Virus record (IMG/VR): IMGVR_UViG_3300034284_002584
Span: 1-27,045 of that record
DNA length: 27,045 nucleotides
Origin: a virus
Direction: 5' to 3' (one strand)
Translations under genes and position numbers: made by a program
The notes under the pieces: generated by a model
Databases searched by the model: none
The model's input: only the letters and a program-made list of their open reading frames with translations
Told to the model about the DNA's origin: nothing
Part shown: positions 1 to 27,045 of the stretch, piece after piece
Layout of the letters: the number at the start of each line of letters is the position of its first letter
How positions within the stretch are numbered: position 1 is the first letter of the stretch

Positions 1-1
1 A

Positions 2-229
2 TATGCTGATGGTACTCAACAAAATCCAATACAAGGATTTTCTATAATTTTTAGAAGAACAGACACTAATGCTGGTTATGTAGAGATAAAACCATCTTCA
101 ACCACAACTCTTATTACCCCAAGAGGAGCTTCGGTTAGCCAAGCAGTAGGATTTTATAGATTGAATGGAACTTCAACACCAACATCAATAAGAATGGTGT
201 ATATAGATAATGCATGGTATGAGATATGA
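2..229 (+). CDS. C-terminal end of a fibre-like structural protein (partial)
   Basis: An open frame enters from the left edge (first full codon at base 2) and stops at TGA 227-229, giving the last 75 residues. The peptide is rich in T, S, N and G, contains ITPRGASVSQAVGFYRLNG and ends DNAWYEI. That composition and an aromatic end are common in phage tail fibre or adhesin C-termini, but no family can be named from this fragment. Its stop overlaps the next start (ATGA), so the two genes are probably translated together. Function is inferred from composition only; it could be any beta-rich virion protein. Confidence 0.55.
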   Translation, partial: YADGTQQNPIQGFSIIFRRTDTNAGYVEIKPSSTTTLITPRGASVSQAVGFYRLNGTSTPTSIRMVYIDNAWYEI

Positions 230-822
230 ATGAACAAAAAGTAGAATTTTTAGAAGATAAAATCATCACTGAAGATGGTCAAACCGTAATGATGAGTTGG
301 GAAACACCAGTCATGATAAATATGGCTAATCAAGTTTGTAAAAACGGTGGTCACATAATTGAAGTTGGTTTTGGAATGGGAATATCCGCGACTGAAATAC
401 AAAATCAGAGTATTTCATCACATACAATTATAGAATCAAACCCTCAGATTTATCAAAAGGCCTTAGATTGGGCTGTTGGAAAAACAAATGTAACAATTAT
501 TTTTGATGATTTTTCTAATTATATTGATACTACAACTGATAAATTTGATGGTGTATTTTTTGATGCTTTTCCATCTGAAATTCTTGGAATAGGCGATGAT
601 AATTTTACTTATGGTAAGGTTTTTTTTGATAAAATAAAAAGAATATGTAATCCAGGATGTAGAGTTGTTCCTTTTCTTATGGGTTGTGTATTTGACTTAA
701 ATTATTTAATTGAATATGTTCATTTATCAAATATTGAAATTTATGATTATAAACTTAACGAGTTTATCAAAACTCACTACTTTAGAGGTGATGAGTATAA
801 AGTTTATGTATTTAATATATAA
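226..822 (+). CDS. GAMT-like SAM-dependent methyltransferase
   Basis: This is a class I SAM-dependent methyltransferase of 198 residues. The SAM-binding glycine motif is EVGFGMG (residues 46-52), with the acidic end of strand 2 at IIESNP (E70). The upstream MSWETPVM (23-30) followed by EVGFGMG matches the arrangement in guanidinoacetate N-methyltransferase and the related arginine methyltransferase RMT2 (WETPYM...EVGFGM). FDGVFFDAFP (about 105-114) is the post-motif strand that in GAMT reads FDGILYDTYP. It therefore probably methylates a guanidino or other nitrogen on a small molecule or protein; the substrate is unknown. The start overlaps the stop of the fibre-like gene by 4 bases, so a virion protein is one possible target, but that is speculation. 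Confidence 0.75.
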   Translation: MNEQKVEFLEDKIITEDGQTVMMSWETPVMINMANQVCKNGGHIIEVGFGMGISATEIQNQSISSHTIIESNPQIYQKALDWAVGKTNVTIIFDDFSNYIDTTTDKFDGVFFDAFPSEILGIGDDNFTYGKVFFDKIKRICNPGCRVVPFLMGCVFDLNYLIEYVHLSNIEIYDYKLNEFIKTHYFRGDEYKVYVFNI

Positions 823-825
823 TTT

Positions 826-1167
826 ATGCCATATTTAGAAGAAATACAAATAGAAGATAGAATCTATACATTAGAATTTAGAAATCAGATAAATAGCGAA
901 CATGAGTTATTATTTATTACAAAAGATGGTGGGATATGTGATGATTGGTCTGAATCCTATCAACAAGATTTACAAATTATCTCACAACATGCATGTGATT
1001 GGATAAATTTAGTAAAACTAAAAAGTTTTTGTACCACAACACATAGATTAGAAATATTTGATTTGTATAAATCTAATTTTAATCAAATAAGAGATAACTA
1101 CCTTTGCTCAGACAGAACTATTCATTTTCCCATTAAGTATTATACATCCTACTATGATAGAATTTAA
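826..1167 (+). CDS. Hypothetical protein (113 aa)
   Basis: I do not recognise this protein. It begins 3 bases after the methyltransferase stop, so it belongs to the same transcription unit. It is small and has no membrane segment or signal peptide. It carries four cysteines (in GGICDD, QHACDW, KSFCTT and NYLCSD), which are not spaced as a usual zinc motif. The C-terminus is rich in aromatic residues (FPIKYYTSYYD). Codon use and A/T content match the neighbours, so the reading frame is probably real. Confidence 0.6.
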   Translation: MPYLEEIQIEDRIYTLEFRNQINSEHELLFITKDGGICDDWSESYQQDLQIISQHACDWINLVKLKSFCTTTHRLEIFDLYKSNFNQIRDNYLCSDRTIHFPIKYYTSYYDRI

Positions 1168-1191
1168 GTTTGATTAATTAATATATACTGT

Positions 1192-1953
1192 ATGGAAATC
1201 AGAAAATACTTTGAGTTTGTTAAGAGTGACTTTGACGCAATTAAATCTTTTTATATTAAGAGTGAATTACCATCTAAAGTTTGGGATAATTTTAAGATAA
1301 AAAAAGAAATTAGAGAACAACTTATAACCATCGGTCAAGACTTTTTTGACAAAACCGAGATAGATGCTGAAGTAAAAGATATAGTTCTTTGTGGATCTCT
1401 TTGTAACTATAACTGGTCTGAGAAATTCTCTGACTTTGATTTACACATAATTATAGATTTTAACGATGTTGATGATAATTATACATTAGTAGAGCAGTTA
1501 TGTGACTACGCAAAAAAAGTTTGGAATGCACAACACAATATAAAAATAAAAGATTATGATGTTGAAGTGGCTATTCAAGATGAAAATGACTTAAAAGAAG
1601 CTCTTAAAACAAATCGAATGGGTGGTGTCTTTTCTTTAATAAATGATAATTGGATTAAAAGACCTGAAAAGGTTGAATTTGAACCAGATGAAAAATTAAT
1701 TAAAGAAAAAGCTAAATCTTTAATGATGAAAATTGATGATATCGAACAGGATAAAGATGATTCTTATGATGACATTAAAGATAAAATCGACTCAGCTTGG
1801 AAAAAAATCAAAGACTTTAGAAAAAGCGGATTAGAAAGTGAGGGTGGTGAATTTTCTGTTGGTAACTTAGTATTTAAGTTATTAAGAAGAAACGGATATA
1901 TTTCTAAGATTATGGATCTTAAAAGAGAAAAATACGATAAACAGTTTAATTAA
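1192..1953 (+). CDS. Nucleotidyltransferase-fold protein
   Basis: The protein (253 aa) has the signature of the DNA polymerase beta-like nucleotidyltransferase superfamily: a glycine-serine turn in VLCGSLCNYNW (G68-S69) followed by SDFDLHIII, with the metal-binding pair D81 and D83. A third acidic residue fits at DVEVAI (D123). Such enzymes move NMP groups onto nucleic acids, proteins or small molecules; the acceptor here is unknown. The C-terminal third is charged and helical, with many K, D and E. The gene follows a 24-base gap in which AATATATA lies only 4 bases from the ATG. It is separated from the next gene by 2 bases. The fold call is fairly safe; the function is not. Confidence 0.7.
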   Translation: MEIRKYFEFVKSDFDAIKSFYIKSELPSKVWDNFKIKKEIREQLITIGQDFFDKTEIDAEVKDIVLCGSLCNYNWSEKFSDFDLHIIIDFNDVDDNYTLVEQLCDYAKKVWNAQHNIKIKDYDVEVAIQDENDLKEALKTNRMGGVFSLINDNWIKRPEKVEFEPDEKLIKEKAKSLMMKIDDIEQDKDDSYDDIKDKIDSAWKKIKDFRKSGLESEGGEFSVGNLVFKLLRRNGYISKIMDLKREKYDKQFN

Positions 1954-1955
1954 TT

Positions 1956-2663
1956 ATGTCAATAAAAATATCTGAAATAGAAGAAATATTCAATGAAGTA
2001 TTTGAGGAAGAAAAGGGTTTAGTAAACTCAGTAGAAACTGTTTATGAAACACCTGAAGAAGATTCTGATTTTATCAAGTTAATTATTTCAATTCATGGTT
2101 TAGTTACCGAAGATGTTTCTATTATACATACTAAATTTATATTTAAGTGTGATTTAGATAAAAGAAATATTGTGGATATGTCATTTATTTACCTTTTTGA
2201 TATAAATTGTGTTTATCATAAAATGGAATTTACAAATATTTTAGATCTTAAAGGAAAAGTAGAAGATATTATTGGGTCTAATAACTTTGGACAAGATTTA
2301 CAAATTCTTTCTGACTTCATTGAAGCACCTGCTATGTTCTTAAATTATTATATGCGTAGAGCTAAAATCACTGATTATTCTATATTTGATGTTGAATATA
2401 CACCTAAGTTTAAGACAACACCATGTGATAAAACTACATTTGATTTTAAGTTTAATATAAATAATAATTATGACATGGAGTTATCTATTTCTAAAGTAGA
2501 TAGACCAAGTGATGATGAAGAAGATAATATTGATACTTATAAGTTTCAGTTCCGATTTATGGATGAGATTGAAACATTCGAATCAGATACTCTTAAAAAT
2601 TTCCACTTCTTTATTGGAAACAATATAGCTAAGATTTTAGATAAAAAACTTAAGAATAAGTAA
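1956..2663 (+). CDS. Hypothetical acidic protein (235 aa)
   Basis: No family is recognised. The protein is acidic, with stretches such as EEIFNEVFEEE near the N-terminus and PSDDEEDN near residue 187, and it has alternating hydrophobic beta-like segments. No signal peptide or membrane helix is seen. It begins 2 bases after the nucleotidyltransferase gene, and its stop codon shares bases with the start of the next gene (TAATG). Translation of this run of genes is therefore probably coupled. Confidence 0.6.
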   Translation: MSIKISEIEEIFNEVFEEEKGLVNSVETVYETPEEDSDFIKLIISIHGLVTEDVSIIHTKFIFKCDLDKRNIVDMSFIYLFDINCVYHKMEFTNILDLKGKVEDIIGSNNFGQDLQILSDFIEAPAMFLNYYMRRAKITDYSIFDVEYTPKFKTTPCDKTTFDFKFNINNNYDMELSISKVDRPSDDEEDNIDTYKFQFRFMDEIETFESDTLKNFHFFIGNNIAKILDKKLKNK

Positions 2664-3310
2664 TGAAATATCTTAGTAAATTCGTTAACTATCTAAATGA
2701 ATCTGCTGAAGATATAACTGATTTATCTAAAGAGGAATTAGAGGAGTTATTAATACCTATGTCTGATTTAGGATTAGAATATAGTTTCACAGAGCCGAGA
2801 ACTATCACATCAGGTGAATTTTCAGGATATAAATCGATGAATATTATAATTAGAAATAATTTTAAGATGGGTGAGGCTGGTGGATATACTGAACATATAA
2901 TTGATTCCAAGTTCTGGGAATTTTTAGATGAGTTGATATCACTAAAAAATCGATTACAAAGCTCTCAAGTATCTATTAATACAAATTGGAGACATCATAT
3001 TGCTGTAACATTTATACAAAAGGAAAAAGTAGAAGGTAATTTATTCACTATTCAGCAGTTATATAATGAAATGAATAAGAGAACTTCTGCTTCTAAAAGC
3101 GACTTTTCTAATGGTATGACTAAAAAATTAGATAAAGAAGAATTAAAAATCACTGTTAATTGTAATGGTTTTAGAGAGGGTTCTTATACTGATAGAAAGT
3201 GGAATGGTCTTTTTAGAGGTATAGATTTTTCTAAATTTAATGTTGATAAACAAATCACTACAGATAGTTATGGTGATAAAAGTGCTGTTATTACAATTAC
3301 TTTAAAATAA
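2663..3310 (+). CDS. Hypothetical protein with capsid-targeting-like N-terminus
   Basis: The body (215 aa) is not recognised. The first 13 residues, MKYLSKFVNYLNE, resemble the capsid-targeting sequence of T4 internal proteins (MKTYQEFIAE), which the prohead protease cuts after (I/L)-x-E. Here LNE is followed by SAED, and the same NESAED string appears after KIN in the protease-scaffold protein encoded at 9911-12037. This suggests the protein is packaged in the head and processed, as an inference. It is the last protein gene of the leading + strand unit, and the tmRNA promoter begins about 25 bases after its stop. Confidence 0.6.
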   Translation: MKYLSKFVNYLNESAEDITDLSKEELEELLIPMSDLGLEYSFTEPRTITSGEFSGYKSMNIIIRNNFKMGEAGGYTEHIIDSKFWEFLDELISLKNRLQSSQVSINTNWRHHIAVTFIQKEKVEGNLFTIQQLYNEMNKRTSASKSDFSNGMTKKLDKEELKITVNCNGFREGSYTDRKWNGLFRGIDFSKFNVDKQITTDSYGDKSAVITITLK

Positions 3311-3334
3311 CTGTAAAAAATCCACACAACTTTT

Positions 3335-3365
3335 TTTGTTTTATTGTATATTATATATACTTTTG
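3335..3365 (+). promoter_or_regulatory. Bacteroidetes-type promoter of the tmRNA gene
   Basis: TTTG at 3335-3338 and TACTTTTG at 3358-3365 match the Bacteroidetes vegetative consensus (-33 TTTG, -7 TAnnTTTG) with a 19-nt spacer, which is within the known 19-21 nt range. The tmRNA 5' end lies 18 bases further on, so a short leader would be removed, for example by host RNase P. Transcription by the unmodified host polymerase, early in infection, is inferred. A TATATATA string overlaps the -7 region. Confidence 0.75.
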
Positions 3366-3382
3366 TCACACAATAACACTAT

Positions 3383-3767
3383 GGGGATGTCATAGAATAG
3401 ATTTGCAGACTGGTGGTGATTATGCAGGTATCGGTTGGTTAAATATCCGATTAACAAATTAGGTAACAAACAATGTAAACGGCAACGTTAACGAAGTAGG
3501 AACCCGTGAAGATTTAGTAGCGGCTCTACAAAACAACATGCTCTTGGTAGAAGAGCCGGCTATGGTCTAACCACCAATAGTTGTACCAAAAATTCTCCAG
3601 TCAGAATCACACTGATTAATAAATGTGAGACAGTTTTTTGTTACTAATTAGAGTCTGTCAAAAAAAGTAACTATTTCGTTAGATTAGAAAATCTGACTAA
3701 GCCTGTGAATGAATAGTTATTAACAACTGAGAAAGACACGTTGGGCAGTACAACGTCATCTCCACTA
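3383..3767 (+). ncRNA. ssrA: tmRNA (transfer-messenger RNA)
   Basis: tmRNA, with SmpB, rescues stalled ribosomes and adds a degradation tag. The ends pair as a 7-bp acceptor stem, GGGGATG (3383-3389) with CATCTCC (3757-3763), including the G3-U70 wobble that alanyl-tRNA synthetase reads. AGATTTGCAGAC resembles the reduced D-arm of tmRNAs. A P2-like helix pairs 3431-3442 with 3720-3730 (one bulged G). An H-type pseudoknot is formed by GACAG/CTGTC (3629-3633/3655-3659) and GTTAC/GTAAC (3640-3644/3667-3671). A T-arm stem ACGTTG/CAACGT (3738-3743/3751-3756) abuts the acceptor. A strong terminator follows. Odd points: the T-loop is GGCAGTA instead of TTCRANY, the 3' end is ACTA rather than ACCA, and the open tag frame runs to TAA at 3568-3570. 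No smpB is seen in the window. Confidence 0.88.
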
Positions 3768-3770
3768 AAG

Positions 3771-3798
3771 ACCCTACTTTTGTAGGGTTTTCTTTTTT
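3771..3798 (+). terminator. Rho-independent terminator of tmRNA
   Basis: ACCCTAC (3771-3777) and GTAGGGT (3782-3788) form a perfect 7-bp stem with a TTTT loop, followed by TTTCTTTTTTT. It starts 3 bases after the tmRNA 3' end and ends the tmRNA transcript before the NADAR gene. Confidence 0.88.
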
Positions 3799-3820
3799 TA
3801 AACATTTACTACAAATTCTA

Positions 3821-3828
3821 TATAAATA
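3821..3828 (+). promoter_or_regulatory. T4-late-type TATAAATA element before the NADAR gene
   Basis: The octamer TATAAATA is identical to the T4 late promoter -10 consensus. It lies only 2 bases before the ATG at 3831, so a transcript starting about 6 bases downstream would lack the start codon or begin at it. It could be a leaderless late promoter or a chance match in AT-rich DNA. Confidence 0.3.
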
Positions 3829-3830
3829 TT

Positions 3831-4343
3831 ATGATTGATATCTTCCAAGGTCGTTGGTTTTTTTTGTCTAATTTCTTTCCTTGTGAGATAGAACACAAAG
3901 GTATTAAATATCCGTCTGTCGAACACTACTACGTTGCTATGAAGGTTACTGAGATTCAACTTCTTAATGGTCAATACTATACTGCTGGTGATTTCAGAGA
4001 ACTAATAGCCAAGGTAAAACTACCAGCAGATGTAAAAAAAATTGGACAAAAGATAAAAGTAAGAAGAGATTGGGAAGAGAAAAAATTAGAATTTATGAAT
4101 TGGGGTGTTAGAGAAAAGTTTAAGAATGAAAAATTATCTGAATTACTTTTATTAACAGCTGATTTAGAAATTGTGGAAAATAATTACTGGCATGATAATT
4201 TTTGGGGAAGTTGCACTTGTAGTAGGTGTGGAAGAAAAGGTGAAAACAATTTAGGAAAGATTCTAATGAGTGTTAGACAGGAATTAAAACAACAAAGAGG
4301 AAAATCCTCAATAGAAGATATAATTAAAAACAAAAACAATTAA
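3831..4343 (+). CDS. NADAR (YbiA-like) domain protein
   Basis: This 170-aa protein is a full NADAR domain. It has RWFFLSNFFP (8-17), the YPSVEHYYVAMK block (27-38) with the conserved glutamate E31, and the closing NNLGKILMSVRQEL block after HDNFWG. NADAR proteins are N-glycosidases acting on ADP-ribose-linked or riboflavin-pathway substrates. Some remove ADP-ribose from guanine in DNA and neutralise DarT-type toxins. A short CTCSRCG insertion, which could bind metal, sits where many relatives have a glycine loop. The next gene, a DNA adenine methylase, starts 3 bases after the stop, so a role in DNA base repair or defence evasion is a reasonable inference. Confidence 0.8.
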   Translation: MIDIFQGRWFFLSNFFPCEIEHKGIKYPSVEHYYVAMKVTEIQLLNGQYYTAGDFRELIAKVKLPADVKKIGQKIKVRRDWEEKKLEFMNWGVREKFKNEKLSELLLLTADLEIVENNYWHDNFWGSCTCSRCGRKGENNLGKILMSVRQELKQQRGKSSIEDIIKNKNN

Positions 4344-4346
4344 GAA

Positions 4347-5291
4347 ATGAGTGTTATAAGTTACTTTGGAGGAAAATCCTCTAACATCTTTATCGAGTTT
4401 ATTAACTCAAAAATTCCAAAGACTGGAATCAAAACATACTTAGAGCCTTTCTCTGGATCTATGGGAACGTATATGGACGACGATTCTCTTAAATTCGATA
4501 CAGTTATCTATAATGATAAAAATCGTCACCAGGTGAACTTATATAAGTGTTGTTCAGAACCTGAAACTTTTGTTAAATACTTAGAAAGATTAAAAGAAAC
4601 CTTATTAAAAACTGATGAGACAGATCCACTGAAAAAGTGGGACTTCTATAAAGGAATTTATAAGAAATATCAAAAGAATGAATTTCTTGATAATATGGAC
4701 TTTGAGATTGGTAACTTTGGAAAAGCTGCAATTTATGCTTTCTTAATCACATCAGCTCATAACTCGGTATATCCTCGTGGTGCTGGTTTTAATGGTTATA
4801 AAAAAGATAAAGATAAACTTAAACTTGATGTACTAATTGATAAATTAAAAAAGAATAAATATACTTCTAAGTTAAAGTCAATTACTGAGTTTTATAATAT
4901 TGATTTTGAGGAATTAATTACAAACTATGATTCGGAAGATACTTATCTTTATTTAGATCCACCATATGCTAGATTTAATGAGGGAAAAGGAGAAGATGAT
5001 GCTAAAAGACTTTTCTGGTATGGCGCTGATACTGATGGTGTGTTTGGACCAGCTTCACATAGAAGACTTTTAGAATTGTTAAAAACTACTAAATGTCGTT
5101 GGTCTCTTTCTTATTATTATTTTCCTTTACTTGAAGAGTTATTACCTAAGGATAAATACGTATGGACTGAAAAAGAGGTTTTTAGAAGCTCTGCACAGGG
5201 TGGTAATAATTCAGATACAAAGAAAGAACAAGCTAAAGGTGTTGAGTTATTAATTATGAATTACGATCCTCTTACTGGAGAAAAGATTTAA
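4347..5291 (+). CDS. dam: Dam-type DNA adenine N6-methyltransferase
   Basis: The 314-aa protein is a D12-class adenine methyltransferase, the family of E. coli and T4 Dam. YFGGKSS (6-12) is the N-terminal K-containing motif. LEPFSGSMG (32-40) is SAM-binding motif I, where F-x-G is usual. YLDPPYARF (202-210) is catalytic motif IV, DPPY. A helical target-recognition region lies between motifs I and IV. Near the end, SSAQGGNNSDTKK is followed by VELLIMNYD, as in the family C-terminus. It probably methylates phage DNA, often at GATC, to avoid host restriction; the recognition site cannot be read from the sequence. It is co-transcribed with the NADAR gene upstream and a small hypothetical 9 bases downstream. 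Confidence 0.9.
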   Translation: MSVISYFGGKSSNIFIEFINSKIPKTGIKTYLEPFSGSMGTYMDDDSLKFDTVIYNDKNRHQVNLYKCCSEPETFVKYLERLKETLLKTDETDPLKKWDFYKGIYKKYQKNEFLDNMDFEIGNFGKAAIYAFLITSAHNSVYPRGAGFNGYKKDKDKLKLDVLIDKLKKNKYTSKLKSITEFYNIDFEELITNYDSEDTYLYLDPPYARFNEGKGEDDAKRLFWYGADTDGVFGPASHRRLLELLKTTKCRWSLSYYYFPLLEELLPKDKYVWTEKEVFRSSAQGGNNSDTKKEQAKGVELLIMNYDPLTGEKI

Positions 5292-5300
5292 TAAATTATT

Positions 5301-5672
5301 ATGGCGGTATCTGAACATTTAGACAAAATATTTCAATTAGGATTCTGGATTACTATAAATTGGAATGAAGATTTTAATATTACTTATAATGCTAATGATA
5401 TTATACCATCAAGTGCTTATGCTGTTGGTATTATGAGTTGTTCTTATTATAAAAGTCAGACCGATCCTTATACATTTGAGGAAATGATTGAAGTTTGTTG
5501 TGATTTTTTCTATACTTGGTATAATAAAAATATTAAGATAATAGATGAGTTTGATAATATTTACGATCAAGATTCTTTACTTAAGTTAGAGAGTGTTTGT
5601 TTAGGTGATATCACAAAGAGTGTAGCCAGAGAGTTAAATCTTTCAGATATTCTCAATATTTTAGATAAATAA
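5301..5672 (+). CDS. Hypothetical protein (123 aa)
   Basis: The protein is not recognised. It is acidic and rich in aromatic residues (FWITINW, FFYTWYN), with three cysteines in the middle (MSCSYY, VCCDFF) and no signal peptide or membrane helix. It is the last gene of the NADAR-dam unit, and its stop codon lies 2 bases before the A-run of a terminator hairpin. Confidence 0.6.
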   Translation: MAVSEHLDKIFQLGFWITINWNEDFNITYNANDIIPSSAYAVGIMSCSYYKSQTDPYTFEEMIEVCCDFFYTWYNKNIKIIDEFDNIYDQDSLLKLESVCLGDITKSVARELNLSDILNILDK

Positions 5673-5674
5673 AA

Positions 5675-5700
5675 AAAACCTCAGAGAAATCTGAGGTTTT
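5675..5700. terminator. Bidirectional terminator
   Basis: AAAACCTCAGA (5675-5685) pairs with TCTGAGGTTTT (5690-5700) around a GAAA tetraloop, with A- and T-runs on opposite sides. It sits between the converging stops at 5672 (+) and 5704 (-), so it can end both transcripts. Confidence 0.88.
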
Positions 5701-5703
5701 TTA

Positions 5704-6243
5704 TTAGAATGGTGCTTCATCGTCGTATAGTCCTTCATCATAAAGAAATGAAAATTCTACTTGGGGTCTACTTTGTTTTTCATGTTTATCATATTGGTCA
5801 AACATTTCTACCTCAGAATCATATTGTGCTAAAATATCTTTTTTAAGTTTTTTTGCTATCTCAAATACTTTAATTAAATCCTTTAGTCTTTCTTTTCTTC
5901 TTAATTTACAAGTGATTGTAATATCCATTTTTTGATTTGTTACTTCAACGTCTTCTATTCCAGAATTTCTAAACATACTTCTTAAAAGATATAAAAGATG
6001 TTGCATATCATCTTGTGAAATATCTTCATCCTCATCATCGTATTTAGTTGAGTCATCATCATAATCATATTCTTCTTCATCTCTGAAAGAAGATTTATTC
6101 TTATCTAATTTATCATTCATCCAGGAGTTTTCATCTTTTCTGATATTGTATCCAGAAATATAATCATCCTCATCACTCCAGATGTCATCATCCCAGTGTC
6201 TTGAATCATCCTCAAATATTTGTTTGTATCTTTTAAGTTTCAT
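5704..6243 (-). CDS. Very acidic hypothetical protein with capsid-targeting-like N-terminus
   Basis: The family is not recognised (179 aa). The N-terminal half is extremely rich in D and E (EEEYDYDDDS, DDEDEDISQDD) and is probably disordered. The second half looks like a small alpha/beta domain (DVEVTNQKMDITITCKLRR) with a basic helix. The start MKLKRYKQIFE followed by DDS matches the pattern of the capsid-targeting peptides discussed in the findings, with the likely cut after IFE. The ATG shares one base with the stop of the peptidase gene (TAATG), so the two are translationally coupled and the start is well supported. Confidence 0.6.
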   Translation of the reverse strand: MKLKRYKQIFEDDSRHWDDDIWSDEDDYISGYNIRKDENSWMNDKLDKNKSSFRDEEEYDYDDDSTKYDDEDEDISQDDMQHLLYLLRSMFRNSGIEDVEVTNQKMDITITCKLRRKERLKDLIKVFEIAKKLKKDILAQYDSEVEMFDQYDKHEKQSRPQVEFSFLYDEGLYDDEAPF

Positions 6244-7613
6244 TATTTTAATTCTATTTTTACAAATGTGTCTATCAGTGTAGCTTGAGTATCAATTTTG
6301 TGTTTATTACATATATTTTGTAATAAAATTAAATTATCATAAATTGAATCAATATCACTATCATCTAAATCTACTCTTATATAAACTCTATCACTTATTT
6401 CATCTCCTACAACTTTTACTGGTAATCCATAGATAGTGTCTTTAACCTCTTTAATTACATTTTTATTTCTACTAACAATATCGGCGTTTACTCCTGCTTT
6501 TCTTCTTATTGGAAGACTGTTCCAATCTACTTTAAGACTCGCTTTAGCTAATCTTTCTAAGTATGATATATTCTGTAATTCTCTACCAGTATGTTCGTTC
6601 TCATATCCAACTGATATATTTGTACATTCTGGTATATCATCCATAAAAGAAGCAGAGTCTGTATAGATACCACCAGGATCTAATGATAAACTAAGACCAC
6701 TTTTGTTATATTCTTTACATAATGCTGTTCCAAACTCATTAGAACAACATTGTCTTCCTAATTGATGTGTTATAACAGATACTGTTCTTCTTCTATCAAA
6801 AGAAATACATTTTTTTACTTCTTTAAGATATGGTGTGTTGTCAAAAACACCTGCTAAAGCATTCGATCCAATACCACCTCTTTCTTCTCCTATAAAGAAA
6901 TAATAAAGACCTGGTATATTATGTGACATCATATATAACATCACTGCAACTCCTGCCTTATCATCCGCTCCTAATATTGTAGAACCATCTGTGTAAATTA
7001 TTTCATCTCCATTTTGTACTTTTGAGTATAAATTTGTTACTTTTTGTTCTCTATCAGCTGTATCTAAGTGTGAAGTAAACATTACTTTTGGTTGTTTATC
7101 ACCAATTATCTTATAATAGTTACCAAATTGATCCTCTTCTAAAGGTGGTAAATATTTCAACACCTCTTTTTCGTGTCTACAATCAGAGAAGTGTGGATAT
7201 GTTTTTTGTGTTAATGATAAAAATGTTGATCTTACGTCTTTTGGATCATACACATATTCCTTTTTCTCAATTTTCGTAACTGATGCTGCCATTGGTGATT
7301 GGCCCTTAGATAGTGAGGTATAATCATTTGAGAATTCAGAGATATCTTCCTGTGTAAATAAAGTCTTAAAGTAGTATCTTATGAATTGTCCTATTTTCAT
7401 AGGAGTTTTTTTACCACCAACCGTTGTTACATCGAAGTGATAGTCTTTAGATGATACATCTACGTCAGTTATTTTTAGTCCATTAAAGTACTTTGATTTA
7501 GGTTCACTCATATAAAGTATCTCAAATGCTATATATGAATCGTTATCTTCTAATTCTTTAAGTAATTTAAGTAATTTTTCTGAAAACTTTATTCTTGGTA
7601 ATTGATCACTCAT
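6243..7613 (-). CDS. M20-type zinc metallopeptidase (PepT-like) with extra domains
   Basis: Residues 150 to about 370 are an M20-clan zinc aminopeptidase domain. HLDTA (182-186) gives the first zinc ligand and catalytic Asp. LGADDKAG (214-221) gives the bridging Asp. GEERGGIGS (242-250) gives the catalytic and zinc-binding Glu pair. SLDPGGIYTDSASFM matches the later D-[ST]-x-x-F region, and NEHTGRE fits the last histidine. The family trims short peptides in the cytoplasm (tripeptidase T and relatives). About 130 residues at the N-terminus and 85 at the C-terminus are extra and unassigned. Length is 456 aa against about 410 for PepT. The gene lies in one unit between the NFACT-R protein and the acidic protein. 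Its role in phage growth is unknown; release of amino acids or processing of an internal peptide are possibilities. Confidence 0.82.
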   Translation of the reverse strand: MSDQLPRIKFSEKLLKLLKELEDNDSYIAFEILYMSEPKSKYFNGLKITDVDVSSKDYHFDVTTVGGKKTPMKIGQFIRYYFKTLFTQEDISEFSNDYTSLSKGQSPMAASVTKIEKKEYVYDPKDVRSTFLSLTQKTYPHFSDCRHEKEVLKYLPPLEEDQFGNYYKIIGDKQPKVMFTSHLDTADREQKVTNLYSKVQNGDEIIYTDGSTILGADDKAGVAVMLYMMSHNIPGLYYFFIGEERGGIGSNALAGVFDNTPYLKEVKKCISFDRRRTVSVITHQLGRQCCSNEFGTALCKEYNKSGLSLSLDPGGIYTDSASFMDDIPECTNISVGYENEHTGRELQNISYLERLAKASLKVDWNSLPIRRKAGVNADIVSRNKNVIKEVKDTIYGLPVKVVGDEISDRVYIRVDLDDSDIDSIYDNLILLQNICNKHKIDTQATLIDTFVKIELK

Positions 7614-7638
7614 CTCTTTCTTAGTTTTTATTATAAGG

Positions 7639-7646
7639 TATATATT
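7639..7646 (-). promoter_or_regulatory. TATATA element upstream of the peptidase gene
   Basis: On the minus strand it reads AATATATA and lies 25 bases before the ATG at 7613, in the 37-base gap after the NFACT-R gene. The spacing matches that of the elements before the capsid and portal genes. Confidence 0.35.
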
Positions 7647-7650
7647 AAAA

Positions 7651-8040
7651 TTAAATAGTAATTTCTTCGGAATTATTATAATCTACCTTAACTTGACCAT
7701 CATTCATATTTGGTTCTTTCTTTACAAATTTAGTTTGACAATAAACTACTGTAACATTATCAATTTTGTTAGCTTTGGAATTTCTTTTAGCTAGTTCTGC
7801 TGCGAATCTAATTACTTCTGGTGTAGGTAAGTTCTCTCTCACTCTAATAACAACATGACTACCAGGAGAACCTTTTACATGCATCCAAATATCTTCTTTA
7901 TCTGCTGTATTAAATGTAAGATAGTCATTGGATTTTGCGTCTTTGCCGATAAAAATTGTATATCCAAAGAATTCTTTTTTCTGAATATTTGGAAATTTAT
8001 CCTTTTTTGATTCGTTGTAAGATTTGTAGTTCTTTATCAT
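7651..8040 (-). CDS. Stand-alone NFACT-R (DUF814) domain protein
   Basis: Residues 20-125 match the NFACT-R domain at the C-terminus of RqcH/NEMF/Tae2: GYTIFIGKDAKSNDYLTF (the family's VGR-N-x-x-N-D-x-L block), then DIWMHVKGSPGSHVVIR (the D-x-W-x-H...G-S-H-V signature), a helix AAELAKRNSKAN, and VTVVYCQTKFVKK. Full RqcH proteins exceed 500 residues; this one has 129 and lacks the NFACT-N, HhH and coiled-coil regions that contact the 50S subunit and peptidyl-tRNA. The first residues, MIKNYKSYNE before SKKD, resemble a capsid-targeting peptide. The domain call is strong. A role in ribosome quality control is an inference, as small free NFACT-R proteins have little functional description. Confidence 0.82.
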   Translation of the reverse strand: MIKNYKSYNESKKDKFPNIQKKEFFGYTIFIGKDAKSNDYLTFNTADKEDIWMHVKGSPGSHVVIRVRENLPTPEVIRFAAELAKRNSKANKIDNVTVVYCQTKFVKKEPNMNDGQVKVDYNNSEEITI

Positions 8041-8070
8041 AGATTATATATTAAATTTCTGAGCAAAAAA

Positions 8071-8098
8071 AAAGACTCGTTTCCGAGTCTTTTTTTTT
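8071..8098 (-). terminator. Terminator hairpin downstream of the capsid gene
   Basis: AGACTCG (8073-8079) pairs with CGAGTCT (8084-8090) around TTTC, with A- and T-runs on the two sides. It lies 16 bases beyond the stop of the capsid gene and ends that minus-strand transcript before the NFACT-R gene. The symmetry would let it work on either strand. Confidence 0.85.
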
Positions 8099-8113
8099 AT
8101 TAAGATACTTATC

Positions 8114-9832
8114 TTAGTTAAGTAATCCACTAGCGTCAGTAACTTTAATAGTCATGAACTGCTTTTGTGGGAACCAACCAACTTCAGCAACTGCGTATCT
8201 TGAACGTAACAACATTCTTGGTGCGAATGTAGCTTCAGAGATAACTGAGATTGACTGAGCCATTAAGTAAGGTACGAAAATGATACCTGGTTGGTCAGGG
8301 TTGTTCTTTCTACCAAGAACGATTCTGTTATCGTTATATCTCATATATGGGTCAACGTAGATAGAGATATCTCCGATTGAACCTACTGGATATAATTGAC
8401 CAGATGCATTCATTTTAGATTTAGTTGGGTTGATAGTGTACCCAGCGATGTCTTGAAGAGCTGCAGCAAGACCCCCGTTTGTAATAAGGTATTGAGCAGG
8501 ACCAACACGACCTTCTGTTGCGATGTAGTTCGAAGCGTGAGCAATCTTAGTGATTAATTTACGTTGAACTGCGTGAGTTGTTTCACCACCGATTGAAGAG
8601 ATACTTACATATGCTGTGTTTAAGTCAAAGATAGTTTGACCAGAAATTGGACTACCACCTGTGTAAAGTGGAGCAGAAGTTCTGTTAAGATCACCCATCT
8701 CAAAAATCTTAGCAACGATTTGCTTAGAGATTGTTTGAGAAAGTTCGTTAACAAGAATACTTTCCATTTTTTGTACGATATCCATACCTGTGTTAGCTTT
8801 GATATCTTCGATTTCAGTTCTTCTAAGAGCTGAAGATACTTCGATAGTACCAACTGCAACTGTTTTAGAAGAAATTTTCGGTCCGATAACACCAGCGTAT
8901 GATTTATCGTCAGCATCTCTATCCATTGGATAGTTACCGTTAAATCCAGAACCACCTTGTGTCCAGTTTGCAGAGAAACCAGGGATGTGGTCTTCAAGAG
9001 CTGATACTAATTCAACTGTTGGAGTACCTAAACTTACGTTAGCGATTGAGTCTAACTGAGAAGCCATTGATACTACTGAACTAAATGTGTTTCTTGTTTG
9101 ATCAAATGACCATAGTGTAGAACCACTTGTAACAGCTGTGTGAGCTGTGTTAGCTTGTCTGTAAGCTCTAAAGATTGGATAACCATCGATACGAGAGAAT
9201 CCTAAGAATTCTACGATACCTTCCTTAGAAGCTGTAGCGTTGATAGCTGTAGCAGCAGTAGCACCTAACTCAACTGTACCAGTTGCGTTGATAGAGTAGT
9301 AGAATGGTCCGTTTTGTAAACCACCTGTTGATTGAATAACGTTAGTACCAACACCTGTTAAGATAGCTGTGTTTAACGCTGATTGAGTAGAACCCGCGTT
9401 TACTTTGAAGACTTGTGGTCTTTCGTCAGAATTACCTAAATGAGTATCGTCGTAACGAAAATCTACATAAAGTAAATCGATTTTTGGACCTGGAGTTGGT
9501 TTAACTGCTACTAAGTCTAAACCGATTGTTTGAGCAGCGATTTTCATTGCTACTGGTAAAAGGTTTTGACCAACATCACCTGAACCCAAGAATGAGTTAG
9601 GTGTATTCCAGCTAGAAGCTAGTGTGTTACCAGCTAATGCTGCAGGTTGTGCTGCGATTACTCCGCCCATACCTGATACGTTAGAAGCGTTAACGTAAGC
9701 GTTTTCGTTGATTGAGTGGAACTCAGCGTATTCCGCCATCCATTCTACTCTTTCACCTGTAACACCCATGTTCTCTAATACTGGAGACCACTTCTTAACT
9801 GCTTTAGATTTGTCTATTCTAATGTGTGACAT
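8114..9832 (-). CDS. gp23: Major capsid protein, T4 gp23 family
   Basis: The 572-residue protein matches T4 gp23 in layout. An N-terminal helix VKKWSPVLENMGV corresponds to the LLNKWKPLLEGEG of gp23. A propeptide ends at HSINE (E43), a protease cut site of the (I/L)-x-E type. The mature protein would then begin NAYVNASNVSGMGGV, close to the NATNIA...G segment of gp23. The HK97-like core contains IGPKISSKTVAVGTIEVSS and a long spine helix (TEIEDIKANTGMDIVQKM). The C-terminal region (GRKNNPDQPGIIFVPYLMA, then RSRYAVAEVGWFPQKQ) is highly typical of gp23. It assembles the head shell. The gene has its own terminator and an upstream TATATATA element, and higher G/C and more uniform codons than its neighbours, fitting high expression. 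Confidence 0.93.
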   Translation of the reverse strand: MSHIRIDKSKAVKKWSPVLENMGVTGERVEWMAEYAEFHSINENAYVNASNVSGMGGVIAAQPAALAGNTLASSWNTPNSFLGSGDVGQNLLPVAMKIAAQTIGLDLVAVKPTPGPKIDLLYVDFRYDDTHLGNSDERPQVFKVNAGSTQSALNTAILTGVGTNVIQSTGGLQNGPFYYSINATGTVELGATAATAINATASKEGIVEFLGFSRIDGYPIFRAYRQANTAHTAVTSGSTLWSFDQTRNTFSSVVSMASQLDSIANVSLGTPTVELVSALEDHIPGFSANWTQGGSGFNGNYPMDRDADDKSYAGVIGPKISSKTVAVGTIEVSSALRRTEIEDIKANTGMDIVQKMESILVNELSQTISKQIVAKIFEMGDLNRTSAPLYTGGSPISGQTIFDLNTAYVSISSIGGETTHAVQRKLITKIAHASNYIATEGRVGPAQYLITNGGLAAALQDIAGYTINPTKSKMNASGQLYPVGSIGDISIYVDPYMRYNDNRIVLGRKNNPDQPGIIFVPYLMAQSISVISEATFAPRMLLRSRYAVAEVGWFPQKQFMTIKVTDASGLLN

Positions 9833-9858
9833 AGTTAATTTTATTTTTTTTTGTTATC

Positions 9859-9866
9859 TATATATA
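9859..9866 (-). promoter_or_regulatory. Putative late promoter of the capsid gene
   Basis: Minus strand GTTATATATAG, 26 bases before the capsid ATG at 9832, followed by an A-rich leader. It is the best-placed candidate for a promoter read by the gp55-like sigma factor encoded at 20236-20601. Confidence 0.5.
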
Positions 9867-9894
9867 ACCCTTTATTTCATTGACTTTTACATCA

Positions 9895-9910
9895 GTGGAT
9901 TTTTTATAGA
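9895..9910 (+). repeat. 16-bp direct repeat, copy 1
   Basis: GTGGATTTTTTATAGA occurs here, directly after the stop of the protease-scaffold gene, and again at 12103-12118 just beyond the other end of that gene. Here the preceding CATTGA/TCAGTG can form a weak 6-bp hairpin, while copy 2 is part of a strong one. Confidence 0.6.
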
Positions 9911-12037
9911 TTAAATTGTTCTGAATCTTTCTAAGATTGCTTGAGCTTCTTTATCAGAAAGTTTATCTTCTTGGATAATGCTTTCGTGAGAAACTAACTT
10001 CTTAGTAACTGATTCATTTTTTTTCAGATTTCTTGTTGACCAAAAATGTTCAACTTGAGACTCTGTCATTAAGACCTCTTCTGGGTAAAGTCTTGCTTGT
10101 GACAAGATTGACTTTTTACCAGAGTCAGTTAATTGTTCCCAGATCGGCTTAACGTTTTCAGGCATCAATCTGATTACTCTTTCTTCAAGAGATTCATTCT
10201 TTGTGGAAAGTGCTTCTGCGATTAATGTAAGAACTTCTTTCTGTGTAAAATAACTTCTTTCGTTTATGTGAAGTTTAACAGATTCTTGTTCCTCATCGGA
10301 TAGTGCATAAAAGCTGTCAACTTGAGACTTGTTTAAGAATTTTAAGAAATTCAAGTCAGTTGTTTCAGAAACTTTACGTTTTTTAGCTTCTTCTATAAGT
10401 TTATTGATTGATTCAGATAATTCAGAATCTTCGTGTCCGTGGATTTCGTGAGATTCTTCATTATCATCATTATCGTCATTGTTGTTATCATCTTCGTGTG
10501 CGTGAACATGAGATGGATTTACTTCTGAGATACCTTTGTAGTTATCATCATCATGATTATCATCATTATCATCATCATGTGATTGATTCCATGCGTTGTC
10601 ATCGTTATCATCCTCGTCTTCAACGTTGTCAAATCCTGCTGCTGATAAAGATGGGAAAGCATCTTCTGCTGATTCATTAATTTTACCACTATTTAATTTC
10701 TCAACAATCATTCCTTGATAGTTAATTGATTTGTCAAGATTCTCAGCTAAGTACTCAGAGTAAGCGATATTATCATCTAAATGTTCAGCGATGTATTCAG
10801 CGTAAGCGATGTTACCTTCAACATGTTCAGCTAAATATTCAGAATAAGCAATTGAGTTATCAACGTGCTCAGCGATGTATTCAGCGTAAGCGATGTTTTT
10901 GTCTAAGTTTTCAGCGATGTATTCAGAGTAAGCAATGTTTTTGTCTAAGTTTTCAGCGATGTACTCAGAGTAAGCAATGTTTTTGTCTAAGTTTTCAGCT
11001 AAATACTCAGAGTAAGAAATATTTTTATCTAAGTTTTCAGCGATATATTCAGAATAAGAAATGTTTCTATCTAAATTTTCAGCTAAGTACTCAGAATATT
11101 CAATGTTTTTATCTAAATTTTCAGCTACGTATTCAGTATAGTTGATTGCTTTTTCAAGATTCTCAGCTAAATAATCATTGTGTTTGATTAATTTGTCAGT
11201 AGTTGTTCTAAGATTTTTGTTTTCGTTTACTATTATTTGAACTTTCTCAGCTAAATAGTCAAGATATTTAACAACTTGAGAGTTTGTGCTGTTAAGTTCT
11301 TCATAGTATTCAAGTAGTTGTTCTAATTTCTTAGGATTCATGTTACCCTTAGAAATTGCAGATTTGACTTCTTTCTTAGTAGAAGCGATCTCGTTCACTA
11401 AATACTTAGAATAATCAGTCAACTGTTTTTTCGTAACAAAGTCGTTATTGTTCATGTTGAATAATTGATTTATTTTTGACTCATCGGACATTTCATATAT
11501 CCTAAAGTTAGATTGTGGATTGTAACCTAAAGATTCATTTAATACCTTAACACTCATTTTAGCCGATGCGAAACCTGGGTCAGCAACGATGTCGTAAGTG
11601 AATAATTTTTTAAGTGAAACAGAGCCATCTGATTCAGTAATACCTGCCGCTCTTGAAGAAACGAAAACAGGACAACCATCATCGACTAAGGCTTTAGCTT
11701 CTTTACCCCAATAGGTACTAAGAAGTTGAATTTCACCAGATACTAAATTTTGTTCTTTGATATACTCGGCTTTTTTAATAACGTGAGAAGCTCTTGCCAA
11801 AGATGTGTCGAAAACATCTGGGTGGTCAAACTCACCGTAAACAGCACCTAAGCTGCTCATTCTTTCGTTTAACTCGTTTAGTGCTGGTAGAAATTTATCA
11901 GCTGTATAAATACGTTCATTACGGTTTTTAACACCAAATTCGGTGAATGTACCACCTAATACGTACTTATTTTTAGTTGATGAATTTTCTCTTATTAGCG
12001 AACTTGTTGAGTTTTCTACAATTAAGACAGGTTTCAT
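9911..12037 (-). CDS. gp21: Prohead protease (gp21-like) joined to scaffold-like coiled-coil region
   Basis: Residues 1-165 match the T4 gp21 prohead protease: GGTFTEFGVKNRNERIY (T4 has EGIFMQAEVVNRNKRLY), the catalytic-histidine segment YGEFDHPD (H72), and the catalytic-serine segment PVFVSSRAAG (S127 or S128), then the YDIVADPGF strand. The remaining 540 residues have no counterpart in the 212-aa T4 enzyme. They comprise a coiled-coil region with eleven 14-residue repeats of the type SEYIAENLDKNIAY (residues 287-440), a D/N/H-rich stretch (about 465-545), and a helical C-terminal part. (I/L)-x-E cut sites occur throughout (LIVE, LIRE, VLNE, KINE, HINE, LMTE). The tail probably acts as the internal scaffold, the job of gp22 in T4, and is digested at maturation; this part is inference. 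Confidence 0.85.
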   Translation of the reverse strand: MKPVLIVENSTSSLIRENSSTKNKYVLGGTFTEFGVKNRNERIYTADKFLPALNELNERMSSLGAVYGEFDHPDVFDTSLARASHVIKKAEYIKEQNLVSGEIQLLSTYWGKEAKALVDDGCPVFVSSRAAGITESDGSVSLKKLFTYDIVADPGFASAKMSVKVLNESLGYNPQSNFRIYEMSDESKINQLFNMNNNDFVTKKQLTDYSKYLVNEIASTKKEVKSAISKGNMNPKKLEQLLEYYEELNSTNSQVVKYLDYLAEKVQIIVNENKNLRTTTDKLIKHNDYLAENLEKAINYTEYVAENLDKNIEYSEYLAENLDRNISYSEYIAENLDKNISYSEYLAENLDKNIAYSEYIAENLDKNIAYSEYIAENLDKNIAYAEYIAEHVDNSIAYSEYLAEHVEGNIAYAEYIAEHLDDNIAYSEYLAENLDKSINYQGMIVEKLNSGKINESAEDAFPSLSAAGFDNVEDEDDNDDNAWNQSHDDDNDDNHDDDNYKGISEVNPSHVHAHEDDNNNDDNDDNEESHEIHGHEDSELSESINKLIEEAKKRKVSETTDLNFLKFLNKSQVDSFYALSDEEQESVKLHINERSYFTQKEVLTLIAEALSTKNESLEERVIRLMPENVKPIWEQLTDSGKKSILSQARLYPEEVLMTESQVEHFWSTRNLKKNESVTKKLVSHESIIQEDKLSDKEAQAILERFRTI
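10718..11179 (-). repeat. Eleven tandem 42-bp coding repeats
   Basis: Eleven copies of a 42-bp unit encode 14-residue double heptads (consensus SEYIAENLDKNIAY) within the protease-scaffold gene. The central copies are nearly identical in DNA; outer copies diverge (NDYLAENLEKAINY at the upstream end, AEYIAEHLDDNIAY near the other). The 14-residue period with regularly spaced Y, I/L, A and L suits a continuous alpha-helical rod. Copy number may vary by recombination. Confidence 0.9.
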
Positions 12038-12066
12038 TTAAAATAATTATTTTTTAAAGTTCAGAG

Positions 12067-12074
12067 TATATATA
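12067..12074 (-). promoter_or_regulatory. Putative late promoter of the protease-scaffold gene
   Basis: Minus strand GATTATATATACTC, 29 bases before the ATG at 12037, with an A/T-rich leader. The spacing is like that before the capsid gene. Confidence 0.45.
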
Positions 12075-12080
12075 ATCGTT

Positions 12081-12112
12081 AAAAATCCACCTTTTTTCAT
12101 AGGTGGATTTTT
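12081..12112. terminator. Hairpin with A/T arms between divergent genes
   Basis: AAAAATCCACCT (12081-12092) pairs with AGGTGGATTTTT (12101-12112) around an 8-base loop. It looks like a bidirectional terminator but lies between genes that point away from each other, where no transcript is obviously in need of ending. It contains copy 2 of the GTGGATTTTTTATAGA repeat (12103-12118). It may block antisense reading or be left from a rearrangement. Confidence 0.6.
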
Positions 12113-12118
12113 TATAGA
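12103..12118 (+). repeat. 16-bp direct repeat, copy 2
   Basis: Second exact copy of GTGGATTTTTTATAGA, forming the right arm and T-tail of the hairpin at 12081-12112. It and copy 1 at 9895-9910 bracket the protease-scaffold gene. Confidence 0.6.
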
Positions 12119-12208
12119 AAAGATAATTTCTTTTATATAAAAGGTTAATTTTTGTATAGGAGGAAGAGAATACTTTTTAATAAATACCTTAAAATTTTGT
12201 GGTTTTTT

Positions 12209-12604
12209 ATGATCCTAACAAGAGAGATAAATATTAAAGTAACTGAGTCTAATTATCAATACTATGAAGACTTAGGTTATGATGTTGCAATAGGTGAGTT
12301 TCTTACTATACCAATTGAGTTAATATCTAAAGGTTCACATCATAAGATAACTTGTAAGTGTGACTCTTGTGGTATCGAGAAAGATGTTATTTATAAAAAT
12401 TATATTAAATATGATAATAAGTGGGGTGATTATAGCTGCAGAAAATGTTCAGAAGTAAAAAGAAAAGAAACACTCCGTAAAAACTTTGGTGTTGATTATC
12501 CTATTCAAAATAAAAAAGTAATGAATAAGATGAAAAAGACTCTATTAAATAAATATGGAGTTGATAATATATCAAAGAAAACTAAACAAACTGATAATTC
12601 CTAA
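12209..12604 (+). CDS. Truncated homing-endonuclease-type protein (zinc finger plus KYGV repeats)
   Basis: The start at 12209 (MILTREINIKV) was chosen because relatives that I know from large phages begin in this way. A longer TTG-initiated form from 12152 is less likely. The protein (131 aa) has an N-terminal module with a Cys4-type metal site, CKCDSCG...CRKC (about 54-85), followed by two copies of the phage repeat FGVDYPIQNKKVMNKMKKT / YGVDNISKK. Such repeats precede a nuclease domain in longer phage proteins related to homing endonucleases. Here the frame ends right after the second repeat, so the nuclease part is missing. A strong AGGAGG (12158-12163) is followed 6 bases later by an in-frame ATA codon, not ATG. 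It may be a decaying intruder. Confidence 0.6.
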   Translation: MILTREINIKVTESNYQYYEDLGYDVAIGEFLTIPIELISKGSHHKITCKCDSCGIEKDVIYKNYIKYDNKWGDYSCRKCSEVKRKETLRKNFGVDYPIQNKKVMNKMKKTLLNKYGVDNISKKTKQTDNS

Positions 12605-12616
12605 TAAGAATTATGT

Positions 12617-14494
12617 ATGATTCAATTTATAGAAGGAGAATTCTATACTGGACAGATAGAATTCTCAAACAATGGAAATGCATCCATTAATATTAACGGC
12701 AAAGAAATATTCATTCATAGAAAAAATACTTCAACCTCTTTACATTTAGATACTGTAAGAATTCAATTATTCAAAGGTGAAAGAAAAATAGAAGGTAAAG
12801 TAGTAGAAGTTTTAACAAGATTCAAAAAAGAATATGTTGGTCGTGTCCAAAAAGGAAAAAAATCCACATTCGTAGTTCCCGATAGTATTAAAATACCAGT
12901 TGATTTTTATATCAAAGGTGGTCTAATCGCTGAAGATGGTCAAAAAGTAATTGTTGAGTTAACAAAGTGGGAAGATACTAAATCACCACAAGGTAAAATC
13001 ACAAAAGTATTAGGTAACTCTGGTGATAATAACACCGAAATGAATTCAATTATGTTTGAGTATGGTTTGCCTGTGGATTTTCCACAAGAAGTAATCAATG
13101 AGTCAGAGTTAATATCTGAAGTTATTTTTGACAAAGAAATTTCTAATAGACGTGATATAAGAGATATTACTACATTTACAATTGATCCAGTTGATGCTCG
13201 TGACTTTGATGATGCTTTATCTGTCAATATTCTATCAGAAAATAAATTTGAGATAGGTGTTCATATAGCCGATGTAGGTCATTATGTTAAACCAGGAACT
13301 AAGTTAGATGATGAGGCTTTTAAGAGAGCGACATCTGTTTATTTAGTAGACAGATGTGTTCCTATGTTACCTGAAAGATTGAGTAATGGTATATGTTCAT
13401 TGAAACCAAATGAAGATAGATTAGCATTCTCTGTTATCTTCACAATTAATAATGAAGGTAAGATTTTAGATACGTGGTATGGTAAAACTGTAATTCACTC
13501 TGATAGAAGATACTCTTACGAAGAAGCTCAAGAGATAATTGAAGGAGTTGATGGTGATTATTCAACTGAAGTAAGACTACTTAATACATTAGCTCAGAAA
13601 ATTCGTAAGAAAAGAATCACTGATGGATCTATTGAAATGGGTGGTATTGAAGTAAGGTTTAAGTTAGCTGAAGATAATAAAAAACCAATCGGAGTTTATT
13701 TCAAGTATCAAAAAGAATCAAATAAACTTATTGAAGAGTTTATGTTATTGGCAAATAAATCAGTAGCTAAACTTCTTTCTGATTCTCAGTGGTTTAATGT
13801 GTATAGAGTACATGATACTCCTAATATGGAAAAACTTCAACAATTAGTAAATGTTTGTAATAATTTTGGACATGATGTTAAGATTGAAGGTGAAGGTGAT
13901 GAGTTAAAGAAATCTATTAATCAGTTATTAAAAGATATTAAAGGTTCTCCTGAAGAGAATATGATAGAAACATTAGTAACTCGTTGTATGTCTAAAGCGA
14001 CATACACTATTAAGAACATTGGCCACTATGGTTTAGGATTTACTCACTATTCTCACTTTACTTCTCCGATAAGAAGATATCCGGATTTAATTACACATAG
14101 AATATTGTTTGATTTTCTCAACAAAGCTAAGCAAGGTAATCCCGGTAAAATTGAAGAACAATCAAAATGGTGTTCAACAAGAGAATTAGTAGCAGCAAAG
14201 GCTCAAAGAGATTCTATAAAGTATAAGCAAGCTGAGTACCTACAAGATAAGTTAGGTAGTGTGTTTGATGGATTGATATCCGGTGTAACTGAGTGGGGTA
14301 TTTATGTTGAACTTATTGAAAGTAAATGTGAAGGTCTTATTAGATTTCAAGATATGGGTAAGATAAAGGTTGATGTCGAGCACTATACTGTTACTGATCA
14401 ATTAGGTAATAAGATTAGATTGGGTGACCAAATCAAAGTTGTGGTAAAAGGTGTGGATTTAGAGAAAAAACAAGTCGATTTTAGTTTATTCTAA
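12617..14494 (+). CDS. rnr: RNase R/RNase II-family 3'-5' exoribonuclease
   Basis: The 625-aa protein has the RNase R layout. Two OB-fold cold-shock-like domains occupy about residues 1-135 (GQIEFSNNGNASINING; EYVGRVQKGKK). The RNB catalytic domain begins near 180 with TIDPVDARDFDDALS, holding the metal-binding aspartates at 190-199, then HIADVGHYVKPG, RATSVYLVDRCVPMLPERL and GICSLKPNEDRLAFSV. HYSHFTSPIRRYPDLITHR is the conserved late RNB block. A C-terminal S1 domain (VFDGLISGVTEWGIYVEL, from about 547) ends the protein. Bacterial RNase R is 700-820 aa with helix-turn-helix and basic-tail extensions, which are absent here. It degrades structured RNA and, with tmRNA-SmpB, non-stop mRNA. It starts 12 bases after the truncated gene and overlaps the next by one base. 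Confidence 0.93.
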   Translation: MIQFIEGEFYTGQIEFSNNGNASININGKEIFIHRKNTSTSLHLDTVRIQLFKGERKIEGKVVEVLTRFKKEYVGRVQKGKKSTFVVPDSIKIPVDFYIKGGLIAEDGQKVIVELTKWEDTKSPQGKITKVLGNSGDNNTEMNSIMFEYGLPVDFPQEVINESELISEVIFDKEISNRRDIRDITTFTIDPVDARDFDDALSVNILSENKFEIGVHIADVGHYVKPGTKLDDEAFKRATSVYLVDRCVPMLPERLSNGICSLKPNEDRLAFSVIFTINNEGKILDTWYGKTVIHSDRRYSYEEAQEIIEGVDGDYSTEVRLLNTLAQKIRKKRITDGSIEMGGIEVRFKLAEDNKKPIGVYFKYQKESNKLIEEFMLLANKSVAKLLSDSQWFNVYRVHDTPNMEKLQQLVNVCNNFGHDVKIEGEGDELKKSINQLLKDIKGSPEENMIETLVTRCMSKATYTIKNIGHYGLGFTHYSHFTSPIRRYPDLITHRILFDFLNKAKQGNPGKIEEQSKWCSTRELVAAKAQRDSIKYKQAEYLQDKLGSVFDGLISGVTEWGIYVELIESKCEGLIRFQDMGKIKVDVEHYTVTDQLGNKIRLGDQIKVVVKGVDLEKKQVDFSLF

Positions 14495-14928
14495 TGAAAG
14501 TTGAATTTAATGTAGAGTTAAGTAGTAATAAAATAAGTGATTATGAAAACTTATTGTCAAGATTTTCAAATTGGAAAAAATACAAAAGAGAAATAAATCT
14601 AAGTCAGTTATTAGATTCGGGTAAGAAAATTGAATTTGAAGTTGATATTCCTAATTCACAAAGTGTTTTCTATGTGAATATATCAACTGATACTTGGACG
14701 ACTATGGACGCGAGTGGTGCTTGTGCCGTCATAAATAAAATGACATTTATAATATTGGAAAATATTGTCATTGAGTTAAAACTTTCTTTAAATGTTTTAA
14801 CGACAACATTTGGTAATATACTAAGAAACTTACTTGATAGCAATATAGATTTAAAACTTTATCAAAATACTCATATAGAAGGACAAGTGATTGATTTTTA
14901 TTTTGAATTACCAAAACAAGCCGCATGA
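14494..14928 (+). CDS. Hypothetical protein (144 aa)
   Basis: The protein is not recognised. Its ATG shares a base with the RNase R stop codon (TAATG), so it is translated together with the exonuclease. It contains an alpha/beta pattern with a helix-rich middle (IILENIVIELKLSLNVL) and a single TWTTMDASGACAVI segment that looks like a loop-helix with small residues. A partner role for the RNase is possible from position only. Confidence 0.6.
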   Translation: MKVEFNVELSSNKISDYENLLSRFSNWKKYKREINLSQLLDSGKKIEFEVDIPNSQSVFYVNISTDTWTTMDASGACAVINKMTFIILENIVIELKLSLNVLTTTFGNILRNLLDSNIDLKLYQNTHIEGQVIDFYFELPKQAA

Positions 14929-15362
14929 AATTTGTAAATGTTATAACTCAATCTACTCAATCTGAAATAGATGAAATACTTTATTCTATGTCTTTAGATG
15001 ATGCTAAACAAATAGAAAAGATATACTCTATGTTTGATTTTGTGGAGTATACCTCAAAAAATGGATTTGAGTGTATGTTTTGTATTGTAGATGAAAATGA
15101 TTTATTGGCGTTATCAAAAAGTTATAATAAGTTCGATATAAAACACGATTTTTTTGATTTAACCAAAAATGTCTTTTATGATAATAAGTTTCCAATAAAC
15201 TTTAAGAATCAATATGGTCTCACTGTCAAATCAAAAGTTTCTAAACTTATTGAAAAATTTAAAATTGAATTTACTACATCTGATATTATTTTAGATAAAA
15301 TATTAGAAAAGGGTATTGACAGTCTTACTGATTTTGATAAGTCAGTTTTGGAGTCTGTTTAG
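14925..15362 (+). CDS. Hypothetical protein (145 aa)
   Basis: The protein is not recognised. It is soluble and helix-rich, with two cysteines in FECMFCIVDE and a C-terminal ILDKILEKGIDSLTDFD that reads like a small helical domain. Its start overlaps the previous stop (ATGA), placing it in the RNase R unit. Its stop at 15360-15362 overlaps the stop of the portal gene on the other strand by 4 bases, so the two transcription units collide without a terminator between them. Confidence 0.6.
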   Translation: MKFVNVITQSTQSEIDEILYSMSLDDAKQIEKIYSMFDFVEYTSKNGFECMFCIVDENDLLALSKSYNKFDIKHDFFDLTKNVFYDNKFPINFKNQYGLTVKSKVSKLIEKFKIEFTTSDIILDKILEKGIDSLTDFDKSVLESV

Positions 15363-17077
15363 AACTCAAACTCTCCACCTCCACCTTCACCTCCTTCAGC
15401 TGGAGCTTCTCCACCACCCTCAGCCGGTGCTGCTTGAGCTTCTCCACCACCCTCAGCCGGTGCTGCTTGAGCTTCACCACCTTCCATCGGTACATCTCCA
15501 CCACCTTCAGCTGGTGCTCCCTCAGCTCCTCCTGCAGCTGCTGCCGCTGCGGCTGCCGCAGTTGCATCTTTAGCCCAGTATTTTTGATTTTCAGCTTTTT
15601 CTTCTGGTGTTAACTTGAACACTCTATCCATAATCCATTCAATATGGAAGTAAGGTTTTTCACCATTCATTACACCAAGTAATGTACCAACTATTTCGGA
15701 TTTTTTAGTTAAGTTGTTTAGTTTTTTCCACTCCTCAAATACTTGATTTGTATAAAATTCAATATCTATTTGATTTATTAGAATCTCATCATCTTTTAAC
15801 TCCGGAAACTCAATCATTAATTGAAGTCTTATTGGTTTAACAACAATTTCCTTAAAGTTAGCTCTAAGTCTACTTATGAAATTATGAAATTTAATCTCAT
15901 CTCTGGTCATTTCAGCAGCGTCTGTAATTAAATTACCACCACCACTATCACCTTCAAAACGAGTTAAAGGAATTTTAGATGCTCTTTTTAGTGCTTTATA
16001 GAACCAAGATAACATAGTCTCATCATTCAAGTCATGTCCTGTTGGTGATACTAGTTCCATATTAGGTGTACCGGCATCTCCCTCAGGAAACCAAATTTGT
16101 TTGTTATAAGGTAAGTGTTTTGCTCCATTTATAGTCAATGTACCTAAAGTATCATCCCATTCAACCTCTTCAGAATAATCATGAATTAATTGACCAATTT
16201 GTTCTTCAGCTCTTTGTCTTGATAGACCTTTAATCGGAATAGTAAATTTCTGATAAATTGTTGCGTTTATGATGTTAAACATAATTCTTGTTTGTTCAAG
16301 AATTTTTAATTGATTGTATGGTTTAATAAGACCTTCAACATAAGATGTTTCAGAATAATCGTTTTGTGTTGAGTATGAAATATAAATAATCTGTGAGTCT
16401 AAGAATATTCTTCTTAATTGAGGATCTTCTGGAAATTGAATCCATAAGTGACCAATTGCTGGTTCGTAAGCTGGAACTAATGTTTCTGGTCTTAATCTGT
16501 TAAATCCAATAACATTTTTCTTTTTATCATCATAGATAATCTCAATAGCTAAATATCCGTCAATAAGAAAGTCTCTCATCATTGACCAGGCTGTGATGTT
16601 ATCCGAGAATCCAAACTTATTGTATATTCTCTCAAAGAATTCTTGATATTTATCTTTTATTTCTTGTGAATAATCGGTAGAAAGTGCTTTTGGTGCACAA
16701 AAATCTCTATCATCATTATAAACAATAGCTTCATCAGTTATTGTTGAAATAAAGTCTCTAATTTCATCTTTGATTGAGTATTCTCTAAGTATTCTTCTTT
16801 TATCAGCATAAGCTTTATCTAAGTAAGGAATAGACTTTCTATTAAGTACAGATGATACGGCTCTTTGTGAAAAGAAGTCATACATACTATTTCCTTTTGA
16901 TGAATAAGGATCTTCATTGATACCAATACCTACTTGATTTCTGATGATCATATCATCATAATTCATTCCATAGTTTGATAGAGATCTAAGAATTCTACTG
17001 AATAAGCCTCTATTTTCAATGGCGGAATTCATAGTCATTCCACTTTGATTCATTCCATTTTCGTTATAGGTAGCCAT
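15359..17077 (-). CDS. gp20: Portal vertex protein, T4 gp20 family
   Basis: This 572-residue protein forms the dodecameric portal at the head-tail vertex. Typical gp20 segments are the N-terminal region with RREYSIKDE-type helix and ISTITDEAIVYND, the crown-stem entry FGFSDNITAWSMMRDFLID, VIGFNRLRPETLVPAYEP, the strand YISYSTQNDYSETSYVEG, IKPYNQLKILEQTRIMF, the long tunnel helix (QRAEEQIGQLIHDY), and EFEGDSGGGN-like loops near TRFEGDSGGGNLITD. From about residue 505 the tail changes to an A/G/E/P-rich region (a nine-alanine run, then EAQAAPAEGGG twice and GGGGEFEF at the end), which T4 gp20 lacks. The gene follows the hypothetical gene at 17134-17826 with its own upstream TATATA element. Confidence 0.9.
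   Translation of the reverse strand: MATYNENGMNQSGMTMNSAIENRGLFSRILRSLSNYGMNYDDMIIRNQVGIGINEDPYSSKGNSMYDFFSQRAVSSVLNRKSIPYLDKAYADKRRILREYSIKDEIRDFISTITDEAIVYNDDRDFCAPKALSTDYSQEIKDKYQEFFERIYNKFGFSDNITAWSMMRDFLIDGYLAIEIIYDDKKKNVIGFNRLRPETLVPAYEPAIGHLWIQFPEDPQLRRIFLDSQIIYISYSTQNDYSETSYVEGLIKPYNQLKILEQTRIMFNIINATIYQKFTIPIKGLSRQRAEEQIGQLIHDYSEEVEWDDTLGTLTINGAKHLPYNKQIWFPEGDAGTPNMELVSPTGHDLNDETMLSWFYKALKRASKIPLTRFEGDSGGGNLITDAAEMTRDEIKFHNFISRLRANFKEIVVKPIRLQLMIEFPELKDDEILINQIDIEFYTNQVFEEWKKLNNLTKKSEIVGTLLGVMNGEKPYFHIEWIMDRVFKLTPEEKAENQKYWAKDATAAAAAAAAAGGAEGAPAEGGGDVPMEGGEAQAAPAEGGGEAQAAPAEGGGEAPAEGGEGGGGEFEF
15405..15470 (-). repeat. 33-bp tandem duplication in the portal tail
   Basis: Two exact adjoining copies of a 33-bp unit encode EAQAAPAEGGG in the portal C-terminal tail. 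Partial copies lie on both sides, which suggests growth by slippage. The local G/C content is far above the rest of the window. Confidence 0.85.
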
Positions 17078-17102
17078 TCTTTATAAGATATTAAATTTAA
17101 TG

Positions 17103-17111
17103 TTATATATT
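17103..17111 (-). promoter_or_regulatory. Putative late promoter of the portal gene
   Basis: Minus strand TTTAATATATAAC, 25 bases before the portal ATG at 17077, inside the 56-base gap to the upstream gene. Confidence 0.45.
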
Positions 17112-17133
17112 AAATTTTTTTCCTCTCTTCAAA

Positions 17134-17826
17134 TCAACGCCCGTATTTGATTTGACTGTTTCTAATCCTTTTTACGTGATTATAAAGAGCGTCATATTTG
17201 TCGTTTAACTCTTTGTTAATATCATACCACTCACTTATATTACTTAGCATTAATTCTTGATGTCTTTCTTCTTTACTAGATATTTTTGATTCCCAAATTG
17301 TTAAAAGTTTTTTTGGATCATATTTATTTTTTGGATGTTGAGAGAAAAAGAAACGAGGTAGTATTTCTAAACTGATTCTGTGTACTAATACTAACTGTAT
17401 TGAGTTAAACTCCATAAGAGCATACTCAAACCCTAGTTTTTTCAACTCCTCATACATACCATTGTAGTCTACTTTAAGTGCTCTATCCTTTGTGAAATCT
17501 TCTTCGGTTATAAACTTGTCAAAAAGAGCAACTCTTAATTCCAAAGGTATAAAGTTAAAGTTCACACAAAAAAGAATAATTTTGTTAGAGAATTTTTTGT
17601 AAGAAGCTACAAATACCGGTGCCCACTTCATCCAGTTAGAGTCATCTTTGTAATGAAAAAAATAAAAACTACCGGGTTTTACGTTTTTTATTGGAATATT
17701 TTTTACCAAATCATCAGTTTGTTGGTATTTTTCATAAAGAAAAATGGAATTATTCTTAAAGTTATCTGGTATTCCATTTCCGTGTACTAATAAACTTAAT
17801 CTAGTTCTTTCAGCTAACTCGCCCAT
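17134..17826 (-). CDS. Hypothetical protein upstream of portal (230 aa)
   Basis: A conserved-looking core PGSFYFFHYKDDSNWMKW, followed by IILFCVNFNFIPLELRVALF, recalls a group of uncharacterised T4-like phage proteins in which a short 'coming to the point' beta segment precedes an N-x-x-x-x-P-x-x-x-R-x-x-L-F motif. I cannot name it with confidence. The C-terminal 60 residues are charged and helical. It is the first gene of a minus-strand unit with the portal, so a head or neck role, or DNA-end handling, is plausible from context only. It lies divergently to the gp4 gene. Confidence 0.6.
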   Translation of the reverse strand: MGELAERTRLSLLVHGNGIPDNFKNNSIFLYEKYQQTDDLVKNIPIKNVKPGSFYFFHYKDDSNWMKWAPVFVASYKKFSNKIILFCVNFNFIPLELRVALFDKFITEEDFTKDRALKVDYNGMYEELKKLGFEYALMEFNSIQLVLVHRISLEILPRFFFSQHPKNKYDPKKLLTIWESKISSKEERHQELMLSNISEWYDINKELNDKYDALYNHVKRIRNSQIKYGR

Positions 17827-17843
17827 AGTAAAGAGTTTTCTTT

Positions 17844-17851
17844 TATATATA
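17844..17851. promoter_or_regulatory. TATATATA in a divergent intergenic region
   Basis: The palindromic TATATATA lies 17 bases before the minus-strand ATG at 17826 and 12 bases before the plus-strand ATG at 17864. Being its own reverse complement, it could serve both directions. Confidence 0.4.
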
Positions 17852-17863
17852 AAAATAAAAGCT

Positions 17864-18391
17864 ATGCTTAATTCTAAGCCTAATAACTCAAATTATAATC
17901 AAGGTAATTACATTCCTAAGTTTAAGGATAAGGTAATTAAATTAAACACACATGGTGGTGTTTACTTTAGAAGTTCTTGGGAAAAGAAGATAATGACTTG
18001 GTTAGATCACAATCAAAAGATTATAAAATGGGGTGCTGAGTGTATGAGAATACCTTATCAGATGACACATTTTGATAATGGTGACGCTAAAATAAAAGAA
18101 CATTGTTATTATCCTGACTTTTACTATGAGATGAGATTGGATGATGGTACATTAAAACAAGTAGTGGTTGAAGTTAAACCAATGAAAGAATATAAAATGG
18201 TTCAGGACTTAAATGAAGGTCGTTTAACTGTTCCTGATAAGAGTCTTAAAAAGTTAAAAAACTTTGAGTATGACTTAAAAATGGCTTATAAGAATAAACA
18301 GAAGTGGGAAACTATGATTTCTTGGTGTAATAAAAAGGGATATGAATTTATTATTATTACAGAATTACATCTGAAGAAATTTAATGTGTGA
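17864..18391 (+). CDS. gp4: Head completion protein, T4 gp4 family
   Basis: The start MLNSKPNNSN at 17864 is preferred; an upstream in-frame ATG at 17744 would run antisense through the neighbouring gene. The 175-aa protein lines up with T4 gp4 (150 aa): YIPKFKDK...VYFRSSWEKKIMTWLD (T4: IIYRSHLERRFMQYCD), KIIKWGAECMRIPY (T4: NIIAWASEEIVIPY), YYPDFYYEM, then VVVEVKP, and a C-terminal KQKWETMISWCNKKGYEFI. The PDF and E-x-K residues form a PD-(D/E)xK nuclease-like core. gp4 acts after DNA packaging to complete heads before tail joining. It overlaps the tail of the next, oppositely oriented gene by 11 bases. Confidence 0.88.
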   Translation: MLNSKPNNSNYNQGNYIPKFKDKVIKLNTHGGVYFRSSWEKKIMTWLDHNQKIIKWGAECMRIPYQMTHFDNGDAKIKEHCYYPDFYYEMRLDDGTLKQVVVEVKPMKEYKMVQDLNEGRLTVPDKSLKKLKNFEYDLKMAYKNKQKWETMISWCNKKGYEFIIITELHLKKFNV

Positions 18392-18725
18392 CAATTATAA
18401 AAATTGAACATATTATTATAATAATAGGAGTGAGTCTCGCTATCAATCTACTTAAATTTGGTAATATAAAGTTTAGAATCCATCTACCTACTATAAGAGT
18501 AAGAATTAAAATACTGTAGTATTTTAATTCGGAAAATAAAGATATTCCCAACCATAAATAAAATATTAGTTGTGTTAAAAAATATAAATAATCTATTTTA
18601 AGATTTTTTTCTCTTTCTAAAACTGGTTTATCCAATCTTTTATAATTGAAAAGATAATATAAATTAGATAAGATAAATAAAATTGGACAATATAGAATTA
18701 TACTACTCAACATTTTTAATATCAT
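18381..18725 (-). CDS. Small membrane protein (114 aa)
   Basis: There are about three to four hydrophobic segments: residues 5-28 (SSIILYCPILFILSNLYYLF), about 46-62 (YFLTQLIFYLWLGISLF), about 69-87, and the last 20 residues (TPIIIIICSIFIIV). A short charged loop (KRLDKPVLEREKNLK) separates the first two. The function is unknown; holin-like or superinfection-exclusion roles are possible but nothing specific is seen. The start lies inside the previous gene (23-base overlap with 18703-18993), which supports one unit. Confidence 0.6.
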   Translation of the reverse strand: MILKMLSSIILYCPILFILSNLYYLFNYKRLDKPVLEREKNLKIDYLYFLTQLIFYLWLGISLFSELKYYSILILTLIVGRWILNFILPNLSRLIARLTPIIIIICSIFIIVTH

Positions 18726-18993
18726 TTAATGCAACTAAGTTATTGAATTCATATTCTTCTAACTTTATAGACTTTTTTTCACTTAGTATGTTGTATAAAC
18801 TATCAGAAATTAAAGCTTCTGAAAACTCACCAACTGTTCTTATATAAGAATCTGGAACATCATTGGTTCTATTTTTATAAACTAAATTAGTAAATATTTT
18901 TAAATCATCTGTTTTTAGATGGAGTGAAGCTCCATCTGGTTGAATTTCATTTTTGGAAGATTCTTCCCAAATTTGTAAAAAGACTTTATTCAT
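18703..18993 (-). CDS. Hypothetical protein (96 aa)
   Basis: The protein is not recognised. It is a small soluble, acidic protein with no signal peptide. Its last 23 bases overlap the start of the membrane-protein gene downstream, so the pair is probably translated together. No TATATA element is seen upstream, unlike most other minus-strand genes here. Confidence 0.55.
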   Translation of the reverse strand: MNKVFLQIWEESSKNEIQPDGASLHLKTDDLKIFTNLVYKNRTNDVPDSYIRTVGEFSEALISDSLYNILSEKKSIKLEEYEFNNLVALNDIKNVE

Positions 18994-19066
18994 ACATGTA
19001 ATTTGATTATTTTATCATGAATTTAAACAAAGTTTAGTTTATTGTATAGAATAAAAAAAACACTAT

Positions 19067-20158
19067 ATGAAAATTAAACAAGAGTATATTTGGTTAGATG
19101 GGTCTGAACCCCAACAACTCAGAAGTAAAACTAAAATTGTTAATGAATCTATTGGATTAGATAACAATCCTGAACACTATTCGATGTGGTCTTTTGATGG
19201 TAGTTCTACATTACAAGCTAAATCTGGTAAAGGAGAAAATACAGATTGTCTATTGAAACCAGTTTTTGTTGTAAATGATCCTTTTAGAGGTTCTGCACAT
19301 AAGCTTGTTCTTTGTGAAGTTTTAAATCCTGATGGTACGCCACATATAACTAATCACCGAAGAAAACTCGCTGAGACTGTTAAAGAACTTTCTTTAGATT
19401 CTCTTACTAAAAGTGAGGCTCCGTGGTTTGGTTGGGAACAAGAATATACACTTACTCATAAGCCTAATATGCCATTTGGTGAGGGTATTGGATTACCACT
19501 TGGATTTAGTTTAGATTCATCTAATAATCCAAGACCACAAGGTGATTATTATTGTGGTATTGGTGCTGATACTGTAATTGGTCGAGAAATCGTTGAAGAA
19601 CACATGAATATGTGTATGGAAATTGGTTTAGATATTTCTGGAGTTAATGCTGAAGTTCTTCTTGGACAATGGGAATATCAAATTGGACCAGTGACTTCAC
19701 TAAATGGTTCAGACCAATTGTGGATGTCTCGTTATATCTTACAAAGAGTTGCTGAGAAACACAGTGTTAATGTTTCTTTACATCCAAAACCACTTAAGGG
19801 TGATTGGAATGGCACAGGTTGTCACGTTAATTTCTCTTCAAGTGAAATGAGAAAAGAAGGTGGTATTGATATTATTATGGAGTCAATGTCTAAATTAGAG
19901 TCAAATCACATGGAACATATTGATGTTTATGGTTTACATAACGAACAAAGATTGACTGGAGCTCACGAGACATCAGGTATTCATGAGTTTAGTTATGGTT
20001 TTTCTACAAGAGATACTTCGATTAGAATTCCTGCTCAGGCTCAAGTAGATGGTTGTGGATATTTTGAGGATAGAAGACCAGCGTCTAACTGTGACCCTTA
20101 TTTAGTTTCTGATAGAATGTTACAAACTATTTATAGTGAAGTCGAAACTGAGGCTTAA
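19067..20158 (+). CDS. glnII: Glutamine synthetase, type II (eukaryotic-type)
   Basis: This 363-aa protein is a full-length GSII, which makes glutamine from glutamate, ammonia and ATP as a decamer. Family blocks in order: YIWLDGSEPQQLRSKTKIV (beta-grasp region), SMWSFDGSST, the PVFVVNDPFR segment, PWFGWEQEYTL with the metal-binding glutamates, GDYYCGIGAD, NAEVLLGQWEYQIGP, KGDWNGTGCHVNFS, NEQRLTGAHET, TRDTSIRIP and FEDRRPASNCDPY. All key residues that I can check are present, so it is probably active. It stands alone on the plus strand between minus-strand genes, with a terminator close behind. It probably raises glutamine supply for nucleotide synthesis in infection; this is inference. Type I (GlnA, about 470 aa) is excluded by length and motifs. 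Confidence 0.95.
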   Translation: MKIKQEYIWLDGSEPQQLRSKTKIVNESIGLDNNPEHYSMWSFDGSSTLQAKSGKGENTDCLLKPVFVVNDPFRGSAHKLVLCEVLNPDGTPHITNHRRKLAETVKELSLDSLTKSEAPWFGWEQEYTLTHKPNMPFGEGIGLPLGFSLDSSNNPRPQGDYYCGIGADTVIGREIVEEHMNMCMEIGLDISGVNAEVLLGQWEYQIGPVTSLNGSDQLWMSRYILQRVAEKHSVNVSLHPKPLKGDWNGTGCHVNFSSSEMRKEGGIDIIMESMSKLESNHMEHIDVYGLHNEQRLTGAHETSGIHEFSYGFSTRDTSIRIPAQAQVDGCGYFEDRRPASNCDPYLVSDRMLQTIYSEVETEA

Positions 20159-20174
20159 TATAATTGTAAAAAAG

Positions 20175-20199
20175 AAACCCACTCAAATGAGTGGGTTTT
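20175..20199 (+). terminator. Terminator of the glutamine synthetase gene
   Basis: ACCCACTC (20177-20184) pairs with GAGTGGGT (20189-20196) around AAAT, followed by a T-run. It begins 16 bases after the stop; A residues on the left side would also allow use from the minus strand. Confidence 0.88.
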
Positions 20200-20235
20200 T
20201 TAGTTTAAAGATGTTTTAATTTTTTAAGATTGATA

Positions 20236-20601
20236 TTAGAGTGAGTGTAGTCCCATTCCGTCATTTGACCCTTCTATTGATATTAATTTAATAAGATGTT
20301 CGTTATCACCTTTTTTCTTATAAAGTTCGTTATATCCTTTTGCAATGCCTCTCTTAAAGACCTCTGTGAAGTAAGCAAATGCGTTGACTGATTTATCTTC
20401 GTTAAAATTGTACCAGTTTTGGAACATATCTAAAAGTCCTGATTGATAACAGTCTAACTTATCATCATTAGACCAGTATCTCATTTTTTTGATTGTTTTC
20501 TTTGCTAGAAGTTCTAGCATTTTCTCGGCGTTTCTTGTTAGTTTTCCTTGGGCTTTTGATACGATAATTTCTACGTAGAGATCTTTGTTATTTAAGTACA
20601 T
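20236..20601 (-). CDS. gp55: Late-gene sigma factor, T4 gp55-like
   Basis: The 121-aa protein resembles T4 gp55 (185 aa), the small sigma factor that directs host RNA polymerase to late promoters. YLNNKDLYVEIIVSK matches the gp55 start (YVNNKELLQAIIDWK). A region-2-like helix pair follows, DKLDCYQSGLLDMFQNWYNF, then NAFAYFTEVFKRGIAKGYNE (T4: PHAYITQACFNAFVQRIKK). It is about 60 residues shorter at the C-terminus, where T4 gp55 has the clamp-binding tail, though the end here (SIEGSNDGMGLHSL) could still hold a short clamp-binding peptide. The clamp-loader ATPase gene lies 3 kb away, in keeping with coupling of late transcription to replication in T4. Confidence 0.82.
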   Translation of the reverse strand: MYLNNKDLYVEIIVSKAQGKLTRNAEKMLELLAKKTIKKMRYWSNDDKLDCYQSGLLDMFQNWYNFNEDKSVNAFAYFTEVFKRGIAKGYNELYKKKGDNEHLIKLISIEGSNDGMGLHSL

Positions 20602-20655
20602 TCATTTTAGCTTATTTTTTCTAAGGATTTATCCTTTTTAGCTATTGATTTCATG

Positions 20656-20663
20656 TTATATAT
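20656..20663 (-). promoter_or_regulatory. TATATA element before the gp55-like gene
   Basis: Minus strand AATATATAAC, 54 bases before the ATG at 20601 and between the terminator and the gene. The 54-base leader is longer than for the virion genes; it includes a short inverted sequence, AAGGATAAATCCTT. Confidence 0.35.
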
Positions 20664-20689
20664 TTTTATTAACTAAAAGTTTTTTAAAA

Positions 20690-20720
20690 TAAAAAATCCT
20701 CAAATTTCTTTGAGGATTTT
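20690..20720 (-). terminator. Terminator downstream of the 427-aa gene
   Basis: AAAATCCTCAAA (20693-20704) pairs with TTTGAGGATTTT (20709-20720) around TTTC: a perfect 12-bp stem 17 bases beyond the minus-strand stop, with a U-run for the minus strand supplied by the A-run from 20684. Confidence 0.85.
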
Positions 20721-20736
20721 AATCTTATTAATTTAA

Positions 20737-22020
20737 TTAAAGTTTGATTCTTTCTTTGTATTGAAGTTCTTTAACACCGTTTAATTCAGCATCTAAGTGA
20801 TTTCTTCTTTTTTCTAAGTTTTTAAGAGCTGTTGTTAAAACTACTGATTCACCAATCATTTGGATAGAACCTTTAACTTTTTCAATATTAAATTGAACGT
20901 CTTCAAGTTTTAAGCTAATTTCTCTTTCTTTGTCCTCAAGTTTTCTTTTAACTATAATTTCTTTTCCTAATTTATTTTCATAGAAATAAGTTAAGTCGTA
21001 GTTAAGTTCATTTCTAACTTCATTTACTAATTCAATAGCTGATTCGTATTTGAAGAATGAGTTACCATATCTTTCATCACATCTGTAAAGGTAAGTGCTG
21101 TTTTTGTAATTGAAAGCAAAACACTCTAAATAAGGATTTACTAAGTTACCAACTTTTTTAACAACATCTAACTCAACAAATTTATCCATATTTTTAGAAA
21201 CTTCTTGTAGGACAGGATAGAAGTTTTTATTTACGATAGGGATAATTGGTGATGAGAATAAAGATTCAAGTGTTGTTTCTTCGTTCATCTCATCATCATT
21301 GATGTAAAGACCATCTTTCTTAGCAACTGAAAGACCTAATGTTAAATACTCAGAAATTCTAAAATTGATTCTATCTTCTGTGATAGTAGCATATTTCATA
21401 GCCGTTTCTAAAGTTCTCATAGATCTTAAATCTTCTTCATCTTTAACATGATTCTCAAGAAGAGTTTTTTCAATATTATTTTCTGTTAAAATAAACCAAG
21501 AATCTTTGATAAGTGCAATATGACCATCTTCCACTTGTTCAACAATTGTAAAAATAGACTCTCCTTTACCACCAGATAATAAGTTGCTTCTTTTTTCTGG
21601 AGATGAAGTCAAGTTGTGAACAAATAATTTAATTTCTGGAACCCAGTCATAAACTGCCAATTCGTTAAGAATTTTTGACATTCTATCTTGTTCAGAATCT
21701 AAACTAATTGTTTGTAACAATACATTGATTGGTTGTCTATAAAGTTCACCTTGGTTTTGTGAATTAAGAACATTATATAAACTCTTAAGTTCGTATAACA
21801 ATTCATAACTTTTCATATCATCATTTAGACCTTCTAATAATGATTTGACTTTTTTGTCGTAAGTAAATACCTTCAGTCTCTCGTTAAGAGAATTGATAAT
21901 TGTTTTTTCTGAGTGCTCATTACAAGCATTCATGTGTCCTTCTATGATTACAGCAATCTCTTCTTGGTCAAGTGTAAGATCCTTCTTGAAGTTAAACAAT
22001 TCGAGTTTAAGATTCTTCAT
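20737..22020 (-). CDS. Hypothetical large protein with C-terminal coiled coil (427 aa)
   Basis: The family is not recognised. There is no signal peptide or membrane helix. The N-terminal 130 residues are helical and leucine-rich. The middle has beta-like stretches (GHIALIKDSWFIL, FNYKNSTYLYRCDERYGNSFFKY). Residues 355-425 form a charged coiled coil (KLEDKEREISLKLEDV...LKNLEKRRNHLDAEL). It has its own TATATA element 29 bases upstream and a strong terminator, the pattern seen for capsid and portal genes, so a strongly expressed late virion protein is likely. That is inference from context. Confidence 0.65.
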   Translation of the reverse strand: MKNLKLELFNFKKDLTLDQEEIAVIIEGHMNACNEHSEKTIINSLNERLKVFTYDKKVKSLLEGLNDDMKSYELLYELKSLYNVLNSQNQGELYRQPINVLLQTISLDSEQDRMSKILNELAVYDWVPEIKLFVHNLTSSPEKRSNLLSGGKGESIFTIVEQVEDGHIALIKDSWFILTENNIEKTLLENHVKDEEDLRSMRTLETAMKYATITEDRINFRISEYLTLGLSVAKKDGLYINDDEMNEETTLESLFSSPIIPIVNKNFYPVLQEVSKNMDKFVELDVVKKVGNLVNPYLECFAFNYKNSTYLYRCDERYGNSFFKYESAIELVNEVRNELNYDLTYFYENKLGKEIIVKRKLEDKEREISLKLEDVQFNIEKVKGSIQMIGESVVLTTALKNLEKRRNHLDAELNGVKELQYKERIKL

Positions 22021-22049
22021 ATTTTAAAATATTATTTTTTATTTTACTC

Positions 22050-22057
22050 TATATATT
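22050..22057 (-). promoter_or_regulatory. Putative late promoter of the 427-aa gene
   Basis: Minus strand ATAATATATAGAG, 29 bases before the ATG at 22020, followed by an A/T-only leader. Confidence 0.45.
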
Positions 22058-22092
22058 ATGTATAAAAAGTGATTTTTTACCATTTTTTATTT

Positions 22093-23205
22093 TTACGCAT
22101 TGGGGTCAATCGGTGGGTTACTTCCACCATCATTTCCTGAGCTAGCACTATATGGATTAGCCGGTCCAGTTCTAGATTGTTGTCTTGCCTTAAGTATGTT
22201 ACTAAACCATCTTGTTCTTTTCGGAGCATAGATAAAGTAGTCTTGGTTTGGAGTTGGACCACCTCCATTAGGACCTGGATTGTCATCCGTTGGATTTGAT
22301 GACCCCGGAAATCCACCAAAACTTGATGTTCCGCTAATTGAAGTTGCTCCAATTGGAATAGAAGAAGTGTCTGGTGGGAATGGCCATCCCCATTCAGTTG
22401 GAAAATCACTAGGATCCCATGGTCTTCCTGGATAGGTAAAGTATGGTGGTAGTGGACCTCTAGGATTAGTTCTTGGAGGTTGTACAAGATTTGTATAGGT
22501 ACCACTATCCGGATAAGTATTAGGGTCTGTTGGTGGTTCGCCATATGTAACTGGATAACCATCAGGATTTACTCTATCTTTTCTGAAAGCTGGATAATAA
22601 GTTTGTACCTCAAAAGTAGCCTTTAGCTCAATGTTGTTATCAGATGTTAGATTTTTTTCTCTACTCATTTGAATCTGATTATTATCTGGCATTAGAATTA
22701 CAGCATCAATATTCATAAAGTTGTACTCAAAGTACATAAATTTATAAAGCCATAGTGTGTCCATAATTGCTTGACTACATTTGAATGTGTCAATTTCTGA
22801 AGATAACTTTATAGTCAATTCATAATTTACAGTAATTGGAATGGCTCTTACCTTTGCTAAAACTTTTCTTATTTCTAATTCATTTTCAACAACCATTTTT
22901 AGCCAAACATTTGGATTCGCAAATTCGTCACCTCTAATGTTAAATCCGGTCATTGTTAAGTGACCTCTTGGTATAAGATCTGTATTGAGTTCAACAAATC
23001 TATTTTCGGATACTATATCATCTTGGAAAGTATCTAATAAGAATCTTTCATCACCGGTTAGAGAGTAGTAAATTGGAACTTGGACGTAGTAGTCGCCTTT
23101 GGAAAATCGGTTTACCCATTTTATTTGACCTTCGAGTGTATCAAGTACACATACTGTAAGATCTCTAAAGAAAACGTCCTCAAAATTAAAATGTTCACCT
23201 ATCAT
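22093..23205 (-). CDS. Probable virion structural protein with P/G/N/S-rich tail (370 aa)
   Basis: The start MIGEHFNFEDV at 23205 is chosen because an upstream in-frame ATG at 23286 would add a peptide overlapping the divergent clamp-loader gene. Residues 1-215 look like a compact domain with alternating strands (YYVQVPIYYSLTGDERF, IPITVNYELTIKLSS, IELKATFEVQTYYP). That pattern recalls T4-like neck or tail-completion proteins, but I cannot name it. From about residue 225 to 340 the chain is rich in P, G, N, S, T and W and likely disordered (YGEPPTDPNTYPDSGTY, GGFPGSSNPTDDNPGP). A basic segment (APKRTRWFSNILKARQQ) follows near the end. A structural role is inferred from this layout and the TATATATA element 20 bases upstream. 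Confidence 0.65.
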   Translation of the reverse strand: MIGEHFNFEDVFFRDLTVCVLDTLEGQIKWVNRFSKGDYYVQVPIYYSLTGDERFLLDTFQDDIVSENRFVELNTDLIPRGHLTMTGFNIRGDEFANPNVWLKMVVENELEIRKVLAKVRAIPITVNYELTIKLSSEIDTFKCSQAIMDTLWLYKFMYFEYNFMNIDAVILMPDNNQIQMSREKNLTSDNNIELKATFEVQTYYPAFRKDRVNPDGYPVTYGEPPTDPNTYPDSGTYTNLVQPPRTNPRGPLPPYFTYPGRPWDPSDFPTEWGWPFPPDTSSIPIGATSISGTSSFGGFPGSSNPTDDNPGPNGGGPTPNQDYFIYAPKRTRWFSNILKARQQSRTGPANPYSASSGNDGGSNPPIDPNA

Positions 23206-23225
23206 AATTACTTTTATTTGTAAAT

Positions 23226-23233
23226 TATATATA
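23226..23233. promoter_or_regulatory. TATATATA in a divergent region before the 370-aa gene
   Basis: It lies 20 bases before the minus-strand ATG at 23205 and 56 bases before the plus-strand ATG at 23290. It reads the same on both strands, so either gene could use it. Confidence 0.4.
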
Positions 23234-23289
23234 AAAACTTTTGTTTCTCGTTGTGTAAAACAAAACAGAATAAAAATCATAAACATGAT

Positions 23290-24255
23290 ATGTCAGTTAA
23301 CAATTTACTTTTATGGGAAAAGTGGCGTCCTAAAAATTTAGACGACCTAATTTTACTTCCGAGAATACAAAATCATTTTAAAGATGGTGTGAACCAAAAT
23401 TTTATATTTTACGGTCACTATGGTACGGGTAAAACATCATTAGCAAGAATACTTATTGGTAAGTACACAAAAGATAAACCTTTTTTAGAGCTTAACAGTT
23501 CTCTTTTTACTTCAATTGATGTTTTAAGAAATGAAATTGAGGACTTTTGTAAGTTTACACCTATGATGTCAACCGATTCTGATATAAAATATATTTTTCT
23601 TGATGAGTTTGAGAGAGTTTCATCTCAGTTTCAGGATGCTTTCAAGGCATTTATTGAAAAATACAATAAAAATGTAAGATTCATAATAACTACTAACCAT
23701 ATCAATAAAATATCCGAAGGTATAAAGTCGAGAATACCACAGATTAATTTTGATTGTCAAAATGTTGAAGAAGAAAAATATCTCAAACAGGAGATATACA
23801 AAAGAATTACTAATGTTATTCTTCCCCAAGAGAACACTACTATTCCTAAAGAAGATTTAATTTCAATTATTACAAAAAAGTTTCCAGACTTTAGAAGTAT
23901 TATTGTTGAGGTACAAAATTATATATCTTCTGGAGGTAATCAATCAGAGACTGTTAATGTCTCTACACAAACAAAATCAAAGCTATATGAGTTTGTTACC
24001 TCATCTGATGTATCTTATGAGCAAACTTATCATTTTTTGATGTCTGGATTCGGACCAGATAAAATTGATGTTATGATACAACTATTAGGTAAACCATTTA
24101 TCGAATGGTATATGTCTCAGAATAAACCTAATGTTGAGAAATTATTTAATTGTAATTATATTATTTCTGATTATGGTATTAAATTATCAGAGGTGTCAGA
24201 TCCAATTGTACTTGGTATGACTATAATCGGTAAATTTAGAGACGTATTAAATTAA
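23290..24255 (+). CDS. gp44: Clamp-loader ATPase subunit, T4 gp44-like
   Basis: The start MSVNNLLLWEKWRPKNLDDL at 23290 places the family's W-x-x-K-Y/W-R-P opening at the N-terminus; the longer form from 23251 adds only a basic, lysine- and histidine-rich leader. It is an AAA+ ATPase of 321 aa: Walker A GHYGTGKTS (42-50), Walker B IFLDEFERV (102-110), sensor 1 IITTNHI, and the Ser-Arg (SR) motif of clamp loaders at GIKSRIP. The C-terminal 100 residues are a helical collar domain. In T4, gp44 with gp62 loads the gp45 clamp onto DNA. Neither gp62 nor gp45 is visible here. The gene is followed 33 bases later by gp25, an unusual pairing of replication and tail genes. Confidence 0.9.
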   Translation: MSVNNLLLWEKWRPKNLDDLILLPRIQNHFKDGVNQNFIFYGHYGTGKTSLARILIGKYTKDKPFLELNSSLFTSIDVLRNEIEDFCKFTPMMSTDSDIKYIFLDEFERVSSQFQDAFKAFIEKYNKNVRFIITTNHINKISEGIKSRIPQINFDCQNVEEEKYLKQEIYKRITNVILPQENTTIPKEDLISIITKKFPDFRSIIVEVQNYISSGGNQSETVNVSTQTKSKLYEFVTSSDVSYEQTYHFLMSGFGPDKIDVMIQLLGKPFIEWYMSQNKPNVEKLFNCNYIISDYGIKLSEVSDPIVLGMTIIGKFRDVLN

Positions 24256-24274
24256 CTTAGACGGTATATAATTT

Positions 24275-24282
24275 TATATATA
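24275..24282 (+). promoter_or_regulatory. TATATATA immediately before gp25
   Basis: TTTATATATACTACAA precedes the ATG at 24289 with only 6 bases between element and start. If it acts like a T4 late -10 box, the transcript would begin at the start codon (leaderless). Confidence 0.35.
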
Positions 24283-24288
24283 CTACAA

Positions 24289-24666
24289 ATGGCTAATTTT
24301 AATTTCATAGATTTTTATATTGGATATCCAGGTCACCCAAGGTTTCGTGATCCCGAAGTCATCGAGGATGATATAGTTCGAGTTATCATACAAAAATATG
24401 AAATGATAGTCTTTACTAATAAAGGTGAGGTTTTTGGTGACCCTAACTTCGGTGCTGATTTAGTTAAACTTCTACATGAAACAAAGATATCTAATAGAGC
24501 CGTAGAGGCCGAAATCAGAGCACAAATAGCAGATTACATACCTGAAATTGAAGGTATAGAATTCAATGTTGAAGTAGAATTCTTTGACCATCCAGATAGA
24601 CATCTTGAGTATATGATTATATACTTTACAATAGCTGGTTACCAAGTTTATGCTACTGTAACTTAA
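24289..24666 (+). CDS. gp25: Baseplate wedge protein, gp25/GpW family
   Basis: The 125-aa protein belongs to the gp25-like family of sheath-initiating baseplate wedge subunits in contractile tails. The signature is GEVFGDPNFGADLVKLLHE (the family's G-x-x-x-G-x-P-x-F-G-x-x-L-x-x-L-L block), followed by the helix AVEAEIRAQIADYIPEIEG and two C-terminal strands (FNVEVEFFD; EYMIIYFTIAGYQVYATV). Length agrees with T4 gp25 (132 aa). The family's usual E-P-R near the helix-strand junction is not seen. It initiates polymerisation of the sheath on the baseplate. Its TAA at 24664-24666 abuts the stop of the hydrolase gene on the other strand with no gap and no terminator. Confidence 0.88.
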   Translation: MANFNFIDFYIGYPGHPRFRDPEVIEDDIVRVIIQKYEMIVFTNKGEVFGDPNFGADLVKLLHETKISNRAVEAEIRAQIADYIPEIEGIEFNVEVEFFDHPDRHLEYMIIYFTIAGYQVYATVT

Positions 24667-25278
24667 TTAGATAGGACAACTTGTCGCTGTATAAATATAT
24701 TTGTAGTTTCTCTTAATCTTTACACCTAAACTTTCAGCGGTAGTTACTATGTCTTCTAAACATTCTGAATCAGCACCACCAACTATTTCAACTTCTCTAC
24801 CTTTTAATGATGTGAGAATTTCATAGAGTTTTTTTGGACAGTGAAACCAAGCGTGCTTATTATTAATAAATGTAATAATTGTACCCTCTTTTGTTGAAAA
24901 AATATCTCCTTTTTTTAAAGTTTTATCTTCTTCTTTTTTACTAATTTCTTCATATACGTTTTTGTCAAGAACTTTCTTGTAGAAATCGGCGTCAACGTCG
25001 TAATTGTATCGTTTTTCTATCAATTCTTTTTGGTTTGGAAAATGATAAAGATCTTTGTGTATAGGAATTTCTGGATCCTCTTCATATAAATAGTCTTTGT
25101 CAACTATCTTACCATCGACATGATTATCCCAGACTTGATATACACTATTAAAGTTTTTACAATGTTTCTTTAATTCATTGAGATACATCTCTGAGAAAAA
25201 CTTCTTAAAGGATTTCTGAACATCAACTACTATTAAAGTATCTTCATTGTAACTCTCAAAGGTTCTTATAAATCTCAT
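24667..25278 (-). CDS. Isochorismatase-like cysteine hydrolase with capsid-targeting-like N-terminus
   Basis: The body (203 aa) matches the isochorismatase-like hydrolase fold. TLIVVDVQKSF (14-24) supplies the catalytic Asp (D19). VEIVGGADSECLEDIVTTAESLG (163-185) supplies the nucleophile cysteine (C173) at the end of the glycine strand. A lysine for the D-K-C triad may be K141 or a residue nearby, which I cannot fix. The family includes nicotinamidases, ureidoacrylate hydrolases and isochorismatases; the substrate is not evident. The first 12 residues, MRFIRTFESYNE, precede the enzyme fold directly and look like a capsid-targeting peptide cut after YNE. An AATATATA element lies only 4 bases before the ATG. 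Confidence 0.72.
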   Translation of the reverse strand: MRFIRTFESYNEDTLIVVDVQKSFKKFFSEMYLNELKKHCKNFNSVYQVWDNHVDGKIVDKDYLYEEDPEIPIHKDLYHFPNQKELIEKRYNYDVDADFYKKVLDKNVYEEISKKEEDKTLKKGDIFSTKEGTIITFINNKHAWFHCPKKLYEILTSLKGREVEIVGGADSECLEDIVTTAESLGVKIKRNYKYIYTATSCPI

Positions 25279-25293
25279 ATACTATATATTAAT

Positions 25294-25320
25294 AAAAAAA
25301 CCCATCATTTCTGATGGGTT
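25294..25320 (-). terminator. Terminator of the Q/G/A-repeat gene
   Basis: AACCCATCA (25299-25307) pairs with TGATGGGTT (25312-25320) around TTTC, with an A-run on the left that gives a U-run to minus-strand transcripts. It lies 20 bases beyond the stop at 25340 and between that gene and the hydrolase gene. Confidence 0.87.
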
Positions 25321-25339
25321 CATAAAATATCTAATTTGA

Positions 25340-26032
25340 TTAAGCTGGAAGTTCTTCTTCGCCTTCTTCCTCTTCTTCTTGGCCTTGAGCTTGTCCCTGA
25401 CCTTGAGCTTGTCCCTGACCTTGAGCTTGTCCCTGACCTTGAGCTTGTCCCTGACCTTGTCCCTGATCTTGAGCTTGTCCCTGACCTTGAGCTTGTCCCT
25501 GACCTTGTCCCTGATCTTGAGCTTGTCCCTGACCTTGAGGTTCTTCAAATTGGCCTTCTTGAGCTTGTCCTTGTGGTTGAGCTTGTCCTTGTGGTTGAGC
25601 TTGTCCTTGTGGTTGAGCTTGTCCTTGTGATTGAGCTTGTTCTTGACCTTCTTGACCTTCTTGTGCTTGTCCTTGTGGTTGAGCTTCAACTTGAACTTGT
25701 GGTTGAGTTTGTGCTTGACCTTCTGGTTGAGTTTGTGCTTGACCTTGTGGACCACCCATTATAGCGTTTCCTGGAATTTTATCAACATCCAGATTGTTCA
25801 TGTTAATATATTTAATGATTTCTTCAGCGATATCAACATCACCAAAAAACTGACGTAAATTTTTACCAGTATCGTCTTTAACTTTTTTAACGTACGCATT
25901 AATCAACGACTGAGGAATATCAATCATTGTTTTAACTTTGTATATATCGTTCACCTGTAAAACAGACTCTCTAATTATATCTTCTCTGTTTTTCTTTAGA
26001 CGATAATTTTCAAATGTTCTAATATGCTTCAT
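25340..26032 (-). CDS. Q/G/A-repeat protein with capsid-targeting-like N-terminus
   Basis: The 230-aa protein begins MKHIRTFENY, close to the MRFIRTFESY of the neighbouring hydrolase. Residues 1-90 form a helical domain (NDIYKVKTMIDIPQSLIN, DDTGKNLRQFFGDVDIAEEI). From about 93 to 222 it is a low-complexity tract of GQAQ, PQGQAQ and GQGQAQ units. It then ends in an acidic cluster (EEEEEGEEELPA). I do not recognise the folded part. The start peptide and the presence of a TATATA element with standard spacing suggest a head-associated or packaged protein, possibly scaffold-like. Opposite-strand and shifted frames through the repeat are open only because of the repeat. Confidence 0.7.
   Translation of the reverse strand: MKHIRTFENYRLKKNREDIIRESVLQVNDIYKVKTMIDIPQSLINAYVKKVKDDTGKNLRQFFGDVDIAEEIIKYINMNNLDVDKIPGNAIMGGPQGQAQTQPEGQAQTQPQVQVEAQPQGQAQEGQEGQEQAQSQGQAQPQGQAQPQGQAQPQGQAQEGQFEEPQGQGQAQDQGQGQGQAQGQGQAQDQGQGQGQAQGQGQAQGQGQAQGQGQAQGQEEEEEGEEELPA
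25373..25748 (-). repeat. Tandem coding repeats of 9-18 bp (GQAQ-type)
   Basis: The tract consists of near-identical 18-bp units (TTGAGCTTGTCCCTGACC on the plus strand), with 30-bp compound units in the middle and 15-18-bp units (TTGAGCTTGTCCTTGTGG) further on. They encode GQGQAQ and PQGQAQ. Several copies are exact, which points to recent expansion by slippage or unequal recombination. Confidence 0.88.
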
Positions 26033-26057
26033 TTTAATTTAGATATTTTTTATTAAT

Positions 26058-26065
26058 TATATATT
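26058..26065 (-). promoter_or_regulatory. Putative late promoter of the Q/G/A-repeat gene
   Basis: Minus strand CTTAATATATAATT, 25 bases before the ATG at 26032. Confidence 0.45.
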
Positions 26066-26092
26066 AAGTATTAAAACTCATTTTTTATCAAT

Positions 26093-26596
26093 TTAATTGA
26101 CAAGTACCAATCCTAAAATTAGACCTATAATAGCGACGCCTCCACCGACACCACCCCAAATCATTTTACCTTTTAGTCCTCTGATTTGCTTATCTTTTAT
26201 TTCAATTGTCTCATCTTTTAATTTCATTTGCTCTACCCAAAAAGCTTCTTTTATAATATATTCGTTTACTCTCTTTTGTAGATTTTCAATTTCTTTGTCT
26301 TTTATTGCAAGATTCTCTTTAAGAGTTTTTATCTCAACTTTTTGTAAATCAATTACTTTTTGTTTGTCATTTACAGTTTTAATACATATTGAGTCATATT
26401 CTGATATTTGCTGAGCATATTTTTCTAAAAGTAATAGTAGGTCTGAATTATTGTCTAATTTCTGAGCTTGTTCAATGGTTAATACAATTACTTTTTGACC
26501 AAGTGAATCTACTTCATATCTTGGATATTCAATTGATTGTGCGGATAGTGTTAGTGTAAATACTAAGAATACTAATAAACTAATTAATTTTTTCAT
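26093..26596 (-). CDS. Exported coiled-coil protein with C-terminal membrane anchor
   Basis: The 167-aa protein starts with a classic signal peptide (MKKLISLLVFLVFTLTLSAQ), with cleavage probably after SAQ or SA. There is no cysteine lipobox. Residues 80-140 form a coiled coil (KQKVIDLQKVEIKTLKENL). The last 25 residues are a glycine-rich transmembrane helix (IWGGVGGGVAIIGLILGLVLV). Its ATG overlaps the stop of the next coiled-coil membrane gene by 4 bases. The pair of overlapping genes, each with one membrane end and a coiled coil in the periplasm, recalls spanins that fuse the inner and outer membranes at lysis. The lack of a lipoprotein signal argues against a standard outer-membrane spanin, so the call is tentative. 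Confidence 0.65.
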   Translation of the reverse strand: MKKLISLLVFLVFTLTLSAQSIEYPRYEVDSLGQKVIVLTIEQAQKLDNNSDLLLLLEKYAQQISEYDSICIKTVNDKQKVIDLQKVEIKTLKENLAIKDKEIENLQKRVNEYIIKEAFWVEQMKLKDETIEIKDKQIRGLKGKMIWGGVGGGVAIIGLILGLVLVN

Positions 26597-27009
26597 TTCT
26601 GAGTTTTATTTTTTATTGAATTTAACAAATCATCCCCAGTTCTGTTTGGTGGATTCTTTTTAAACTCTTCTATTTTTTGTTTTGTCTGTTCTAAATCTTT
26701 TTTCATTTTATCTAAATTGTTTTTAGAATTTGTGGCGTTTTGCTCAGCTATTTTAATTTCTGATTCTAGTTTCAACACTTTTTCTTGAAGAGCTTTATCC
26801 TTTTTCTGTAAATCTACAAACTCAATCTCTAAACCTTTAATCTTTTTGTCAGATTCTTTTTTCTTTTCTTCTAAGGCATTATATTCAGCCTCTATTTCTT
26901 TCAACCTTTGTTTTAAAGATGGATCACTACTAAAGAACCATTTGTATCCAAATAGTAAAGAAACTCCTAATAAAACTAGTATAATTATGGTTTTTATATC
27001 AAATTTCAT
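26593..27009 (-). CDS. Membrane-anchored coiled-coil protein (possible i-spanin-like)
   Basis: The 138-aa protein has an N-terminal transmembrane helix (residues 5-26, KTIIILVLLGVSLLFGYKWFF) and then about 90 residues of charged coiled coil (LKQRLKEIEAEYNALEEKKK and onwards). It ends in a short P/N/K-rich tail. One membrane helix at the N-terminus and a long periplasmic coiled coil is the layout of Rz-type inner-membrane spanins. Its stop overlaps the start of the exported coiled-coil protein (ATGA), as Rz/Rz1-type pairs often overlap. No endolysin or holin is identified nearby, so the lysis role is inferred from topology only. Confidence 0.62.
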   Translation of the reverse strand: MKFDIKTIIILVLLGVSLLFGYKWFFSSDPSLKQRLKEIEAEYNALEEKKKESDKKIKGLEIEFVDLQKKDKALQEKVLKLESEIKIAEQNATNSKNNLDKMKKDLEQTKQKIEEFKKNPPNRTGDDLLNSIKNKTQK

Positions 27010-27026
27010 AATATTTTTATTTTTTG

Positions 27027-27035
27027 ATATATATA
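27027..27035 (-). promoter_or_regulatory. Putative late promoter of the coiled-coil pair
   Basis: Minus strand TTTATATATATCAAAA, 18 bases before the ATG at 27009, at the right edge of the window. Confidence 0.4.
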
Positions 27036-27045
27036 AAAATATTAT

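Follow-up and report, generated by a model that had tools for sequence, protein, structure and literature searches.

A genuine, highly divergent tmRNA gene (ssrA) very probably lies at positions 3383–3767 of the DNA analyzed here, a fragment from a huge phage that probably infects Bacteroidetes, and the RNA would act with a phage-encoded SmpB. tmRNA frees stuck ribosomes and tags unfinished proteins. Comparison of homologous sequences establishes the architecture of the RNA, coding selection on its tag and the co-occurrence of the genes concerned. The gene had been proposed in an initial annotation made from the letters of the sequence; the tag reading frame, a non-standard T-loop and an RNase R gene on the same fragment go beyond that description.

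Source of the sequence and its relatives

The window, meaning the whole stretch of DNA that was analyzed (27,045 nt), comes from a huge phage and is a linear fragment in IMG/VR, 27 kb long. Its major head protein shares 74–75% identity with the counterparts in LR745206 (634,780 bp) and LR756502 (642,428 bp), and genomes of such size and kind are placed in the Mahaphage clade, with predicted Bacteroidetes hosts (PMC7162821). Between the genes at 2663–3310 and 3831–4343 lies a gap of 520 bases in which neither strand is coding, except for short chance ORFs; it is 81% identical to the corresponding sequence of LR745206 and 75% to that of LR756502. Compensatory changes were already visible in the three-way alignment of these sequences, with A-U replaced by G-C in the acceptor, and the T-arm changing from ACGTTG/CAACGT to ACGATG/CATCGT and ACCGGG/CCTGGT.

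Homologues were collected by a pattern scan and a head-protein scan in IMG/VR, and by a profile search (nhmmer profile built from three sequences); together these yielded 71 matching loci, representing 53 distinct sequences. The tmRNA family set comprises 48 full-length copies, 40 of which were left once near-copies had been removed; these form the 40-row alignment (A2) used below, a count that includes two misaligned rows (L029 and L035) whose effect is only to lower the support. Where a locus was retrieved by way of its head protein, the RNA is mostly found about 2.4 to 6.5 kb past the head gene. The initial annotation described phage-borne copies as uncommon, which is correct in general and does not apply here, where most loci with enough flanking sequence carry the phage tmRNA. 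A relative with a head protein of 70% identity (L087) has no copy of the RNA nearby, in about 10 kb on each side, so the position or presence of the tmRNA varies.

Directly 3' of the tmRNA, the window encodes a NADAR-domain protein (PF08719; 3831–4343, + strand), followed by a D12-class adenine methyltransferase (4347–5291). A glutamine synthetase-like protein (PF00120, E = 2.7e-16) is found at 19067–20158 (+ strand), and the protein at 25340–26032 (− strand) has a long, low-complexity Q/G-rich repeat (QGQAQ).

RNA architecture and covariation

The features of the gene and its flanks, with the evidence for each, are as follows:

3358–3365, + strand: TAnnTTTG box (TACTTTTG), presumed Bacteroidetes-type −7 promoter element (sequence)
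3383–3767, + strand: tmRNA gene (ssrA), from the mature 5' end to the encoded ACTA 3' end (covariation in 40 homologues; RF00023 end to end in two members)
3383–3389, + strand: 5' strand of acceptor stem P1, GGGGATG, third pair G-U (98.9% of cells paired)
3390–3405, + strand: D-loop-like segment without a D stem, ATGGATTCG in some members and close to the canonical TGGATTCGAC (alignment; Rfam alignment of L061 and L053)
3402–3429, + strand: 5' strands of P2 (3402–3408 and 3414–3429), pairing with 3701–3734 (91.7–99.6% paired)
3430–3467, + strand: pseudoknot PK1, with crossing stems 1 (3430–3434/3447–3451) and 2 (3438–3441/3464–3467)
3481–3570, + strand: tag frame GNVNEVGTREDLVAALQNNMLLVEEPAMV and stop TAA, with the probable resume codon GGC at 3481 (comparative)
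3497–3528, + strand: hairpin inside the tag coding region (97.5% and 95.6% paired; five double-change pairs)
3607–3628, + strand: stem UCAC/GUGA beyond the 3' end of the tag frame (98.1% paired; double changes at each of the four pairs)
3628–3674, + strand: 3' H-type pseudoknot whose linker is A-rich (in an 18-member subgroup 86.1% of cells pair, versus 41–57% for slid controls)
3680–3695, + strand: hairpin just 5' of the P2 3' strand (95.4% paired; four double-change pairs)
3696–3734, + strand: CTAAGCCTGTGAATGAATAG motif and 3' strands of P2, resembling tmRNA ACUAAGCAUGUAG (RF00023 alignment of L061 and L053)
3738–3756, + strand: T-arm, 6-bp stem (3738–3743/3751–3756) and 7-nt loop GGCAGTA, not TTCRANN (covariation)
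3757–3767, + strand: 3' strand of the acceptor, CATCTCC (3757–3763), then ACTA; CCA not encoded (sequence)
3769–3799, + strand: intrinsic terminator, stem and T-run (sequence)

A 62-pair structure that includes the PK1 crossing, and was partly chosen on the same 40-row alignment used to test it, had 97.0% of its cells paired across the 40 homologues against 86% in shuffles, and pairing dropped to 36–48% when partners were slid by 1 to 3 columns. Double changes were found at 39 of these pairs, compared with 23.4 ± 2.2 in shuffles (0/500), and none of the 500 shuffles reached any of the five structure measures. RNAalifold, run on the 40 rows, returned 52 pairs, 31 of them with double changes, while an unguided scan of all possible helices put the T-arm at the top, followed by the outer part of P2, a tag hairpin and, in fourth place, PK1 stem 2.

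Among the individual elements, the 7-bp acceptor has double changes at pairs 5 and 6, and its G3-U70 pair is kept in 39 of 40 homologues, the other having A-U. Thirteen of the 22 pairs of P2 show double changes, and the portion of this helix at 3414–3429/3701–3722 contains one bulge. Stem 1 of PK1 is 100% paired (2 double-change pairs) and stem 2 is 93.8% paired (4 double-change pairs), while the T-arm is 98.3% paired with double changes at five of its six pairs. These results bear out the initial annotation, which had proposed the acceptor with its G3-U70 pair, a D-arm-like segment, a P2-like helix with a single bulge, an H-type pseudoknot with an A-rich linker and a T-arm beside the acceptor. 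The ends it gave are exact, as judged from covariation and from the RF00023 ends in two relatives. Of the pseudoknots 3' of the tag, pairing across the 18-member subgroup supports at least one of the H type, the usual tmRNA total being four.

The T-loop reads GGCRGTR in most of the family, GTCAGTK in two members and ATCGAAG in one. By our own alignment, GGCRGTR would keep C56 and R57 of the standard loop, and TTCRANN is regarded here as typical of tmRNA sequences without being required for membership. Two members, L061 and L053, are nearer to the standard in both the D-loop (ATGGATTCG) and the T-loop (GTCAGTG). The encoded 3' ends of the family are ACAA (35 copies), ACTA (10) and ACCA (3).

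Detection by standard tools

The initial annotation suggested running ARAGORN and the Rfam models over the region, and at curated cut-offs neither made a tmRNA call on the window. ARAGORN reported no gene there and detected 0 of 48 family members, a miss counted here as a limit of the tool and not as a biological criterion; Rfam at gathering cut-offs gave no tmRNA match for the window or the members tested. In a permissive Rfam scan of the gap the matches were at chance level, the sole one from the tmRNA clan scoring 8 bits. RF00023 spans L061 and L053 end to end (model positions 1–374), with the same ends as those derived from covariation, and scores 33.4 bits (E = 4.5e-13) and 32.8 bits (E = 1.6e-12) per record, or E values of about 2e-10 and 4e-10 in the all-Rfam scan. 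The family is overlooked by Rfam because these scores fall below the curated gathering cut-off of 47 bits, which is a detection threshold and not a biological criterion. The window itself matches no tmRNA model, and its tie to the Rfam tmRNA model runs through these relatives with sub-threshold scores.

The minimum-energy fold of the gap closes the acceptor and the T-arm, and the folding energy of the single sequence has a z-score of −1.53, with 8 of 100 shuffles equally good. Such single-sequence evidence (no model match, and an energy 1.5 sd below shuffles) is weak, so the claim of a tmRNA is unable to stand on the window alone; the evidence that raises it above chance is comparative. The initial annotation was to be abandoned if there were neither a model hit above threshold nor covariation across related phages: the former was indeed lacking at threshold, whereas covariation is clearly present.

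Tag reading frame

A frame for a tag of 27–30 aa is open in all 48 copies, which encode 34 distinct tags with V (28 copies) or A (20 copies) as the last residue. In most copies there is an in-frame stop upstream, followed by no ATG, GTG or TTG before the resume codon, so ordinary initiation would be unable to read the frame. Codon comparison across the copies demonstrates that the tag is under coding selection: insertions and deletions span 3 or 6 bases, differences are more frequent at third codon positions (0.353 versus 0.254 and 0.242), and of the codon differences that involve a single base, 47% are synonymous where chance would give 24%. The tags end in ATV, ELV, VVA or AMV, not LAA, and their action as a classical ClpXP degron is therefore uncertain.

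Promoter and terminator

Both flanking signals proposed in the initial annotation recur across the family. The TAnnTTTG box, the Bacteroidetes −7 promoter element, occurs in the 60 nt that precede the gene in 31 of 48 copies, compared with 2.5 expected from shuffles, and a terminator-like hairpin is present 3' of 44 of 48 copies (1.4 expected).

SmpB, RNase R and other possible partners

Genes for SmpB are present in LR745206, LR756502, LR756504 and LR756501, as well as in contigs G001 (385 kb) and G013 (118 kb), both of which carry the phage tmRNA. All six proteins score above the equivalog cut-off (TIGR00086). The GKKxx[DN]K[RK] motif is retained in them, as is a C-terminal tail, though a shorter one than that of E. 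coli SmpB. No smpB was found in the 27-kb window, and the initial annotation had concluded that host SmpB would have to be used; the complete relatives LR745206 and LR756502 and the two long contigs, all with the RNA and with smpB, do not support this conclusion. Nor was smpB found in 24 of 26 partial contigs, an absence that means little because the gene lies about 128 kb from the tmRNA in LR745206 and 136 kb in LR756502. The phage from which the window derives, represented here by a 27-kb fragment, would be expected from its relatives to encode SmpB as well. LR745206 and LR756502 have one copy each of the RNA, and no second, canonical tmRNA, which would have weakened the present reading, was found above cut-off in either, the sub-threshold matches being no longer than a tRNA gene.

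The SmpB tree places the four proteins whose phages have the RNA in a separate clade (SH-aLRT 99), borne on a long stem and apart from Bacteroidota; those of LR756504 and LR756501, phages with other tmRNAs, fall among Bacteroidota. Since many branches are weak (41 of 81 inner branches are open), only the 99% phage clade is used here. The pattern agrees with co-inheritance of RNA and protein, and phage kinship alone could yield the same. The phage SmpBs at L095 1489–1923 and L093 1492–1926 match PHROGs family 6791 (E = 9e-43 and 1e-47), which is labelled as of unknown function and should be annotated as SmpB.

Two further genes of the window bear on the same subject:

7651–8040, − strand: stand-alone NFACT-R domain protein, adjoining the head protein gene (PF05670, E = 3.8e-17)
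12617–14494, + strand: RNase R, 3'-5' exonuclease (TIGR02063 equivalog, 629.8 bits, cut-off 597.85; RNB domain E = 7e-111)

An RNB-domain protein is also present in LR745206, LR756502 and LR756504, and none was found in LR756501, LR756500 or the partial contig G001. RNase R is tied to trans-translation in bacteria (PMC3534368). ClpP-family genes are present in LR745206, LR756502, LR756504 and LR756500, and some might be phage proteases of another kind, such as those of the prohead. Lon was ruled out as the reader of the long tag, as none was found in the six records searched. NFACT-R is the RNA-binding domain of RqcH-type ribosome quality control and rescue factors, and the protein in the window is a possible accessory in the same rescue theme.

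tmRNAs in other huge phages

In LR756500, a 462-kb relative, the tmRNA is canonical (95.5 bits), and a search for smpB found none. The tmRNA of LR756504 (L097 1501–1857, − strand) is matched by Rfam at 65 bits and missed by ARAGORN; its long tag, read by eye, is DNVNSFEQSILNELFAPVEMAVAA, and it seems to lie between standard tmRNAs and the family of the window. In LR756501, a 735-kb phage, a tmRNA match of 21 bits (L101 1272–1844, − strand) is directly followed by a group I intron (96 bits) that apparently sits within the T-loop of the tmRNA. Read by eye, the 5' part of this RNA is CAGGGTTTGA and the 3' part ATCCCTGCGGGTCC, the acceptor is GGGCTCG/CGGGTCC with G3-U70, and the tag has about 33 residues, ending in VLA. 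Intron-type tmRNAs are known in bacteria.

Proposed mechanism and alternatives

Charging, SmpB binding, tagging and degradation are steps that we infer from the tmRNA family. The tmRNA would be transcribed from its own promoter and stopped at its own terminator, its ends would be processed and CCA added, and alanine would be loaded owing to the G3-U70 pair. Together with the phage-encoded SmpB, it would enter ribosomes stalled on broken mRNA; the ribosome would then switch to the resume codon near 3481, add the tag of 27–30 residues ending in A or V, and stop at TAA. This would free the ribosome and mark the tagged protein for proteolysis, while the phage RNase R, found in the window and both complete relatives, would clear the broken mRNA. 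A further-reaching and tentative proposal, for which we claim less than even confidence, is that tmRNA, SmpB, RNase R and perhaps ClpP form a self-contained megaphage system for trans-translation and non-stop decay, insulated from the host by the changed T-loop and the co-diverged SmpB clade, and with a long tag of its own that leads to a phage-chosen fate.

The RNA could instead work with host SmpB and merely supplement, or compete with, the host tmRNA. Such an arrangement exists nearby, in that LR756500 has its canonical tmRNA and no detected smpB, and the window itself is without the gene; the complete relatives with the same RNA nevertheless encode SmpB at a distance, and the separate clade of the four SmpBs, apart from those of Bacteroidota, also speaks against host SmpB, which makes this unlikely. 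A decoy that titrates SmpB or blocks host trans-translation has been proposed for mycobacteriophage DS6A, whose RNA comprises little beyond a tRNA-like domain, and molecules of this sort are documented to inhibit tmRNA (PMC4131195; PMC11915505). The altered T-loop would suit that role, but a decoy has no need of a full-length RNA, a tag under coding selection, PK1 or a conserved stop, and these phages bring their own SmpB, so that the idea is quite improbable for the present family. It is harder still to believe that another structured non-coding RNA, or a small protein gene, resembles a tmRNA by chance: this would agree with the silence of ARAGORN and of Rfam at gathering level (window and members tested) and with the weak single-sequence z-score, but not with RF00023 matching relatives end to end, with covariation in acceptor, T-arm, P2 and PK1 alike, or with a tag frame that lacks start codons in most copies.

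Comparison with known systems

No description of the tmRNA family of the window was found in the literature searched, supplementary files aside, and since phage tmRNAs are already known, the family is a new subfamily within a known kind of RNA: invisible to ARAGORN, with long tags, an altered T-loop and a separate SmpB clade. It occurs in the largest known phages and escapes standard annotation tools, and surveys therefore count too few cases of viral ribosome rescue. The combination, in a single virus, of a divergent tmRNA with an SmpB of its own and an RNase R suggests host-independent upkeep of ribosomes, and rescue by the phage is perhaps useful when mRNA is cut in the course of infection by nucleases of the host or the phage. 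Questions raised are whether the tmRNA-SmpB pair is orthogonal to that of the host, what the altered T-loop does where the RNA meets SmpB, and what accounts for a tag almost three times as long as usual. The 40-row alignment could seed a new Rfam tmRNA model.

With the one-piece bacterial tmRNA (SsrA, RF00023) the family shares the G3-U70 acceptor, the lack of a D stem, the long P2, PK1 before the tag, a tag frame with its stop, 3' pseudoknot(s), the CUAAGCxUGU motif, a T-arm adjoining the acceptor, and a terminator. It differs in that the window copy is undetected by ARAGORN and RF00023, and in having GGCRGTR, not TTCRANN, as the T-loop. The tmRNA tags of Mycoplasma and Mesoplasma are about 26–27 aa, and the reader in Mesoplasma is Lon, not ClpXP; the length is similar to that found here, but no relation is shown, and the present phages have ClpP-family genes and no Lon. 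In a database of 97,179 tmRNA sequences the commonest tag length is 10 aa (PMC11915505), as against 27–30 aa here, where most tags end in ATV, ELV or VVA.

tmRNA genes on phage genomes were already known from mycobacteriophage Bxz1 and its relatives and from Bacillus phage G (PMC4131195). Those RNAs are found by standard tools, whereas the family described here is set apart by its long tag, its altered T-loop and, in the complete relatives, a phage SmpB. Both tmRNAs and SmpB have been mentioned among the translation genes of huge phages (Al-Shayeb 2020, PMC7162821), a set that includes the same phage group, the Mahaphage clade having the largest genomes; the tmRNAs of that study were called with ARAGORN, the program that detects none of the members of the present family.

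Follow-up and report, generated by a model that had tools for sequence, protein, structure and literature searches.

A stand-alone NFACT-R gene with a capsid-targeting-like leader next to the major capsid gene of a virus related to huge phages

Results

Gene organization around the capsid locus

The window analyzed here is the whole 27,045-nt stretch of the viral record. Its minus strand carries, in order, genes for a portal protein, an S77-type prohead protease, a Gp23-type capsid protein, an NFACT-R protein, an M28-like peptidase and an acidic ORF, with the following features:

15359-17077, minus strand: portal gene (PHROG portal protein)
9911-12037, minus strand: S77-type prohead protease, presumably the processing enzyme, with scaffold-like repeats (phrog_207, E 7.5e-28)
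8114-9832, minus strand: Gp23-type major capsid protein (Gp23 match, E 2.7e-29)
8074-8089, minus strand: hairpin followed by a T run, terminator-like, between the capsid gene and NFACT-R (read in the sequence)
8045-8053, minus strand: TAATATATA motif, late-promoter-like, ending 4 nt before the NFACT-R ATG
7651-8040, minus strand: stand-alone NFACT-R gene, 129 aa, ATG start (Pfam, PDB search, structure model)
8011-8040, minus strand: leader MIKNYKSYNE, capsid-targeting-like, with a predicted cut after E10 and before S11
7654-8010, minus strand: predicted mature protein, 119 aa, pI 9.1, starting SKKDKFP
7684-7965, minus strand: NFACT-R_1 domain match (Pfam)
6243-7613, minus strand: M28-like peptidase (profile matches), without a leader here
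5704-6243, minus strand: acidic ORF with the leader-like start MKLKRYKQIFE

Of 42 homologous loci, 41 have NFACT-R directly downstream of the capsid gene, while the contig of the other ends at that point, and the run of protease, capsid, NFACT-R and peptidase genes is maintained in the relatives. The leader-like start of the acidic ORF recurs in nearly all of its 23 distinct orthologs, while the peptidase orthologs carry a leader in four cases (e.g., MNLLKYSQIFE↓AG, the arrow marking the presumed cut) and lack it in the rest.

The Pfam S77 match of the prohead protease (E 0.0025) fell under the Pfam cut-off. Its gene runs into a scaffold-like region in which a 14-residue unit (EY[IL]AENLDKNIAYS) is repeated in tandem about a dozen times; every copy contains a likely protease site, [IL]AE↓N. 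The capsid protein contains the sequence HxINE↓NAY, invariant across all relatives (HSINE↓NAY in the window), which is the likely capsid maturation site (E43↓N44). Together, these two sites suggest that hydrophobic-x-Glu is the protease motif in these phages.

Some minor features of the region were also recorded. At approximately 7100-7990 in L002 and L014, an extra gene (start MSRPY(V/I)NINS) stands between the capsid gene and NFACT-R and possibly encodes a head decoration protein. In the window, a gene for a NADAR-domain protein (3831-4343, plus strand), for which ADP-ribose chemistry or counter-defence is possible, adjoins a gene for a D12-class adenine methyltransferase (4347-5291, plus strand), and a tRNA scan of the 27,045 nt found none.

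Identity and origin of the NFACT-R protein

The 129-aa ORF (N-terminus MIKNYKSYNESKKD) matched Pfam NFACT-R_1 over residues 26-119 with 63.2 bits (cut-off 29.8; E 3.8e-17), and its best relative in the PDB was RqcH (E 6e-16); PHROGs contained no family matching it. An AlphaFold2 model built from 22 sequences reached a mean pLDDT of 90, with values below 50 in residues 1-13 only, and superposed on the Bacillus subtilis RqcH chain 8s1u_H with a Z score of 20.3 and an rmsd of 0.9 Å over 106 residues (39% identity), compared with Z 17.0 for CCDC25 and about Z 3 for unrelated folds. Sequence and fold thus agree in assigning the protein to the NFACT-R family (PF05670), and it conserves RqcH-like core residues, including the DIWMH..GSH core that it shares, along with the fold, with RqcH, Rqc2 and NEMF. 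Unlike these proteins, it carries neither NFACT-N with its tRNA-binding DR motif nor the HhH, coiled-coil and M domains, and it is too short for any second RqcH domain. NFACT_N (PF05833) was likewise not found in the nine large relatives searched, two of them of 634 and 642 kb. The model and its superposition indicate that the NFACT-R domain is real, that the leader lies outside the fold and that the rest of RqcH is absent, which upholds an earlier note on this DNA that had described a stand-alone NFACT-R domain without any other RqcH part and had proposed the structural comparison. Lacking those domains, the phage protein could not perform the tRNA-Ala recruitment and alanine tailing of RqcH.

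Apart from RqcH, the closest NFACT-R protein of known structure is eukaryotic CCDC25, which binds DNA in solved complexes. Like the phage protein, CCDC25 has NFACT-R without NFACT-N. However, CCDC25 has a C-terminal coiled-coil extension, whereas the phage ORF stops at residue 129, right after the domain, with no coiled coil behind it. A stand-alone NFACT-R domain in a virus is not unique, since five BFVD viral proteins of 105-171 residues (M1HME1, M1ICD2, M1HE72, A0A0P0YM59, and V5LR89) match the domain. In the open-access literature, we found no report of NFACT or RqcH in phage, nor of capsid targeting in jumbo phages.

In all 33 cellular matches the domain was located inside a longer ORF, nearly always an RqcH of 500-600 residues with the domain near its C-terminus (NFACT_N was confirmed in two of the 33). 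Among cellular proteins, the closest are full-length RqcH, with many from Bacteroidota and Balneolota, and the phage copies form a single clade (100/100) that is weakly placed among RqcH of these and related groups. The simplest account would be that an ancestor of these phages captured the NFACT-R end of RqcH once. Relatives of the phage include LR745206 (634 kb) and LR756502 (642 kb), and all huge-phage genomes larger than 634 kb have been assigned to the Mahaphage clade and are predicted to infect Bacteroidetes (PMC7162821).

Another origin was considered and rejected. Decay of a full-length RqcH gene by frameshift does not fit the 27 distinct homologs, each of which either stands alone or follows an unrelated domain fused upstream, nor the nine relatives without NFACT_N. 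Matches labeled as Listeria and Enterococcus phage (approximately 42%, no annotation) look like host RqcH in prophage-bearing contigs.

The leader and its cleavage junction

The leaders of the 27 distinct phage homologs comprise the first 8-13 residues and vary in length and sequence, with basic and aromatic residues throughout. They end in Glu in 27 of 27 cases, followed by Ser or Gly in all but one and then by a conserved KKxKFP, and fall into several classes (MIKNYKSYNE, MKYLKYFE, MNHLKRFE, MRNLSTFKRFLNE, and MIIKQFSLFE). L154, L155, and L166 are close relatives in the tree, yet their leaders belong to different classes. Synonymous codons within the leaders are as variable as in the rest of the genome, with both serine boxes used at the junction, and this free variation points to selection on the peptide.

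In five homologs from scattered lineages (L007, L009, L023, L184, and L187) the leader is preceded in frame by an unrelated fused domain of 100-150 residues. The junction [NT]E↓[SG] persists even in these, which fits a processing site rather than a purely N-terminal signal. Two of them, L023 and L187, have a leader without Met, so that only a junction or cleavage site would remain there; this counts against reading the leader as a packaging signal. The 8-residue class (KTFE↓S) also counts against a T4-like site, since it departs from the T4 rule in having no hydrophobic residue at P3. Cleavage after TFE, as in this class, is reported for the giant phage 201phi2-1 (PMC5694885). Removal of the leader would leave a domain of 13.7 kDa with a net charge of +4.

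Occurrence of the leader on other proteins

A strict pattern derived from the NFACT-R leaders was run on all ORFs of three huge relatives (476-642 kb), with genes called simply as the longest ORFs from the first ATG. It matched 38 of 893, 45 of 922 and 24 of 604 ORF N-termini (107 of 2419 in total), against 4 of 3240, 4 of 3422 and 4 of 2592 internal methionines (12 of 9254; Fisher p 1e-21, 2e-26 and 3e-14, respectively), while shuffled N-termini gave about one match per genome, or about three over the three relatives. The 107 proteins, with leaders such as MKHLKKFNE↓S, MKYLKTFE↓S, and MIKKYLQFIKE↓S, fall into 86 groups without detectable mutual similarity. In T4, the pattern retrieved exactly two ORFs, the internal head proteins IPII and IPIII (MKTYQEFIAE↓A), and none (0 of 216) in 200 kb of AR9, an AT-rich jumbo phage. 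A chance origin of the leader is ruled out by the internal-methionine and shuffled controls and by AR9.

Pfam matches among the tagged proteins include an Acb1-like 2H phosphoesterase, a SMODS-associated NUDIX, a zeta-toxin-like kinase, a SET domain, and a peptidase.

Upstream motifs

In the three relatives, the TAATATATA motif precedes 48 of 107 leader genes and 368 of 2312 other genes (p 7e-12), whereas TATATTTG, which we take to resemble a Bacteroidota promoter element, precedes 0 of 107 and 150 of 2312, respectively. TATATA-type motifs are also found ahead of the capsid, protease, and portal genes of the window. We read these distributions as a tentative indication that the leader genes, NFACT-R among them, may be expressed late.

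Both motifs peak 4-5 nt before the ATG, which suggests leaderless transcripts for many genes; TAATATATA has a second peak at about 20-25 nt (L024-L055, L056-L079, and L121-L153).

Discussion

In T4, ten N-terminal residues make up the capsid-targeting sequence (CTS), which suffices for packaging, also of foreign proteins, and is removed by gp21 (PMC10229621; PMC9958956). The leaders described here resemble those of IPI, IPII, and IPIII in being basic and aromatic, about 10 residues long and terminated by Glu before a small residue, as well as in being common to several otherwise unrelated proteins of one genome, and as in T4 the same phage encodes an S77/gp21-type prohead protease and a Gp23-type capsid. 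These hallmarks of a T4-type CTS were found, and the 11-residue class (MIKKYLQFIKE↓A/S) even shows the Y-x-x-F-I-x-E spacing of the T4 leader. In contrast to the T4 internal proteins, the cargo is an RqcH-derived NFACT-R domain, leader length ranges from 8 to 13 residues, tens of proteins per genome rather than a few carry it, and packaging is a prediction here. Sharing across each genome, recovery of only IPII and IPIII in T4 and the lack of matches in AR9 argue for a T4-type CTS, and the breadth over 86 groups, the exchange of leader classes, the protease two genes upstream and the late-type motif point the same way, so that the capsid-targeting-like leader claimed in the earlier note is well supported. 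Considering these observations, the leader is very probably a packaging signal; its removal at E10 is probable, and the phage's own S77 protease is probably the enzyme that would perform it.

We propose that the NFACT-R protein would be made late in infection, steered by its leader into the prohead core and cut after Glu10 (YNE↓S) by the S77 protease, and that the basic domain would be retained in the filled head and ejected along with the DNA. Packaging and ejection with the DNA are strongly supported, and we consider ejection fairly probable. In the host, the domain would most likely bind the 50S subunit or its RNA where the NFACT-R of RqcH sits, and this partial copy could block or redirect host ribosome quality control (RQC) ahead of phage gene expression. 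The suggestion of the earlier note that the protein, if packaged, could act at once on host ribosomes would follow plausibly from its RqcH origin. In RqcH complexes NFACT-R is positioned near the A-site finger of the 50S subunit (PMC8012679), and a free ejected domain could therefore occupy this site and interfere with RqcH. Two observations weigh against this step. The part of RqcH that contacts tRNA is NFACT-N, not NFACT-R, and of 1956 FCB genomes only 404 were found to carry rqcH (PMC11633108), so that RQC may be absent from many possible hosts. Action on ribosomes or RQC is accordingly put forward here as a tentative suggestion, while the explanation taken as a whole, namely a head-internal cargo that is ejected and most likely acts on the ribosome, stands in our judgment at an even balance.

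The scarcity of rqcH in FCB genomes, together with the binding of DNA by CCDC25, makes a nucleic-acid role inside the head a serious rival. The protein would then be packaged and work as a core or DNA-binding internal protein in assembly or DNA packing, NFACT-R having been recruited as a nucleic-acid binder and ejection being incidental. This is consistent with the position of the gene, which follows the capsid gene immediately wherever the locus is readable, with the mature pI of 9.1 and with the cleaved non-essential proteins that the T4 core also holds (PMC9958956). Nevertheless, the RqcH core residues are kept beyond the needs of a generic DNA binder and the mature domain carries a net charge of just +4, and we regard this role as rather unlikely, with a weak preference for the ribosome.

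Less probable still is a cytoplasmic translation factor acting late, on ribosomes during bulk capsid synthesis, with the leader unremoved or serving another location such as the assembly site. The late-type motif, the linkage to the most highly made gene and the persistence of the leader as an internal junction in fused homologs would agree with such a factor; however, the same leader is found on 86 unrelated groups and its pattern matches only packaged proteins in T4, and the Glu-Ser/Gly junction is nearly invariant, which makes this reading improbable. Finally, although messages that may be leaderless, given the TAATATATA motif often 4-5 nt before the ATG, could give weight to the first codons, it is very improbable that the leader merely reflects translation initiation or composition in AT-rich genes whose transcripts lack a 5' untranslated region, in view of the rare matches in shuffled N-termini, their absence from AR9 and the free variation of synonymous codons, with serine codons of both boxes at the junction.

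Returning to packaging and ejection, if the tag has this meaning, these phages bring a large pre-made set of proteins into the cell, NFACT-R among them. Heads loaded with dozens of leader-tagged proteins could then represent a takeover kit entering with the DNA, including counter-defence candidates, kinases, nucleotide hydrolases, and an NFACT-R decoy disabling host ribosome quality control, a possibility that we consider doubtful at present. Delivery of NFACT-R in this way would be, to our knowledge, the first case of a phage virion bringing in a piece of the ribosome-rescue machinery. Moreover, as a readable N-terminal mark, the tag points to candidate injected proteins in the largest phages known; most of these candidates have no known function.

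Among individual tagged ORFs, L144:13773-14312, L041:824-1435 and L075:15767-17008 (all minus strand) match the families of Acb1 anti-CBASS/2'-5' RNA ligase, of SMODS-associated NUDIX and of zeta-toxin-like kinase, respectively. The window itself contains two further leader-bearing ORFs without a Pfam match, at 24667-25278 (MRFIRTFE↓S) and 25340-26032 (MKHIRTFE↓N), both on the minus strand. LR745206, LR756502, and the 476-kb relative conserve the two ORFs, and their leaders there are of the same class.
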